DNA from: Flavobacteriales bacterium
Lineage (GTDB): Bacteria > Bacteroidota > Bacteroidia > Flavobacteriales_E > Vicingaceae
Reading direction: 5' to 3'
Length of the DNA: 61,783 nt
Assembly: GCA_002706365.1 (NCBI GenBank)
Contig: PALM01000047.1
Location: 1 to 61,783, forward strand
How positions within the stretch are numbered: position 1 is the stretch's first letter; every line of letters begins with the position of its first letter. The position numbers and the translations under genes are program-made. The notes beneath the pieces were generated by a model, which saw only the letters and a list, made by a program, of their open reading frames with translations, was not told the origin of the DNA and did not search any database. Positions 1 to 61,783 of the stretch are shown here, in pieces.

Positions 1-302
1 AATGTGAGAATATGACCTGTGCAAAGTGAATTATGAGCCGCTACCGAAAGTCCAATTGAACCGCAAACTTTTGCAACCTCAGTGATAACAGTAATGTATT
101 CATGATAGCCAAACCCAGCTCCACCATATTCCTGTGGGACAAGCACTCCCATCATTCCCAGCTCACCTAGCTTTTTAAATACTTCCACAGGAAACTCCTG
201 ACTCTCATCCCATTTCATTAGGTCAGGACGAATGTGTTTCTCTGCAAAATCTCTTGCCATATCGGCAATCATAGCTTGATTCTCTGTGTGATTAAAATCC
301 AT
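1..302 (-). CDS. Acyl-CoA dehydrogenase, N-terminal part (gene runs off the window)
   Basis: Reading the minus strand from an ATG at 302 gives about 100 residues that match the N-terminal helical domain of FAD-dependent acyl-CoA dehydrogenases. It opens [20 protein letters not shown], followed by a [10 protein letters not shown] stretch, the [18 protein letters not shown] segment typical of the family, and a serine/alanine-rich helix ending in [11 protein letters not shown]. The family catalyses alpha,beta-dehydrogenation of acyl-CoA in fatty acid or branched-chain amino acid breakdown, passing electrons to ETF. The catalytic glutamate and the FAD contacts lie beyond the window, so the substrate class cannot be assigned. 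It follows apt after 14 bases and is probably cotranscribed with it. The frame is open to base 1. Confidence 0.9.
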
Positions 303-316
303 TGATCTTTTCTTCT

Positions 317-850
317 TTAATATTCTACTATTGAATGAATTTGAGGACTAATTGGCTTGAGAACATCCGTCCCTTTGAGAAAGTTTAAAATTACCAAAAA
401 TGAAAAGCCCGCAACTTCCGCCTGTCGTTTTTGAACCAAGCTCGCTGCAGCTGAAGCTGTACCTCCGGTAGCTAATAAATCATCATGTATTAGCACCTTG
501 CTTCCTTCTTTAATTGCATCTTCATGAACTTCGATCACAGCGCTACCATACTCAAGGTCGTACTCATGCTTTAGCGTCTTATAGGGCAACTTACCTTCTT
601 TCCTCACCGGAATGAAAGGCACCTTTAATTTCTGAGCCATCAATAAACCCCAGAAAAAGCCGCGACTCTCAATTCCCAATACGGCATCGATCTGCATATT
701 CTCAAATGGCTTGATCAAACCATCAGTTACCTCAGCGGTTAGCTGATGATCTTCCAGTATGGGAGTAATATCCTTAAAGAGTATTCCCGGCTTTGGAAAA
801 TCCGGAATGTCGCGAATGGCCTCGCTGACTTTTGCCTCTAAACTGCTCAT
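317..850 (-). CDS. apt: Adenine phosphoribosyltransferase
   Basis: A 177-residue purine salvage enzyme that converts adenine plus PRPP to AMP in the cytoplasm. The N-terminus has the family's [18 protein letters not shown] stretch (about residues 14-31). [11 protein letters not shown] loop lies near residue 59 and the PRPP-binding motif [14 protein letters not shown] near residue 119. Length matches the usual 170-180 residues. The ATG at 850 is the only start giving the full N-terminus. A near-consensus promoter (868-894) lies just upstream, overlapping the end of the helix-hairpin-helix gene, so apt may be transcribed both on its own and from the upstream operon. Confidence 0.96.
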
Positions 851-867
851 TGCCTTATAATTTGCTG

Positions 868-894
868 CGAAAATAATTAGAAAGGGACAATCAA
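868..894 (-). promoter_or_regulatory. Possible Bacteroidota promoter for apt
   Basis: On the minus strand TTG (892-894) is followed after 16 bases by TATTTTCG (868-875), which matches TAnnTTTG at seven of eight positions. It lies 18 bases upstream of the apt ATG. The match is imperfect and overlaps a stop codon. Confidence 0.3.
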
Positions 895-1763
895 TCGAAT
901 TTAAGGTAAGGACTAATCTTCTCGACTAGTGTATCATCAATTGAATATATCTTCATAAGATCCTCATTTCTCATGAACCTTCCATGCTGCTTTCGATAAT
1001 TCACAATTGCATTTGCCTGACTCCAGTTCAGATAAGGGTGAGATTTTAACTCCGCGGCTTCAAGATGATTGATCCTCAGCTTTACTATTGAAGGTTCGCC
1101 TAGGCTTAACTGTGGTCTTAAGGTATTTATCAATGTATCATCAATGCCCCAGACTTCTGTTAATTGATCTATATTATAAAATCCACCTAATGCATTGCGA
1201 AATTTCACAATTCTAGATGCGTAAACCGGACCTATACCTTTCAATTGAATGAGTTCGGCACTATCAGCAAGATTCAGATCAATGATCACAGCTTTGTAAG
1301 CTTGTGTATACTCCTTTTTACCCCCTTCTTCCTTTTCTATGATGTCTGGTAGTTTGATATATGACTCCCAGCTTTGAAAACGCTCTTCGGAGACAACATA
1401 CATCTTCTTTAGGTCGGACTTGACTATAAAGCTACCACCTTTCTTTCTGTAATTAAGAATGGAGCGTGCTTGCGATTCACTTAGGCCCAAGGCCTGCCAA
1501 TCCTTTAGATCGATCTCATTGGGATCAAATGGAATGAGCTCAATTTGATTTTGTAATTCCTTTGGTGCAGACTCCTGCTTTTCAGTGATTAGCTGCTCGT
1601 ACTCAGCCTCAATAATATCGACTTCAACTTCAAGCTCATCAGAAAAGATCAAATGAGCATACTTATTAAAGAGAATTAGCGTGAGAATAAGAAAGGATAT
1701 GAGAACCAATGCTTTCCTCTGAGCCTTGCTGAAGTATAAATAGTCTCTGAGGATTGGATTCAT
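891..1763 (-). CDS. Membrane-anchored helix-hairpin-helix (ComEA-like) protein
   Basis: A 290-residue protein with a short basic cytoplasmic N-terminus, one transmembrane helix (about residues 17-35) and three helix-hairpin-helix units. The first is near 69-110 (WQALGLSESQARSILNYRKK), the second near 160-215 (LIQLKGIGPVYASRIVKFRN) and the third near 230-285 (WSQANAIVNYRKQHG). The HhH units resemble the DNA-binding domain of competence protein ComEA and of Bacteroidota 'helix-hairpin-helix domain-containing' proteins of unknown role. A role in binding DNA at the cell surface is inference. It starts 7 bases after the lipoprotein gene stop and belongs to the AGCS-lipoprotein-HhH-apt run. Confidence 0.85.
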   Translation of the reverse strand: MNPILRDYLYFSKAQRKALVLISFLILTLILFNKYAHLIFSDELEVEVDIIEAEYEQLITEKQESAPKELQNQIELIPFDPNEIDLKDWQALGLSESQARSILNYRKKGGSFIVKSDLKKMYVVSEERFQSWESYIKLPDIIEKEEGGKKEYTQAYKAVIIDLNLADSAELIQLKGIGPVYASRIVKFRNALGGFYNIDQLTEVWGIDDTLINTLRPQLSLGEPSIVKLRINHLEAAELKSHPYLNWSQANAIVNYRKQHGRFMRNEDLMKIYSIDDTLVEKISPYLKFD

Positions 1764-1770
1764 AATGCTG

Positions 1771-2433
1771 CTATTCTATATAGAGATTGAAGGTTTTGGT
1801 ATCGCTACAGCCGAAGATTTGCAGTGAAACGTGATTATAGGATGAATCTTTGATTCCGAGAGCTTCTTTAGATAGTGCGAATTCAGTGCTACCTATTCCG
1901 TAGTAAAAGGTCTTCCATTGATTAGCTTCAAACCTATTTCCAATTCTTGAATAAATGGTGTCCATAGCACCAGTGGATGGCTGCACCCACAGATATTCTT
2001 CGCCTCCCTGTATCCCGTAGAATAAAGTATCTGTAGCTTGATATACTCTTGGTCCAGTTAATGTGAAGATCACATCTGATTGATTGATCAAAAATCCTTT
2101 TAGATCATGGTCCTTGTTCAATGGCACCGCTTCTATGATCGTTTCATATGAAGATTCTCTAACTACGATTAGATCTGCACGACCCTTCTTTACCTCTTCC
2201 AATTCATAAGTGAATCGAAAGTAGCCGTTCTGATCAGTTACATCCGAAGCCATGATAATAGTCTCTGAAAATGATTGTCCAGGATTGATCTTAAAGGCAA
2301 CCTCAGTATTTGCAATTGGTGTACTGCAATCACTATAGACAAAACCTTGAACCTCATTCACTCTAGTCTCTTCCTTGCAAGAGTAAAGCAGAAGAATCAG
2401 GCAAGTAAAACCAAATGCTCTTAAGAATCCCAT
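1771..2433 (-). CDS. Lipoprotein with carboxypeptidase-regulatory-like fold, function unknown
   Basis: A lipoprotein of about 220 residues. A hydrophobic signal ends in the lipobox LLLYSC near residue 19. A segment around residues 30-100 (EVQGFVYSDCSTPIANTEV, then DQNGYFRFTYEL) resembles the transthyretin-like carboxypeptidase regulatory domain common in Bacteroidota surface proteins. I do not recognise a specific family for the C-terminal half, which has several Tyr/Trp-rich strands. The preceding symporter gene ends in TGA, which overlaps this gene's ATG by one base (TGATG), so translation is probably coupled. An in-frame GTG one codon earlier (2436) is possible but less likely. It could serve the symporter, but that rests only on position. 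Confidence 0.75.
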   Translation of the reverse strand: MGFLRAFGFTCLILLLYSCKEETRVNEVQGFVYSDCSTPIANTEVAFKINPGQSFSETIIMASDVTDQNGYFRFTYELEEVKKGRADLIVVRESSYETIIEAVPLNKDHDLKGFLINQSDVIFTLTGPRVYQATDTLFYGIQGGEEYLWVQPSTGAMDTIYSRIGNRFEANQWKTFYYGIGSTEFALSKEALGIKDSSYNHVSLQIFGCSDTKTFNLYIE

Positions 2434-4505
2434 CACTTATATTTCTTGATCTCTCCGCTCTTGACGCGATTGAAATACGATACCATGTCCTTACGCACCT
2501 CAGAAGAGAGAAGAATTAGACCCAGTATGTTTGGGAATGCCATTCCCAAGATCATAAGATCTGAGAAATCGAGCACTGCTCCCAAGCCTACAGATGAGCC
2601 AATTACTATAAAGATAAGAAATATCAGCTTGTATGAATAATCTGCAGTTTTGCTACCTCCAAAAAGGAAAGTCCATGCCTTAAGCCCATAATATGACCAT
2701 GAGATCATGGTAGAAAAAGCAAATAGGAATATCGCTACAACAAGTACTAAAGAAAACCATGGAAAAACAGAGGAGAATGCCGCTGAAGTCAATTCAGAAC
2801 CATCTAAACCGGAAGTCCCATCGGCAAAACCGGTAAAGACCAAAACCAAGGCGGTCATAGTACATACCACTACCGTATCTACGAAAGGCTCCAATAATGC
2901 AACTGTTCCTTCACTCACAGGCTCATCAGTCTTAGAAGCAGAGTGAGCAATGGATGCAGAACCAACTCCTGCTTCATTACTAAAGGCTGCTCTCCTGAAT
3001 CCCATGATTAATACGCCAATTACACCTCCTTTAACTGCTGGTGCATTGAATGCGCCGTCGTAGATCTCAATAAATACATCTCCTACATTGGCGAAGTTCA
3101 TCCCAATGATGATGAGAGAAAACAGCACATAGAGTCCGGCCATAAATGGAACTATTTTATCGGTCACTTTTGCGATCGACTTGATTCCACCGATGATTAC
3201 GATCCCAACTAAGAGTGCCAGAATGACTCCAAAGAATGAACCGTAGTTTGCAATAGATGGAAATTCCCCAGATAGTTGAGCGAATGCTTGATTGGCCTGG
3301 AACATATTTCCTCCTCCTAAGGATCCACCGATACACAGAATAGAAAAGATCACTGCCAATACCTTACCCAATCCACCTAATTTCTTCTTCTTTAAGCCTT
3401 CGGTCAAGTAATACATCGGGCCACCTGAAACCTCACCTTTTTCATTCACCTTTCTGTATTTAACACCAAGTGTACATTCCGTAAACTTCGAGGCCATACC
3501 AATCAATCCGGCGATGATCATCCAGAATGTAGCTCCCGGTCCGCCAAGCGAAATCGCCACAGCTACACCGGCAATATTTCCCAAACCAACAGTGGCCGAA
3601 AGTGCAGTGGTTAAAGCTTGAAAATGCGAAACCTCGCCAACCTCTTTCTTATCAGGATCTGAAAATTTACCTCTTACAAGATCAATTGCATGACGCACTC
3701 CTCTAAAATTGATAAAGCGCATACGAATCGTAAAGAAGGCTGCTCCAAGCACAAGCCAAACGACGATAAATGGAATACCTTTCTGCTGAGTATCTCCATT
3801 GGGATGTGTAAGTGGTTTTGGAGCATCATACTTGATCGCCGCTAAATTCTCAGAACCTACTTCAATTACATCATCAATATTATTCGCATCATAGATCAGC
3901 TTTCCCTTAGGAGTAATCTGATGTATTGTACCTTCTCCATTCGCATAGACATTGATATCTTTGTCGCCATCTTGAGTAACAACGGCAATATGGTCTCCAT
4001 ATTCAACTCTACTTCCCTCTTCAACTAACCACTCTTTTAGTCTGATCGTGGTTATATCCGGATTATTATGGCCTGGTGCCTTTACATTCCTTTCATCGGC
4101 ATAGACAACCGGATCATAGAGTCCCACAGCTGAAAAGGGATCCCAGAAAAGTACTGTAGTCATTCCGTCTACTATAGGCTTGAAAGTAGCGTTGATGACT
4201 TCCTCAATAGATTCAGCTGCTACCTTTCCTTCTAATTCTTGCTCAAGCCCTTCTGAATCTTTGACCAAAACAGTAAAAGAGTAACCTTCGGTTAAATCTG
4301 AAGTGTTTGATTCAGTTAGGGGTGTATTCTGATTGGACCATTTGTAAGTATAGGGAGGAGTGCCACCTTTAACCACTACATAAGCCTGACCATCATTGAT
4401 CTTTGGACTAGGATTCTCAGTACGAAGTTCAACTTCGAACTCTTGTCCAAATGCAAATAGATTGCTTAGAATTATTGCGCTTAGTAGAAGGTATCTCATC
4501 ATCAT
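2433..4505 (-). CDS. AGCS (alanine/glycine:cation symporter) with N-terminal SprB-like and lipoyl-like domains
   Basis: A 690-residue inner-membrane amino acid:Na+/H+ symporter. From residue 241 on it is a standard AGCS permease with conserved stretches [20 protein letters not shown] and [20 protein letters not shown] and many hydrophobic helices. Unusually, it begins with a signal-like segment (residues 1-20) and a SprB/PKD-like repeat (about 24-97, [12 protein letters not shown]). Next comes a first permease-like segment (100-125), then a biotinyl/lipoyl-like domain (about 140-205). In that domain [16 protein letters not shown] and [15 protein letters not shown] align with the lipoyl hairpin, Lys182 sitting at the usual attachment position. 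The ATG at 4505 is one of three tandem ATGs. A TATATTTG box lies upstream. Transport function is secure by family; the role of the extra domains is unknown. Confidence 0.9.
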
Positions 4506-4531
4506 ATATCTTGCTTTTTATGGAAAGCGAA

Positions 4532-4539
4532 CAAATATA
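4532..4539 (-). promoter_or_regulatory. -7 box of the symporter operon promoter
   Basis: TATATTTG on the minus strand is a perfect match to the Bacteroidota -7 consensus TAnnTTTG and lies 26 bases upstream of the symporter ATG. No clear TTG -33 element sits at the ideal distance, so this is a moderate call. Confidence 0.45.
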
Positions 4540-4590
4540 AAGGATTTATAGCTTTTTGACTGATTTTATAAGGCTTAGACAGCTATAGTC

Positions 4591-5502
4591 TCAGCTTTGT
4601 TGTATTTGCTGATCAACTATACTCAATCCTTCTTCAAAAGAGTGTGGATCATAGCCCAGATCATTCATTGCCTTATCAAGCACAAATCCCGTCTTTGGCG
4701 GTCGTTTTGCTGCTTGATTCAAGCTGCTTGATGAGATCTCTGACAATTGAGCATCATTCAATCCAAAGTGCTTGGCTACTCTTTTCACCAATTCAATAAT
4801 GCTCATAAAGTCCTTGCCTGAAAGATGATAAACTCCCTGAGCGTCATGCTCAATGATCTGCATGCAGCCTTTAGCTAAGTCTTCAGCTAAGGTTGGCGAT
4901 CTAAATTGATCATTCACTATTGTAAGTGGATCGCCCTTTTCCAATGCCGATTTAGCCCAGAGTACGATATTCGATCTACTCATCTGCTCTGCAACACCAT
5001 AAACAATGATGGTTCGAGCTATTGCCCATGGACAGCTTAGGCTTTCTACAACTTTCTCCCCTTCCAACTTCGACCAACCATAATAACTCAATGGGTTAGG
5101 CTTATCATCTTCCTTGTATGGACCGTCTTCTCCATCGAAGATAAAATCTGTTGAAAGATGAAGGAAAAAAGTATTGTGCTTTTCGCATGCTTCACCAAGT
5201 ATTTTAACCGCTTCGATATTGGCCATTTTGCAGCCTTCCTTATCATCTTCACAAGCATCCACATTAGTCATGGCAGCCGTATTGATCAGATAATCGGGTC
5301 TGTAAGAATCAAATAGCTCTGCAACTGCTTTTGGGTCGCTAATATCAAGTGATTGGAAGTCGAATCCCTTTATTTTCTCAATTCTATTAGCCCCTTTAGA
5401 GGTAGCTAAAAGTTCATAGCGATCTGCGTACTCATCCTGAACCAGTTTGACAATCTTCTGGCCTAGCAAGCCATTACTTCCTGTAAGTAGGATTCGCTTC
5501 AT
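4591..5502 (-). CDS. RmlD-like NAD(P)-dependent sugar reductase (SDR family)
   Basis: About 303 residues of the extended short-chain dehydrogenase family, RmlD (dTDP-4-dehydrorhamnose reductase) branch. The N-terminal dinucleotide motif is TGSNGLLGQK. LINTAAMTNVDACEDD is the classic RmlD signature, and the Tyr-x3-Lys pair is in YYGWSKLEGEKVV. RmlD reduces the 4-keto group of dTDP-6-deoxy-L-lyxo-hexulose to dTDP-L-rhamnose. No rmlA or rmlC is adjacent and rmlB is 34 kb away, so the substrate is uncertain. The chosen ATG at 5502 overlaps the channel gene's TGA (ATGA, 4 bases), pointing to coupled translation. An ATG at 5508 is also in frame. Confidence 0.88.
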   Translation of the reverse strand: MKRILLTGSNGLLGQKIVKLVQDEYADRYELLATSKGANRIEKIKGFDFQSLDISDPKAVAELFDSYRPDYLINTAAMTNVDACEDDKEGCKMANIEAVKILGEACEKHNTFFLHLSTDFIFDGEDGPYKEDDKPNPLSYYGWSKLEGEKVVESLSCPWAIARTIIVYGVAEQMSRSNIVLWAKSALEKGDPLTIVNDQFRSPTLAEDLAKGCMQIIEHDAQGVYHLSGKDFMSIIELVKRVAKHFGLNDAQLSEISSSSLNQAAKRPPKTGFVLDKAMNDLGYDPHSFEEGLSIVDQQIQQS

Positions 5503-6500
5503 TTCCATTCTTTAAGTGTTTCTATTTGATCGCTCATTCCCAAAACAAAAAGCTTACTTCCTTCTGTGATGATTGTAGTTGGAGAAGGATTCAACATATA
5601 CTCCCCATCCTTGCTCTTTAGGCCAATTATGTTAGCTCCACAGCGCTTGCGGATCTCAAGATCTCCGATAGATTTATCGCGAAAGACTTCAGGAAGACTT
5701 TCATAGGTAATTTCTTCAAGTGAAATATCGTTGGCTTGTCCGGTAAGCAGATTAAAGAATTCTACTACATCCGGTTTCATAACCAAAGAAGCCATATGAG
5801 AACCTCCGACCTTATCTGGCATAACCACATTATTGGCTCCTGCCCTTCTTAGTTTCTGATCTGAACTACCCACAGAAGCACGACTAATGATCAAAAGGTC
5901 GCGATTCATTTCCCTTGCAGTGAGTACAACAAACACATTATCGGCATCTTCCGGCAGAGTGGTAATAAGTGCCCTAGCTCTCTTTATTCCAGCATCTATT
6001 AAAACCTGATCAGAAGTTGCATCTCCCGCTAGAAAATGAGGAATATGCTCTTTATCCCCTTCTAGTGCATCTTCATTATTCTCAATGATCAGGTATTCTT
6101 GATCGACCTTGGCTAGGTCGGTAGCAATCTGTTTACCGTTTCTTCCGTAGCCGCAAATGATCACATGACCTTCCATTCCTTTGATGCGTTTCTTTTTTCT
6201 AATTTCGTTCAAATAGTTTCTCAATTCGCCATCGATCAAATAGGTTGAGATGGCACTTAAAGCGTAAGCAAATGTACCGAAACTGAAGATGATCAGTCCG
6301 TCTGTAAAGAGCCTGCCAGCATCAGATAATGGCTTCACCTCTTGAAAGCCCACAGTAGAAATTGTGATGATTGTCATGTGGAGAGCTTCGGAAAAAGTGT
6401 AGCCCTCGATGATCATATAACCCACAATACCGACAATGATCAAAAGGATCAAGATCAACAATGCCAGGTTGAGTCTCTTGAATTGATTATACCGATACAT
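5499..6500 (-). CDS. Two-helix potassium channel with RCK (TrkA-N/TrkA-C) domain
   Basis: A 333-residue cation channel of the MthK type. Helix 1 is at residues 11-32, the pore loop contains TISTVGFQE (filter TVGF near 49-52), and helix 2 is at 67-88. An RCK domain begins near 111 with VIICGYGRNGKQIA (Rossmann NAD/ligand site) and DATSDQVLIDAGI, and ends in a TrkA-C lobe (about 250-333). Such channels form tetramers in the inner membrane gated by ligand binding to the RCK ring. The filter has F in place of the Y of TVGYG and lacks the following G, so selectivity could be relaxed. It overlaps the reductase gene downstream and follows the PspC-like gene by 9 bases. Confidence 0.92.
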   Translation of the reverse strand: MYRYNQFKRLNLALLILILLIIVGIVGYMIIEGYTFSEALHMTIITISTVGFQEVKPLSDAGRLFTDGLIIFSFGTFAYALSAISTYLIDGELRNYLNEIRKKKRIKGMEGHVIICGYGRNGKQIATDLAKVDQEYLIIENNEDALEGDKEHIPHFLAGDATSDQVLIDAGIKRARALITTLPEDADNVFVVLTAREMNRDLLIISRASVGSSDQKLRRAGANNVVMPDKVGGSHMASLVMKPDVVEFFNLLTGQANDISLEEITYESLPEVFRDKSIGDLEIRKRCGANIIGLKSKDGEYMLNPSPTTIITEGSKLFVLGMSDQIETLKEWK

Positions 6501-6509
6501 AATGGAGGA

Positions 6510-6734
6510 TTAGATGTCCCAGATCGTTCGCTTTGGCTTCATCTTGAACCAGTACTTATGTTCCAATACAAATGCCATGATCAAATAAACGATCAAAGGA
6601 GATCCCAGTGTAAGAAAAGAGAGATAGATGAAAAAAAGTCTGATCCTCGAGCTTTTAAGACCTAGCTTTTCGCCCCACCAACTGCAAACCCCAAAGGCTT
6701 GGCGCTCGAAGAATGCTTGGATTTTCTCGATCAT
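6510..6734 (-). CDS. PspC-like small membrane protein
   Basis: A 74-residue protein of PspC domain type. It has an amphipathic N-terminus (FGVCSWWGEKLGLKSSRIRL) followed by a strongly hydrophobic segment (about 33-60) and a basic tail. In other bacteria PspC is an inner-membrane partner of the phage-shock response; Bacteroidota carry many short versions with no assigned role. The context (DUF2851 4 bases upstream, channel 9 bases downstream) suggests one operon. No pspA or pspB is nearby, so a phage-shock function should not be assumed. Confidence 0.8.
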   Translation of the reverse strand: MIEKIQAFFERQAFGVCSWWGEKLGLKSSRIRLFFIYLSFLTLGSPLIVYLIMAFVLEHKYWFKMKPKRTIWDI

Positions 6735-6738
6735 TGGT

Positions 6739-8013
6739 TCAGTTTTTTAAGATGTGATTTCCGATAGTGCAAGTTAAACATTTTTTCAGCTCACAATGTT
6801 GGGCACGAAGCTCCATGATAGACTGAGTATCCGAAGCTGAAGCCGCATTCCATCCTAATCTTTCCCATTTTCTGATCTGTGCATTTTGCTCCGCGGGCAA
6901 TTCAGAAAGAATATCCAATACCGATCTAGGCTCTTCGATCAGTCTACTTCTACTCCAACAAAAAAGCAAAGGCACAATTACATTGATGATCAATATCTCT
7001 CTAGAAGACTTGCCCAAAAGGGCTTCAATAGGTTTCTTTCTCTTCACCCCAAAGCGACTATGCTCCGACCAATACTTTCCTGCATCAAGACTCAGAAAAT
7101 GATGTAGTTCATTTAGGGAAGTGAGACCTTGCAAATAGGTAAATGGACGATGATATCGAATTAAGAGATCGGCAAACTGGGCAATTCGCAATTCAGGAAA
7201 ATTGGAAGGGCGCATGCGCAAGTATTTCCAAACCGACAAATCCATTGGCTTCAGATGATGCAATTTGCTCAAATAGACATATTCATTCTTTAGTTTTTGA
7301 TGATAACTGCACGCTATATCAGCCGTTAAAAATCCGGCCTGACCAAATAACAATGCATTCAATTGAAATGGCCGATCAAAATATTTCCTGATAAAATTGA
7401 AAGGTGTATTGATAGCCAATAATTCAAAGGGAAGTGCATTTACATTGAATCCAAAATAGCGAGCCATAAGCTGATAAAAAACAGCCTCCCAATCGTTCTT
7501 ATGCAGGCTCAATAGCTGCTCTATCCTCTTGGATTTTCGTTCGAGCCGACTGATCAGCATGCGATCCAGCATTTGATTCCGATAGGTAGGCTCCACATGC
7601 ATGAATTCATCTTCGCAGGGAATCCACTTCCTGGCTTTTCGCAACTGTAGATAATTATCGATCAATCTTTTCTTTACTCTACCATTGAGAGTAAGTACCG
7701 GAATCAATAGGCCATCCTTTCTAAAGACATCCTTATCGTGGTCCCATACCACATGCAAGATCACTTTATCATATGCGGCATCATGCTGATGCTGATGCTT
7801 GTACCAATCTGAGGAATTGAGGTGAATCTCAATATTGCCGACCCACAACATTTCGCCAATGCGAATCTGCCCGTTAAAAAAGTCTGGACCTCCATGGGGG
7901 TTAAGCGAGCCCTGCCGAATGATCTTCAATACCTCACCGGCCTCTGTCCTGAGATTCTCACGATTGAAATTTTGATGCTGCCAGATGAAATGGAGTAGGC
8001 TTTCATCAAACAT
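6739..8013 (-). CDS. DUF2851 family protein
   Basis: A 424-residue protein matching the Bacteroidota DUF2851 family. The opening MFDESLLHFIWQHQNFN is typical, followed by GSLNPHGGPDFFNGQIRIG and a histidine-rich segment (WYKHQHQHDAAYDKVILHVV). The C-terminus has conserved cysteines (HCELKKCLTCTIG) that could bind a metal. No enzymatic role is established for the family to my knowledge. It is probably cytoplasmic, as no signal or membrane helix is visible. It is the first gene of the run down to the RmlD-like gene, and its start is followed upstream by 360 gene-free bases. Confidence 0.88.
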   Translation of the reverse strand: MFDESLLHFIWQHQNFNRENLRTEAGEVLKIIRQGSLNPHGGPDFFNGQIRIGEMLWVGNIEIHLNSSDWYKHQHQHDAAYDKVILHVVWDHDKDVFRKDGLLIPVLTLNGRVKKRLIDNYLQLRKARKWIPCEDEFMHVEPTYRNQMLDRMLISRLERKSKRIEQLLSLHKNDWEAVFYQLMARYFGFNVNALPFELLAINTPFNFIRKYFDRPFQLNALLFGQAGFLTADIACSYHQKLKNEYVYLSKLHHLKPMDLSVWKYLRMRPSNFPELRIAQFADLLIRYHRPFTYLQGLTSLNELHHFLSLDAGKYWSEHSRFGVKRKKPIEALLGKSSREILIINVIVPLLFCWSRSRLIEEPRSVLDILSELPAEQNAQIRKWERLGWNAASASDTQSIMELRAQHCELKKCLTCTIGNHILKN

Positions 8014-8040
8014 CTATTTGAAGGTAGGGAGAAATTCTTG

Positions 8041-8346
8041 ACGGTGCAAGAGGGTTTTTAAAGAGCCTAGAACTTAGATTCTAGAGTCTAGACTCAAAAA
8101 GTTAAGAGTACTTGAAGTACTTGAAGTGAAATTTGGGGTTAGGAGAATGTTTAAATCTGCGTGAATCTGCGAGATCTGCGGGAGAGAAAAGAGTACAGAT
8201 CTTAAGTTTACGGAGTGCAGAAGGACAACTTATTGATTAGAAAAATAGTCTTAATAGCTGTTACACTAAGGTTCGCAAAGGTTTCACGAAGGTTCTCGAA
8301 GTGGGACTTAATATAACAAGCCGGCCTCGGTCTCCGACCTCGGCCT
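8041..8346. repeat. Gene-free region with degenerate dispersed repeats
   Basis: The 360 bases between the DUF2851 gene and pyrF hold no plausible gene but several low-complexity repeat units. These are a TCTAGA-rich stretch (about 8068-8095), three ATCTGCG units at 8155, 8165 and 8174, a tandem AAGGTTC-type run (about 8268-8300), and a CCTCGG-containing pair (about 8318-8345). The CGCAGAT unit recurs in inverted orientation at 10442-10479. Similar motifs are familiar from intergenic regions of many Bacteroidota genomes. Whether they are transcribed or mobile cannot be seen here. Confidence 0.6.
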
Positions 8347-8373
8347 TATAACGCAATCTCTATTGAAGAAATA

Positions 8374-9180
8374 TTATGGAATTAACTTCCTCATCTGTTT
8401 GTGCAACATAGAAGCTTCCTTCTTCGCTGCTTCAGCAAAATCATCTCCGGAAGAAGCATAGAGAATACCTCTAGAAGAATTAACCAAGAGTCCCACATCA
8501 GAATTCAAGCCGTATTTGGCCACTTCTTCCAAGCTACCACCCTGTGCTCCAACACCGGGAACTAAAAGAAAGTGATTAGGAACAATTGAACGAATCTTTT
8601 TAAGGGCATCTGCATTGGTAGCACCCACCACATACATGATATTCTCATCACTTCCCCACTTACTGGACTGCTTCAGCACTTCCTCAAAGAGCTGAGTGCC
8701 ATTTGAAAGCTCCAGCTTCTCAAAATCATCTGCAGAAGGATTTGAGGTGAGCGCGAGAATGATCGACCATTTTCCTTCGTATGCCAAAAATGGGTCAATG
8801 GAATCTCTGCCCATATAAGGCGCCAGCGTTACTGAATCAAAATTGTAGGTCTTAAAGAAGGTCTTGGCGTAGCTAGCAGCAGTATTGCCAATATCTCCAC
8901 GCTTGGCATCGGCGATTGTAAAGAAATCTTTAGGAATGTATTCTAAGGTCTTGGCAAGACTCTCCATTCCTGAGGGTCCCAATGCTTCATAAAAAGCCAA
9001 ATTGGGCTTATAGGCTACGCAATGATCTGCAGTGGCATCAATAATGGCTTTATTGAAAGCAAAAATTGGATCCTTTTCTTTCTGCAGAATTTTGGGAATA
9101 CGATCTGGATCTGTATCCAGCCCAACACAGAGAAAACTCCCTTTCTTTCTGATCTGATCAACTAATTCCTTACGATTCAT
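8374..9180 (-). CDS. pyrF: Orotidine-5'-phosphate decarboxylase (type 2)
   Basis: A 268-residue enzyme converting OMP to UMP in the last step of de novo pyrimidine synthesis. It matches the longer type 2 PyrF family: [16 protein letters not shown] at the N-terminus, the catalytic Lys/Asp array in [19 protein letters not shown] (near residue 87), and the phosphate-binding VPGVGAQGG near 208. It starts 5 bases downstream of the prfA stop, so the two are one transcript. It ends before a 360-base repeat-rich gap with no clear terminator hairpin. Confidence 0.95.
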
Positions 9181-9185
9181 CCAGA

Positions 9186-10274
9186 CTAAATATTTTCTTC
9201 CATTCCTGCTTGCAACTTCTCGGCATTTTCTGCCACTCTCAATGCTTCAATTACTTCACCAATCTCTCCATTAATGATTCCGTCGAGATTGTAGAGTGTT
9301 AAATTGATCCTGTGATCGGTTACTCTTCCTTGAGGGTAATTATAGGTGCGAATCTTAGCTGATCTGTCTCCGGTAGAAACCTGCGATTTACGGTCGGCGG
9401 CTATTTCTTTCTCTCTCTTCTCCACTTCCGCTTCATACAATCTTGAACGGAGGACTTTCATCGCCTTTTCGTAGTTCTTTAACTGAGAACGACCATCCTG
9501 ACATTCAACCACGGTATTCGTAGGAATGTGTGTCAAACGAACGGCTGATTCTGTCTTGTTTACGTGCTGTCCACCCGCTCCAGAAGCTCTAAAGGTATCT
9601 TTCTTGATATCTGCCGGATTGATCTTTACATCCACTTCATCTGCTTCAGGCAATACAGCTACAGAAGCTGCAGATGTATGCACTCTTCCCTGAGTCTCGG
9701 TTTGAGGAACTCTTTGTACACGGTGAACTCCAGATTCAAATTTCATAGTGCCGTAAACATTGTCGCCACTTACCTCAAAGCTGATCTCTTTGAAACCACC
9801 TGAAGTTCCTTCGTTTATTGTAGCGACCTCATGCTTCCAGCCTTTACTTTCGATGAACTTGGTATACATGCGATAGAGGTCGCCAGCAAAAATACTGGCT
9901 TCATCTCCACCTGCTCCTGCGCGGATCTCAATGATCACATTCTTATCATCATCCGGATCTTTTGGAATGAGCATCATTTTGATCGACTCTTCCAACTCTT
10001 CTTTTCTGGGCTCCAACTCATTCAGCTCGGCCTTGGCCATCTCCCTGAAGTCTTCATCCTTCTCCTCATTGAGGATCTTCTTGGATGAAGCAATATTGTC
10101 GATCACATTCTGATACTCTTCATAAGCATCCACGATCTCCTTAAGCTCGCTGTACTCCTTATTGAGTTTCACATAGCGATTCATATCCGCTATGATCTCA
10201 GGATCGGTGATCAACTGACCTACCTCTTCCCAGCGTTCTTTAATGGAAATTAATTTTTCTAGTAAACTACTCAT
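9186..10274 (-). CDS. prfA: Peptide chain release factor 1
   Basis: A 362-residue class I release factor acting on UAA and UAG stop codons. The GGQ hydrolysis motif is at about 234-236 ([15 protein letters not shown]). The anticodon-like tripeptide is PQT (about 190-192, in [15 protein letters not shown]), the P-x-T type of RF1, whereas RF2 has SPF. The N-terminal coiled domain covers about 1-105, and [14 protein letters not shown] is conserved. No programmed frameshift is present or expected for RF1. It leads the prfA-pyrF pair; the upstream gap (10275-10552) is repeat-rich with no convincing promoter. Confidence 0.96.
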
Positions 10275-10282
10275 TTTGTAGA

Positions 10283-10552
10283 TGTTAGATTTTAGAGTTT
10301 AGATATTAGAAGGGTTTAGTCTATCTTGTAAAGTCTAATCCTCTAAGCTCTTTCTTTTCTATTTAATCTTTTCCTAGAATAATCCTAAGAATCAATTTTT
10401 CTTTAATTCTGAATGATCAATATGAATTCAATTCCTTTTCCCGCAGATTGCGCAGATTATACTCGCAGATCACGCAGATTATTCTTTAATCCCAAATTAT
10501 AGATATCAGAAGAATTCGTTCTAATCTCTAAAATCTAAGCTCTAATCTCTCA
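10283..10552. repeat. Degenerate intergenic repeats upstream of prfA
   Basis: Gene-free segment. Two stretches (about 10283-10360 and 10500-10550) are built from shuffled TCTAAA/TTTAGA-type words. A cluster of four CGCAGAT units lies at 10442, 10451, 10464 and 10473, the inverse of the three ATCTGCG units near 8155. Spacing is mostly 9-10 bases, with one gap of 13. Confidence 0.55.
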
Positions 10553-11722
10553 TCAATACTCAAACACTCCCTTCTCCGACTGAATCGTCAATCTCTTAGA
10601 ATCCGACTCCTCAACTCTTCCCACTATCTTCGCTTCTACTCCGAAGGATTCAGAAATAGGGATCAATGCTTTTGCTGTTTCTGCTGAGCAATAGATCTCC
10701 ATACGGTGCCCCATATTGAAGACTTTATACATTTCTTTCCAATCGGTACCACTTTCTTCTTGTATCAATTTGAAAAGAGGTGGAATATCGAATAAATCAT
10801 CTTTGATGATATGTACATCGTCCACAAAGTGAAGTACTTTGGTTTGTGCTCCACCACTGCAGTGCACCATACCATGGATGTCTTTTCTATGCTTCTCCAA
10901 CATTTTGTGAATGATTGGTGCATAGGTTCTTGTTGGCGAAAGGACTAGTTGTCCGATATCGATTGGCACTCCGTCTAATTCTTCAGTTAGTTTCTTGCTT
11001 CCTGAATACACGAGATCTTCATTGGTTCCAGGATCAAAAGATTCTGGGAATTTCTCCATCAGGTATTTGCCAAAGACATCATGTCGCGCAGAGGTAAGTC
11101 CGTTACTTCCCATTCCTCCATTATATGCCGTCTCATAGCTAGCCTGCCCGTAGGAAGCCAAACCTAGGATCACATCTCCGGCTTGAATATTTGAGTTCGA
11201 AATCACTTGATCCCTTCTCATTCTAGCGGTCACAGTGGAGTCAACGATAATGGTTCTCACCAGATCACCTACGTCGGCAGTTTCTCCTCCTGTGCTGTAG
11301 ATATCGATTCCATGAGATCTCAATTCTTCAAGGATCTCTTCGGTTCCATTGATAATGGCAGAGATCACCTCTCCCGGAATCAGATGTTTATTTCTTCCGA
11401 TGGTAGATGACAAAAGAATATTGGAAGTACAACCCACACAAAGCAGGTCATCGATATTCATGGCAATCGCATCCATGGCAATACCTTTCCAAACCGATAG
11501 ATCCCTGGTTTCTTTCCAGTACATATATGCCAAAGAGGATTTGGTTCCGGCACCATCGGCATGCATGACTATGCAATGCTCATCACTACCACTTAGGTGA
11601 TCAGGAACGATCTTACAAAAGGCTTTTGGGAATAGACCTTTATCGATCTTCTTTATAGCCTGATGAACATCTTCCTTATCTGCGGAAACTCCTCTTTGCT
11701 GATATCTTTCTTTTGGATCCAT
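10553..11722 (-). CDS. purM: Phosphoribosylformylglycinamidine cyclo-ligase (AIR synthase)
   Basis: A 389-residue PurM-family enzyme that closes the imidazole ring of FGAM with ATP to give AIR in purine synthesis. Recognisable parts are HADGAGTKSSLAYMYW, the metal/ATP-binding AMDAIAMNIDDLLCVGCTS, GGETADVGDLVRTIIVDST and GLASYGQASYETAYNGGMGSN. It is longer than the E. coli enzyme (about 345) but fits the Bacteroidota form. The start ATG at 11722 gives MDPKERYQQRGVSADKEDV. It stands alone: a terminator separates it from the OmpA gene upstream and a repeat-rich gap follows it. Confidence 0.92.
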   Translation of the reverse strand: MDPKERYQQRGVSADKEDVHQAIKKIDKGLFPKAFCKIVPDHLSGSDEHCIVMHADGAGTKSSLAYMYWKETRDLSVWKGIAMDAIAMNIDDLLCVGCTSNILLSSTIGRNKHLIPGEVISAIINGTEEILEELRSHGIDIYSTGGETADVGDLVRTIIVDSTVTARMRRDQVISNSNIQAGDVILGLASYGQASYETAYNGGMGSNGLTSARHDVFGKYLMEKFPESFDPGTNEDLVYSGSKKLTEELDGVPIDIGQLVLSPTRTYAPIIHKMLEKHRKDIHGMVHCSGGAQTKVLHFVDDVHIIKDDLFDIPPLFKLIQEESGTDWKEMYKVFNMGHRMEIYCSAETAKALIPISESFGVEAKIVGRVEESDSKRLTIQSEKGVFEY

Positions 11723-11740
11723 TGGGCTCTAATTGTGCCA

Positions 11741-11775
11741 ATAAAAAACATCCTCTATCCAAAGATAAAGGATGT
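11741..11775 (-). terminator. Rho-independent terminator of the OmpA-family gene
   Basis: On the minus strand a 12-bp stem with one G.U pair (ACATCCTTTATC / GATAGAGGATGT), a 4-base TTTG loop and a T-run follow the OmpA gene stop by about 31 bases. The stem and loop together spell TATCTTTG, a chance or real -7 box. Confidence 0.8.
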
Positions 11776-11806
11776 CCTTCAAATTCTATAATTCTATTTG
11801 TACGAG

Positions 11807-13792
11807 CTACTGCTCAACCGGTGCTTCTCCGGAATCTGCAGGAACGTAATCCTCGCTCAATACAATGAAGTCGGTACGACGGTTAAGCTGGTGTGCAGCT
11901 TCTCTTTCTTCTTCTGTAGACAATTTATTGATCTCCTCATCTGTGATCAAGAGGTTGGTTTCACCATATCCTCTAGGAACCATTCTATCACTGGCAATTC
12001 CAAGTGAAGTAAGGTATTTTACTACAGATTCTGCACGACCTTGAGATAACTTCAAGTTATACAGATCACTACCTCTGGAGTCTGTATTTGCACGAAGCTC
12101 AATGGTAATATTTGGGTTATCCACTAAGATGTCATACAGGTAATCAAGAGAATCCTTCGCTTGATCGGTCAAAGTTGTCTTATTGAATTCATAAAGAATC
12201 TCAGGAAGCTTGATACCTTTATCAGAGATCGGGATCAACTCGTAAAGGTGAGAAAAGATCTTTGACTCTTCCATATCAACGGTAGTCTCTTTTCCTTTTG
12301 CTTGAAGATAACCTGGCTTACTTACAGTGATTGCGTATGAAGTATTTGGGTTGATATAAGAGGTACCTCCATTATCGGCAAATTCAGTTCTACCATCACC
12401 ACCAGTCTCTTTTTCAGCAGATGTTCCATCTGTACCAAGCAGTTCTACTGATGCAGCAGGCAATACCTCACCGGTTTCAGAATCTCTAACTTCAACTTTC
12501 AGTACGAATAATACTGGAGGAGTGTAGAATTCCCAAATATCATCCTTACCTCTTCCTCCTTCTCTTGAAGAAGTCAAGTATCCTCTATCGTGCTCGCCAT
12601 CAAATACAATGGCAAAATCATTCGAGCTTGAATTGATAGGCGCTTTTAGGTTAGCTACATTACCCCACTGTCCTTCTCCTTTCTTTTGGGCTGAGAAAAT
12701 ATCCAGACCACCCATACCCATATGTCCGTCTGAAGCGAAATAAAGATCTCCGTTATCTCTTACGAAAGGGAACATCTCATTTCCAGGAGTATTAATTTCA
12801 GGACCGAGGTTTATAGGAGCAGACCATTGTCCGCGACCTTCTTCTTTGATGTACCATAGATCCTTACCACCTTGTCCGCCATCTAGATCAGAAGCGAAAA
12901 TGATGATCTTATCGTCTGGTGTAATTGCAGGATGACCGATTACAGCACTATCGTTTGCAATTGGAATAACTTCGGCCTGACCGAACTTTCTTCCCATTTT
13001 CTTAGCAGAGATGATCTGACAACCAACGAAGCCATTCTTCTCTACACGACAACGAGTGAAGTACATGGTGTTTCTTCTACTGTTCATTACAGCAGCACCT
13101 TCACTATCTTCTGTATTTACCTCTTCGCCTTCAACTAGTACAGGCTCACTCCATTTACCCTTCTTATCTCTTATTGTATAATATAGATCTGAGAAATTAT
13201 CACCAGTCACATCAGAAGTTGCATTACCAACAGAACCTTCTCTTGTAGAAGTGAAGATCATTTCCATGTTCTTCTTATCTGCGAAAGTTGGACCGTAGTC
13301 GTAATACTCTGAATTGATCAGAACCACAGGCTCAACAATATAGTTCTCAGGATTGTCGGCCCATTCTTGAGCCTTCTTTGCTGCTTCTATACCTTGCTTA
13401 CCTCTTGGGTCTCCCGGTTTTTCCGAAGCGTACTTTTGAAACTCCACCAGAGCTTCATCGTACTTCCCATTTTGCATTTTCATCTCCGCTAAACGAAGGT
13501 GAGCAATTGGATCAGCGTATTGAGCAATGATTGACTTATCATACCACACTTGTGCTTGTTGAGTTTGGTCACTCAATCTGTAAGCTTCAGCGATCTTAAA
13601 AATGATCTCTGCCTTCTTATCACGAGCTTTCTCCTTTACATATGCCTTCTTGTATAGCTCAATTGCCTCAAAGTATTTTTCCTCATCGTATAGCTTCACA
13701 TCAGCATCATCTAGATAGCTTTTTTGAGCAACAAGCTGCAGGGAAAAACACAGAGTTAAAAAAGCGAATCCAAGAACTCTGGATATATTCAT
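11807..13792 (-). CDS. PorE-like OmpA family protein (TPR, PD40, carboxypeptidase-regulatory, OmpA domains)
   Basis: A 661-residue exported protein with a signal peptide (about 1-22, ending LVAQ). TPR repeats (about 24-150) are followed by a PD40/WD40-like propeller (about 150-430, with repeated IFASDLDGGQGGKDLWYI and LYFASDGHMGMGGLDIF blades). A carboxypeptidase-regulatory domain spans about 440-520. The C-terminal OmpA peptidoglycan-binding domain (about 540-650) contains ANTDSRGSDLYNLKLSQGRA. This is the architecture of PorE, a T9SS component linking the secretion machine to peptidoglycan, but Bacteroidota have many paralogues, and a second one lies at 59036-61027. Assignment to T9SS is therefore inference. 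A perfect TACTTTTG box and a hairpin lie upstream. Confidence 0.88.
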   Translation of the reverse strand: MNISRVLGFAFLTLCFSLQLVAQKSYLDDADVKLYDEEKYFEAIELYKKAYVKEKARDKKAEIIFKIAEAYRLSDQTQQAQVWYDKSIIAQYADPIAHLRLAEMKMQNGKYDEALVEFQKYASEKPGDPRGKQGIEAAKKAQEWADNPENYIVEPVVLINSEYYDYGPTFADKKNMEMIFTSTREGSVGNATSDVTGDNFSDLYYTIRDKKGKWSEPVLVEGEEVNTEDSEGAAVMNSRRNTMYFTRCRVEKNGFVGCQIISAKKMGRKFGQAEVIPIANDSAVIGHPAITPDDKIIIFASDLDGGQGGKDLWYIKEEGRGQWSAPINLGPEINTPGNEMFPFVRDNGDLYFASDGHMGMGGLDIFSAQKKGEGQWGNVANLKAPINSSSNDFAIVFDGEHDRGYLTSSREGGRGKDDIWEFYTPPVLFVLKVEVRDSETGEVLPAASVELLGTDGTSAEKETGGDGRTEFADNGGTSYINPNTSYAITVSKPGYLQAKGKETTVDMEESKIFSHLYELIPISDKGIKLPEILYEFNKTTLTDQAKDSLDYLYDILVDNPNITIELRANTDSRGSDLYNLKLSQGRAESVVKYLTSLGIASDRMVPRGYGETNLLITDEEINKLSTEEEREAAHQLNRRTDFIVLSEDYVPADSGEAPVEQ

Positions 13793-13842
13793 TTGCGTTT
13801 GGTATTAATCGATGGCTGCTAAAATAAACAAAATTTCTCTTC

Positions 13843-13872
13843 TTAATTACGGCTTTCTTAAGCCATAATTAA
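13843..13872 (-). terminator. 13-bp hairpin between glnN and the OmpA gene
   Basis: TTAATTACGGCTT and AAGCCATAATTAA form a 13-bp stem with one mismatch and a 4-base loop. It lies 43 bases after the glnN stop, so it could end glnN transcription, though no long T-run follows. It would also sit at the 5' end of a transcript started from the TACTTTTG box at 13875-13882. Confidence 0.5.
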
Positions 13873-13874
13873 TA

Positions 13875-13882
13875 CAAAAGTA
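13875..13882 (-). promoter_or_regulatory. -7 box of the OmpA-family gene
   Basis: TACTTTTG on the minus strand is a perfect TAnnTTTG box 82 bases upstream of the OmpA gene ATG. Initiation about seven bases downstream would place a hairpin at the very start of the message. Confidence 0.45.
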
Positions 13883-13914
13883 ATATTAGCCTCGGCCTGA
13901 AACGCTTACAAATT

Positions 13915-16107
13915 TTAGTGATTGAAAAGCATTTCTCTGTACTTAGGCAATGGCCATACTTCATCGTCGACTAGCAACTCCAATTTATCGACGCTGTAGC
14001 GGATCTTATCAAACATTGGTTTGATCACATCACAATACTCTTTTGCCCTTTTCTGAGCACTTTCAAGCTTATTGATGCGTTTTCTCTCCTCTACCATTGC
14101 ATAAACGGTTTCTTTGACCACTTTAGCGTGTTTAGAGATATCTTTTACCATTTCTAGCTGCACAGATGCGGCATCCTTGAATTCAGCAGCCGTTAGAATA
14201 TCTTTCAATCCCTGTACATTCTGGATCAATTGATTCTGATACTTATAAGTTGAAGGAAGTATGTGATTCTCTGCCAAATCACCCATGATTCTCGCTTCAA
14301 TTCTAATCAGATTCGCATATAGATCATAGGCGATTTCCTGACGAGCAAGTGTTTCTCTTTCAGTCATTACACCGAGCTCTTCATAAAGCTTCACAGCCTG
14401 CTTAGAACCTAATTCTCCTAATGCATCTGGAGTAGTCTTCAAATGAGACAATCCTCTATTTGCTGCTTCTTTCACCCATTCTTCACTGTATCCATTGCCT
14501 TCAAATCTGATATTTTTAGAGGCTGTAGTATACTTCTTCAATACTCTGAGAATGGCATCATCCTTTTTAGAGCCTGATTCGATCAATTTATCTACATCCT
14601 TCTTGAAGGTCTTCAATTGTTTTGCAACGATTGCATTCAAGACAGTCATGGCAGATGAACAGTTAGAGGCAGAACCTACAGCTCTGAACTCGAACTTATT
14701 CCCCGTAAATGCGAATGGTGAAGTACGGTTTCGATCCGTATTATCCAATAAGATCTCTGGAATCTTACCGATACTCAATTTCAACTGAGTTTTCTCTTCA
14801 GCTGTAAGCGCTTTATCGTCTTTCACCTTAGATACAAGAGTATCTAGCATTTTGGTGAGTTCACTTCCGATGAAAACCGACATAATTGCCGGTGGCGCCT
14901 CATGTCCACCTAGTCTATGCTCATTTCCCGCCGTAGCGATACATGCTCTCAGCAATTTCTCATTGTCGTATACTGCCTTAATGGTATTCACCAAGAATGT
15001 AAGGAATCTCAAGTTCGACTTAGGATTCTTGCCCGGACTAAGCAGATTCACTCCTGTGTTGGTAGAAAGCGACCAGTTATTATGTTTTCCAGATCCATTG
15101 ATATTGGCAAATGGCTTTTCATGAAGCAATACTCTAAAATTGTGCTTGCGAGCCACTTTATCCATAATATCCATCAAAAGCTGGTTATGATCTACGGCTA
15201 AGTTTGCTTCTTCAAAGATTGGTGCACATTCGAATTGATTAGGAGCAACCTCATTGTGACGAGTTTTCACTGGAATTCCCAGCTTCATACACTCGATCTC
15301 CAACTCATTCATATAAGCATGAGCTCTATCCGGAATAGATCCAAAATAGTGATCGCTCAACTCTTGTCCTTTCGCCGGTGAATGTCCGAATACCGTTCTA
15401 CCGGTCAATGCCAGATCTGGCCTTGCTGCAAAAAGCGCTTTATCCACAAGGAAATATTCTTGCTCCCAGCCTAGAGTTGCGTTTACCTTATTTACTTTCT
15501 TATCGAAATACTGACAAACATCTACAGCAGCTGCATCAACCGCATGAAGCGATTTCAATAATGGAGTCTTATAATCCAGCGCCTCTCCAGTATATGAGAT
15601 ATAAATGGTAGGAATGCAAAGCAACTTACCAATGATGAAAGCTGGAGAACTTGGATCCCAAGCAGTGTAGCCTCTTGCTTCAAAAGTATTTCGAATTCCT
15701 CCACTAGGTAGCGATGATGCATCCGGCTCTTGCTGAGCAAGCTGACTTCCATCAAAGCGTTCGATCACATTATTGTCGTTCAATGGCTCAAAGAATGCAT
15801 CGTGCTTTTCAGCAGTTGTACCGGTCAATGGTTGAAACCAGTGTGTGTAGTGTGTAACCTTCTTTTCCATAGCCCAACCTTTCATGGCTGCTGCTACATG
15901 ATTCATTAGTCCCCTTTCAATTCTATTTCCTTTTTCAATAGATTCTTGAACCGACTTGAATAAATCCTTAGGCATGAACTCTGCCATGGCTTTATTATCG
16001 AAAACATTGATCCCATAGTAATCTGAAATCTTTTCTGATGGAGCTTCTACAGCTCTTGGGGTGCGAGAAAGAGATGCTTCTAAGGCTTTGAATCGAAGAG
16101 TGGACAT
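13915..16107 (-). CDS. glnN: Glutamine synthetase type III
   Basis: A 730-residue GSIII, the large form common in Bacteroidota, which makes glutamine from glutamate, ammonia and ATP. The N-terminal type III region has SLPSGGIRNTFEARGYTAWD. Catalytic-domain landmarks are GWEQEYFLVD (near 215), TRHNEVAPNQFECAPIFEEA (near 282), NGSGKHNNWSLSTNTG (near 338) and NTDRNRTSPFAFTGNKFEFR (near 456). The length is standard (about 720-730). The ATG at 16107 lies 23 bases downstream of a TACTTTTG promoter. No PII or ammonium transporter gene is adjacent. Confidence 0.97.
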   Translation of the reverse strand: MSTLRFKALEASLSRTPRAVEAPSEKISDYYGINVFDNKAMAEFMPKDLFKSVQESIEKGNRIERGLMNHVAAAMKGWAMEKKVTHYTHWFQPLTGTTAEKHDAFFEPLNDNNVIERFDGSQLAQQEPDASSLPSGGIRNTFEARGYTAWDPSSPAFIIGKLLCIPTIYISYTGEALDYKTPLLKSLHAVDAAAVDVCQYFDKKVNKVNATLGWEQEYFLVDKALFAARPDLALTGRTVFGHSPAKGQELSDHYFGSIPDRAHAYMNELEIECMKLGIPVKTRHNEVAPNQFECAPIFEEANLAVDHNQLLMDIMDKVARKHNFRVLLHEKPFANINGSGKHNNWSLSTNTGVNLLSPGKNPKSNLRFLTFLVNTIKAVYDNEKLLRACIATAGNEHRLGGHEAPPAIMSVFIGSELTKMLDTLVSKVKDDKALTAEEKTQLKLSIGKIPEILLDNTDRNRTSPFAFTGNKFEFRAVGSASNCSSAMTVLNAIVAKQLKTFKKDVDKLIESGSKKDDAILRVLKKYTTASKNIRFEGNGYSEEWVKEAANRGLSHLKTTPDALGELGSKQAVKLYEELGVMTERETLARQEIAYDLYANLIRIEARIMGDLAENHILPSTYKYQNQLIQNVQGLKDILTAAEFKDAASVQLEMVKDISKHAKVVKETVYAMVEERKRINKLESAQKRAKEYCDVIKPMFDKIRYSVDKLELLVDDEVWPLPKYREMLFNH

Positions 16108-16130
16108 TTTGCTGGGTTTAAAATTTTCAG

Positions 16131-16164
16131 CAAAAGTATATCAAATTCAAGTATAAGAATCAAA
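16131..16164 (-). promoter_or_regulatory. Promoter of glnN
   Basis: On the minus strand TTTG (16161-16164) is followed after 22 bases by a perfect TACTTTTG (16131-16138), 23 bases before the glnN ATG. Spacing is slightly longer than the usual 19-21. Confidence 0.55.
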
Positions 16165-16244
16165 AAAAGAGAAATATTTTATTAACAGCTGTCGAAAAGA
16201 GGGGGTAAAATATAAAAAAGTGCACTTTTCTTAGAAACACCCCC

Positions 16245-17192
16245 TTAAAATTCAGCCAAAATTGTAAAATATATGTAAACGAAGTAAAATGCTAATAAAG
16301 TAGAGCCTTTTAGTCGATTGATCTTTTTACCATAATACATAAGGGGGAAGATCAGCAGAGAAATACCCAACATGAAATAGATATCCATGCTATTGATGGA
16401 AGGGGAAATACTGATTGGTTTAACCATGGCTGTGATACCGAGAATGGCGAGAATGTTAAATACATTAGAGCCGATGAGATTTCCTACGGAGATATCGGTC
16501 TCCTTTTTATAGGCTGCGACAACTGAAGTAACCAATTCAGGCACCGATGTTCCAAAAGCGACAACCGTAACTGAAATGAACTTTTCCGAAATGCCGTGTT
16601 CTTTTGCAATACCAATTACTCCATCAATCAACCATTCAGCGCCAAAGTACAAACCCAGCATACCTATTGCAAGGGCGATGATATCCTTATATAGAGGATT
16701 ATCACTTGCAAACTGCTCCATATCCTCTGAAGAGTATAGCTCTTTACCTTCTTTGCGCGACTTCATCACAATCCACACAGAAAAAGTGATCAGTATAAGC
16801 ACAAACAGAAGTCCTTCTATATAGGAAATCTGCTCATCCATCGCCAAGAAATAAAAGAGAAAAGAAGCGACAATCATTAGCGGCCAATCAATGCGAATGG
16901 TGTTCCTAGCCACAGTCAGAGGGAAGATAAGCACAGTGATTCCAAGAACTAAACCCAGGTTTGAAATATTGGATCCCACTACAGCTCCTACTCCAACATC
17001 ATCATATCCTTCAAGCACAGAGCCGAGGCTTACTAATAGTTCAGGTGCGGAAGTACCGAAAGAGACAACTGTCATTCCGATCACCAAAGTTGAAATGCGC
17101 AATCTCAGTGCCAGGCCAACAGCACCACGCACCAGACCCTCACCGCCAATAAGCAGGGCAATGAATCCGCCGATCATTAGTAAGTAATCCAC
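16245..17192 (-). CDS. Calcium/sodium antiporter (CaCA family, YrbG-like)
   Basis: A 315-residue inner-membrane exchanger with about ten hydrophobic segments and the two inverted alpha-repeats that define the CaCA superfamily. The first has VVSFGTSAPELLVSLGS with VVGSNISNLGLVLG, the second has VVAFGTSVPELVTSVVA with LIGSNVFNILAILG. The acidic residue in each repeat binds the transported cation. It exchanges Ca2+ for Na+ or another monovalent ion. The start is GTG at 17192, which shares its first base with the last base of the tatA stop (TAGTG), so translation is probably coupled; an ATG five codons later is the alternative. Confidence 0.93.
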   Translation of the reverse strand: MDYLLMIGGFIALLIGGEGLVRGAVGLALRLRISTLVIGMTVVSFGTSAPELLVSLGSVLEGYDDVGVGAVVGSNISNLGLVLGITVLIFPLTVARNTIRIDWPLMIVASFLFYFLAMDEQISYIEGLLFVLILITFSVWIVMKSRKEGKELYSSEDMEQFASDNPLYKDIIALAIGMLGLYFGAEWLIDGVIGIAKEHGISEKFISVTVVAFGTSVPELVTSVVAAYKKETDISVGNLIGSNVFNILAILGITAMVKPISISPSINSMDIYFMLGISLLIFPLMYYGKKINRLKGSTLLAFYFVYIYFTILAEF

Positions 17193-17458
17193 TAGCTAGC
17201 TGACTCTTTTTTATCTTTTTCAGATGAGGAATCTTTGGATTTGCTGTCTTTCTTATCCAAATCCACTTTAGCCGTTTGAGTGATCTCAGTAGAAGTTTTG
17301 CGAATCTCCTCTTGGATATCGCTTGTGGCATTCTTGAATTCGCGTATACCTTTCCCAAGACCTCTGGCGATCTCTGGAATCTTTTTGGACCCAAATAGTA
17401 GAACAATGATCAGTCCTACAAAAAACAGTTCTCCGGTTGATAAAAATAATAGTACCAT
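17192..17458 (-). CDS. tatA: Sec-independent translocase component TatA/E
   Basis: An 88-residue TatA-family protein with a short N-terminal transmembrane helix followed by the FGSKKIPEIARGLGKGIREF hinge and amphipathic helix. The tail is long and charged (Lys/Asp/Ser-rich). TatA oligomers form the protein-conducting part of the twin-arginine system for folded proteins. I chose the ATG at 17458, which gives the usual short periplasmic N-terminus; a TTG four codons earlier is in frame. No tatC is in the window. The stop overlaps the antiporter's GTG by one base. Confidence 0.92.
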   Translation of the reverse strand: MVLLFLSTGELFFVGLIIVLLFGSKKIPEIARGLGKGIREFKNATSDIQEEIRKTSTEITQTAKVDLDKKDSKSKDSSSEKDKKESAS

Positions 17459-17474
17459 AAAGCGATCCAAAGAT

Positions 17475-17510
17475 AAACAAAAGCCCTGTCACCGAAACAG
17501 TAACAGGGCT
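17475..17510 (-). terminator. Rho-independent terminator of secDF
   Basis: On the minus strand AGCCCTGTTAC and GTGACAGGGCT pair as an 11-bp stem (one G.U) with a 7-base loop, followed by TTTGTTT. It starts 27 bases after the secDF stop and separates secDF from tatA. Confidence 0.85.
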
Positions 17511-17537
17511 CTGGGAATACTACAAAATGCGTAGTAC

Positions 17538-20500
17538 TTATTTCTTCTTCTTGAGTTTCTCTTTTGTCTTTGTTAGGTCTACAACAATTGGAGTAGCCAC
17601 ACATAGTGAAGAGTAGGTTCCAACAGCCACACCTACAAGAAGTGCAAAGGCAAAACCTCTAATAACTTCACCACCAAAGATAAAAATCATAAGGAGAACA
17701 AAGAATGTACTCAATGATGTGTTCACCGTTCTACTCAAAGTAGAGTTCAATGCATCATTGATCACTTCGTTCATTGGACGTTTCTTGTATGAATTCAAGA
17801 ACTCTCTAATTCTATCGAATACAACCACGGTATCGTTAATGGAGTAACCCACCACGGTAAGGATTGCAGCAATGAATGCCTGATCGATATCCAAAGAGAA
17901 AGGCAAGAATCCATAAGCAATAGAGAACACTGCCAATACGATCAATACATCATGGAAGATCGCAGCGATCGCACCCAATCCATACTGCCACTTTCTAAAT
18001 CTAAAGAGGATGTATAGGAAGATGATCACCAATGAGAAAAGTACCGCCCAAACAGCCGACTTCTTAATATCATCTGCAATGGTTGGCCCAACTTTCTGTG
18101 AACTCATGATCTCATAATCAAGACCTAGTGACCCAAGTCCATCATTCAATCTAGTTTCAACTACCATATCAGCTGAATCTAGATCACTGTCGATCATAAA
18201 TGAAGTAGTAACCTTTACCTGATTGTCTTCACCGAACACTTTCACTTCAGGAGCAAGATTTACTCCTTCTTCAGTTACAAAAGTCTCAGCTAGTGAATTT
18301 CTCACATCAGTAGTTGATACAGTTTCATCGAATCTCACCAAATAAGTTCTACCACCGGTGAAATCAACACCGTAAGACAAACCACGAGTCATGAAAGAGC
18401 CAATACCCAAAGCGATGATCAAACCTGAAATGATGTAATACATCTTTCTATTCTTCACAAAACCAAGATTTATATTTTGAAAAGCTCCTTCAGTCAATTT
18501 AGTTGATACAGTAACTTTCATCTTTCTATCCAATCTCCAAGCGAAGATCAATCTTGTGATGAAGATCGCTGAGAACAACGAAGTAATGATACCGATCACC
18601 AATGTTTTGGCGAAACCTTCAACAGGACCAGTTCCAAAGAACCATAGAATAACACCTGTCAATAAGGTAGTAACGTTCGCATCGATAATAGATGAGTAGG
18701 CATTATTATAACCATCTGTAATAGCCAGCCTAGCCCCTTTACCTGCTCTCAATTCTTCTCGAATACGTTCGTAGATCAGTACGTTCGCATCAACCGAGAT
18801 ACCAATTGTCAATACAATACCGGCAATACCTGGTAGCGTAAGTGCAATATTTGTAGAAGCCAGCACACCCATAATAAAGAATAGGTTAGCCAATAGCGCG
18901 ATGTCTGAAGCAATACCCGCTTTGCCGTAATAGAAGATCATATATACCAATACGATCAATAGGGCAATTAAGAATGAATTCAAACCGGAAGTAATTGCTT
19001 CTAGTCCTAATGATGGACCAACAACCGCTTCTTCAACGATCTTAGCAGGAGCCGGAAGTTTACCAGCTTTCAAGATATTGGCGATCAATTTCGCTTCTTC
19101 AATTGTGAAGTCACCTTCAATACTTGAAATACCACCTGCAATCTCAGAATTTACATTCGGGAAAGAGTAAACGAAGTTATCAAGTACGATAGCGATGCTA
19201 TTACCTACATTATCACCAGTAAGACGCTTCCAAGTCTTTGCACCTAGAGCGTTCATCTTCATGGTAATTTGCGGACGACCACCAAACTGTCCAAAATCTT
19301 GGAAAGCATCAGTGATCACATCACCCTCTAATGGAGCTCTACCATCTCTACTGTTCACTTCAATTGCGATCAATTGCAAGAATTGACCTTTATCATCATA
19401 AGGTTTAGCTGTCCACAACAATCTCAAATCGGTTGGGAATACTTCCTTGATCTCAGGACGATTCAAGTAATCGTTCACTTTAGCTGTATCCTTAATGGCT
19501 ACGAATCCAACAGTTGGACCTTCACCCGGAGTGTAGTTACCTTGTGCGTTCTGATAGATAGAAGGAGTTAATACAGCAAAAAGAGGATTGTCTTTTGCAA
19601 AATCCTCAAAGTTCTGATCTGCGATATTAGTTGAGTCACCATCGGCATCATCTTCTGCAGCCAATTGCTCTAGAATTGATCCTTCATCAGTACTATCATC
19701 AGCAATAAGATTAGAATCGTTTGCAGTAGTCAAATCTTCTTCAAGAGTTGAATCGGGAGAGACATCTCCTAGACTTGCCAAAGCATTATCATCGGCAGTC
19801 TCTACAAGAGACGAATCATTTTTTGCATTTGTGCTATCTACTTCAACAGTTTCAAGCTCCTCTCCTTTCAAGATCTTATTCAATCTATCATTGGCAGTTG
19901 CCAAATAAGGATAGATCTCGGCATTCTCATAAGTCTCCCAGAATTCTAGCTTAGCAGTTCCCTGAAGCAGCTGACGTACTCTATCTTTATTCTTAACTCC
20001 TGGAAGTTCAACCAAGATTCTATCGCTAGCTTGAAGCTTCTGGATATTTGGCTGAGCAACTCCAAAAAGATTCACACGTGTTCTAAGCACTTCGAAAGTC
20101 CTATCGAAAGCAGCATCTGCTTCTTCTCTCAAAAACTCAATTACTTGCTCGTTCGTGGCATTTCTATCGATCTTCTCTTTAGTCTCAAGTCCGTAGAATA
20201 CAGCAGTCATCTGACGATCTCCGGCAGTTTCTGTCCATGCCTGAGCAAATAGATCCACAAAGTTTTCCTGAGCAGACTTTTGCTTCTCCTTTGCTAATTC
20301 TAATGAATTTATGAAGTCTTCATCCTCTGGACGAGAAGATAGCGCCTTAATTACTTCGGCTACATTCACCTCAAGAGTTACGTTCATACCACCTTTAAGG
20401 TCTAGACCTAGGTTTAAGGTATTCTTACGTACTTCTGAGTAGGTGAAATTTAATACTGGGTATACTTCTTCACTGGCCATTGAATCGAGGTAAGCCTCTT

Positions 20501-20636
20501 CAACCTTAGTATCTCCATTTGCATATGCTACTGCATCGCTTTCCACGCTCTGAGCAACCCATGTAAATGAAAGCTGGTAGAGGCAGGCCAACGTCAACAA
20601 GACTATGAAAGTCCAAATTAATCCCTTATTCTGCAT
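17538..20636 (-). CDS. secDF: Fused protein translocase subunit SecDF
   Basis: A 1032-residue fusion of SecD and SecF in one chain, the Bacteroidota arrangement. It is an RND-type, proton-driven accessory of SecYEG that pulls preproteins across the inner membrane. SecD features are LGLDLKGGMNVTLEV (near 77-90), a large P1 domain and VPTDLRLLWTA, then the membrane bundle with IGISVDANVLIYERIREELR. SecF begins near residue 720, with YGVDFTGGRTYLVRF and VGYSINDTVVVFDRIREF. A roughly 85-residue Asp/Ser/Thr-rich insert (about 260-345) lies inside P1. The gene has a strong promoter (20675-20705) and its own terminator. Confidence 0.97.
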   Translation of the reverse strand: MQNKGLIWTFIVLLTLACLYQLSFTWVAQSVESDAVAYANGDTKVEEAYLDSMASEEVYPVLNFTYSEVRKNTLNLGLDLKGGMNVTLEVNVAEVIKALSSRPEDEDFINSLELAKEKQKSAQENFVDLFAQAWTETAGDRQMTAVFYGLETKEKIDRNATNEQVIEFLREEADAAFDRTFEVLRTRVNLFGVAQPNIQKLQASDRILVELPGVKNKDRVRQLLQGTAKLEFWETYENAEIYPYLATANDRLNKILKGEELETVEVDSTNAKNDSSLVETADDNALASLGDVSPDSTLEEDLTTANDSNLIADDSTDEGSILEQLAAEDDADGDSTNIADQNFEDFAKDNPLFAVLTPSIYQNAQGNYTPGEGPTVGFVAIKDTAKVNDYLNRPEIKEVFPTDLRLLWTAKPYDDKGQFLQLIAIEVNSRDGRAPLEGDVITDAFQDFGQFGGRPQITMKMNALGAKTWKRLTGDNVGNSIAIVLDNFVYSFPNVNSEIAGGISSIEGDFTIEEAKLIANILKAGKLPAPAKIVEEAVVGPSLGLEAITSGLNSFLIALLIVLVYMIFYYGKAGIASDIALLANLFFIMGVLASTNIALTLPGIAGIVLTIGISVDANVLIYERIREELRAGKGARLAITDGYNNAYSSIIDANVTTLLTGVILWFFGTGPVEGFAKTLVIGIITSLFSAIFITRLIFAWRLDRKMKVTVSTKLTEGAFQNINLGFVKNRKMYYIISGLIIALGIGSFMTRGLSYGVDFTGGRTYLVRFDETVSTTDVRNSLAETFVTEEGVNLAPEVKVFGEDNQVKVTTSFMIDSDLDSADMVVETRLNDGLGSLGLDYEIMSSQKVGPTIADDIKKSAVWAVLFSLVIIFLYILFRFRKWQYGLGAIAAIFHDVLIVLAVFSIAYGFLPFSLDIDQAFIAAILTVVGYSINDTVVVFDRIREFLNSYKKRPMNEVINDALNSTLSRTVNTSLSTFFVLLMIFIFGGEVIRGFAFALLVGVAVGTYSSLCVATPIVVDLTKTKEKLKKKK

Positions 20637-20674
20637 TTTGTTATTGGTAAAAAATTCTTATTTTTTGAAGCCTG

Positions 20675-20705
20675 CAAATATAGAATTTCCACCGAGAAAT
20701 AGCAA
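20675..20705 (-). promoter_or_regulatory. Promoter of secDF
   Basis: On the minus strand TTG (20703-20705) is followed after exactly 20 bases by TATATTTG (20675-20682). This is a full match to the Bacteroidota consensus, with about 30 bases of leader before the ATG. It is the best promoter in the window. Confidence 0.65.
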
Positions 20706-20844
20706 TTGAATTGCCGCTAATTCAGTTGAACCAAAAAGACTTAATTTTACGAGTATACAGCGCATCTATCAAAATTAGCATGCTTCATATAGGCAACTAA
20801 ATACCGCTAAGTGCGTCAAAGAATTGAATTAATACTACACTAAA

Positions 20845-23409
20845 TTGAAGTCATTCCCACGCATTATCCAACTATTGATCAGCCTTTTGGCCGTTATTTT
20901 TAGTGTTCAAAATAGTCATGCACAATTGTATTATAGCAGTGCAGACTCCGTCTTGGTTAAAGAGAATGGCGACTATTTCGATTTCCCTTTTCAAGGAGGA
21001 TTCAATGCCCCGCAATTCAATGCGATCGATTTGAATTACGACAACATCATGGATCTAGTGATCTATGAAAGAAGCGGAGGAAAGGTTTACACCTATCTTA
21101 ATGGGGGTACTGCAAATCAAGTAGACTATACTTATGCACCTCAATATGAAGGTGCATTCCCCGAAGTATCAGATTGGATGTTTGCCCGCGATTATAATTG
21201 CGATGGCCAAATGGATCTAATAACAGGAGTAAGAGGCTCATCTGTAAGAGTTTATGAGAATGTGGGCAGTCTAGCGAATGGTCTTTCTTTTACATATGTT
21301 GGCGTCATTCAATCACTTTACCCGAATGGTAGTGTGCCTTTGCCGATCAATCCTGGTGGGGCTAACCTTCCCGGTATTGTGGATATGAATAATGATGGCG
21401 ATATGGATCTCATCTTCTTCGATAGCAATGGATCCCAAATGCAATTACATAAGAATCTAAGTGTAGAAAGAACTGGTATTTGCGGATTGGATTTTGAAGT
21501 TCGCAGTGAATGCTGGGGCGACTTTACAGAAGCGGGCTTCAATTCTACAGTCTATTTAGATTCTTGCAGGTTTGGCGATAGAGTTCCCAATCCAGAATCT
21601 GATAAAGGTGGAAGTGTAAGAAATCTAGATATTCAAAAAACCACCTCTGGCTCGAGGATCTCTAAGCATGCAGGCTCATCAGTATCACCAATAGACCTAG
21701 GTACTATTGGAGGGATGGATCTGGTAATTGGTGATATAGGCGGCAATAATTTGACTGCACTATATAATGATGATAGTATTGCTCCTTTTATCAATTCGCA
21801 TATAACTTCATTGGATTCTACTTTTCCAGTGTATAACACCCCTGTTGATCTACCCGTTTTCCCGGCAGCTTTCTTTTTGGATGTGAACAACGACCAAAAG
21901 GAGGATATGATCGTAACTACCAATAGCAATGGATATTTGGCGAGGAGTTATTACAATAATAATGTACTCTATTATGAGAATGTAGGTAGCAGTCAGCATG
22001 TATTCAATTACCGTCAGAACAATTTCCTTCAAGGAGAGGTGATCGATCTAGGAAGAGGAGCTTATCCTGCATTTTTCGACTACAACAATGATGGCCTTAT
22101 GGATATGCTTGTGGGAAATGATGGCTATTTAGACACTGCATCCAATGAGATGATCGGACAATTAGCATTGTTCCAAAATATTGGAACGCCAACTATGCCT
22201 GAATTCGATTTGATCGATCGCGATTTTGGAGGTTTATCGAATATTCCTCTTGACCTAAGCACCAATGCGCCTCAACGGTATTTGATCCCGGCTCTAGGTG
22301 ATCTTGATGGCGATGGCGATATGGATTTATTGATTGGCGACGATGATGGAAGAGTTCATTACTTCATTGATAGCTCATCTACTGGAAATAGTGCAGCATT
22401 TGAATTAAGTGAAGCCTCTTTTCAAGGTTTGAATGTCTTCGATCAAGCGGCTCCAGCACTTATTGATATTAATCAGGATAATTTATTGGATCTGGTGATA
22501 GGAAACGCCTTGGGCATATTGGAGTACCATCAGAATTTAGGAAATAGCAGCACTCCAATCTTCAATCTTGAAGTACAATCCATTATATGGCAATACGATA
22601 GCATAATCCGCTATCAGTTGAGGGATGATCCAAACCTTTCAGTCTTCAGTCCGGGTGATACCTTAGATATTAATGAGGCACTATTCGGCGACAATAATGT
22701 ATTCCAGATCGTAGCAGCGGTAAATGATGCTCAAAATTATCTTGACCTCATTCATCCATTTAGAAGAAATGCACTAGATGATGAAGCAACTTCAACTGCG
22801 GTAATTGACTATTCAGAGAAGAATTGGGGAGGAGTGCGTTTGCCAAATTATTTCAATGGAGACAGAAATGCCGCACCATTCCTATATCGTAACAATCAGA
22901 ATGAACTGAATATGATCATTGGATCACAGAAAGGATATCTCTATTTCTTCAATCAGATCGACAGCAATCTAACTGGCAACTTCAATTTGTACGACTCCAC
23001 CTACACAGGAAGGAATTACGGAGCAAGTGCAGCAGTATATGGAGCAGACCTGAATCAAGATACCAATATCGATCTTGCTGTGGGAAATGAAGCAGGTGGA
23101 TTACAATTGCTATTTGGATCTACAAGCACTTCCTTAGTTGATCTTGGAAAAAGTGGGACTGATAAAGAACTTCCAATTAAACTCTTTCCCAACCCTACTA
23201 AAGGATTGGTGAATTTGTTAATTGAAGAAGAAATAAGAGGCACTTATGATCTTAGGATATATGATCTAAGTGGAAAGAAAGTGTGGGAAGAAAGAGGATT
23301 GAATCAGCGGTCTTATCAGTTTATTCCAAACTTAAAACCTGCTTTGTATATGGTAGAAGTAGCCGGTGATGAAATGAGATCCACCACCAAGCTACTTATT
23401 AAACCTTAG
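20845..23409 (+). CDS. Secreted FG-GAP/VCBS repeat protein with T9SS type A sorting domain
   Basis: An 854-residue secreted protein. It starts with TTG at 20845, the only start giving the signal peptide (basic KSFPR, then a hydrophobic core ending NSHAQ near 26). The body is a series of FG-GAP/VCBS-type beta-propeller blades with calcium-loop motifs such as DMNNDGDMDLIFFDSN and DLDGDGDMDLLIGDDDG. The last 75 or so residues form a type A T9SS sorting domain (LFPNPTKGLVNLLI, RIYDLSGKKVWEE, ending in a short basic strand). Such domains are removed on export and the product is anchored or released at the cell surface. The ligand is unknown. It is divergent from secDF across a 208-base gap. Confidence 0.9.
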   Translation: MKSFPRIIQLLISLLAVIFSVQNSHAQLYYSSADSVLVKENGDYFDFPFQGGFNAPQFNAIDLNYDNIMDLVIYERSGGKVYTYLNGGTANQVDYTYAPQYEGAFPEVSDWMFARDYNCDGQMDLITGVRGSSVRVYENVGSLANGLSFTYVGVIQSLYPNGSVPLPINPGGANLPGIVDMNNDGDMDLIFFDSNGSQMQLHKNLSVERTGICGLDFEVRSECWGDFTEAGFNSTVYLDSCRFGDRVPNPESDKGGSVRNLDIQKTTSGSRISKHAGSSVSPIDLGTIGGMDLVIGDIGGNNLTALYNDDSIAPFINSHITSLDSTFPVYNTPVDLPVFPAAFFLDVNNDQKEDMIVTTNSNGYLARSYYNNNVLYYENVGSSQHVFNYRQNNFLQGEVIDLGRGAYPAFFDYNNDGLMDMLVGNDGYLDTASNEMIGQLALFQNIGTPTMPEFDLIDRDFGGLSNIPLDLSTNAPQRYLIPALGDLDGDGDMDLLIGDDDGRVHYFIDSSSTGNSAAFELSEASFQGLNVFDQAAPALIDINQDNLLDLVIGNALGILEYHQNLGNSSTPIFNLEVQSIIWQYDSIIRYQLRDDPNLSVFSPGDTLDINEALFGDNNVFQIVAAVNDAQNYLDLIHPFRRNALDDEATSTAVIDYSEKNWGGVRLPNYFNGDRNAAPFLYRNNQNELNMIIGSQKGYLYFFNQIDSNLTGNFNLYDSTYTGRNYGASAAVYGADLNQDTNIDLAVGNEAGGLQLLFGSTSTSLVDLGKSGTDKELPIKLFPNPTKGLVNLLIEEEIRGTYDLRIYDLSGKKVWEERGLNQRSYQFIPNLKPALYMVEVAGDEMRSTTKLLIKP

Positions 23410-23418
23410 GAAATGATC

Positions 23419-24351
23419 TTATAGATCCATTCCGTCTAGCACAGCCATTACTTCTCTAACCGCTGTAGCAGACTCATCTAATAGTTTTCTCTCATCGGAG
23501 TTAAGATCAAGTTCAATGATCTTTTCAATACCTTCTTTACCTAATACTACAGGAACTCCAAGGTAGATATTCTCCATTCCATATTCGCCATTCAATAGGG
23601 CGCATACTGGGAAAATGCGTTTTTGATCTCTTACGATAGCTTCTACCATTTGAGCAGCAGCTGCTCCTGGTGCATACCATGCAGAAGTGCCCATAAGATT
23701 CACTAGTTCGCCACCGCCTTTCTTGGTGCGCTCAACGATCTCATCCAATCTCTTCTCGCCGATCAATTCAGTTACAGGGATACCGGCAACAGTAGTATAA
23801 CGTGGTAATGGAACCATGGTGTCTCCGTGTCCGCCCATCAAAACCGCTTGAATATCCTTTGGTGATGTATTCAATTCTTCAGCAATGAAAGAACGGTAAC
23901 GAGCAGTATCCAAGATACCTGCCATACCAAATACACGACTAGAATCGATCTTTGCAGTCAAATAAGCACAGTAAGTCATTACGTCTAATGGGTTAGACAC
24001 AATAATGATCTTTGAATTTGGCGAATGCTTAATGATATTTTCAGTCACAGATTTTACAATACCTGCATTGGTTGCGATCAAGTCGTCGCGGCTCATACCC
24101 GGCTTTCTTGGCAAACCAGAAGTGATTACTACCACATCTGAATTGGCTGTTTTGCTGTAATCGTTAGTAGAACCAGTGATTCTAGTATCGTAAAGATTAA
24201 TGGGCGAAGTCTCCCACATATCAAGCGCTTTACCTTCTGCAAGGCCTTCTTTGATATCGACTAGAACGACTTCATTAGCCAGTTCTTTGTGGGCTACGAC
24301 ATTGGCACAGGTTGCCCCTACGTTTCCCGCACCTACTACTGTAACTTTCAT
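23419..24351 (-). CDS. mdh: Malate dehydrogenase (NAD, LDH-like type)
   Basis: A 310-residue NAD-dependent enzyme of the citric acid cycle. VVGAGNVGATCA is the nucleotide fold and the Asp in VVLVDIKEG selects NAD. The mobile loop LPRKPGMSRDDL carries the arginines that favour malate over lactate, and the catalytic histidine is in VLMGGHGDTMVPLPRYT. The ATG at 24351 fits the standard N-terminus MKVTVVGAG. It is convergent with the FG-GAP gene, with only 9 bases between stops and no hairpin visible there. It is divergent from the sigma-factor gene across a 299-base gap. Confidence 0.97.
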   Translation of the reverse strand: MKVTVVGAGNVGATCANVVAHKELANEVVLVDIKEGLAEGKALDMWETSPINLYDTRITGSTNDYSKTANSDVVVITSGLPRKPGMSRDDLIATNAGIVKSVTENIIKHSPNSKIIIVSNPLDVMTYCAYLTAKIDSSRVFGMAGILDTARYRSFIAEELNTSPKDIQAVLMGGHGDTMVPLPRYTTVAGIPVTELIGEKRLDEIVERTKKGGGELVNLMGTSAWYAPGAAAAQMVEAIVRDQKRIFPVCALLNGEYGMENIYLGVPVVLGKEGIEKIIELDLNSDERKLLDESATAVREVMAVLDGMDL

Positions 24352-24500
24352 GGATTTGTTTTTAAATTTTGGGCTGCTAAATTACTTATTGCAAGGCTCA
24401 ATTGAAAGGGAATTGAAGGATAGAGGAGAGATTATTACCACAGGGCATTAAATACCCAGAAATACTTCAGATTTAGGGCAATATCCTTCTTCCTCTCCAT

Positions 24501-24560
24501 CTTGAGGTTGCATATTGTGACCTCAAGTTCTCATGACTCAATCTTTTTTTATTTGAGTCA
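24501..24560. repeat. Two inverted repeats upstream of the ECF sigma gene
   Basis: CTTGAGGT (24501-24508) and ACCTCAAG (24520-24527) pair perfectly across 11 bases. TGACTCAA (24534-24541) and TTGAGTCA (24553-24560) also pair perfectly across 11 bases with a T-rich loop. They could be hairpins or operator sites in the 299-base divergent region between mdh and the sigma gene. Confidence 0.5.
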
Positions 24561-24650
24561 ATAAACAGCTAGCAGCATGACTGAAAAGATATTTCTTTAG
24601 GCAAGAGGCAACCTTTCTCTAAATTAGCGTCAATAAATGGAAAAGTATTA

Positions 24651-25229
24651 ATGGATTTATCTGATCGGGATACGGTTAAAGAGGTAGTAGAGGCATGTGC
24701 GCGAGGCGACCGAGAGTATCAGAAGCAGCTGTACAAAGCCATGTACAGTTCTATGATGGCGGTTTGTTATCGTTACGCTTCTAGGAGAGAAGATGCCAAG
24801 GATCTCTTTCAGGAAGGATTCATTAAGGTTTTCGACAAGATCGGAAAGTACAATTTCAAAGGTTCTTTGCAAGGTTGGATAAGACGAATAATGGTAAATC
24901 ACGCGATCGACCATTACCGCAGAAACAAAAACAAGTTCTCAATGAGCGAAAGCTTAATGGAAGCCGAGAGGATTCCAGAGAAGGATTTGGATGAATCTGT
25001 ATTCGAAGACATCACTGCAGATGAGCTTTTAAGCCTTGTGCAAGAATTGAGTCCGGTATACAGATCAGTGTTCAACATGTATGTACTCGATGATTACACA
25101 CATGCTGAAATTGCGGAAGAGCTGGGAATCAGCGAAGGGACGTCGAAATCCAACTTATCAAAAGCCAAAAGAAATTTAAAGACCATGGTCTTGCAAAAGA
25201 TAAAGAATGAAAAACAGACAGCTAAATAG
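24651..25229 (+). CDS. ECF-type RNA polymerase sigma-70 factor
   Basis: A 192-residue group IV sigma factor. Region 2 is at about 25-92 (YRYASRREDAKDLFQEGFIKVF, then LQGWIRRIMVNHAIDHYRR for -10 recognition). Region 4 is at about 130-182 (LSPVYRSVFNMYVLDDYTHA, then IAEELGISEGTSKSNLSKAK as the helix-turn-helix). Regions 1.1 and 3 are missing, as expected for ECF factors. Its last 23 bases overlap the next gene, whose product has the look of a membrane-bound anti-sigma factor. The regulon cannot be read from the window. Confidence 0.94.
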   Translation: MDLSDRDTVKEVVEACARGDREYQKQLYKAMYSSMMAVCYRYASRREDAKDLFQEGFIKVFDKIGKYNFKGSLQGWIRRIMVNHAIDHYRRNKNKFSMSESLMEAERIPEKDLDESVFEDITADELLSLVQELSPVYRSVFNMYVLDDYTHAEIAEELGISEGTSKSNLSKAKRNLKTMVLQKIKNEKQTAK

Positions 25230-26559
25230 AGAAGAAGAAGTCCTTCGCGACAAGCTGAGCGAGCTCAATTATGAGTTTCAGCCTGCCGATTGGGATGCAC
25301 TGGAGAAGCAATTGCCCTCTTCCGGTAGTGGATCTAGCTGGTTAAGCGGAAAAGCCATTGTTGGAGCAGCTGTTGTTGTTTCCTTAACCGCCGCCTGGTT
25401 CATAAGTCAGCCCGCTGCGGATAATGAAACTGCTGTGCAGAAAGAGAAGAAAGCGGTGCAGACTGAGCAGAAGGATGCTGTATCTCCAAAGACTGAAGAT
25501 CAAACACAATCTTCTACAACTACTCAGCTTACTGAGAATTCAGAAAGAGCTTCTGAAGAAGAGGTATTATCGACTGATGAGACAGTAGTTGCCGAAAATG
25601 TGACTTCGAATGCCAATGAGGAGTCATCTCCTTTAGAAAGTTCTTCAAATGAAGAGAGATCTCAAATCATGGATGAAGCTGCAGATGAGAACATCCAGTT
25701 CAGCGAAGAGAATTCAGATGAAGCGGAAATAGCAGCTGAACAGAAAAGAACTGAAAGTGAAGAGCCAAATATCAATGGTATCATCGCACCCGATAAAGTG
25801 TGTGCGAATCAAGACTTTAGAGTTGAGCTTGACATGAAAGCTGACTTACCTGAAGGCTATACCGTGGATTGGTTAATTGACAATAAGCGATTTATCGTTG
25901 GAAGCAAGATCACCGGAATGGAGATTAGCGAAAACGGAATGAAGACGATAAGTGCTGAGGTAAAGGGCCCAAATGGAGAGCTATACCAGTCATATAGCAG
26001 CTCGATCACAACAGTTGACATTCCAGAGCTTGATTTTACTTATGAGGACTTGAAAGATCCGTATCTCGACTTCAGTGCAAAAGTTGAAGTGACCGACGAT
26101 CTATTCGATAGCTACGAGTGGTTGGGTGAAGATGGAAAAATTCTCGCAAAAGGAGCCAACCCAAGCATCGATTTTAGAAATAAAGGCGTCTATGATTTGA
26201 AGATTAGAGCAAAAACTGCCGAAGGTTGCTATCAAGAGATATCTAAACCATTGGCCATTGCTGAAGACTTTGATCCTATGGCACCGAATGCTTTCACTCC
26301 TTTAAATCAGGATGAAAGAAATCAAACTTTCATGCCAGCGGCATTTAAGCTAAGAGATGATCGATATAAAATGCAAATCATGAGCCTAGATGGCAACTTG
26401 ATTTATGAAAGTAATAGTATAAAAGATGAGTGGAATGGTAGAATGCACAATAGCGGTCAAATGCTACCTGCTGGGCAATACCTTTGGAAAGTCATCATAA
26501 GCAATAATGAAGGCAGACAGAGAACCTTCATCGGAAATATTAGAATCCTACCGGATTAG
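25207..26559 (+). CDS. Putative membrane anti-sigma partner with PKD-like and T9SS type-B-like (CHU_C) domains
   Basis: A 450-residue protein. The short N-terminal domain (1-47, with the FQPADWDALEKQL motif seen at the start of Bacteroidota proteins encoded next to ECF sigma factors) would be cytoplasmic. One transmembrane helix follows (about 48-66), then a Glu/Ser/Thr-rich linker (67-188), a PKD/Ig-like region (190-352), and a domain resembling the gliding-motility-associated C-terminal (CHU_C) domain (359-450: APNAFTPLNQDERNQTF, then EWNGRMHNSGQMLPAGQYLW). Its ATG sits 23 bases inside the sigma gene, so the two are translationally coupled. An anti-sigma role is inference from position and topology; no ZAS zinc motif is seen. 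Confidence 0.7.
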   Translation: MKNRQLNREEEVLRDKLSELNYEFQPADWDALEKQLPSSGSGSSWLSGKAIVGAAVVVSLTAAWFISQPAADNETAVQKEKKAVQTEQKDAVSPKTEDQTQSSTTTQLTENSERASEEEVLSTDETVVAENVTSNANEESSPLESSSNEERSQIMDEAADENIQFSEENSDEAEIAAEQKRTESEEPNINGIIAPDKVCANQDFRVELDMKADLPEGYTVDWLIDNKRFIVGSKITGMEISENGMKTISAEVKGPNGELYQSYSSSITTVDIPELDFTYEDLKDPYLDFSAKVEVTDDLFDSYEWLGEDGKILAKGANPSIDFRNKGVYDLKIRAKTAEGCYQEISKPLAIAEDFDPMAPNAFTPLNQDERNQTFMPAAFKLRDDRYKMQIMSLDGNLIYESNSIKDEWNGRMHNSGQMLPAGQYLWKVIISNNEGRQRTFIGNIRILPD

Positions 26560-26600
26560 ACGATCTTCTTTCTGTATAAATTGGTTAGTACGTAGAAGAA

Positions 26601-26628
26601 AAAAGGGCAGCTGAATAGCTGCCCTTTT
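26601..26628. terminator. Bidirectional terminator between the sigma operon and gyrB
   Basis: AAGGGCAGCT (26603-26612) and AGCTGCCCTT (26617-26626) form a perfect 10-bp stem with a GAAT loop, flanked by A-run and T-run. It can stop transcription from both convergent genes. Confidence 0.9.
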
Positions 26629-26649
26629 TAATTGAATATATCTAAAGAA

Positions 26650-28608
<1,959 letters not shown>

Positions 28609-28631
28609 TCACCGGTTAAGTAGTGCACTAA

Positions 28632-28639
28632 CAAAGATA
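28632..28639 (-). promoter_or_regulatory. -7 box of gyrB
   Basis: TATCTTTG on the minus strand is a perfect TAnnTTTG match 26 bases before the gyrB ATG. The -33 element is unclear. Confidence 0.45.
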
Positions 28640-28744
28640 ATTAAAGGTATAGCCGCGAAGGCCTTAACAGACCTTTAAAAGGGCGGTTTTATTAACAGAA
28701 TATTAACATGTAATACACTGCATATCAAGTAATTACATAATCAG

Positions 28745-30409
28745 TTAGAAGGAGTAGGTAAGTCCGCCCCAAACATTGAATCCCTGCACCGGATAATCTT
28801 GGTATTTCTCGTAATTGAGACCGGTGATGTTATTGAACTTTATAAAGGCTGATAATCGCTTAGTATAACGGTACTCAAATGAAAGATTGAGGTCGAAAAT
28901 CGCATCTAAAGTCTCCACACTCTGCTCCAATTGAACAGGATTTGAATTTGGCACTTGATCATACTTTGGCGCATATTGCTCACTCCAATAAATGATATCC
29001 AGTCCAAGTATCAGTTTATCGTAAAGATTGTACTGAGTATTCAAACTTGCAGTGAGTTCAGGTCTGTGCCATGCTCTCTCCAAATCTTTGGTCTCAAAAT
29101 CTGTGTATTCTGCGTTTAAGAAGACTTTTACCTTTTCACTATGGTAAGAGACCTCAGCGCGTAATTTATTCTCTGTAAGCTCGTCATATGCAATAAAGAA
29201 CTGATGGGCTAGCAAGAGATCTCCCGCTGGTGCCTTTAAGAAGAATGGCGCATCCTCGGTTTCAATGCGAGACGCATAGAGATTATAGCTGATCTCTTTG
29301 GTGAATGCTCCTCTCAACCCAAGGAAGAGATTGTACAATTGATTACTATTGGCAATGAACTGTTGCTCTGCCAAAAATGGATTTTGTTGAGTGAATCCAA
29401 AGTAATTGTTACGCTGGATCTCACCTTTCACTCCTGCATAAGGAGTGAGCACATCCTCAAGTACATCATAGCTCACTTCTGCCAATGGATAGAAGTGGAA
29501 AGATGCATTCTCTTCATCTGAAGCGTTCATGTAAACACCCAATCCAGCTTGAATTCTAAATCGATTGCCAAATGATGTGATAGATGGTTTAAGAGCGAAG
29601 ATTCCATTCTCGCTTAGGGTGTCATATTTGTTGTAATCGGCCGATACATCCAATTGGTACAATTCGGCATTCTTAAACTGACTAAAGTTAGCCTTAGCGC
29701 GGAAATAGTTCTCCTGCATTGAAGACTCATTGCTGATGAGGCTGTAGTCTAACTGAACTCTATGACGAATATTGAATGAATCTTGTTTGGTACTTGCAAG
29801 CTCTGTAGACAATTGAAAGCGCTGATATGACTGTTCAAGATCAGACTCTCCCAATTCATCTCCAACGATTCCCGGCAATTCATAGAATCCATAATAACTG
29901 AAATTCCTAAAACCATAATTCAATTCAGTACTTAAGGTATTCCTCTTCCAGAAACGCTTGCCGTAGAATTGAGCAGATCCCTGAGAAAAATTACTCCCTT
30001 TGAGATCATTGATCTCATTTTGATTGAGGAATTTGATATGTCCGCCAGCCGCATATTTTCTGGAGCGCAAACTGTTGTAATACAATTCTGCAAATGGAGT
30101 CAATGCATTCCCCACTCCTACCCTTGCGTATCCATTGTATAGTTTTACCAATGGCTCCCCTTTGATCCTTGCAGCCTCAATTGGCTCCGGCTGGAAGCTC
30201 ACTGGGTAGCGACGGTCGATCAACTTATACTCGAGCTTAGTATTTAACTTTAGGGTATCATCGATCTCAGCTCTTTGTTTGATCTTATCTGCATCGATCA
30301 AGACCGGTTGATAATCCTTTACCACTCTAAAAGTATCAGAAGGCAGCTCCCTTTGCGCCATCAGAAAGATAGGGGCTAACAGCAATATGAGGCTAAGCTT
30401 AGTCTTCAT
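28745..30409 (-). CDS. Outer-membrane beta-barrel protein, function unknown
   Basis: A 554-residue exported protein. A signal peptide ends near residue 18 (LAPIFLMAQ) and is followed by a segment with VKDYQPVLIDADKI that resembles plug-like or periplasmic N-termini of Bacteroidota porins. The remainder alternates polar and aromatic strands (for example LFLGLRGAFTKEISYNLYAS and AHQFFIAYDEL) and ends in an aromatic WGGLTYSF, the usual final strand of an outer-membrane barrel. No TonB box is seen. Its start overlaps the TPR gene stop by 11 bases, so the two proteins are made together. It could be a TPR-assisted channel or assembly factor; the actual role is unknown. Confidence 0.75.
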   Translation of the reverse strand: MKTKLSLILLLAPIFLMAQRELPSDTFRVVKDYQPVLIDADKIKQRAEIDDTLKLNTKLEYKLIDRRYPVSFQPEPIEAARIKGEPLVKLYNGYARVGVGNALTPFAELYYNSLRSRKYAAGGHIKFLNQNEINDLKGSNFSQGSAQFYGKRFWKRNTLSTELNYGFRNFSYYGFYELPGIVGDELGESDLEQSYQRFQLSTELASTKQDSFNIRHRVQLDYSLISNESSMQENYFRAKANFSQFKNAELYQLDVSADYNKYDTLSENGIFALKPSITSFGNRFRIQAGLGVYMNASDEENASFHFYPLAEVSYDVLEDVLTPYAGVKGEIQRNNYFGFTQQNPFLAEQQFIANSNQLYNLFLGLRGAFTKEISYNLYASRIETEDAPFFLKAPAGDLLLAHQFFIAYDELTENKLRAEVSYHSEKVKVFLNAEYTDFETKDLERAWHRPELTASLNTQYNLYDKLILGLDIIYWSEQYAPKYDQVPNSNPVQLEQSVETLDAIFDLNLSFEYRYTKRLSAFIKFNNITGLNYEKYQDYPVQGFNVWGGLTYSF

Positions 30410-33400
30410 TGGGCACCTCCTTTTGATTCACATCCATATCTCCACCTGTACTTTCCTCTCCACTTATATCTATCTCTATAGGTTTAGCGGTATCCTTAGA
30501 ATTCTCGATCTCCTCCTCTCTCTTATTCATAATGGCCAATTTCTCCTTGGCGATCTCTACAAGTTCGGGAATACCCGCATTATCGATCACAGATTGGAAA
30601 GTAATACGCGCATTATAGAAATCCTCTCTCGCTAGGAAATTGTCGGCTAGAAGAATGAAGCCCTTGGCAATCCAATATGGATAAGTGGGAACCTGATCCA
30701 CTAATCTATAGATCATGGTGTCACTTTTGGAGTGATCTCCGTTTAGATAATAGATCCTTGCAGCTAAATACTTCGCCTCTGCTCCTCTTTCAGTATTTGA
30801 TTTAGCCAGACTGTCGAGCAATTCAATAGATTCTTGATACTCTTCTTGATCATATGAGATTCTGGCTAAGATCATTTTTGATTTTTCCCACAGATCTGTA
30901 GAAATTGGATCTCTTTGCAATAAGGTGTTGGCCATTCTCTTGGCATCCTCAAACTTCTCCTCTTCAACATAAAGACTCAGCAATTTCTCTTCTGCTTGAT
31001 TGATCCAGTTCTGACTCTTAGCTGTTTCAACTATCTTCTCATAGTTTCGGATCGCCTGCGTATTGCTGTCCATCTCTTCATACAATCTGGCCAGTGCGTA
31101 GTACGACTTCTCTGTAAACTTATTGGTAGCCTGGGCTACTACATATTCAAAGTCTTGAATAGCCTCTTGTCTAAAGCCCTGACGGGATTCGCAATCTCCT
31201 CTATAGAAATGAGCGTTCAAACTAAACAGCCCATTTGGATATCGCTTCAAATAGTTGGTCAGATCCCTAACCGCTTTCTCACACTTTCCTTCCAAATAGT
31301 GATTCTCTGCAATTACATAAGCAGTTGAATCCAGCTTAGACTTGGAAATATCCGCGAATGGCACTCCATTCACATAATCTTCAAAAGCTTTTAGGTCGCC
31401 TTGATCGATGAAGATCTTCCTCACTTTCTCCAATGCTTCTTTTGCAGAGCGTGTAGAAGGATATTCTTTGATCACATGATCGAATGCATTCAATGCAAGC
31501 TTATCTTCCTCTCTGTTGTAATGGATCAAGCCAACCTTTAAATAGGCTTCGGCAAGCAGATTACTCTTTGGATGTTCATTTATCAGCTGATTGTAATAGG
31601 TAAGGGCATCCTCAGGCAAATTAAGCACCAAGTAAGTCTTCCCTATTTCATTCAATGCATCGTCAGTGTAGATCGAGCTCTCCTTACGATCGATCAATTT
31701 CTTTAAGGTCTGGACTTTAGCCTTGTAGTTACCCAGTAATCCTTGAGAGATTGAAAGCTGAAGCAAGCTGTAGTCTGTATGAGCCACATTCAATCGAACA
31801 GCCTTATCATAGGCTTCAATGGCTTGATTGTATTTCTTCTGTACAAAATAGCCATCTCCCATTCGGATATATGAATCATTGATAAGCCCTTTGAACTTGC
31901 GATCTTCATTATTCACATACTCTTGAAACCAAAAGATAGAACTCGGATAATTTCCCTTTTCATAATAGGAATATGCCAAGTTGTAATAGGCTCTATTGAA
32001 ATAGGAAACGGAGCGACTACCCGCTGAGGATAAGAAATTGGTATAATGGAAGATCGCATTGTCGTAATCTTCTTGTTGATGATAACTTTCAGCCATCCAA
32101 TAGGTCGCCTTTGCTTTGATCTCTGGATTGCGATTGATCTCTACTGCCGCTTTGAACAATGCGATAGCTTCTTCATAATCATCCATATTATAGAGCTCTA
32201 CCCCTCTGTAGTAAGAAATTCTCTGTTTGGCATCTACCAATCGAATATCCTTGCTATTGATCCTATCGATCGACTTCAATGCCTCTTCGTAATTCTTGGT
32301 TGTATAGTATACTCCCAATAAGTATTCATAGGCATCATCTAGCTTCTCTGAGTTTGGATATTCAGATATGAAAGTCTCAAAAGCCTTGATCGCATCATCG
32401 TAAGGATGAAAAGAGAGCTCATATGCTAGCTTCGCATAATTGAAAAGCGCATCTTCTTGCAACTTCTCATCGGCATCATATTCTGAAGCGAACTTGAATG
32501 CCGTTCTTGCTTCAGATTTACGATCGCTTTTTATGGCAGCAGATGCAATGTAATAATAGGCCGACTGCGAAAGGCTGTCGTTCTCACCAATTGCCTTTTG
32601 CAAAGAGGATACAGCAAGATCATACTCTCCAGATTTATAATAGGCATAGCCCAACTGATATCGATCTTCCTGATCTGCAGGTCTGCGAAGAATGTAATCG
32701 TTCAGATAAGGTGCCGCCTCTTCATATTGCTCTGTCTCGTAATAAGCATCTCCAATTAGCTTCTTGATCTCCAACTCTCTCCTTGGAATAACAGAATCCA
32801 ACAATGGTGGGGCGTATTCGATCAATTCCTCATAGCGCTCTTGCAAATAGTAGATCTGACTGATATAATAAGGAACTACCGGTCCGAACTGTGGATCATT
32901 CTGAATCTTGTGAAAATCCTCTAATGCTGTCTGATACTTGCCGTTTTCATAGGAAATATGAGCATAGTAATAACGGGCTGGAGTTACATAAGTATTATCT
33001 ACGTCTTTGATCTCATAGAAATACTGAGCAGCTTGATCCTTCTGTCCTTCTTGCAAATAGGAATATCCAAGCTTGAAATTATACTCAGCTCTTTCTTCAT
33101 TATTTAGGTCTAATGGATCGAGCTTTCTAAAGATCACGATAAGCTCATAATAATCCTTCTTTCTAAAGTAGTATCTACCCAAATTGAAGATGGCACTACT
33201 TCTATGAGCATTATCGGGGTTTTGCTCGATAAATCTTTTGAGTAAGACTTCAGCATCATCATGAAAGAGATGCACTGCACATACTGCGTGATAATATTGG
33301 GCATCTATGCGGACTTCAGAATGCGGATTGCTGATGGCATCCATGGTGTTCTGAAAATTCTCTTGAGCAGGAAGGTATTTTTCCTTTTGAAATAAGTCTA

Positions 33401-33536
33401 AACCATCTCGGAATTCCGGATAGGCCTCTTCGAAAACCATGCTCTGCTGAGCATTTGACTGCCCGACAAATCCCAGCTGAATCAGCAAGAATAACAGGCT
33501 AAGTATGCGGTATGATTGGATATATTTCTTTGGCAA
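30399..33536 (-). CDS. Large tetratricopeptide-repeat periplasmic protein
   Basis: A 1045-residue exported protein composed almost entirely of TPR and Sel1/BamD-like helix pairs. A signal peptide covers about 1-29 (ending QSNAQ). Roughly two dozen repeats follow, such as DQEDRYQLGYAYYKSGEYDL and NPDNAHRSSAIFNLGRYYF, then a short acidic tail (about 1015-1045). The start is TTG at 33536, preceded by a strong GGAGGAG Shine-Dalgarno, unusual in this window. TPR arrays scaffold protein complexes; this one probably supports the beta-barrel encoded by the overlapping downstream gene. No lipobox is seen, so it may be soluble in the periplasm. Confidence 0.85.
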   Translation of the reverse strand: MPKKYIQSYRILSLLFLLIQLGFVGQSNAQQSMVFEEAYPEFRDGLDLFQKEKYLPAQENFQNTMDAISNPHSEVRIDAQYYHAVCAVHLFHDDAEVLLKRFIEQNPDNAHRSSAIFNLGRYYFRKKDYYELIVIFRKLDPLDLNNEERAEYNFKLGYSYLQEGQKDQAAQYFYEIKDVDNTYVTPARYYYAHISYENGKYQTALEDFHKIQNDPQFGPVVPYYISQIYYLQERYEELIEYAPPLLDSVIPRRELEIKKLIGDAYYETEQYEEAAPYLNDYILRRPADQEDRYQLGYAYYKSGEYDLAVSSLQKAIGENDSLSQSAYYYIASAAIKSDRKSEARTAFKFASEYDADEKLQEDALFNYAKLAYELSFHPYDDAIKAFETFISEYPNSEKLDDAYEYLLGVYYTTKNYEEALKSIDRINSKDIRLVDAKQRISYYRGVELYNMDDYEEAIALFKAAVEINRNPEIKAKATYWMAESYHQQEDYDNAIFHYTNFLSSAGSRSVSYFNRAYYNLAYSYYEKGNYPSSIFWFQEYVNNEDRKFKGLINDSYIRMGDGYFVQKKYNQAIEAYDKAVRLNVAHTDYSLLQLSISQGLLGNYKAKVQTLKKLIDRKESSIYTDDALNEIGKTYLVLNLPEDALTYYNQLINEHPKSNLLAEAYLKVGLIHYNREEDKLALNAFDHVIKEYPSTRSAKEALEKVRKIFIDQGDLKAFEDYVNGVPFADISKSKLDSTAYVIAENHYLEGKCEKAVRDLTNYLKRYPNGLFSLNAHFYRGDCESRQGFRQEAIQDFEYVVAQATNKFTEKSYYALARLYEEMDSNTQAIRNYEKIVETAKSQNWINQAEEKLLSLYVEEEKFEDAKRMANTLLQRDPISTDLWEKSKMILARISYDQEEYQESIELLDSLAKSNTERGAEAKYLAARIYYLNGDHSKSDTMIYRLVDQVPTYPYWIAKGFILLADNFLAREDFYNARITFQSVIDNAGIPELVEIAKEKLAIMNKREEEIENSKDTAKPIEIDISGEESTGGDMDVNQKEVPNED

Positions 33537-33702
33537 TTGAGCTCCTCCGGATTCTTCCTTTAATAGATGATTAAAATTAGCGCGAGCCCCCTGCTGAGAG
33601 GATTTGAGCTTGTCTAAGTTTTCAACTCATTTATGTTAACAGATATTGCCCTAATCTTCCTTTCTCTCTTTGCCAATTTAAGCTATGCAGCTTGGGAATT
33701 TC

Positions 33703-33710
33703 TATATTTG
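33703..33710 (+). promoter_or_regulatory. -7 box of ftsE
   Basis: TATATTTG is a perfect -7 match 16 bases before the chosen ftsE ATG, giving a leader of only about 10 bases. It supports the downstream start over the ATG at 33685. Confidence 0.45.
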
Positions 33711-33726
33711 TCGTAAATCTCATCCT

Positions 33727-34422
33727 ATGCCTGGAACTGCCATTATAGAATTGAATTCTGTTAATATCTTTCAAAAGAAGCATTTAGTGCTTGCCAATAT
33801 TGGCCTGCGAATTGAAAAAGGAGAGATGGTATACCTAGTAGGTAAAAATGGCAGTGGAAAAAGTAGTTTTCTAAAAACTTTATATGCCGAGCTGAAGCTC
33901 AAAGAAGGTCAAGGACAAGTGGCGGGTTTCGATCTAGCTAAGATCAAGCGCAAAAAAGTGCCTTTTCTCAGAAGAAAGGTGGGTATCATCTTTCAAGATT
34001 TTCAGTTGCTGACCGACAGAACAGTGAAAGACAATCTAAAATTTGTGATGAAGGCAACAGGCTGGAAGGGCAAAAAACTGATTGACGAAGGTATTCAGAC
34101 CGTACTTTCTAAAGTAGGATTGGAAAACAAAGGCTTTAAGATGCCTCATGAACTTTCAGGAGGCGAGCAACAAAGAGTGGCTATTGCCAGAGCCCTGCTC
34201 AATGACCCCGAAGTTCTCTTAGCCGATGAGCCAACTGGAAATTTGGATCCTGAAACTTCTTTGGAGATCATGAAATTGTTGGTGGCAATTAGTAAGAATG
34301 ATAAAGCTGTGCTGGTGGCGACTCATGATTATGAGTTGATCAGAAAATTCCCCGGTAGAGTACTTCAATTCGAAAATGAGACAATTACGGAGCCTCAGCG
34401 CACCATTCCTTCAGGATCATAG
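33727..34422 (+). CDS. ftsE: FtsE-like cell division ABC ATPase
   Basis: A 231-residue ABC ATPase of the FtsE/LolD group. Walker A is GKNGSGKSS (near 39-47), the signature is ELSGGEQQRVAIARALL, Walker B is VLLADEPTGNLDPET, and the H-loop is VATHDYEL. With the membrane protein FtsX, FtsE activates peptidoglycan hydrolases during division. I chose the ATG at 33727 because a TATATTTG promoter box lies between it and the upstream ATG at 33685. No ftsX is in the window. The 3' end overlaps the end of the convergent glycosyltransferase gene by 38 bases. Confidence 0.9.
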   Translation: MPGTAIIELNSVNIFQKKHLVLANIGLRIEKGEMVYLVGKNGSGKSSFLKTLYAELKLKEGQGQVAGFDLAKIKRKKVPFLRRKVGIIFQDFQLLTDRTVKDNLKFVMKATGWKGKKLIDEGIQTVLSKVGLENKGFKMPHELSGGEQQRVAIARALLNDPEVLLADEPTGNLDPETSLEIMKLLVAISKNDKAVLVATHDYELIRKFPGRVLQFENETITEPQRTIPSGS

Positions 34423-35515
34423 CTGAAGTCTGATTGTCGAAAGATTCGGCGGCCTTCTCTATTCTTTTCTTTATCCTTTCTTCCTCTAGCTCTTCTTTGA
34501 AGGCACTTTCTATCTGAGCTTTCCATTCTGCTGCACTTTCCGCAAGCGAACAGAATTCCTCAAATTCATCATCTACCAGCATTTTTCTATTGAGTACGAT
34601 CTCATTAGCTTGAAAAAGAGCTTGAACCCATTTAAGTTTGATTCCAGTTGCTTGTGGAGTGGGCAAACAGCATACTTTCGATTCAGCAATTAGTCTTTTA
34701 AGATCAGAATCACTCAATTCTCCAAGGTATTCAGCTTGTTGGCACTCATCGATCTTCTTAAGAAGATCACTTTCTGCTCCCCTTCCTGCGATCTTTAAAG
34801 AATAGTTCAAATCATTGAATATTCCGATCAAGAACTCAACTGCCTCAATATTCTCTTCAACTGCTAAATTCCCAAAATAGATCGCCTGATCCTCTATATG
34901 CTTGATCAAGGAATCCTCTCGCTTTACGAAAGGGTGAAATACCGGAAGGTATCTGGCATCATTGTGCAGCGACTGATAATGATCTTGCTCTTTCTTACTC
35001 AAACAAAAAAGTACATCGGCCAAAGCCAAACGCTTATCAAAATACTTGAGCTTCTGAGATTCAATTCCGTAATACGACTTCTTATACAGACTACTACTTT
35101 GCTTAGAAAGCGCCTTATAATAGTCGGCTTCTAGATTATGGACTCTCACAGCAGTTTTGCGTCCTTTCAATTTAGGATGACCAAGGAAATAGGTAGTGTG
35201 AAGTCCCTCAAAGAGGATTGGAGCATTATCCTGAGATAAATGATCCAATAAAGATGGGTGATTTCTACTACTAACTATATATGGAGTAGCTGAAAGCTGA
35301 GCCATGATGCCAGTCTTACGAGGATAATAATAAACCTCCGCACAGACCTTTTTCAGCTCTTCTTGTTCTGATCGTCCGTAATGAAAGCAATGAAGTACGA
35401 CCGATAAACCCACATCTTTCAATGCTTTGAGCTTGTGATACACATCCATCACCCCGCCATAGTCGGCCGGATAGGGCACATCAAAGGATACGATATGTAA
35501 ATCTACCTTAGTCAT
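34385..35515 (-). CDS. GT-B fold glycosyltransferase
   Basis: A 376-residue protein with the two-domain GT-B layout. The N-terminal acceptor domain opens VDLHIVSFDVPYPADYGGVM and includes VRVHNLEADYYKAL. The C-terminal nucleotide-sugar domain contains AIYFGNLAVEENIEAVEFLI and a CLPTPQATGIKLKWVQAL loop where the donor-binding acidic motif would lie, though the usual E-x7-E motif is not clear. Acceptor and donor are unknown. Its start overlaps the end of the upstream glycosyltransferase by 8 bases, so the pair forms a two-gene operon. It is convergent with ftsE. Confidence 0.78.
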   Translation of the reverse strand: MTKVDLHIVSFDVPYPADYGGVMDVYHKLKALKDVGLSVVLHCFHYGRSEQEELKKVCAEVYYYPRKTGIMAQLSATPYIVSSRNHPSLLDHLSQDNAPILFEGLHTTYFLGHPKLKGRKTAVRVHNLEADYYKALSKQSSSLYKKSYYGIESQKLKYFDKRLALADVLFCLSKKEQDHYQSLHNDARYLPVFHPFVKREDSLIKHIEDQAIYFGNLAVEENIEAVEFLIGIFNDLNYSLKIAGRGAESDLLKKIDECQQAEYLGELSDSDLKRLIAESKVCCLPTPQATGIKLKWVQALFQANEIVLNRKMLVDDEFEEFCSLAESAAEWKAQIESAFKEELEEERIKKRIEKAAESFDNQTSAMILKEWCAEAP

Positions 35516-36614
35516 TCAGCGCACTTTCAACAATTTTGATCATCACCTTAGCCTCATTCTCCCATGAGTATTGCTGAGATAACTCTTTAGCATTACTTTG
35601 CCAGTTTGATAATTGATCTGAATCTAACATATCTCTGATCTGTTGCGCTAAGTCTTCTGCATCATGAGATCGCAGCTTCTCGCCTACTTCTTTGCCATCT
35701 AGCAAAAGTTCAACCTTTTTCAAAGGAGAGTAAAGCACAGCAGTTCCAGCTTGAAGATAATCAAATAGCTTATTGGGTATGGCATATTGATAGCTCAATC
35801 CCATTGGGCGTTCAAGAGACACTCCAATTGCCGCTCTTTCAGTGTATTTTTTTAGTTCCGAGGCTTCTTTTCTTCCGAAAAAAGTAATCTGCTCATTCAA
35901 TCCCAAAGATCTAGTCAAATTCACCAACTCCTTTTCAATATCTCCGGCACCGAAGATCCAAAGCTCGACACCTTCGAGTAATGAACTATTGAAAGCGCGA
36001 ATCAACTCCTCCAACCCACGACCTACATTCAATGCTCCTTGATAGATCACCGCATTTTGCTTTTTCGACTCGATTATTGAGTCCTGCTTAAATGGAAAGT
36101 TCCTGACCAATCCCATTTTGACTCCATACTTCTTATGATAAACTTCAGCTATGGACGGACTCACGGTATAAGCATGCTTGATCTTTGGCAGAAATTTCCT
36201 TTCAATCCTCTCCCATATGGCTTTAACTTTTGGTCGATCGATCAATTCAGGGACTTCCGTAAAATATTCATGAGAATCATAGACGATTGCCTTGCCTCTT
36301 ATTTTAGCGGCCAAATAATTCGCCGGAAGGGTATCTAGGTCATTGGCGATCAGCAGATCGTATTTGGCAAAAAGTAAATGGAAGAAAAGCTTGAGATTCA
36401 GATTGAAATAAAAGAGTGGCCCTTTATTGAACCAAAGCTTGAACCTTTTGGTGGGATATGGTCTATCAATCGGCATCGACTTCCCTTTGAGAAATCTTCC
36501 TAGCAATACAAGATCATAACCTTCAGCAATTAAAGATTTACATACCTTTTGCAAGCGCTGATCTGAGTTCAGGTCATTGCTTACGGATAATATGATCTTG
36601 GCTTTAGCACTCAT
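35508..36614 (-). CDS. GT4-family glycosyltransferase
   Basis: A 368-residue GT-B enzyme of the glycosyltransferase 4 type. The N-terminal half has VYDSHEYFTEVPELIDRP. The C-terminal half opens with AVIYQGALNVGRGLEELIRA and continues with ELWIFGAGDIEKEL, then an E-rich donor region (SLERPMGLSYQYAIPNKLFD) and YLQAGTAVLYSP. Such enzymes are cytoplasmic or membrane-associated and add sugars to lipid-linked or lipopolysaccharide acceptors; the precise substrate is unknown. It is divergent from murB, with 55 bases between start codons. It pairs with the overlapping gene at 34385-35515. Confidence 0.85.
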   Translation of the reverse strand: MSAKAKIILSVSNDLNSDQRLQKVCKSLIAEGYDLVLLGRFLKGKSMPIDRPYPTKRFKLWFNKGPLFYFNLNLKLFFHLLFAKYDLLIANDLDTLPANYLAAKIRGKAIVYDSHEYFTEVPELIDRPKVKAIWERIERKFLPKIKHAYTVSPSIAEVYHKKYGVKMGLVRNFPFKQDSIIESKKQNAVIYQGALNVGRGLEELIRAFNSSLLEGVELWIFGAGDIEKELVNLTRSLGLNEQITFFGRKEASELKKYTERAAIGVSLERPMGLSYQYAIPNKLFDYLQAGTAVLYSPLKKVELLLDGKEVGEKLRSHDAEDLAQQIRDMLDSDQLSNWQSNAKELSQQYSWENEAKVMIKIVESALND

Positions 36615-36655
36615 TTTAAACGAAAGTCAGCATATTTTTTTAATGGTAGGAAGTC

Positions 36656-36663
36656 TATCTTTG
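36656..36663 (+). promoter_or_regulatory. -7 box of murB, almost on the start codon
   Basis: TATCTTTG is a perfect -7 match ending only 6 bases before the murB ATG. Transcription starting about seven bases downstream would yield an almost leaderless message. A T-run about 18 bases upstream could act as the -33 element. Confidence 0.5.
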
Positions 36664-36669
36664 TCGCCC

Positions 36670-37683
36670 ATGGAGGAAAACAAAGACCTAAGCAAACTCA
36701 ACACCTTTGGGATATCTGCCAAAGCTGCAAAATTCGTAAAGATAGAAAGCGTAGAGGAAGCACAAGACTTCTTCGCAAATCCTCCTAAAGAAGAGATCCT
36801 GATACTTGGTGGCGGCAGCAACATTTTGCTAAAAAACGACTTTGAAGGAGTTGTAGTATACAATGAGATCAAGGGAATAAAAGTAGAATCAGAAGACTCC
36901 GAAATGGTGATGATCAGGGCCAATGCCGGAGAGAACTGGCATGAGTTTGTGATGCATTGCATTGAAAAAGGGTATGCTGGTATAGAAAACCTCTCACTGA
37001 TCCCCGGAAAAGTTGGCGCCAGTCCTATGCAGAATATAGGCGCCTATGGCGTAGAAGTAAAGGAAGTCATTGAAAGTGTTGAAGCGGTGAGCACAATTGA
37101 CGGCTCTTTGAGAGTCTTCAGCAATAATGAATGTGAATTCGACTATAGATCAAGCATTTTCAAGACCCGCTTGAAAGGAAAGTATTTCATTACTTCAGTG
37201 AATTTCCGACTACAAAAAACACCTAGCTTCAAAACCAGCTATGGTGCTATCCAGGAGCAATTGGCTAAAATGGGTATTGCCGAGTCTGCGCTCACCATCA
37301 AAGCAGTTTCCGATGCGGTTATTGCCATTCGACAGTCTAAGCTTCCAGACCCTAAGGAAATTGGCAATTCGGGGAGTTTCTTCAAAAATCCGATCGTTCC
37401 TACGGCTAAATACGAAGAACTAAAAGCAAAGCATGAGAATATGCCCGCATATCCATCAGCTGATGGACAGATGAAACTGGCGGCCGGTTGGTTGATCGAG
37501 CAAGCCGGCTGGAAAGGTTTCAGAGAAGGTGATTATGGAGTTCATCAAAAACAGGCCTTGGTTTTAGTGAATTATGGGAATGCTACTGGAGAAGAAATCT
37601 ATTATTTATCTGAAAGGATCATTAGATCAGTTGAAGAGAAGTTTGGGGTTCTTTTGGAACGAGAGGTTAATATAATAAGCTAA
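36670..37683 (+). CDS. murB: UDP-N-acetylmuramate dehydrogenase (UDP-N-acetylenolpyruvoylglucosamine reductase)
   Basis: A 337-residue FAD enzyme that reduces UDP-GlcNAc-enolpyruvate to UDP-MurNAc in peptidoglycan synthesis. It opens MEENKDLSKLNTFGISAKAA, the conserved start of MurB, with FAD-binding ILGGGSNILL, IPGKVGASPMQNIGAYGVEV and the catalytic-serine region NSGSFFKNPIV, followed by GDYGVHQKQALVLVNYG. The enzyme is of the longer type I class. The ATG at 36670 matches the family start; an upstream in-frame ATG at 36577 would run into the divergent promoter and glycosyltransferase gene, so it is rejected. Confidence 0.96.
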   Translation: MEENKDLSKLNTFGISAKAAKFVKIESVEEAQDFFANPPKEEILILGGGSNILLKNDFEGVVVYNEIKGIKVESEDSEMVMIRANAGENWHEFVMHCIEKGYAGIENLSLIPGKVGASPMQNIGAYGVEVKEVIESVEAVSTIDGSLRVFSNNECEFDYRSSIFKTRLKGKYFITSVNFRLQKTPSFKTSYGAIQEQLAKMGIAESALTIKAVSDAVIAIRQSKLPDPKEIGNSGSFFKNPIVPTAKYEELKAKHENMPAYPSADGQMKLAAGWLIEQAGWKGFREGDYGVHQKQALVLVNYGNATGEEIYYLSERIIRSVEEKFGVLLEREVNIIS

Positions 37684-37690
37684 TTCTGGC

Positions 37691-37830
37691 TAGGTCACAG
37701 AGGTCCGCTAGTAGGCGGACTACACAGAGAAGGCACCCTTCTTCGCTTGCATCTCGACTCCACTCGATGTGACAGCTACGAAGGGCAAAGCGGAGAAACA
37801 CAGAGGCATCGCAGGATTTGCAATCCTGCG
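37691..37830. repeat. Cluster of short intergenic palindromes and repeats
   Basis: Between murB and the CpsB-type gene. GTCCGC/GCGGAC (37703-37708 and 37715-37720) pair across 6 bases. CGCAGGATT/AATCCTGCG (37810-37818 and 37822-37830) pair perfectly across 3 bases. A CATCTCGACTCCACTCGATG unit spans about 37750-37769. These look like the imperfect palindromic repeats scattered between genes in Bacteroidota. The second hairpin could also terminate transcription from either flanking gene. Confidence 0.6.
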
Positions 37831-37873
37831 CTACTAAAAGCAAGTCTTTTCTCTTTGCTCTTTATTCTTTGCT

Positions 37874-38623
37874 CTACAAAGAACTATTCTTCAAATCCCC
37901 ACTTTCCAAAAGCTTATGAAAGTAAGGTCTAGTCCGGGCTTCATCAATCAATTCAAGATGATGGGTATTGTGACAATCGGAGCCGAGAAAGGAGATGATC
38001 CCTTCATCGATCATTTGCTCGGCGATCTTTTGAGCCTGGGGAGAATAATGTCCTATCAATGAAAGCATATTCAACTGTAGGAAAACTCCTTGATCGTGAA
38101 GCTCTCTGTAGCGATCGAAGTCCTTATACCAAAAACCATATCTCTCAGGATGCGCCAGTATTGGTTTGTATCCTCTTGTTTGCATTTCAAAAATGACTTG
38201 CTTTAAGTTCGGTGGCTCTGCAATAAAAGGCAATTCAAAAAGCACATGCTTATCTCCAAAAGTGAGGAGCTTTTCTGCTTCTACAAGATCCTGCAATTGC
38301 TCGTCTAAATAATACTCTGCCGCTGCTTCAACTTTGACATCAAGGCCTTTTTCCTTTAAATATGTATTTAGCTTTTCCAATCCACCCAAAATTGATTCGG
38401 GGTCATTCTTATAGAAATCGCTCATCACATGCGGAGTGGTGATCAATTTCTTATAACCAAGTGCTGAGAATCTGCGAATCATCTCCAGGCTGTTTTCGAG
38501 GCTCTTTGATCCATCGTCAATAGCGGGAATTAGATGCGAATGCATATCGGCCTTTAGAACTGAGAGGTCTGCCGGTTCCAGTGGTTTTGGAGAACTAAAA
38601 AGTGATTTTAGCCAATTGATCAT
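37874..38623 (-). CDS. CpsB/YwqE-type tyrosine-protein phosphatase (PHP superfamily)
   Basis: A 249-residue manganese-dependent phosphatase of the PHP superfamily. Metal motifs are KADMHSHLIPAIDDGSKSLE (near 27), ITTPHVMSDFYKND, ILAHPERYGFWYKD and FLGSDCHNTHHLEL. CpsB-type enzymes dephosphorylate the tyrosine kinase that controls capsule or exopolysaccharide chain length. It is the last gene of the eight-gene sugar-nucleotide operon, 9 bases after the epimerase. No Wzc-type kinase is present, so its partner must be elsewhere. Confidence 0.9.
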   Translation of the reverse strand: MINWLKSLFSSPKPLEPADLSVLKADMHSHLIPAIDDGSKSLENSLEMIRRFSALGYKKLITTPHVMSDFYKNDPESILGGLEKLNTYLKEKGLDVKVEAAAEYYLDEQLQDLVEAEKLLTFGDKHVLFELPFIAEPPNLKQVIFEMQTRGYKPILAHPERYGFWYKDFDRYRELHDQGVFLQLNMLSLIGHYSPQAQKIAEQMIDEGIISFLGSDCHNTHHLELIDEARTRPYFHKLLESGDLKNSSL

Positions 38624-38632
38624 ATCGCTAAG

Positions 38633-39616
38633 TTAAGCCTTGCGAAACCAATCGACTGTCTTTTTGAGACCATCTTTGAATTTTACCGAAGGCTGGTAAT
38701 CCAGCATTCTTTGAGCTTTGGAAATGTCGGCCTGCGAATGAGGAATATCGCCATCTCTTGGCTCTCGATGCACTGCTGCTGCATCAGAACCAACAATATC
38801 CTTTAAGTAGGAGAACAATTGGTTCAAAGTGTATCGCTCGCCAACTGCTACATTATATACTCCGGCTGCAGCAGCTTCTTTGGGAGCAAAGAAGGCTTTG
38901 ATATTGGCCTGAACGGCATTCTCTACAAAAGTGAAATCTCTACTCTGCTCTCCATCGCCATTGATGAATGGCGACTGATCCTTTAAGATCGATTCTATAA
39001 AAAGAGGAATAACCGCGGCGTATGGTCCTCGTGGACTCTGGCGCGGACCGAAGATGTTGAAGTAACGAAGACCTATGATCTCTTGTCCGTAATTCAAATG
39101 TGCCGCATGCGCGTATAACTCATTGGTCAATTTGCTAACTGCATATGAATTCATTGGATGCCCGATCTTTTCCTCCACTTTAGGAAGATCCACGCTATCT
39201 CCGTAAACTGAAGAAGAAGATGCATAAACCACTCTTTTCACCCCCACTTCTCTGGCAATGGTGATCATATTCAAGAAACCATCTACATTGGCTTTATTGG
39301 TGGCAATTGGATCTTTGAGCGATCTAGGTACAGAACCTAATGCCGCTTGATGACTGAGGTAATCGATTCCTTCTAGAGCTTGCCTGCAATCATTTAGATT
39401 GACAATATCCCCCTCGATGAATTCAAAATTGGAGTGCGATTCAAATGACTTGAGATTCTCTAGATGACCATTCGATAGATTATCCAGCACTCTCACCTTC
39501 TTCGCTCCGGCATTCAATAAAGCTTCAACAAGATTAGAACCTACAAAACCGGCTCCGCCACTAACTAAAAAGCTAGCTTCTTCTATTTGCTTACTGAATT
39601 GGGATATGGATTGCAT
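38633..39616 (-). CDS. UDP-N-acetylglucosamine 4-epimerase-like SDR (TviC/WbpP type)
   Basis: A 327-residue extended SDR. It has the NAD motif VSGGAGFVGSNLVEALL, the catalytic YASSSSVYGDSVDLP and the Tyr-x3-Lys motif MNSYAVSKLTNELYAH. GLRYFNIFGPRQSPRGPYAA points to the WbpP/TviC group acting on UDP-GlcNAc or UDP-GlcNAcA. Together with the TviB-like dehydrogenase encoded two genes upstream it could produce UDP-GalNAcA, as in Vi antigen synthesis. Strict substrate assignment is not possible from sequence alone. It is adjacent to rmlB with no gap. Confidence 0.85.
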   Translation of the reverse strand: MQSISQFSKQIEEASFLVSGGAGFVGSNLVEALLNAGAKKVRVLDNLSNGHLENLKSFESHSNFEFIEGDIVNLNDCRQALEGIDYLSHQAALGSVPRSLKDPIATNKANVDGFLNMITIAREVGVKRVVYASSSSVYGDSVDLPKVEEKIGHPMNSYAVSKLTNELYAHAAHLNYGQEIIGLRYFNIFGPRQSPRGPYAAVIPLFIESILKDQSPFINGDGEQSRDFTFVENAVQANIKAFFAPKEAAAAGVYNVAVGERYTLNQLFSYLKDIVGSDAAAVHREPRDGDIPHSQADISKAQRMLDYQPSVKFKDGLKKTVDWFRKA

Positions 39617-40672
39617 TTATCGCAGATCGTACTGTTGCTCGTAATATTTCTGGTATTCACCTGAAGTCACATGCTCTAGCCATTCATCATTCTCCAGATA
39701 CCAATCGATGGTTTTAGACAAACCTTCTTCAAATTGAATTGATGGTTTCCATCCCAGTTCACTGGCCAATTTATCGGCATCAATAGCATAGCGCATATCG
39801 TGTCCTGCTCTGTCTTTCACATAAGTGATCAATTCAGCAGACTCCCCAGCTTTGCGATCCAGCTTTTCATCCATCAACTTACATAACAAATGGATAAGAT
39901 CGATATTCTTCCACTCGTTGAGTCCGCCGATATTATAAGTCTCTCCCAACCTTCCTTTATGGAAGATTGTATCGATGGCCGAAGCGTGATCTTCCACCCA
40001 AAGCCAATCTCTAATATTCTCTCCCTTTCCATAAACAGGAAGGTCTTTCTTATTTCGGATATTGTGGATAAAGAGCGGAATTAACTTTTCCGGAAATTGA
40101 TGAGATCCGTAATTATTAGAGCAATTCGAGATCACCACTGGAAGATTATATGTGTGCCAATAGGCTCTCACAAAATGATCTGAAGAAGCCTTGGAGGCTG
40201 AATATGGAGATCGAGGATCATAAGCTGTAGTTTCTGTGAACAAACCTTCCTCACCTAAGGAACCATAAACCTCATCAGTAGAGATATGGTAGAATTTCTT
40301 ATCGCTCAAATCATCTCCCCAGTAAGCCTTAGCTACATTCAGCAAATTAGCCGTTCCAAGCACATTGGTTTGAACAAATGCCAAAGGATCTGAAATGGAT
40401 CGATCTACATGAGATTCTGCAGCAAGATGGATTACAGCGTCAATCTTATACTCTTGAAAAATAGATTTCAGTCTTTCTGTATCTAGGATATCAGCTCTTT
40501 CAAATGAATAGTTATCAGCCGACTCAACATCTTTAAGATTTTCGAGATTTCCAGCATAAGTAAGTGAATCTAAGTTCACGATCTTATAATCAGGATAGTT
40601 TCTTACAAATCGCCTTACTACATGCGAACCAATAAATCCGGCACCTCCAGTAATTAAAATATTCTTTCCCAT
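39617..40672 (-). CDS. rfbB: dTDP-glucose 4,6-dehydratase
   Basis: A 351-residue SDR that converts dTDP-glucose to dTDP-4-keto-6-deoxyglucose. Motifs are ITGGAGFIGSHVVRRF (NAD), the Asp/Glu pair in YHISTDEVYGSLGEEG, RSPYSASKASSDHFVRAY with the catalytic Tyr and Lys, and SNNYGSHQFPEKLIPLFI, which is diagnostic for RmlB. It would normally work after RmlA and before RmlC; neither is in this window. It lies 17 bases downstream of the dehydrogenase and directly before the epimerase. Confidence 0.94.
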   Translation of the reverse strand: MGKNILITGGAGFIGSHVVRRFVRNYPDYKIVNLDSLTYAGNLENLKDVESADNYSFERADILDTERLKSIFQEYKIDAVIHLAAESHVDRSISDPLAFVQTNVLGTANLLNVAKAYWGDDLSDKKFYHISTDEVYGSLGEEGLFTETTAYDPRSPYSASKASSDHFVRAYWHTYNLPVVISNCSNNYGSHQFPEKLIPLFIHNIRNKKDLPVYGKGENIRDWLWVEDHASAIDTIFHKGRLGETYNIGGLNEWKNIDLIHLLCKLMDEKLDRKAGESAELITYVKDRAGHDMRYAIDADKLASELGWKPSIQFEEGLSKTIDWYLENDEWLEHVTSGEYQKYYEQQYDLR

Positions 40673-40689
40673 AATCTTAATCCTATTCT

Positions 40690-41976
40690 TTATAAACTTA
40701 GATAATCCATTTGACTGATTCGCTCTCTGTAATTGCCTTTCACATCGAAGACAAAAGCATTGGGCTTAGAAATACCCTTGAAGTATTTCTCATCCAGATC
40801 GAGATAATCATCGTGCTTCACTGCAAGAATAATTGCGTCATAGTCAGATCCGATCTCATCAACAAGACCGAAGCCATAGTGCTTTTTTAGTTCCTGAGAA
40901 GAAGCATATGGGTCGGTTACATCTACATGCAATCCAAAAGCCTTAAGCTCATTCACTACATCTACTACTTTAGAGTTACGGATGTCGCTCACATTCTCTT
41001 TGAATGTTGCACCCATAACGAGTACTCTTGCCCCATCAGATGATTTCTTATTCGAAACCAATTTCTTCACCACTCTACCTGCAATGTAAGCTCCCATTCC
41101 ATCATTCACTGATCGACCAGAATTGATGATCTGAGCGTGATAGCCATATTCCTTGGCCTTGAAAGTCAAGTAATACGGATCAACTCCAATGCAATGACCT
41201 CCAACCAGTCCCGGACTAAAGGGCAGAAAGTTCCATTTAGTCTGAGCGGCCTTCAATACATCAAATGTGTTGATATTCATTTTGTTGAAAATAATCGAAA
41301 GCTCATTGATCAAAGCGATATTCACATCTCTTTGAGTGTTCTCGATCACTTTTGCCGCCTCGGCAACTTTAATAGAAGATGCACGATGCACTCCTGCTTC
41401 TACAACAAGCTCATATACTTGTGCAATCGTATCCAAAGCTTCCTCATCATTACCCGCTACAACTTTCACTACATTGGTGAGTGTATGCTTAGTATCCCCT
41501 GGATTGATTCGCTCAGGTGAATAGCCGATCTTGAAGTCGCCCAGTTTTAAACCACTTACCTTCTCAAGTACAGGAAGACAGTCTTCTTCTGAACAACCGG
41601 GATATACGGTAGATTCAAACACCACATAATCTCCCTTCTTCAATACTTTCCCCACTGTTTTTGAGGCAGAGATCAAAGGCTTTAGGTCGGGTAAATTATG
41701 CTGATCAATTGGTGTAGGAACTGCAACAATATAGAAGTTGGCTTCTCTCAATTTCTCAATGTCAGCAGTAAATTCTATATCCGCTCCTTGAAAATCTGCA
41801 GCTTCCAATTCCTCACTAGGATCTTCGTTATTCTTCATCATTTCAATGCGTTCTGCACTGATGTCGAATCCGATCACAGATACCTTTTTAGCTAGTTCAA
41901 GAGCAATGGGTAAACCCACATATCCTAAACCGATCACGCCGATCTTCTTCTCTTTTCTTTTGATCTCTTCTATCAT
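40690..41976 (-). CDS. UDP-GlcNAc 6-dehydrogenase-like (TviB/WbpO type)
   Basis: A 428-residue NAD-dependent nucleotide-sugar dehydrogenase that oxidises C6 to a carboxylate in two steps. The NAD motif is VIGLGYVGLPIALELA, the active-site region ends with PGLVGGHCIGVDPYYL (catalytic Cys and His), and GYSPERINPGDTKHTL and VMGATFKENVSDIRNSK are conserved in the TviB/WbpO branch. This differs from the UDP-glucose type at 43542-44861, so the operon makes two different uronic acids, probably UDP-GalNAcA or UDP-GlcNAcA here. It is 4 bases after the acetyltransferase stop. Confidence 0.9.
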   Translation of the reverse strand: MIEEIKRKEKKIGVIGLGYVGLPIALELAKKVSVIGFDISAERIEMMKNNEDPSEELEAADFQGADIEFTADIEKLREANFYIVAVPTPIDQHNLPDLKPLISASKTVGKVLKKGDYVVFESTVYPGCSEEDCLPVLEKVSGLKLGDFKIGYSPERINPGDTKHTLTNVVKVVAGNDEEALDTIAQVYELVVEAGVHRASSIKVAEAAKVIENTQRDVNIALINELSIIFNKMNINTFDVLKAAQTKWNFLPFSPGLVGGHCIGVDPYYLTFKAKEYGYHAQIINSGRSVNDGMGAYIAGRVVKKLVSNKKSSDGARVLVMGATFKENVSDIRNSKVVDVVNELKAFGLHVDVTDPYASSQELKKHYGFGLVDEIGSDYDAIILAVKHDDYLDLDEKYFKGISKPNAFVFDVKGNYRERISQMDYLSL

Positions 41977-41980
41977 GCTA

Positions 41981-42559
41981 CTATGCTAGCTTATTTACTT
42001 TCCCTTTATCTAATTGATACTTTTCTTTGGATTCCGGACATTCTGCAATTCCTTCATCATTGAATTCAAGGCGATGACCATATTCGCTCATCCAACCTAT
42101 TTGTCGGGCAGGATTTCCAACCACCAAAGCATAATCGGCCACTTCTTTAGTGACTACTGAACCCGCTCCAATGAATGCATATCTACCAATATCATTTCCG
42201 CAAACTACAGTTGCATTTGCACCTATGGTTGCTCCTTTCTTCACTAGGCTTTTTTCATATTGATCTCTTCTTACCACTCCAGACCTAGGATTTGAGATAT
42301 TGGTAAAAACCATTGAGGGTCCAAGGAATACCTCATCTTCACAGATCACACCGGTATAGATAGATACATTGTTTTGAACCTTAACAGTATTCCCTAAGAC
42401 AACTCCTGGAGAAATGAGGCAATTCTGACCAATATTGCAATTCTCACCAATCACTGAATCTTGCATTACATGCGAGAAATGCCAGATCTTGGTTCCCTTC
42501 CCAATTTCACAAGGCTGGTCTATTACGGCCGTTTCATGTGCAAAATAGTCGCTGGCCAT
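41981..42559 (-). CDS. WbpD/WlbB-like amino-sugar N-acetyltransferase (hexapeptide repeat)
   Basis: A 192-residue left-handed beta-helix acyltransferase. Hexapeptide repeats run from about 18 to 150 (TKIWHFSHVMQDSVIGENC, VQNNVSIYTGVICEDEVF, VKKGATIGANATVVCG). The conserved end NPARQIGWMSEYGHRL matches the WbpD/WlbB group, which acetylates the 3-amino group of UDP-GlcNAc3NA using acetyl-CoA. With the WbpE-like aminotransferase it would give UDP-diacetamido-glucuronic acid, but the oxidase (WbpB/WlbA) that must act first is absent. It overlaps the neighbouring gene by one base. Confidence 0.88.
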   Translation of the reverse strand: MASDYFAHETAVIDQPCEIGKGTKIWHFSHVMQDSVIGENCNIGQNCLISPGVVLGNTVKVQNNVSIYTGVICEDEVFLGPSMVFTNISNPRSGVVRRDQYEKSLVKKGATIGANATVVCGNDIGRYAFIGAGSVVTKEVADYALVVGNPARQIGWMSEYGHRLEFNDEGIAECPESKEKYQLDKGKVNKLA

Positions 42560-43545
42560 TACTTCCTGATATACTTTGTAAAATCGTTGTGCTCTTTCTT
42601 ATAAAGGTCTTCTTCTGTGAGCGACTTGAAATATTCATAGGTCACTTTCAAACCTTCAGAGCGACTCACCTTTGGTTCCCATCCTAGAATTTCCCTTGCC
42701 TTATCTATGTTTGGTCTACGTTGCATTGGGTCATCCTTAGGAAGATCCTTGAAGATGATCTTTTGATCGGTTCCCGTGAGTTTGATGATCTCTTCTGCGA
42801 AATCCAAAATTGTGATCTCATCTGGATTTCCAATGTTTACCGGATAAGGATAATCGGCAAAAAGCAATCTATATATCCCTTCTACAAGGTCGTCTACATA
42901 ACAAAATGAGCGTGTTTGACTGCCATCTCCAAAGACAGTTAGATCCTCACCTCTAAGCGCTTGCCCAATAAATGCTGGCAATACTCTTCCATCATTTAGT
43001 CGCATACGCGGACCATAAGTATTGAAGATACGCACGATGGCAATCTCCAAGCCATGGAAAGTATGATAAGCCATTGTCATGGCCTCCTGAAAACGCTTAG
43101 CTTCATCATAAACCCCTCTTGGGCCAATAGGATTCACATTTCCCCAATAGCTTTCTGATTGAGGATGCTCTAATGGATCTCCATAAACTTCAGAAGTAGA
43201 AGCTACCAGGATCTTAGCAGACTTAGCCTTGGCTAAGCCCAATAGATTATGTGTACCCAATGAACTAACCTTCAAGGTTTGGATCGGGATCTTTAGATAA
43301 TCGATAGGACTGGCGGGAGAAGCAAAGTGAAGGATATAGTCAAGATCTCCGGAAACATGCACGTAATTAGATACATCATGATGGAAGAATTCAAACTCTT
43401 CCAATGAAAATAGATGCTCAAGGTTCTTGATATTCCCCGTGATCAAATTATCCATAGCCACCACTTGGTGACCTTCTTTGATGAATCGATCGCAAAGGTG
43501 TGAACCTAGAAATCCGGCTGCTCCGGTGATCAGTACTCTGCTCAT
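42559..43545 (-). CDS. UDP-glucuronate decarboxylase (UDP-xylose synthase)
   Basis: A 328-residue extended SDR of the UXS type. The NAD motif is [36 protein letters not shown] and [20 protein letters not shown] contain the catalytic residues, and [20 protein letters not shown] is strongly conserved in UXS. It converts UDP-glucuronate to UDP-xylose with loss of CO2. The upstream UDP-glucose dehydrogenase would provide its substrate, a complete two-step path within the operon. Its start overlaps that dehydrogenase stop by 4 bases. Confidence 0.92.
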
Positions 43546-44861
43546 GATTTAGCTGATACTATTCTTCTTCCGATGCTGATATAGTCGAATCCTTCTTTCT
43601 CCATATAATCCAGGTCGTAAAGGTTTCTACCATCGAAAATTATCTTTTCCTTGAGCTTATCACTCACTTTCTTGAAATCTGGATGTCTGAATGCAGACCA
43701 TTCCGTTGCAATAAGCAAGAAATCTGCATTATCGCATGCATCATAGGCATCCATTGCGAATCTGATTTTAGTGCCCAGTTTTTCTTGCACATTCGACATT
43801 GCTTCTGGATCATAAGCAGATACTTCAGCACCTAGCTTCAACAATTCTTCAATAAGATACAATGCAGGTGCCTCGCGAATATCATCGGTATCTGGTTTGA
43901 ATGCCAATCCCCAAAGGGCGATCTTCTTGCCTTTGATATCTCCATTGAAATAATCCAGGATCTTGGGAACCAATATTGTTTTCTGATCTTGATTTACACT
44001 CATTACAGAGTCTAGGATCTTAAAATGGTATCCCTCTTCTTTGCCCGACTTAGCCAATGCCTGTACATCCTTTGGAAAACAACTTCCACCGTATCCAATT
44101 CCAGGGAACAAAAAGCGCTTTCCAATTCGAGTATCCGAACCAATACCAGCACGAACCTTATCTACATCAGCACCAACTTGCTCGCAGAAATTAGCGATCT
44201 CGTTCATGAAGGTGATCTTGGTCGCCAAAAATGCATTAGCGGCATATTTGGTAAGTTCAGCAGACTTCTCATCCATGAAGATGATAGGGTTACCCTGACG
44301 AACATAAGGCTTATACAATTCTTCAAGAATTTCTTGAGCCTTATCAGAAGAGGTACCAATTACAACACGATCCGGCTTCAAGAAATCGTCTACTGCAAAA
44401 CCTTCACGCAAGAATTCAGGATTTGAAACGATATCAAAATCCACTTTTGCATTCTTCGCAACGGCGGCATGAACCTTTTCAGCAGTACCAACAGGCACTG
44501 TACTTTTATCGATAATGATCTTATAATCTTCTATAATCTTACCTAACTGCTCTGCTACACCAAGCACATAAGAAAGATCGGCAGATCCATCTTCATCCGG
44601 AGGAGTAGGAAGTGCAAGAAATATGATCAATGCATCTTTAACTGCTTCTTCCATATTAGTGGTGAAGCTCAAGCGGTTTTGCTTGATATTTCGCTCGAAG
44701 AGCACATCCAAATGTGGTTCATAGATTGGCACAATGCCACTCTTCATCTTTCTCACCTTCTCTTTGTCGATATCGACACATACTACATCATTCCCGGTTT
44801 CTGCCAGACAAGTACCGGTAACAAGGCCAACATATCCAGTTCCTATAACTGCTATTTTCAT
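43542..44861 (-). CDS. ugd: UDP-glucose 6-dehydrogenase
   Basis: A 439-residue NAD enzyme that oxidises UDP-glucose to UDP-glucuronate. NAD motif [19 protein letters not shown], active-site [19 protein letters not shown] with the catalytic Cys, and [18 protein letters not shown] identify the Ugd branch. Product is fed to the UXS enzyme downstream. It lies directly after the aminotransferase gene with no spare bases and overlaps the next gene by 4 bases. Confidence 0.96.
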
Positions 44862-45995
44862 TTATGCTTTCTTAAGAAATTCTTTTATTGTTTGAGTAAT
44901 ATAATTCAGTTGCTCATCATCCAATTCTGAGTGCATTGGCAATGACAACACTTTGCTTGCCAGCTCTTCCGAAACAGGAAATGCACCATCTTGATAACGA
45001 GCATCTCTAAATGCCTTTTGTTGATGCAATGGCACAGGATAATAGATCATTGCAGGAACCCCATTGACATTCAAATGCTCTCTCAAGGCTTCCCTATCTA
45101 CTCCTTCACATTGCAAAGTATACTGATGAAAGACATGACAAGAGTTCTTTAATCGCTTAGGCACTTTAAACACTCCTAAATCACCTAACTCCTTGTCGTA
45201 ATGGAAGGCAGCTCTTCTTCTCTCATTGTTGTAATGATCCAGATGCTCAAGCTTTATACTTAATACAGCTGCCTGTATACTGTCTAAACGAGAGTTCACT
45301 CCTATTAGATCGTGATAGTATCTCACCTTCATTCCGTGATTCACGATCACTCTTGCCTTATCAGCTAATTCATCATTATTACAGAAGATCGCTCCTCCAT
45401 CACCATAACATCCAAGATTCTTTGAAGGGAAAAATGATGTACATCCAAAGTCGCCAATGGTTCCAGATGCTTTAGTTGTACCATCACTAAAGTGAAAGGA
45501 AGCACCAATCGATTGAGCGGCATCTTCAACTACATAAAGATCATTTGCTTGCGCAATTCTCATGATCCCTTCCATATTGGCACATTGTCCAAACAAATGG
45601 ACGGGGATGATCGCCTTGGTTTTTGGACCGATGGCTTTTTCCACTGCATCTGTATCGATCAAGAATGAATCGGGATCTACATCAACAAGAACAGGAGTTA
45701 AACCCAATAATGCGATGACTTCTGCTGTTGCGATAAAGGTGAATGTTGTTGTGATTACTTCATCACCCCGCTCAAGGCCTAAAGCCATCAAGGCCACTTG
45801 CAATGCGTCTGTACCATTGGCACATGGAATCACATGCTTAACATCCAGATAGGTCTCCAATTCAGACTGGAATCTCTGAACTTCCGGTCCGTTTATGAAT
45901 GCTGCGGAAGAAATCACTCCCTCCAACCTCTTGTCGACTTCCGGCTTTATCTTCTGATACTGAGCCTTTAGATCGACCATCTGAATATCTCTCAT
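44862..45995 (-). CDS. WbpE-like DegT/DnrJ/EryC1/StrS aminotransferase
   Basis: A PLP-dependent sugar aminotransferase of about 377 residues. It has GPEVQRFQSELETYL, CANGTDALQVALMALGL (phosphate binding), VVEDAAQSIGASFHF, the lysine that binds PLP in CTSFFPSKNLGCYGDGGA, and GVNSRLDSIQAAVLSIKLEH. It is closest in feel to WbpE, which makes UDP-GlcNAc3NA from the 3-keto sugar. I chose the ATG at 45995 (MRDIQMVDLKAQYQ) because the family begins with VDLKAQ; an ATG at 46037 adds 14 unusual residues and would leave only 32 bases to the divergent gene. First gene of the operon. Confidence 0.9.
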   Translation of the reverse strand: MRDIQMVDLKAQYQKIKPEVDKRLEGVISSAAFINGPEVQRFQSELETYLDVKHVIPCANGTDALQVALMALGLERGDEVITTTFTFIATAEVIALLGLTPVLVDVDPDSFLIDTDAVEKAIGPKTKAIIPVHLFGQCANMEGIMRIAQANDLYVVEDAAQSIGASFHFSDGTTKASGTIGDFGCTSFFPSKNLGCYGDGGAIFCNNDELADKARVIVNHGMKVRYYHDLIGVNSRLDSIQAAVLSIKLEHLDHYNNERRRAAFHYDKELGDLGVFKVPKRLKNSCHVFHQYTLQCEGVDREALREHLNVNGVPAMIYYPVPLHQQKAFRDARYQDGAFPVSEELASKVLSLPMHSELDDEQLNYITQTIKEFLKKA

Positions 45996-46069
45996 TGCAT
46001 CGATTTTTGGCCTGCGAAGATAGCCCTTTTTGCTCATTATTCCTTGAAAAGTATGCGTAATTTAGCCCT

Positions 46070-46825
46070 ATGCAAAAGCTCCTCAAAACCTTTCTTGCAC
46101 TGGGATTTTTAATGCTCTCTTATACTGTGATCTACGCTCAGGATTCCACTCAAGCCTTTGGTTTTGTAAAATTCCAATACGCTTATTTTTTGCCATCGGG
46201 CGACTTTGAAGATCGTTTTGAGAATGCGAACAGCATAGGTGGCGAGTTGGGTCTCAAGACATTTGGAAACTGGCAGCTATCAGTAAGCGGAGCCTATCTC
46301 TTTAGCAATAGAGTTAGGGTAAATAATCTACTTTCGGATGTAATCAATTCCAGCGGGGATGCAATCGACTCTGATGGTGAACTAGTTAAGCTAACCTATG
46401 AGCTTCGAGGTCAGAGCTACTTCTTGAAAGTTGGTAGAGTATTCAATGAGTTCCTTTCTCCAAACCCCAATTCTGGAATCTTACTTACAGCCGGCGCTGG
46501 ATATTTCCAGCATAAGATCAAGATAGATTTTAGAGACGGTACAGTTTTCCAATTATCTGAAGATCGACTAAAAGGATACGACCGACTAACTACTGGAATT
46601 GCATTTCAACAATTCGTAGGATATCAGTTCTACGGTAGAAGTAATTTACTAAACTTCTATGCAGGCTTTGAATTCATTCAAGCTTTTACCAAGAATCGCA
46701 GAGAATACAATTACGACAGTCGCAGTTTTGATACCGGCAATAAGAGCGATTATCTAGCAGGTTTCCGATTTGGCTGGGTGATCCCTTTTAGAAAGAGAAG
46801 ATCTGAAGAGTTTTACTATTATTGA
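46070..46825 (+). CDS. Outer-membrane beta-barrel protein, hypothetical
   Basis: A 251-residue exported protein. A signal peptide ends near residue 24 (TVIYAQ). The rest is made of alternating amphipathic strands (FVKFQYAYFLPSGDFEDRF, ELRGQSYFLKVGRVF, LLNFYAGFEFIQAF) and ends with a basic, aromatic-terminated EEFYYY. This looks like a small eight- to ten-strand barrel of the outer-membrane-protein type; I do not recognise a specific family. A TAATTTAG box lies only 4 bases before the ATG. waaA follows after 19 bases and may be cotranscribed, which hints at an envelope role. Confidence 0.75.
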   Translation: MQKLLKTFLALGFLMLSYTVIYAQDSTQAFGFVKFQYAYFLPSGDFEDRFENANSIGGELGLKTFGNWQLSVSGAYLFSNRVRVNNLLSDVINSSGDAIDSDGELVKLTYELRGQSYFLKVGRVFNEFLSPNPNSGILLTAGAGYFQHKIKIDFRDGTVFQLSEDRLKGYDRLTTGIAFQQFVGYQFYGRSNLLNFYAGFEFIQAFTKNRREYNYDSRSFDTGNKSDYLAGFRFGWVIPFRKRRSEEFYYY

Positions 46826-46844
46826 TCCCATTGAGGTAGCTTTT

Positions 46845-48080
46845 ATGCGACTATTATACAGTGCTTTCATTCAATTATTGGCTTTGGGATTCAAGCTCGC
46901 CGCTTTATTTGGCAACCCAAAAGCAAAGGAATGGATCAAGGGCAGAAAAGGCCTGTTTAATACACTAGAAGAAACAATACCTTCTGAACGACCATTGATC
47001 TGGTTTCATTCTGCCAGCCTAGGAGAATTTGAACAAGCCAGACCTCTTATAGAAGAGATTGCCAAAACAAAGACTCATTTTATTCTACTCACCTTTTTTT
47101 CTCCATCGGGCTACGAAAGCAAAAAGAATTACACGCATGCAGACCTAGTGTGCTATATGCCATTAGACAGCAGGGCTAATGCGAAAAGATTCCTAAAAAT
47201 CACCAATCCCGAACTCACTTTCTTTGCCAAGTATGAATTCTGGTTCAACCATTTAAAGGAACTTCAAAAACGAAATCTCAAACATTATCTGATCTCAGGA
47301 ATATTTCGACCAAAACAGCAGTTCTTCAGGTTTTACGGCAAATGGTTTAGGGATCATTTAAGAGCATTCTCTCACCTATTCTTGCAAGACCAAGATTCTG
47401 TAGATCTGCTCCATAAATTTGGCATTGAGCATTGCAGCCTAAGTGGAGATGGCAGATTCGATCGAGTTTGGGAGATTGCCCAAGAAAAAGTCGACCTTCC
47501 TAAAGTTGAACAATTTGTTGGCAATGAAATTTGCGTTGTTTTTGGAAGTAGCTGGGAAAAAGAGAATCTGTTAGCTTTCCAACTAGCAGAAAAACATCCC
47601 AAAATAAAAATCATCATTGCCCCACATGAATATCATGCTGAGGAGATGAAGAAGTTGGAAAAGCGATTCAATTTGAAGGCTAGCTATTATTCTCAGCTAA
47701 ATACATCGGAAAGTAATACTCAAATCTTGATCATCGATCAGATGGGACTTTTGTCGAAAATCTATAGATTCGGAGATCTAGCTGTAATTGGCGGTGGCTT
47801 TGGAAAGGGTATTCACAACATCCTAGAAGCTGCAGTGTATGGTTTGCCGGTGATGTTCGGACCAAACCACCAATTTTTCAATGAAGCAAAGGAGTTGATC
47901 TCGGAAGGAGCTGCGAAAGTATTCAAAAATGAAGAGCAGTTCCACCAGCTTGTCGATCAATATATTCACAAGCCTGAGACTAGAGCAGAGGCCAGTGCCA
48001 TTTGCAAGGCGTATTTCGAGAAAAAAATCGGCGCAACTAAGCTGATTTTCAATAAATTAAAGGGAGACAAAGACCTTTAA
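46845..48080 (+). CDS. waaA: 3-deoxy-D-manno-octulosonic acid (Kdo) transferase
   Basis: A 411-residue GT30 enzyme that adds Kdo from CMP-Kdo to lipid IV-A at the cytoplasmic face of the inner membrane. The N-terminus has a single anchoring helix (about 8-22). Family markers include IWFHSASLGEFEQARPLIEE, YDDS-like ground replaced by SGDGRFDRVWEIA, FGSSWEKENLLAFQLAEKHP and VIGGGFGKGIHNILEAAVYG. It indicates that the organism makes Kdo-containing lipopolysaccharide or lipooligosaccharide. The number of Kdo residues added cannot be predicted. Confidence 0.94.
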   Translation: MRLLYSAFIQLLALGFKLAALFGNPKAKEWIKGRKGLFNTLEETIPSERPLIWFHSASLGEFEQARPLIEEIAKTKTHFILLTFFSPSGYESKKNYTHADLVCYMPLDSRANAKRFLKITNPELTFFAKYEFWFNHLKELQKRNLKHYLISGIFRPKQQFFRFYGKWFRDHLRAFSHLFLQDQDSVDLLHKFGIEHCSLSGDGRFDRVWEIAQEKVDLPKVEQFVGNEICVVFGSSWEKENLLAFQLAEKHPKIKIIIAPHEYHAEEMKKLEKRFNLKASYYSQLNTSESNTQILIIDQMGLLSKIYRFGDLAVIGGGFGKGIHNILEAAVYGLPVMFGPNHQFFNEAKELISEGAAKVFKNEEQFHQLVDQYIHKPETRAEASAICKAYFEKKIGATKLIFNKLKGDKDL

Positions 48081-48202
48081 TCCCTACTCCTTCCAGCCTT
48101 AAAAAACTTATTAAAAAAAGTCGGTTAATTACTTTGTCTAAGTATCTCGGGAATAGAGTACTTAGGAAGCTATATTTACTTAACCCTAACAAAAATTCTA
48201 CT

Positions 48203-49543
48203 ATGCCAAGAAAACCCAAGTCTTCAAAAAAGATCTATGTATTAGATACTTCTGTGATAATTCACGACCACAATTCTTTTCTCACTTTCGAGGAGCATGA
48301 CGTGGCAATTCCTATCACGGTATTGGAAGAACTCGATAATTTCAAAAGAGGAAACGACACCAAAAACTTTGAGGCCAGAGAGTTTACCCGCTTGGTTGAT
48401 AAGCTGTCAGCTGACCACACTCTTCAGGAGTGGATCCCGCTGAACAATAAGAAAAAGGGAAGATTCAAGATCATACTCGACACTTCAAAAGCCTCATTAG
48501 ATGCTCAGAAGATATTCAATGATAAGAAAGGAGATCACAGAATATTGAACGCTGCTATAAGTATTCAGGAAGAGGAGAAAGATAAAAAGGTGATCCTAGT
48601 AACTAAAGACATCAACTTAAGGATCAAGGCTAAAGCACTCAACATTACTGCTGAAGACTACAATACGGGTAAGGTAGTAGATGTGAGTGATCTGCATATG
48701 GGCAAGCAATTAGTTGAGAATCTTCCTTCCGAGACAATTAAGGAGATCTATGAAAAGGGTTACTTAGAGGATTATGAATTCTTAGGCAAGAATCCTCCAA
48801 ATAATCACTTCTATATCTTGAAGAATGGCAAGGCGTCTAGTTTGGCTTTCTTTAATCCGGTTGATGATCGTGTAGATCGAGTAGAAAAACTCAATGCATA
48901 TGGAATCACGCCAAGAAATGCAGAACAAGCCTTTGCTTTACATGCTATCTTGAATCCGGAAATAAAACTACTCACCATTCAAGGAGTAGCAGGAACTGGG
49001 AAAACGCTTTTAGCATTAGCAGGAGCAATTGAGCAAAGAAGGAATTTCAAGCAGATCATTCTAGCTAGACCAATCGTTCCATTGAGCAATAAAGATCTGG
49101 GATTCTTACCTGGCGACATCAAAGACAAGATCAACCCATATATGGAGCCTTTATGGGATAATTTGAAATTCATCAAGAATCAATTCAGCGAGATGGACAA
49201 AAAACACAAGCAGATCGCTGAGATGCAGAAGAATGAGAAGATCGTGATCACTCCACTAGCATACATTAGAGGTAGAAGTCTTTCAGACATCATCTTTATT
49301 GTAGATGAAGCACAAAACCTTACTCCGCATGAAGTGAAGACGATCATTACTAGAGCAGGTGAAAACACCAAGATGATCTTTACAGGAGATATCCATCAGA
49401 TAGACACCCCTTATTTGGATGAACATTCAAACGGCTTATCGTATCTGATCGACAGAGTGAAAGGGAATAAGCTGTATTGTCATATTACTCTTGAAAAAGG
49501 CGAACGATCTGAATTGGCCAATGTGGCTAATGATCTATTATAG
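48203..49543 (+). CDS. PIN-PhoH family protein (ribonuclease plus ATPase)
   Basis: A 446-residue two-domain protein. The N-terminal PIN nuclease-like domain (about 11-150) has acidic residues in YVLDTSVIIHDHN, VLEELDNFK and VTKDINLRIKA. The C-terminal PhoH-type ATPase has Walker A GVAGTGKTLLALAG (near 261) and Walker B IIFIVDEAQNLTPHE. The PIN-PhoH fusion is widespread and has been linked to RNA unwinding and cleavage. I chose the ATG at 48203 (MPRKPKSSKKIYVLD); an upstream TTG at 48134 adds residues with no family support. A clear terminator follows. Confidence 0.92.
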   Translation: MPRKPKSSKKIYVLDTSVIIHDHNSFLTFEEHDVAIPITVLEELDNFKRGNDTKNFEAREFTRLVDKLSADHTLQEWIPLNNKKKGRFKIILDTSKASLDAQKIFNDKKGDHRILNAAISIQEEEKDKKVILVTKDINLRIKAKALNITAEDYNTGKVVDVSDLHMGKQLVENLPSETIKEIYEKGYLEDYEFLGKNPPNNHFYILKNGKASSLAFFNPVDDRVDRVEKLNAYGITPRNAEQAFALHAILNPEIKLLTIQGVAGTGKTLLALAGAIEQRRNFKQIILARPIVPLSNKDLGFLPGDIKDKINPYMEPLWDNLKFIKNQFSEMDKKHKQIAEMQKNEKIVITPLAYIRGRSLSDIIFIVDEAQNLTPHEVKTIITRAGENTKMIFTGDIHQIDTPYLDEHSNGLSYLIDRVKGNKLYCHITLEKGERSELANVANDLL

Positions 49544-49568
49544 TCATATCCAAATATTTTCTACATTT

Positions 49569-49602
49569 AAAGAGGGTTTCAGAAGACACCCTCTTTTTTT
49601 TC
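49569..49602 (+). terminator. Rho-independent terminator after the PIN-PhoH gene
   Basis: AAAGAGGGT and ACCCTCTTT form a 9-bp perfect stem with a 10-base loop, followed by a long T-run, 25 bases after the stop. Confidence 0.9.
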
Positions 49603-49644
49603 TGCAATTTTTTCATTATGTTATTATCAAACCAAAATCAAATT

Positions 49645-50115
49645 ATGAAAAGGATATTTAGCTTATTAATTGCAATTATTGGAACACTAAGTCTAATCGC
49701 TCAAACTCCAGAGGCCATGACAATGGTCGATGCGGATCAGGTGCCTCAGGAGGTATTGAAGGCAATGGCAAAGAAATATCCCAAGAAACCAGTTGTGCAA
49801 TGGTATCAATTCGATGATATCTTCACTGCCAAGACCGAATTAGATAGCATTAGCAGGTATACCAGATTCAATCGTGAAGCCTTGTTGATTGAAGAACGCT
49901 TGCTTAAACCTTGGTCATCAGCACCTGAGAATCTGAAATCGGGCAAAGAGAAAACTGAATTCAAATATTGGGAGGTGAATGAGTTTTACGAAATCTACAA
50001 AGACGGAACACTCTATCACTACTTTTTAGAGTTGAAGAATGATAAGAATGAGATCAAGACAATTTACTTCGATACAAGCGGAAAATTAGAAGCTAAATCA
50101 AATTCCGGTCGCTAA
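49645..50115 (+). CDS. Small secreted protein, PepSY-like, function unknown
   Basis: A 156-residue exported protein starting at ATG 49645 (MKRIFSLLIAIIGTLSLIAQ), which gives a clean signal peptide; an ATG nine codons earlier would add a polar extension. The mature part begins with VDADQVPQEVLKAMAKKYPK, similar to the start of Bacteroidota PepSY-like/BLIP-type domains, then aromatic beta-strands (WEVNEFYEIYKDGTLYHYFL). I do not recognise a precise family. Its stop overlaps the stop of the convergent GH1 gene by 4 bases, so no terminator lies between the two. Confidence 0.6.
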   Translation: MKRIFSLLIAIIGTLSLIAQTPEAMTMVDADQVPQEVLKAMAKKYPKKPVVQWYQFDDIFTAKTELDSISRYTRFNREALLIEERLLKPWSSAPENLKSGKEKTEFKYWEVNEFYEIYKDGTLYHYFLELKNDKNEIKTIYFDTSGKLEAKSNSGR

Positions 50116-51455
50116 TTATCACTTAGAAAATCTCGATACCAAAATGCAGATTTCTTGGGAATTCGACTGAGTTTCTCATAATCGACATAGATCAAACCAA
50201 ACCTTGGCCTATAGCCTTCTGCCCATTCGAAATTATCGGTAAGTGACCATACAAAGTAGCCATCTACCTTAATGCCATCTTTTATTGCCTTCTTAACAGA
50301 GCCAATATGCTCTCTTAGGAAGTCGATTCGTTGTTCATCTTCAACCCGACCATTCGACTGAAGTTTATCTTCAAAAGCAGCACCATTCTCGGTAATCACT
50401 AATGGTGGAATATTATCATAGGTATTGAGTCGGTTAAGAACGTGATAGATTGACTCAGGATAGATCTCCCAATTCATTGCTGTTCTTGGCTTCCCCCTCT
50501 TCTTTGGAGGAACTAATTTTGCATTGACTATTGGAGTAAAATAGGAATGTGCTACAACTTCCCTACTGTAATTCTGCACGCCTATGAAGTCCATATCAAA
50601 GGAGAGCTTTTGCATATCTCCATTCTGCACATATGAGGCTAATCCTTCTAAAAAAGGCAATTCATCAATAGGGTAGCCCATTCCCAAAAGCGGTTCCAGA
50701 TAAAGCCTGTTCAGAATTGCATCAACTTTATTGGAGGCATTCACATCTTTTTGTCGGTTCCGATGAGCTTCTACATGAGAAAAGGAAAATGTAGTACCAA
50801 CTTTTAAATTCGAATCATGGGAGCGAATTAGCCTTCCTCCTTCAGCTTGAGCCAAGGCTGCATGATGTATGGATGGCAAGAAATTGCTCTTCCCCTTTTT
50901 TCCCGGAGCATGGATTCCCAGAAAATATCCTAAGGCTGTAAATGCAGTTGGTTCATTGAGCACCATCCATCGATCTACGCGATCTGCATATTTCTGCATG
51001 CACAATTCAAGGTAATCTTGAAAATAGTTGACCACATCCCTGTTGGTCCATCCGCCTTTTTCTTCCAATGCATGAGGAAGATCCCAATGATAAAGTGTGA
51101 CCCAAGGACTTATCCCATTCTCCAAACATTCATCGATCAATCGATCGTAGAAATCAATCCCCTGCTGATTCCATTTACCTGTGCCGTTTGGAATCACCCT
51201 TGGCCAGGAGATGGAGAACCTAAAATTCCTCAGGTTCATCCATTTTATGAAACCGATATCTTGTCGGAAATATTTATAAAAAAGGGTGGCTTGTTCAGCA
51301 GTATGACCTTTCTTGATATTTCCTTTTTTCTGGCTGAATTGATCCCAAATGGAATCACCGCGTCCGTCATATGGGAATGTTCCTTCAGTCTGAAATGCAG
51401 AGCTTGAGATACCCCAATAAAAATCATCACCAAATTCGTTCTTATCCAGTTGCAT
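50112..51455 (-). CDS. Glycoside hydrolase family 1 beta-glycosidase
   Basis: A 447-residue (beta/alpha)8 enzyme of family GH1. The opening FYWGISSSAFQTEG is the family signature, the acid/base glutamate is E168 in WMVLNEPTAF, and the nucleophile is E356 in VITENGAAFED. The aglycone-side WSLTDNFEWAEGYRPRFGL is conserved. GH1 hydrolyses beta-glucosides or beta-galactosides with retention. There is no signal peptide, so it acts in the cytoplasm. It is 16 bases after the glycosyltransferase gene, in an operon that looks like glycolipid or glycan metabolism instead of polysaccharide foraging (no SusC/SusD). Confidence 0.94.
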   Translation of the reverse strand: MQLDKNEFGDDFYWGISSSAFQTEGTFPYDGRGDSIWDQFSQKKGNIKKGHTAEQATLFYKYFRQDIGFIKWMNLRNFRFSISWPRVIPNGTGKWNQQGIDFYDRLIDECLENGISPWVTLYHWDLPHALEEKGGWTNRDVVNYFQDYLELCMQKYADRVDRWMVLNEPTAFTALGYFLGIHAPGKKGKSNFLPSIHHAALAQAEGGRLIRSHDSNLKVGTTFSFSHVEAHRNRQKDVNASNKVDAILNRLYLEPLLGMGYPIDELPFLEGLASYVQNGDMQKLSFDMDFIGVQNYSREVVAHSYFTPIVNAKLVPPKKRGKPRTAMNWEIYPESIYHVLNRLNTYDNIPPLVITENGAAFEDKLQSNGRVEDEQRIDFLREHIGSVKKAIKDGIKVDGYFVWSLTDNFEWAEGYRPRFGLIYVDYEKLSRIPKKSAFWYRDFLSDN

Positions 51456-51471
51456 AGAGAAGATGTTTGAA

Positions 51472-52515
51472 CTAATTGGCTAGATCGAACTGTTGAGCAG
51501 TTAGATACTCGAGGTAGTTGTCTTTTTGCAAGAACTCGTTATTGATAATGGTCTGGACGATCTCGCGACTTTGGTTTGGATAATCCATTTTAATAGCCTT
51601 ACCGCTTTCAATCCAGTTCTGAATCTTTGGAATGTGTTTCTTTCTGAGATGTTTTACCACTTTCACTCCGAGCTTCTTGAGCGCTTCGGCATTGCAAAGC
51701 TGCTCGTACTGCTGTTTTTGAGGGATAACCAATAGTTTCTTACCAAGGAAAAGCGCTTCTGAAGTAGCACCAAAACCGGCAGCAGTGATCAAACCGCTGC
51801 ATGATGCAAGTGATTTCAAGAAAGTTTCATGAGCTATTGGTCTAACATGGATATTCTTTTCATGGAACTCTAGTTTAGAGTGCTTCGAGAAAACCTGAAA
51901 TTGAGTGTTTGGAATAAGACTCAACTTCTTAATGATCTTCTCTTCTGAGTAGGCTGGAAGATATACGGTAATATGCCCTTCTTCACTTGTTTTAAGCTCT
52001 CTGATCTCCTTTCGGATGATAGGTGTGAAAATATGAGGGGCATAGGGTTTATAGTGAAAACCATATTGCGAGGTAGTAGGAGCATAATGGTTCAATATGA
52101 ATTTACCTACTATATCGTCATTGATAGAGGTTTTCATATTTGGAAATTCTGTTGCCGCCTGATTGCTAAGAGCCACAGCAGGAAGACCCTTAAAATAAGC
52201 TGCCCAGGCAGAAATTGGTTCAAAATCGTTGATGATAAGATCATATTCTTCAACAGGTAGACTGCGGACTTCTGAGATGAATCTGTGAATATGATTCTTC
52301 ATATAAGTATTGAGCAAGTCGATGCCTCCTTTCTTGCCAAAAACGAAACTCATTCCTTTATAGGCATACTTCACTTCAAAAGGAAGAGACAGGTCAGACT
52401 GTATCCCACTAATTAGAATATCTACATCTGCTTGCTCTTTGAAGTATGGAATCAATTCAATGGCTCTGCTTACATGACCGTTACCCGTTCCTTGTATGGC
52501 ATAGAGCAATTTCAT
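51472..52515 (-). CDS. MJ1255-type glycosyltransferase family protein
   Basis: A 347-residue GT-B-like protein of the group sometimes labelled MJ1255/VC2487. The N-terminus LLYAIQGTGNGHVSRAIEL has the glycine-rich acceptor loop, YDLIINDFEPISAWAAYFKG is typical, and the C-terminal donor region has GLITAAGFGATSEALFLGKK and VIPQKQQYEQLCNAEALKKL. It resembles the MurG/UGT fold. The substrate is unknown. Its start overlaps the phosphoesterase stop by 4 bases, and GH1 follows within 16 bases. Confidence 0.85.
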   Translation of the reverse strand: MKLLYAIQGTGNGHVSRAIELIPYFKEQADVDILISGIQSDLSLPFEVKYAYKGMSFVFGKKGGIDLLNTYMKNHIHRFISEVRSLPVEEYDLIINDFEPISAWAAYFKGLPAVALSNQAATEFPNMKTSINDDIVGKFILNHYAPTTSQYGFHYKPYAPHIFTPIIRKEIRELKTSEEGHITVYLPAYSEEKIIKKLSLIPNTQFQVFSKHSKLEFHEKNIHVRPIAHETFLKSLASCSGLITAAGFGATSEALFLGKKLLVIPQKQQYEQLCNAEALKKLGVKVVKHLRKKHIPKIQNWIESGKAIKMDYPNQSREIVQTIINNEFLQKDNYLEYLTAQQFDLAN

Positions 52516-53366
52516 GAGTTGGATACTCTTTGAAGGATTTGGAATTCTTGGACCATGATCTGAAAAAGCTCTTTATTACTGTGAATTGGCGATTTAAAAG
52601 CCAATTCCATGCTGTAATGAGAAGGGTCGTATTGGTAGAGCGACCACTTACCTTTGTGGTATTCCAATGAAGTAAGGTTCTCGATCCAGTCGCCAGAATT
52701 GAGATAGGTTATACTGCCTTTATCATTGCTGAATTCTTTGATCTCTGGTTGATGAATATGCCCACAAACTACATACTGATAATCATTATCAATTCCGATA
52801 TCTGCAGCCACTTGTTCGAAGTTGTTGATGAACTTCACTGCCGACTTCACAGAGTTCTTGATCTTCTTTGAAAGAGAAATCTTACCTCTTCCCATTTTCT
52901 TAGACACCCAATTGATCAACCTATTTAAAATGATCAGAAGATCGTATCCTACAGAACCGAGCTTAGCTAGCCATTTTGAATGTTGCATGGTTACATCGAA
53001 CACATCTCCGTGAAAGAACCAAGCCTTGCCATCCTCTAACTCTAGCACAACCTTGTTCACTACATGCAGTGACCCAAATTTATTGCCAACGAATTTTCGA
53101 AGCATTTCATCGTGATTGCCGGTCACATAATAGATCTTAACCCCTTTGGCCATCCAAGACATGATCTGCTTGATCACTTGCATATGAGCTTTGGGAAAGT
53201 AGCTCTTCTTAAATTGCCAGATGTCGATTATATCACCGTTAAGAATAACCGTCTTTGGTTTGATCGACTTTAAATACTGCAGAAGCTCTTTCGCATGACA
53301 GCCTCTGGTGCCGAGATGAACATCTGAAATTACCACCAGGTCGACTTTTCTGCGTTGCTGTTTCAT
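52512..53366 (-). CDS. LpxH-like metallophosphoesterase
   Basis: A 284-residue calcineurin-type phosphoesterase similar to UDP-2,3-diacylglucosamine hydrolases. Metal-binding motifs are VVISDVHLGTRGCHAKELLQ, VILNGDIIDIWQF, YYVTGNHDEMLRKF, AWFFHGDVFDVTMQ and VVCGHIHQPEIKEF. The central helical segment (about 130-185) is the LpxH-like cap. LpxH makes lipid X in lipid A synthesis, but this longer form next to a glycosyltransferase may act on another lipid-linked nucleotide sugar. First full gene of the operon, 3 bases after a possible 25-codon leader. Confidence 0.85.
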   Translation of the reverse strand: MKQQRRKVDLVVISDVHLGTRGCHAKELLQYLKSIKPKTVILNGDIIDIWQFKKSYFPKAHMQVIKQIMSWMAKGVKIYYVTGNHDEMLRKFVGNKFGSLHVVNKVVLELEDGKAWFFHGDVFDVTMQHSKWLAKLGSVGYDLLIILNRLINWVSKKMGRGKISLSKKIKNSVKSAVKFINNFEQVAADIGIDNDYQYVVCGHIHQPEIKEFSNDKGSITYLNSGDWIENLTSLEYHKGKWSLYQYDPSHYSMELAFKSPIHSNKELFQIMVQEFQILQRVSNS

Positions 53367-53369
53367 AGC

Positions 53370-53447
53370 CTAGATGAAGAATCGTTTAAGATGATGGCTA
53401 AAAAGTTGGAATGAGATATATTCCAGAAAGTCAATCAACTTTTTCAT
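53370..53447 (-). CDS. Possible 25-residue leader peptide upstream of the LpxH-like gene
   Basis: A minus-strand ATG at 53447 opens a 25-codon frame encoding a basic, aromatic peptide (begins MKKLIDFLEY, ends KRFFI) that stops 3 bases before the phosphoesterase ATG. A perfect TACTTTTG box lies 15 bases upstream of its ATG, so the peptide would be the first thing translated from the operon. It may couple translation or be a leader; equally it may be chance. No Shine-Dalgarno is evident. Confidence 0.35.
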   Translation of the reverse strand: MKKLIDFLEYISFQLFSHHLKRFFI

Positions 53448-53462
53448 AGCTGTAGGTTTAGT

Positions 53463-53470
53463 CAAAAGTA
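53463..53470 (-). promoter_or_regulatory. -7 box of the phosphoesterase/GT/GH1 operon
   Basis: TACTTTTG on the minus strand is a perfect TAnnTTTG match; the expected start point lies about 9 bases before the small open frame at 53447. A TTG at ideal -33 spacing is not seen. Confidence 0.45.
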
Positions 53471-53592
53471 GGCCTGGGCAGCTGATGTGAAGGTTTCCTT
53501 AAACTCAAGAAAAAGTTAAAAAAAGAGCAGTACGTTAGATTTATGTTACCTGAGTTACAGATTAATTCATCTTAAAGGGTGAATTTTGAATC

Positions 53593-53988
53593 ATGATAAA
53601 ACTAAAGAAGGGCACAAAGCTATACAGTGTATTGAAATTCAAATGTCCTCATTGTCATGAAGGAGAGTTCTTCAAAGACAGAAACCCATACAATCTAAAT
53701 GTGATGTCGGCCACTCACGAATACTGTCCTTCCTGCAAAAGGAAGCTCTCTATTGAGCCTGGCTTCTATTATGGCGCTATGTATGTTTCCTATGCATTAG
53801 GAGTAGCACATGTGGTCACCTTTTGGGTTGCAAAGCTCATTTTGGGCATTGAGACTGAGTTCTGGAATTTCATCATCTTTGTAGGTAGCTTCCTTTTGCT
53901 ATTAACCCCATTGTACTATGCCTTATCGAAGATCATTTGGGCAAATATGTTTATGAAATACAAAGGAGATCAAAATGAAAAATCTTAA
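53593..53988 (+). CDS. DUF983 family membrane protein
   Basis: A 131-residue protein. The N-terminal zinc-ribbon-like part has CPHCHEGEFFKDRNPYN and CPSCKRKLSIEPGFYYGAM, two CxxC pairs. Two transmembrane helices (about 63-85 and 92-115) follow. DUF983 proteins are common in Bacteroidota and alphaproteobacteria with no assigned function to my knowledge. Its end overlaps the next gene by 14 bases, linking it to the rhodaneses, which suggests a sulfur- or redox-related setting. Confidence 0.88.
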   Translation: MIKLKKGTKLYSVLKFKCPHCHEGEFFKDRNPYNLNVMSATHEYCPSCKRKLSIEPGFYYGAMYVSYALGVAHVVTFWVAKLILGIETEFWNFIIFVGSFLLLLTPLYYALSKIIWANMFMKYKGDQNEKS

Positions 53989-54271
53989 TGCAATAGAATT
54001 CAAAGAGCAAATTGAAAACGATCCCAAAGCGGTAATTATCGATGTAAGAGCTCCGGAGGAAGAAGCTGAGGGCTTGATTCCAAATTCTCTCAACATCAAC
54101 TTAATGGACCCAAGTTTTGCTCAAAAAGTATCTCAATTAGATCCTGAAAAGCATTATTACGTATACTGCAGGGCTGGCGGTAGAAGCTCCTCTGCATGTG
54201 GATTCATGGAAAGCAATGGATATACAACATTTAACTTAGCAGGTGGAATTCAAGCCTGGAATCAACTTTAA
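53975..54271 (+). CDS. Rhodanese-like domain protein (cytoplasmic)
   Basis: A 98-residue single-domain rhodanese. VIIDVRAPEEEAEGLIPNSL is the CH2A-type motif and the active-site cysteine sits in the loop VYCRAGGRSSSA. Such proteins carry persulfide sulfur or thiosulfate. No signal peptide is seen, so it is cytoplasmic. It overlaps the DUF983 gene by 14 bases and is 11 bases before a second, lipid-anchored rhodanese, so the three are one operon. Confidence 0.93.
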   Translation: MKNLNAIEFKEQIENDPKAVIIDVRAPEEEAEGLIPNSLNINLMDPSFAQKVSQLDPEKHYYVYCRAGGRSSSACGFMESNGYTTFNLAGGIQAWNQL

Positions 54272-54282
54272 AAAATTAAATC

Positions 54283-54708
54283 ATGAAGACGATAGTAAGC
54301 AAACTACTACTCCTTAAAACAGTCACTTTCTCTATGTTCTTTCTCACTGCCTGCAATCTTGAAAGTCAAGAACAAAGTGCCGATCAGGAGCAAAGCGTTT
54401 ACCAAAAGGTGAGCCCATCAGCTTTTAAAGCACAGATGAATGAAGAAAAAAGTGAATATCTCTTAGTGGATGTTAGGACTGCCGGCGAATATGAGGCTGG
54501 AGCCATCTCAAACAGTGAAAATCACGATCTTCTAAATGGAGATTTCGAGAAGGCTATGGCAAATTGGGATCCTAAGACACCAATTTACGTCTATTGTGCT
54601 AAAGGAGGAAGAAGTTCACAAGCTGCAGAAATGCTTCAGCAGCAAGGCTTTAAAAAGATCATAGAGTTGAAAGGTGGTTACTCTTCTTGGAGTATGCGAA
54701 CAAATTAG
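54283..54708 (+). CDS. Rhodanese-like lipoprotein
   Basis: A 141-residue rhodanese with a signal peptide ending in the lipobox FFLTAC (Cys near 24), followed by a Gln/Ser-rich linker and the sulfurtransferase domain (about 45-138). LVDVRTAGEYEAGAI precedes the active-site loop VYCAKGGRSSQAAEM, with Cys retained. It should be anchored on the periplasmic side. Paired with the cytoplasmic rhodanese upstream, it would put the same chemistry on both sides of the inner membrane; this is inference. Confidence 0.92.
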   Translation: MKTIVSKLLLLKTVTFSMFFLTACNLESQEQSADQEQSVYQKVSPSAFKAQMNEEKSEYLLVDVRTAGEYEAGAISNSENHDLLNGDFEKAMANWDPKTPIYVYCAKGGRSSQAAEMLQQQGFKKIIELKGGYSSWSMRTN

Positions 54709-54798
54709 CGAACTTCGTGTTTGACTAATTGTCACTCAGCCAACCATTCCGAACCTTTTTCTTTACGTAAATTTAACAGCTGTTTTAAAACAAAGCTA

Positions 54799-57700
54799 AT
54801 GAGAAACTTATTACAATTTTTTGCTACACTGCTACTAATCAGTGTTTTACAGATTAGTATTGCTCAAAATACTACCTTAAAGCTTCGTTCTGGAGATGTG
54901 ATTCTTACAGAAGCCAATTCCCAGACAAAGCTTGCCGACTTCATCAGTCAAAATCCATCAAATGGTAGTTATTACTTGATTCAATTCGATCAAATTCCTA
55001 CTCAGGCTGAACAAAGCAGCATGAATGCGAATGGAGTAAGACTCCTTGAATATATTCCAGAATATGCATTTCTCGCAAATTTGAGCCAGTACAATGGCAA
55101 TAACACATTTGCAGATCTGGGTATTCGTCAGATTGAAAAATTGAAGGAAGAATATAAAACCTCTTCAATGTTTGACCTAAGCGGAGCTCCGGATTATGTA
55201 TATGCAAATGAGACTGAGGTAAAATTGCTTATTGACCGTCAGTTGGATGTTAGTCCGGCAAACTTCATTGCTCTTTTAGAAAGCAATAATGTAGTAATTG
55301 AAGATTACGGTAGTAGCGATGAGAACTTGAATATCAGAATCGCTCAAGAAAGAGTAGATTGGTTGATCAACCTTCCTCAAGTGAAGTTTGTAGACTACGC
55401 TCCTGCTCCACCAGAGCCAGAAGATACAAGAGGTAGAAGTTTACACAGATTAAATATGTTGGATTCCGATGATCCAATGGGTAGAAAATTGAATGGCGAC
55501 AGCGTTTCAATTGCTATTGCAGATAATGGATTAGGACCACACATTGATAGAAAAGGTCGTGTAACCATGCACACCACTGTGAATAACGGCACACATGGTG
55601 ATATGACAACTGGTATTGCGGTAGGTGCAGGAAACTTGGACCCTAATAATGCAGGTATGGCTACTCATGCATACTTACACTATTATAATATTAGCGGTTA
55701 CCCTCAGATCACCCAAGCTGTTAATAATCTAAACCTCAATGGAGTTGTAATTACTTCGACTTCATTCTCTCAAGGGTGTAACTCATATACTTCAGATACT
55801 AGAGCAATTGATCTGCAAGTAAATGCTAATCCAGAATTGCTTCACGTATTTTCAGCTGGTAATAGTGCCACTTCGAATTGCGGCTATGGAGCAGGAACAT
55901 TTTGGGGAAATATTACCGGTGGATATAAGCAAGGTAAAGCTGTGATCGCAACAGGTAATCTTGATTATAGAGGTGTATTGACTACTTCATCAAGTAGAGG
56001 TCCAGCTTCAGATGGTCGAATCAAGCCCGACATCTGTTCTAATGGTACAAACCAGATTTCTACTGACCCTAATAACGGTTACAGCCCTGGTGGAGGAACA
56101 TCAGCAGCTGCTCCTGGTATAGCTGGAATCTCTGCTCTACTTTATCAGGGATATAGAAATCTGAATGCTCAAGCCAATCCTCCTTCGGGATTGATTAAAG
56201 CAGCAATGCTTAATACAGCAAGAGATATTGGAAATCCAGGTCCCGACTTCATTTATGGTTGGGGAAGAGTAAATGCTCATAGAGCAATGTTATTGTTGGA
56301 AGAGAACCGTTATTTGAACGGAACGATCTCTCAAAACGGAACAAATACCCACAGCATCACTATCAATCAAAACCTTGAGGAATTAAAGGTGATGATCTAC
56401 TGGACAGATGTGGCTGGATCAACATTTGCTTCTAAAGCATTGGTAAATGATATCGATATTAGAGTAGTTACTCCTAATAACGACACCTTACTTCCATACA
56501 TACTTAATCCCACTCCAAATGCTACATTGTTAAATCTACCTGCAACAAGAGGTGTTGATGATTTGAACAATATGGAGCAAGTAGCAATTGATACTGCTTC
56601 TACAGGTACTTACACAGTAATTGTGAATGGAAAGGCGATTCCAAGTGGCCCTCAATCGTACCATTTATTATGGGAGACACTATCGGATGACATTACAGTA
56701 ACTTATCCAGCTGGAGGAGAATCATTCGCTCCCGGAACTTCAGAAACTATCCGTTGGGATGCAGTTGAAGGAAGCGGAAACTTCACAGTTGAATACAGTA
56801 GCAATAATGGCTCTACTTGGAATTCAATAGCCACTGTAGCTGGTAATCAGCGTTATGTAAACTGGACTGTACCAACTACTCTAGCTAGCAGTGATATGTT
56901 ATTGAGAGTGAGAAGAAATGGAATTACAGGTGTTAGTGCCAATAATTTCACAGTATTGGGAGTGCCTCAGAATGTGAGAGTAAATTTCATTTGTCCTGAT
57001 TCAGTACAAATTGGTTGGAACACCGTAACTGGTGCAACTGAATATGATGTATTCCTATTGGGAGCTACACATATGGATTCAGTTGGTAGCTCAACAACTA
57101 ATAGTCTGACACTATTCAATATTGATGTATCTCAGGAAAATTGGTTTGCTGTAAGAGCAAGAACTGCAACATCAGTAGGAGAAAGATCTCCAGCTCGTCA
57201 AATGCCACAGAACACATTCAACTGTCCTCTAGCATATGATTTCTCAATTACTCAGATCAACAGTCCTTCTGCCAATTACATCCCAGGATGTGGAAGTGGT
57301 AAGCAGGCTGTTAGAGTAACGATCAATAATGCAGGTGATAGTGTATTGACTAATATTCCGGTAAAATTAAGAGCGGGATCAACAGTTTATTTGGATACGA
57401 TTGCAGGTCCGCTTGCACCTTCGGCATTTCAGTTCTTTACTTTCAAAGATTCACTGACTCTTGGAACTGGAACAGTAACTATCAGCGCTGTTGGAGATTT
57501 GGCAACTGATCAAAACATCACCAATGACTCAGTAGCAATGGATATTCAAGTGATTCCTGCTACAACCTTCACTGTTCCTTACAGCAATGATTTCGAGAAC
57601 TTCATCAACTGTTCAACGAATAGTGATTGTGGAGCAACTACATGTAATTTAAATGCTGGTTGGACTAATATTCCAAACAGCATCGATGATTACGATATGA

Positions 57701-58368
57701 GAGTTGACTTTGGAGGTACACCTTCAAGTAATACAGGTCCTTCTTTTGATGCAAATCCTGGAACTTCATTAGGTAAATACATTTACGCAGAAGCTTCTAA
57801 CAATTGTTACGGACTTACATCTGTAGTTCTTTCTCCATGTTTTGATCTAACAGGAACAATCAATCCAGAGTTTGAATTCGCATATCATATGTATGGAGCA
57901 AATATGGGAGTTATCAGAGTTGATGTATTCGCCAATGGCGTTTGGAACGACAATGTGATCTCTCCTCTATTTGGCAATATTGGAAATGTGTGGAATAGAA
58001 CTACCATCAATCTAAGTCCTTACATAGGTCAAACCATTACTGTAAGATTCAGATTCATTACAGGAGCTAGTTTTGCTAGCGATATGGCTATTGATGATGT
58101 GATTGTTAGAGATCAAGGAGTTGGTTTAGGTGAAATCAAGACTGAATCTTATCGTCTATTCCCTAACCCATCTGAAGGACTATTTAGAATTCAATTGACC
58201 GAAGATGAGATCGGAGAGTTGAGAGTTTTCGATCTTCAAGGTCGCAATATCTACCGTACGAATATCAATAGTAACTACGGTAAAATTGATCTGAGTGGAT
58301 TTGATAAGGGTATCTACATTATCGAATTCAAAGACGGAGAAGTGAGAGAGAAGATCATGGTGAATTAA
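54799..58368 (+). CDS. Secreted S8 (subtilisin-like) serine peptidase with T9SS type A sorting domain
   Basis: A protein of about 1189 residues. The start is ATG 54799, giving signal peptide MRNLLQFFATLLLISVLQIS; an upstream TTG (54721) is rejected. After a prodomain (about 24-205) the peptidase S8 domain has catalytic D242 (IAIADNGLG), H266 (NGTHGDMTTGIAVG), oxyanion N355 (FSAGNS) and S435 (GGGTSAAAPG). Beta-sandwich, fibronectin-like and MAM-like domains follow. The C-terminal 75 residues form a T9SS type A signal (LFPNPSEGLFRIQL). It would be a secreted or surface protease. The usual HGTHVAG motif is altered to HGDMTTG but the histidine is kept. Confidence 0.93.
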   Translation: MRNLLQFFATLLLISVLQISIAQNTTLKLRSGDVILTEANSQTKLADFISQNPSNGSYYLIQFDQIPTQAEQSSMNANGVRLLEYIPEYAFLANLSQYNGNNTFADLGIRQIEKLKEEYKTSSMFDLSGAPDYVYANETEVKLLIDRQLDVSPANFIALLESNNVVIEDYGSSDENLNIRIAQERVDWLINLPQVKFVDYAPAPPEPEDTRGRSLHRLNMLDSDDPMGRKLNGDSVSIAIADNGLGPHIDRKGRVTMHTTVNNGTHGDMTTGIAVGAGNLDPNNAGMATHAYLHYYNISGYPQITQAVNNLNLNGVVITSTSFSQGCNSYTSDTRAIDLQVNANPELLHVFSAGNSATSNCGYGAGTFWGNITGGYKQGKAVIATGNLDYRGVLTTSSSRGPASDGRIKPDICSNGTNQISTDPNNGYSPGGGTSAAAPGIAGISALLYQGYRNLNAQANPPSGLIKAAMLNTARDIGNPGPDFIYGWGRVNAHRAMLLLEENRYLNGTISQNGTNTHSITINQNLEELKVMIYWTDVAGSTFASKALVNDIDIRVVTPNNDTLLPYILNPTPNATLLNLPATRGVDDLNNMEQVAIDTASTGTYTVIVNGKAIPSGPQSYHLLWETLSDDITVTYPAGGESFAPGTSETIRWDAVEGSGNFTVEYSSNNGSTWNSIATVAGNQRYVNWTVPTTLASSDMLLRVRRNGITGVSANNFTVLGVPQNVRVNFICPDSVQIGWNTVTGATEYDVFLLGATHMDSVGSSTTNSLTLFNIDVSQENWFAVRARTATSVGERSPARQMPQNTFNCPLAYDFSITQINSPSANYIPGCGSGKQAVRVTINNAGDSVLTNIPVKLRAGSTVYLDTIAGPLAPSAFQFFTFKDSLTLGTGTVTISAVGDLATDQNITNDSVAMDIQVIPATTFTVPYSNDFENFINCSTNSDCGATTCNLNAGWTNIPNSIDDYDMRVDFGGTPSSNTGPSFDANPGTSLGKYIYAEASNNCYGLTSVVLSPCFDLTGTINPEFEFAYHMYGANMGVIRVDVFANGVWNDNVISPLFGNIGNVWNRTTINLSPYIGQTITVRFRFITGASFASDMAIDDVIVRDQGVGLGEIKTESYRLFPNPSEGLFRIQLTEDEIGELRVFDLQGRNIYRTNINSNYGKIDLSGFDKGIYIIEFKDGEVREKIMVN

Positions 58369-58389
58369 GATATTGCCTAATAAAAGAAG

Positions 58390-58424
58390 AAAGCCTCCCC
58401 GAGCATATCGAGGGGGCTTTTTTT
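58390..58424 (+). terminator. Terminator after the subtilase gene
   Basis: AAAGCCTCCCCGA pairs with TCGAGGGGGCTTT (one G.U and one mismatch), followed by a T-run. The T-run also lies at the right distance to serve as the -33 region for the queE -7 box. Confidence 0.8.
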
Positions 58425-58440
58425 ATGCCCGAATGCAGCT

Positions 58441-58448
58441 TAACTTTG
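58441..58448 (+). promoter_or_regulatory. -7 box of queE
   Basis: TAACTTTG is a perfect -7 match ending 9 bases before the GTG start at 58458, which implies a leader of only a few bases. Confidence 0.5.
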
Positions 58449-58457
58449 ACAGCTTAA

Positions 58458-59081
58458 GTGAAGACCTTAGAATACGATCCAAATAAAGAAGTTCCTGTAA
58501 TGGAAGCCTTCTACACCTTGCAGGGTGAGGGCTTTCAAAGTGGTAGAGCTGCCTATTTCATTCGCCTAGCTGGCTGTGATGTGGGATGCCATTGGTGCGA
58601 TGTAAAAGAAAGCTGGGAAGTGGGTCGAGAGCAATTGAAGAATATAGATCAATTGGTGGAAGAAGCCCTCGCTCAACCGGCAAGATTCGCAGTGATTACC
58701 GGAGGAGAGCCACTGATCTACAATTTGGACTCACTTTGCCATATCCTTATCGCACATGGATTTGAGCTAGCTATAGAAACTTCAGGCGCTTACCCCCTAA
58801 GTGGAGAATGGCATTGGATTTGCCTCTCACCCAAGAAAAGAATGGAGCCCCTGGAAGAAGTCTACCAAAAAGCAAACGAGCTGAAGGTAGTGATCTATAA
58901 TCAAGACGACTTCCGCTGGGCCGAAGAACAAAGAAAAAAAGTTTCTGCAAATTGTCTACTCTACCTTCAACCAGAATGGAGCAAGGCAGATAAAATGCAA
59001 GAGCATATCATCAATTATATCAAAGAAAATCCCGCATGGAGAATAAGCCTTCAAAGCCACAAATATTTAGATATACCCTAG
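58458..59081 (+). CDS. queE: 7-carboxy-7-deazaguanine synthase
   Basis: A 207-residue radical SAM enzyme in the queuosine/7-deazaguanine pathway, which contracts the pterin ring of CPH4 to CDG. The iron-sulfur cysteines follow the Cx3Cx2C pattern (C40, C44 and C47, in GCDVGCHWCDVKESW). MEAFYTLQGEGFQSGR and AVITGGEPLIYNL are family markers, and it ends SLQSHKYLDIP. The start is GTG at 58458; an ATG at 58500 would lose the conserved N-terminal segment. No queC, queD or queF is nearby. Its last 46 bases overlap the next gene in another frame. Confidence 0.94.
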   Translation: MKTLEYDPNKEVPVMEAFYTLQGEGFQSGRAAYFIRLAGCDVGCHWCDVKESWEVGREQLKNIDQLVEEALAQPARFAVITGGEPLIYNLDSLCHILIAHGFELAIETSGAYPLSGEWHWICLSPKKRMEPLEEVYQKANELKVVIYNQDDFRWAEEQRKKVSANCLLYLQPEWSKADKMQEHIINYIKENPAWRISLQSHKYLDIP

Positions 59082-61027
59082 CATTATTCAGCCTTTTATT
59101 GCTCTTCGCTTGTCATGCTCCTTCATCAGCCATTGCACAGGAATATAGCAGCGACGATAAGAAGGCTGTAAAGTATTTCTCCGAAGCCAGAACTGCATAC
59201 AGAGAATTGCGACTTGATGAGGCTAAAGAATTGGCAGAAAAAAGTCTTGAAGAGGATGCCAATTTCGCAGAAGCACAAGCACTTATTGCATTCATTTTAA
59301 TTGACCAAGGTGACTATGATGCCGCTGAAGCCAATTTCAAAAAAGCTGTTGAGCTTGACAAGACCGGCTTAATGCCCAATAATATATTTTTCTTAGCTCA
59401 ATTGATCCTGAATGATGGTCGCTATGAGGAAGCCAAAGGCTATTTCGAAAAGTATTTGGCTGCCGAAAGTAGAAATGAGCGCATGAATGAAGAGAGCCGA
59501 AGACAGCTAGATCAGATCGATTTTGCCATAGAAGCAGTAGCTAATCCGGTTGACTTCAAACCAGAGAATTTAGGCGCAGCCGTGAATAGTGAAATGTCTG
59601 AATACTTCCCCTCATTAACGGTCGACGAGAATACCATCTTGTTCACTAGAAGATTGCCATCCAATAGCGCCCCTGAGGGTTTCAATGAAGATTTCTATAT
59701 GGCGCATAAGGAAAATGAAGAATGGCAAACAGCTTATAATATTGAAAAGCCTATCAATACAGAAATGAATGAGGGTGCCCCCTCCCTATCTGCAGATGGA
59801 TTGCTCTTGATCTTTACAGCTTGTGAGCTTTATAACAACTACGGTGGAAACCGACAAGGCATGGGGAGTTGTGATCTATTTTACTCTCAGAAAAGAGGAA
59901 AGAACTGGGGAATTCCTTACAATCTTGGGCAAACTATTAACAGTAGACATTGGGAGACTCAGCCTTCATTCTCAGCGGATGGTAGAACCCTTTATTTTAT
60001 CAGAGGATTGAGAGATCAAAGCGGTACAATGAATGGAAATATTTATGTTTCACAACTAGATAAAGACCTTCGTTGGAGTAAACCAGTGCCATTGAGCAAA
60101 AAGATCAATACCCCTTATAATGAGGAGTCGGTTTTCATACATCCAGATGGACAAACACTTTATTTCTCTTCTGATGGACATCCAGGTCTGGGTGGATTAG
60201 ACATTTTCATTTCCAGAAAGGATCCTGAAGGAAATTGGGGAGAGCCTGTCAACCTAGGCTACCCTATAAATACCCATAAGAATGAGAATTCACTATTGGT
60301 TTCTTCAGATGGAAAGACCGCATATTTTGCCTCAGACAGAGATGAAGGATACGGGGAATTGGATCTATACAAATTTGAACTGGATGAGAAATTCGCACCA
60401 CAGAAAGTGAGCTATTTTGCAGGTGTGATCTACGATTCAAATACCGACCAACCTTTAGAAGCGAGATTCCAATTGATAGACCTAGCTACGTCTAAATTGG
60501 TTGTTGAATCATACTCAGATGAGATGACCGGAGAATTCTTGGTAACTCTACCTGCGGGCAAGGAATATGCTTTGAATGTTTCTAAAGATGGATACCTCTT
60601 CTATTCAGCGAACTTCGCATTGGAAGAAAGCTCAGCACTAGAACCGAGAAAAGAGAATATTCCTCTTGAGCCTATTGAAATTGGGAAGAAGATCGTCTTG
60701 AAGAATATCTTCTTTGAAACCGATAAATACAAGCTAAAGGATAAATCGAAAGTCGAGCTGAACAAGCTCATCGAATTCCTTACTGACAATCCGGGCTTAA
60801 AGATCAAGGTAATGGGTCATACAGATAATGTAGGATCTGATGCCTATAATAAGACACTCTCGCAGAATAGAGCTAAATCGGTGGTGGAATACCTAAGCAA
60901 TAATGGTATCTCAGCAGATCGCATCCAGTCTGAAGGCTATGGCTCTAAACAACCTATTGCGGATAATGCTACCGCTGAAGGTAGAGCGAAGAATAGAAGA
61001 ACGGAATTTCAGATTACAGGAATGTAG
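59036..61027 (+). CDS. PorE-like OmpA family protein, second copy (TPR, PD40, OmpA)
   Basis: A 663-residue exported protein. The N-terminal signal has a lipobox-like LLLFAC followed by a signal-peptidase-like AIAQE, so the anchor type is uncertain. TPR repeats (about 45-165) are followed by PD40 blades (about 175-440, with TILFTRRLPSN and LYFSSDGHPGLGGLDIF), a carboxypeptidase-regulatory domain (about 445-545) and an OmpA domain (about 550-660, with GHTDNVGSDAYNKTLSQNRA). The layout is the same as the protein at 11807-13792. It starts inside queE (46-base overlap), needed to include the signal peptide. T9SS function is inference. Confidence 0.88.
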   Translation: MENKPSKPQIFRYTLALFSLLLLFACHAPSSAIAQEYSSDDKKAVKYFSEARTAYRELRLDEAKELAEKSLEEDANFAEAQALIAFILIDQGDYDAAEANFKKAVELDKTGLMPNNIFFLAQLILNDGRYEEAKGYFEKYLAAESRNERMNEESRRQLDQIDFAIEAVANPVDFKPENLGAAVNSEMSEYFPSLTVDENTILFTRRLPSNSAPEGFNEDFYMAHKENEEWQTAYNIEKPINTEMNEGAPSLSADGLLLIFTACELYNNYGGNRQGMGSCDLFYSQKRGKNWGIPYNLGQTINSRHWETQPSFSADGRTLYFIRGLRDQSGTMNGNIYVSQLDKDLRWSKPVPLSKKINTPYNEESVFIHPDGQTLYFSSDGHPGLGGLDIFISRKDPEGNWGEPVNLGYPINTHKNENSLLVSSDGKTAYFASDRDEGYGELDLYKFELDEKFAPQKVSYFAGVIYDSNTDQPLEARFQLIDLATSKLVVESYSDEMTGEFLVTLPAGKEYALNVSKDGYLFYSANFALEESSALEPRKENIPLEPIEIGKKIVLKNIFFETDKYKLKDKSKVELNKLIEFLTDNPGLKIKVMGHTDNVGSDAYNKTLSQNRAKSVVEYLSNNGISADRIQSEGYGSKQPIADNATAEGRAKNRRTEFQITGM

Positions 61028-61200
61028 GTGCTGAGGATCGGGGACGAGGATCGAGGAAGGCAATGTTTTTCAAAGGCAATTCCTGAAATACACAACCTCT
61101 TGCTCAGAACTCAAACTCTTGCTGTCGTAGGCCGATAGTCGTCCCTCGATACAATCCCGATAAATCGGGATCAGTCGGGAACCAAGTCCAGAATATCCGA
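61028..61200. repeat. Intergenic repeats including a CCCGAT palindrome
   Basis: Gene-poor stretch. GAGGATCGGGG/GAGGATCGAGG direct copies occur near 61034-61058, and ATCCCGAT/ATCGGGAT (61154-61161, 61164-61171) form a hairpin with a 2-base loop. The latter resembles a palindrome common in Bacteroidota intergenic DNA. A minus-strand open frame crossing it is not convincing as a gene. Confidence 0.5.
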
Positions 61201-61336
61201 TCTTATTTAGAACGCTAGCGCGGACATGCTGGCCGTGCGGGGTGTTGAGATAATATTGAAGGTCTTTAAAATTGAATCTTCTCAACATTACAGACTCTAT
61301 TAGACATTGAGCCGAGACAAGCATCTAGATTTCAAC

Positions 61337-61735
61337 TCATCTATCAAGAACGAGCCTTTTACTAGTTATAACCTCATCATCATTGAGAATTCTAATAATG
61401 TATGTTCCTCTAGACTGAGTTGAAAGATCTAAGAGCACTTCAGAGGTATTGGCACTTTGGCTTAATACAAGCACTCCTCTAAGATCAAAAACTTCAATTG
61501 AGCTAATAGTTTGTTCAGCCCTTACATAAAATACACCTGAACTAGGGTTCGGAAAGATGGTTATTAAATTCTCTGCTGATTCTAATGATTGCATTCCTAC
61601 AATAGTGTTAATAGAGTCAATATTCACTCTATAAACTCCATCTTGCATTGTGCCAACAAAAAGGATGCTGTCAATAATTTCCATATGTAACCTTCCCTTT
61701 TCTCGAACCGGGTATAAATGTACTTTATCTTTCAT
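61337..61735 (-). pseudogene. Remnant of a T9SS-exported protein (C-terminal sorting domain)
   Basis: A 132-codon frame whose last 75 residues are a T9SS type A sorting domain (ITIFPNPSSGVFYVRA, then EVFDLRGVLVLSQ). The first 55 residues look like a fragment of a repeat protein (LFVGTMQDGVYRVN). It has no signal peptide, which a T9SS substrate needs, and the codon before its ATG is an in-frame TAA. It is therefore probably a truncated or decayed gene, unless the rest of the gene, in another frame, lies beyond the window and a frameshift joins them. Confidence 0.6.
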
Positions 61736-61749
61736 TTAGTTAAGGTTCA

Positions 61750-61779
61750 CTTCATCAAAGCAAGCTTGCTTTGATGAAG
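61750..61779. repeat. Perfect 30-bp palindrome
   Basis: CTTCATCAAAGCAAG (61750-61764) is the exact reverse complement of CTTGCTTTGATGAAG (61765-61779), with no loop bases. It lies 15 bases upstream of the T9SS remnant. As DNA it could form a cruciform; as RNA it could be a terminator or an intergenic repeat. Confidence 0.8.
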
Positions 61780-61783
61780 ATTC

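Follow-up and report, generated by a model that had tools for sequence, protein, structure and literature searches.

A conserved ECF sigma factor operon of Vicingaceae whose predicted anti-sigma factor ends in a T9SS type B-like domain

Why would a membrane protein with the topology of an anti-sigma factor end in a domain usually found on T9SS cargo? The question is raised by two overlapping genes in a 61,783-nt stretch of DNA from a Flavobacteriales bacterium (contig PALM01000047.1 of assembly GCA_002706365.1; hereafter the window). The source genome comprises 3.02 Mb in 47 contigs, and homologous loci are recorded as Flavobacteriales/Vicingaceae. The first-pass annotation of the window had described an ECF sigma factor gene overlapping that of a membrane protein with a T9SS type B-like end, a description borne out by Pfam and by a gene overlap of 23 nt.

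Architecture of the sigma operon

The first gene (24651-25229, + strand) encodes an ECF sigma factor of 192 residues, assigned by Pfam/NCBIfam and alignment. It matches Sigma70_r4_2 (E=2.4e-17) and Sigma70_r2 (E=1.6e-15), and its nearest solved relatives are SigW, SigE and SigH. As is characteristic of ECF factors, it has regions 2 and 4 only, is about 190 residues long and is linked to a membrane regulator. The second gene (25207-26559, + strand) starts 23 nt ahead of the sigma stop codon (overlap 25207-25229, + strand) and encodes a single-pass membrane protein of 450 residues, predicted to be an anti-sigma factor with a CHU_C end. A close or overlapping junction between the two genes is conserved among family loci.

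The layout proposed for this partner in the first-pass annotation, namely a short cytoplasmic domain, one transmembrane helix, an acidic/Ser linker, a PKD-like region and a CHU_C-like domain, proved correct by both Pfam and an AlphaFold model built with 28 orthologues. Residues 1-47 (25207-25347, + strand) form the predicted cytoplasmic sigma-binding domain, delimited by alignment and by homology to the N-terminus of barrel-ended relatives; the model places helices at 8-19 and 26-35, and K16 and W29 are invariant in the family alignment. The transmembrane helix, with its N-terminus inside, spans residues 48-67 by hydropathy (25348-25407, + strand; model helix 54-67). This first hydrophobic stretch, starting at about residue 48, lies behind the conserved cytoplasmic domain, and the protein has no cleavable Sec signal peptide. 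The acidic/Ser-rich linker that follows (residues 68-184; 25408-25758, + strand) is disordered (pLDDT<50 over 67-183), and among orthologues its length and composition are conserved while its sequence is variable.

The remainder is modeled as three β-sandwich domains (about 185-272, 273-354 and 359-448), mostly with pLDDT>88 and weaker near 351-380. The first is Ig/PKD-like by model and structure matches (residues 185-272; 25759-26022, + strand). The second is a PKD domain (residues 273-354; 26023-26268, + strand) that VIA-align superposes on PKD1 of 6aem with Z 10.3 and an RMSD of 2.0 Å over 80 residues; the Pfam score of the partner for PKD_4 is 19.3, under the cut-off of 27. The third is a diverged CHU_C domain, T9SS type B-like (residues 359-448; 26281-26550, + strand), recognized by Pfam (PF13585, E=1.3e-8, 35.3 bits against a cut-off of 27, residues 359-441) and by column comparison with cargo. 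The partner scores 27.5 with TIGR04131, under the cut-off of 35, whereas CHU_C passes its own. Invariant positions include C199, C341 and W409-x-G411 of the CHU_C domain, besides the two cytoplasmic ones.

Elsewhere in the window, two proteins of ~660 residues (11807-13792, - strand; 59036-61027, + strand) resemble PorE of the T9SS type B anchoring complex, with TPR, β-propeller-like and OmpA-like parts, all recognized by eye. Type A-like T9SS tails are likewise visible by eye on a subtilase-like protein (54721-58368, + strand) and a short one (61337-61735, - strand).

Conservation of the pair and relatives of its inner half

The pair is real, and its conservation across the family genomes is far from a chance arrangement. 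A profile search for the orthologous fusion, which the first-pass annotation had suggested looking for, recovered the full-length partner in 43 of 46 family genomes (16 genera). Scores ranged from 239 to 480 bits, whereas the next CHU_C proteins reached no more than 172; contig ends or a stop codon interrupt a few of these matches. The same annotation had held that orthologues lacking an adjacent sigma gene would speak against an anti-sigma role. The sigma gene is directly upstream in 28/28 loci with enough upstream sequence, usually overlapping. Identity to the window's proteins within the family is 41-82% for the sigma factor and only 20-32% for the partner.

Beyond the family, a sigma-profile scan of GTDB genomes returned 80 loci across Bacteroidota, in 79 of which a following gene is present, and in 47 of these 79 it has a detectable CHU_C end. 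Other partners of these sigma factors carry an outer-membrane barrel at the C-terminus (OMP_b-brl_2 in loci L090 and L105) or have a short periplasmic end. When CHU_C ends are mapped onto the tree of sigma factors, 6 changes suffice, compared with 25.7 for shuffled labels, and at least two of the 6 are forced by well-supported branches of what is a quick tree with some long branches. In Crocinitomicaceae-type orthologues the domain is strongly diverged, and Pfam detected no CHU_C in either of the two tested (L050, L052). The smallest partner seen, in a MAG labelled Chlorobiota (L064:10569-11222), has 217 residues, a transmembrane helix followed by CHU_C, and is too short for two PKD domains.

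The cytoplasmic and transmembrane module is common to the CHU_C-ended and barrel-ended proteins (hhalign probability 97.4%, E 1.2e-11), and the cytoplasmic part alone aligns at 95.3%; 20 column-shuffled control profiles all gave 0.6% or less. Since this module is homologous to that of sigma-linked proteins of the Dma layout, and since the overlapping gene order is conserved and the promoter autoregulatory (see below), the partner is very likely an anti-sigma factor, as the first-pass annotation had proposed. Its gene lies directly behind an ECF sigma gene and its product has a single N-in transmembrane helix and a conserved cytoplasmic domain, all typical of membrane anti-sigma factors. We infer that inhibition of the sigma factor would reside in the N-terminal domain.

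The closest described layout is that of Dma1 and Dma2 of Bacteroides thetaiotaomicron, whose action through their own sigma factors, Das1 and Das2, has been shown genetically (PMC13088901). Like the partner, these membrane proteins adjoin an ECF sigma gene and combine an N-terminal anti-sigma domain, one transmembrane helix and a long disordered tether with a C-terminal domain targeted to the outer membrane. The homology itself was detected between the partner and the barrel-ended relatives found here; Dma is likened by its published layout (PMC13088901). The C-termini differ, a PKD-PKD-CHU_C array of three β-sandwiches in the partner versus an outer-membrane β-barrel in Dma, as do the regulons, predicted T9SS cargo versus OMV/PUL genes.

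The source genome also encodes two ECF partners that share this N-terminal module and have, by eye, Dma-resembling barrel-like C-termini (L314:1985-3385 and L317:2001-3434), in which Pfam recognized zero domains. In three barrel-ended partners (L099:3630-5315, L063:5283-7124 and L084:4613-6358) the cytoplasmic motif (..P..W..l...L) is seemingly repeated in tandem before the transmembrane helix, which could possibly provide several sigma-binding modules.

Promoter and predicted regulon

ECF promoters classically carry AAC in the -35 and CGT in the -10 element. A predicted promoter of this kind, GGCAACC-N14-CGTC, lies 19 nt ahead of the sigma ATG (24607-24631, + strand) and has counterparts throughout the family: GCAACC-N14/15-CGTC (rarely CGTT), with a variable spacer, is found upstream of the sigma genes, 36-59 nt from the start used. 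The first scan found it in 27 of 28 cases, and the 28th (G031:C392) had been masked by an early start-codon call, making 28/28. The site also recurs, with CGTC or CGTT, in many CHU_C-ended pairs that are more distantly related. This near-invariant promoter before the sigma genes therefore points to autoregulation of the operon. The literature searched did not contain GGCAACC as a Bacteroidota ECF promoter.

In the source genome the strict pattern GGCAACC-N14-17-CGTC occurs four times, each 19-39 nt before an ATG, in front of the sigma gene and of genes for a 1643-residue CHU_C protein, a 641-residue secreted protein and an MbnP-like lipoprotein. The reversed control pattern at N14-17 also occurs four times there, so that the evidence lies in the positions and the count alone provides none; across the 46 genomes the N14/15 motif is about twice as frequent as its reversed control. 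For the wider regulon we used pattern searches of genomes and the sequence stretches around the sites, with most sigma promoters excluded. Distinct non-sigma sites lay outside ORFs in 93 of 95 cases, compared with 4 of 32 reversed-pattern controls (p=1e-21), and 62 of 95 sites, against 0 of 32 controls, fell outside ORFs with an ATG ORF starting 10-60 nt downstream (p=4e-12); the site lists include related genomes, and these p-values overstate independence. The site positions and reversed-pattern controls led us to reject a chance origin of the motif.

By a crude hydropathy rule, 67 of 71 downstream ORFs have a signal-peptide-like start, compared with 13 of 44 window genes. The 49 complete targets include 33 CHU_C-ended proteins, 6 with the type A tail Por_Secre_tail and 2 MbnP proteins. 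It is likely from these predictions that the regulon of the sigma factor consists mostly of T9SS cargo. In several genera giant CHU_C genes directly adjoin the operon, in one case (L304) 27 nt behind the anti-sigma gene. The window itself has a variant promoter, GGCAACT-N15-CGTC, with one mismatch (20792-20817, + strand), upstream of a gene for an FG-GAP repeat protein with a type A T9SS sorting domain (20845-23409, + strand; Pfam FG-GAP_3 and Por_Secre_tail), a predicted regulon member. Counterparts of this promoter precede the orthologues in L038 and L279, and homologues of the FG-GAP gene precede the sigma operon in L037, L038, L079, L089, L092 and L103. Two genomes, G006 (100% complete) and G012 (96%), have motif sites before cargo genes, yet the main sigma/anti-sigma pair was not found in them, which counts against the circuit proposed below and could reflect an assembly gap, recent loss or recognition of the motif by another ECF factor.

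In the source genome the MbnP-like lipoprotein gene of the regulon is followed by one for a predicted lipoprotein (L299:5602-7561, G000:C43), and MbnP-like lipoproteins are also predicted targets in other genomes (L230, L285). Small secreted proteins of ~120-160 residues recur as well (L237, L239, L241, L242 and L218; small ORFs in L301, L302 and L383), behind the motif or between the anti-sigma gene and giant cargo genes.

The source genome has 14 ECF genes, and a second ECF/anti-sigma pair among them (L309:1432-3077; G000:C40, about 54,000-55,600) has a 362-residue partner with a CHU_C end (60.8 bits). Its own promoter is ATGCAACC-N16-CATC, which recurs within the family ahead of this sigma gene and of genes for long secreted proteins. 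The alternative ATGCAACC-N14/15-CATC gave scattered matches and was discarded as having the wrong spacing, N16 being correct. As judged from sequence, this paralogous circuit repeats the CHU_C-ended design with another promoter code.

Known regulators of T9SS genes are partly comparable. SigP of Porphyromonas gingivalis, acting with PorXY and PorA, is likewise an autoregulated ECF factor serving the T9SS, into which a CTD-bearing protein feeds; unlike the present sigma factor, which is predicted to control cargo, SigP has the T9SS machinery under its control and is activated through binding by PorX. PorA, for its part, is a CTD protein of the surface rather than an anti-sigma factor, whereas here the CTD-like domain is fused to a predicted one (PMC7712824). 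The SM6 promoters of Flavobacterium psychrophilum share an ECF-type -10 with CGT and include an ECF/anti-sigma pair and T9SS genes, but control gldN, porU and other genes (PMC9723704). In the literature searched, no link was found between anti-sigma factors and gliding-motility or type B CTDs; only PMC7712824 has both terms, unlinked.

Possible roles of the CHU_C module

Type B cargo such as SprB also carries a CHU_C/TIGR04131-type domain behind PKD-like domains (PMC12618676, PMC9143113); the partner, unlike such cargo, is anchored in the inner membrane without a signal peptide and has lost the RWG signature. We aligned 28 family anti-sigma domains with 31 cargo CHU_C domains: RWG is present in 31/31 cargo and 0/28 anti-sigma domains, and by the pattern used it is missing from 41 of 47 distant anti-sigma orthologues. 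The second class of anti-sigma factors (L309, L322-L325 and L327) also lacks it, except for RFG in L322. The core is kept in the anti-sigma domains, with W-x-G in 28/28, but G379 is mostly Ala; some orthologues retain the NGDG loop. Type B CTDs are recognized by PorP/SprF-like shuttles (PMC12618676, PMC9143113), in F. johnsoniae by cognate ones (PMC12618676). The minimal type B export unit is up to 235 residues, and in F. johnsoniae mutating any of five conserved type B motifs, of which we infer RWG to be one, blocks secretion of the SprB CTD (PMC12618676). Because the RWG kept by all compared cargo is lost, the anti-sigma CHU_C domain is probably a non-exported look-alike of cargo, and the T9SS-dependent cleavage or export that the first-pass annotation had envisaged is disfavored.

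We give a probability of roughly 50% to the reading that the operon is an autoregulated sigma/anti-sigma pair for T9SS surface cargo, mainly giant type B proteins, in which the CHU_C module docks as a look-alike. The 47-residue cytoplasmic domain would bind and retain the ECF sigma factor. On its flexible tether, the periplasmic PKD-PKD-CHU_C module, its cargo-type end altered and probably non-exported, would dock on a type B-branch receptor (the SprA translocon or a PorP/SprF-like shuttle), and sigma release would depend on whether it is occupied or free. With free export capacity, the sigma factor would be released to transcribe its own operon and cargo; once cargo fills the pathway, the anti-sigma factor would be displaced and the sigma factor held again. 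The direction of this switch is a guess. The earlier suggestion that the domain reports T9SS capacity or surface state may thus still hold, and it is now joined by a predicted regulon that is mostly T9SS cargo sharing CHU_C. Because regulon and sensor share this domain, the module may sense the type B export branch, which we rate a little below an even chance. None of the genes next to the operon was identified as PorP/SprF, and SprA is present in 18/18 genomes tested (the source genome and 17 others), making its co-occurrence with the pair uninformative.

The foremost rival, in our view unlikely though of some weight, takes CHU_C as a β-sandwich recruited as a sensor of envelope stress, of a ligand or of a protease; T9SS recognition would play no part, and the cargo regulon would be a coincidence. 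Loss of RWG could indeed mean that the domain contacts no part of the T9SS, the domain is strongly diverged in Crocinitomicaceae, and the outer end is evidently swappable, given sister anti-sigma factors with barrels or short ends. Such a coincidence sits poorly with CHU_C being the commonest feature of the predicted regulon (33/49) and with the separately placed L309-type sigma lineage, which repeats the pairing with secreted giant proteins.

Less probable again is a trans-envelope arrangement, in which the T9SS would export the C-terminal module through the outer membrane, with the protein spanning both membranes and its exposed end sensing the surface. Its architecture would parallel the tether and outer-membrane end of Dma, the 117-residue disordered tether and three domains are sufficiently long, the periplasmic module (about 265 residues) is close in length to the minimal type B export unit, and the NGDG loop persists in some orthologues. 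It is countered by the absence of RWG from all family and most distant orthologues and its presence in all compared cargo, if, as we suppose, RWG is among the motifs each needed for SprB CTD secretion. Finally, that the partner is ordinary T9SS cargo adjoining a sigma gene by chance is very improbable despite its Pfam CHU_C match and is rejected in practice by the conserved operon and N-terminal homology, given also the lack of a cleavable signal peptide (transmembrane helix from about residue 48), the conservation of the cytoplasmic domain and its invariant W29, a neighboring sigma gene wherever upstream sequence is available, and the loss of RWG.

Returning to the look-alike reading, a similar coupling logic is known from FlgM and sigma-28 of flagella, where an anti-sigma factor is coupled to the secretion system that exports products of its regulon; FlgM itself is exported, unlike the partner, which is membrane-anchored and probably non-exported. 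More speculatively, a non-exportable mimic of the type B signal might gauge free export capacity and keep giant surface proteins in homeostasis, two or more such circuits running in parallel in each cell under different promoter codes.

The pair is thus real, widespread and undescribed in the literature searched, and joins a Dma-like inner half to a T9SS type B-like end. It suggests a modular Dma design in which one anti-sigma, transmembrane and tether half is combined with exchangeable outer ends: a β-barrel, a CHU_C module or a short periplasmic end. The proposed brake bears the domain that also ends most of the cargo predicted for its sigma factor. How do Bacteroidota keep the synthesis of very large T9SS cargo in step with export capacity? 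To that question the locus contributes a specific regulator, an explicit promoter sequence, a regulon predicted across dozens of genomes and a sensor domain that is akin to the sorting signal of the cargo itself.
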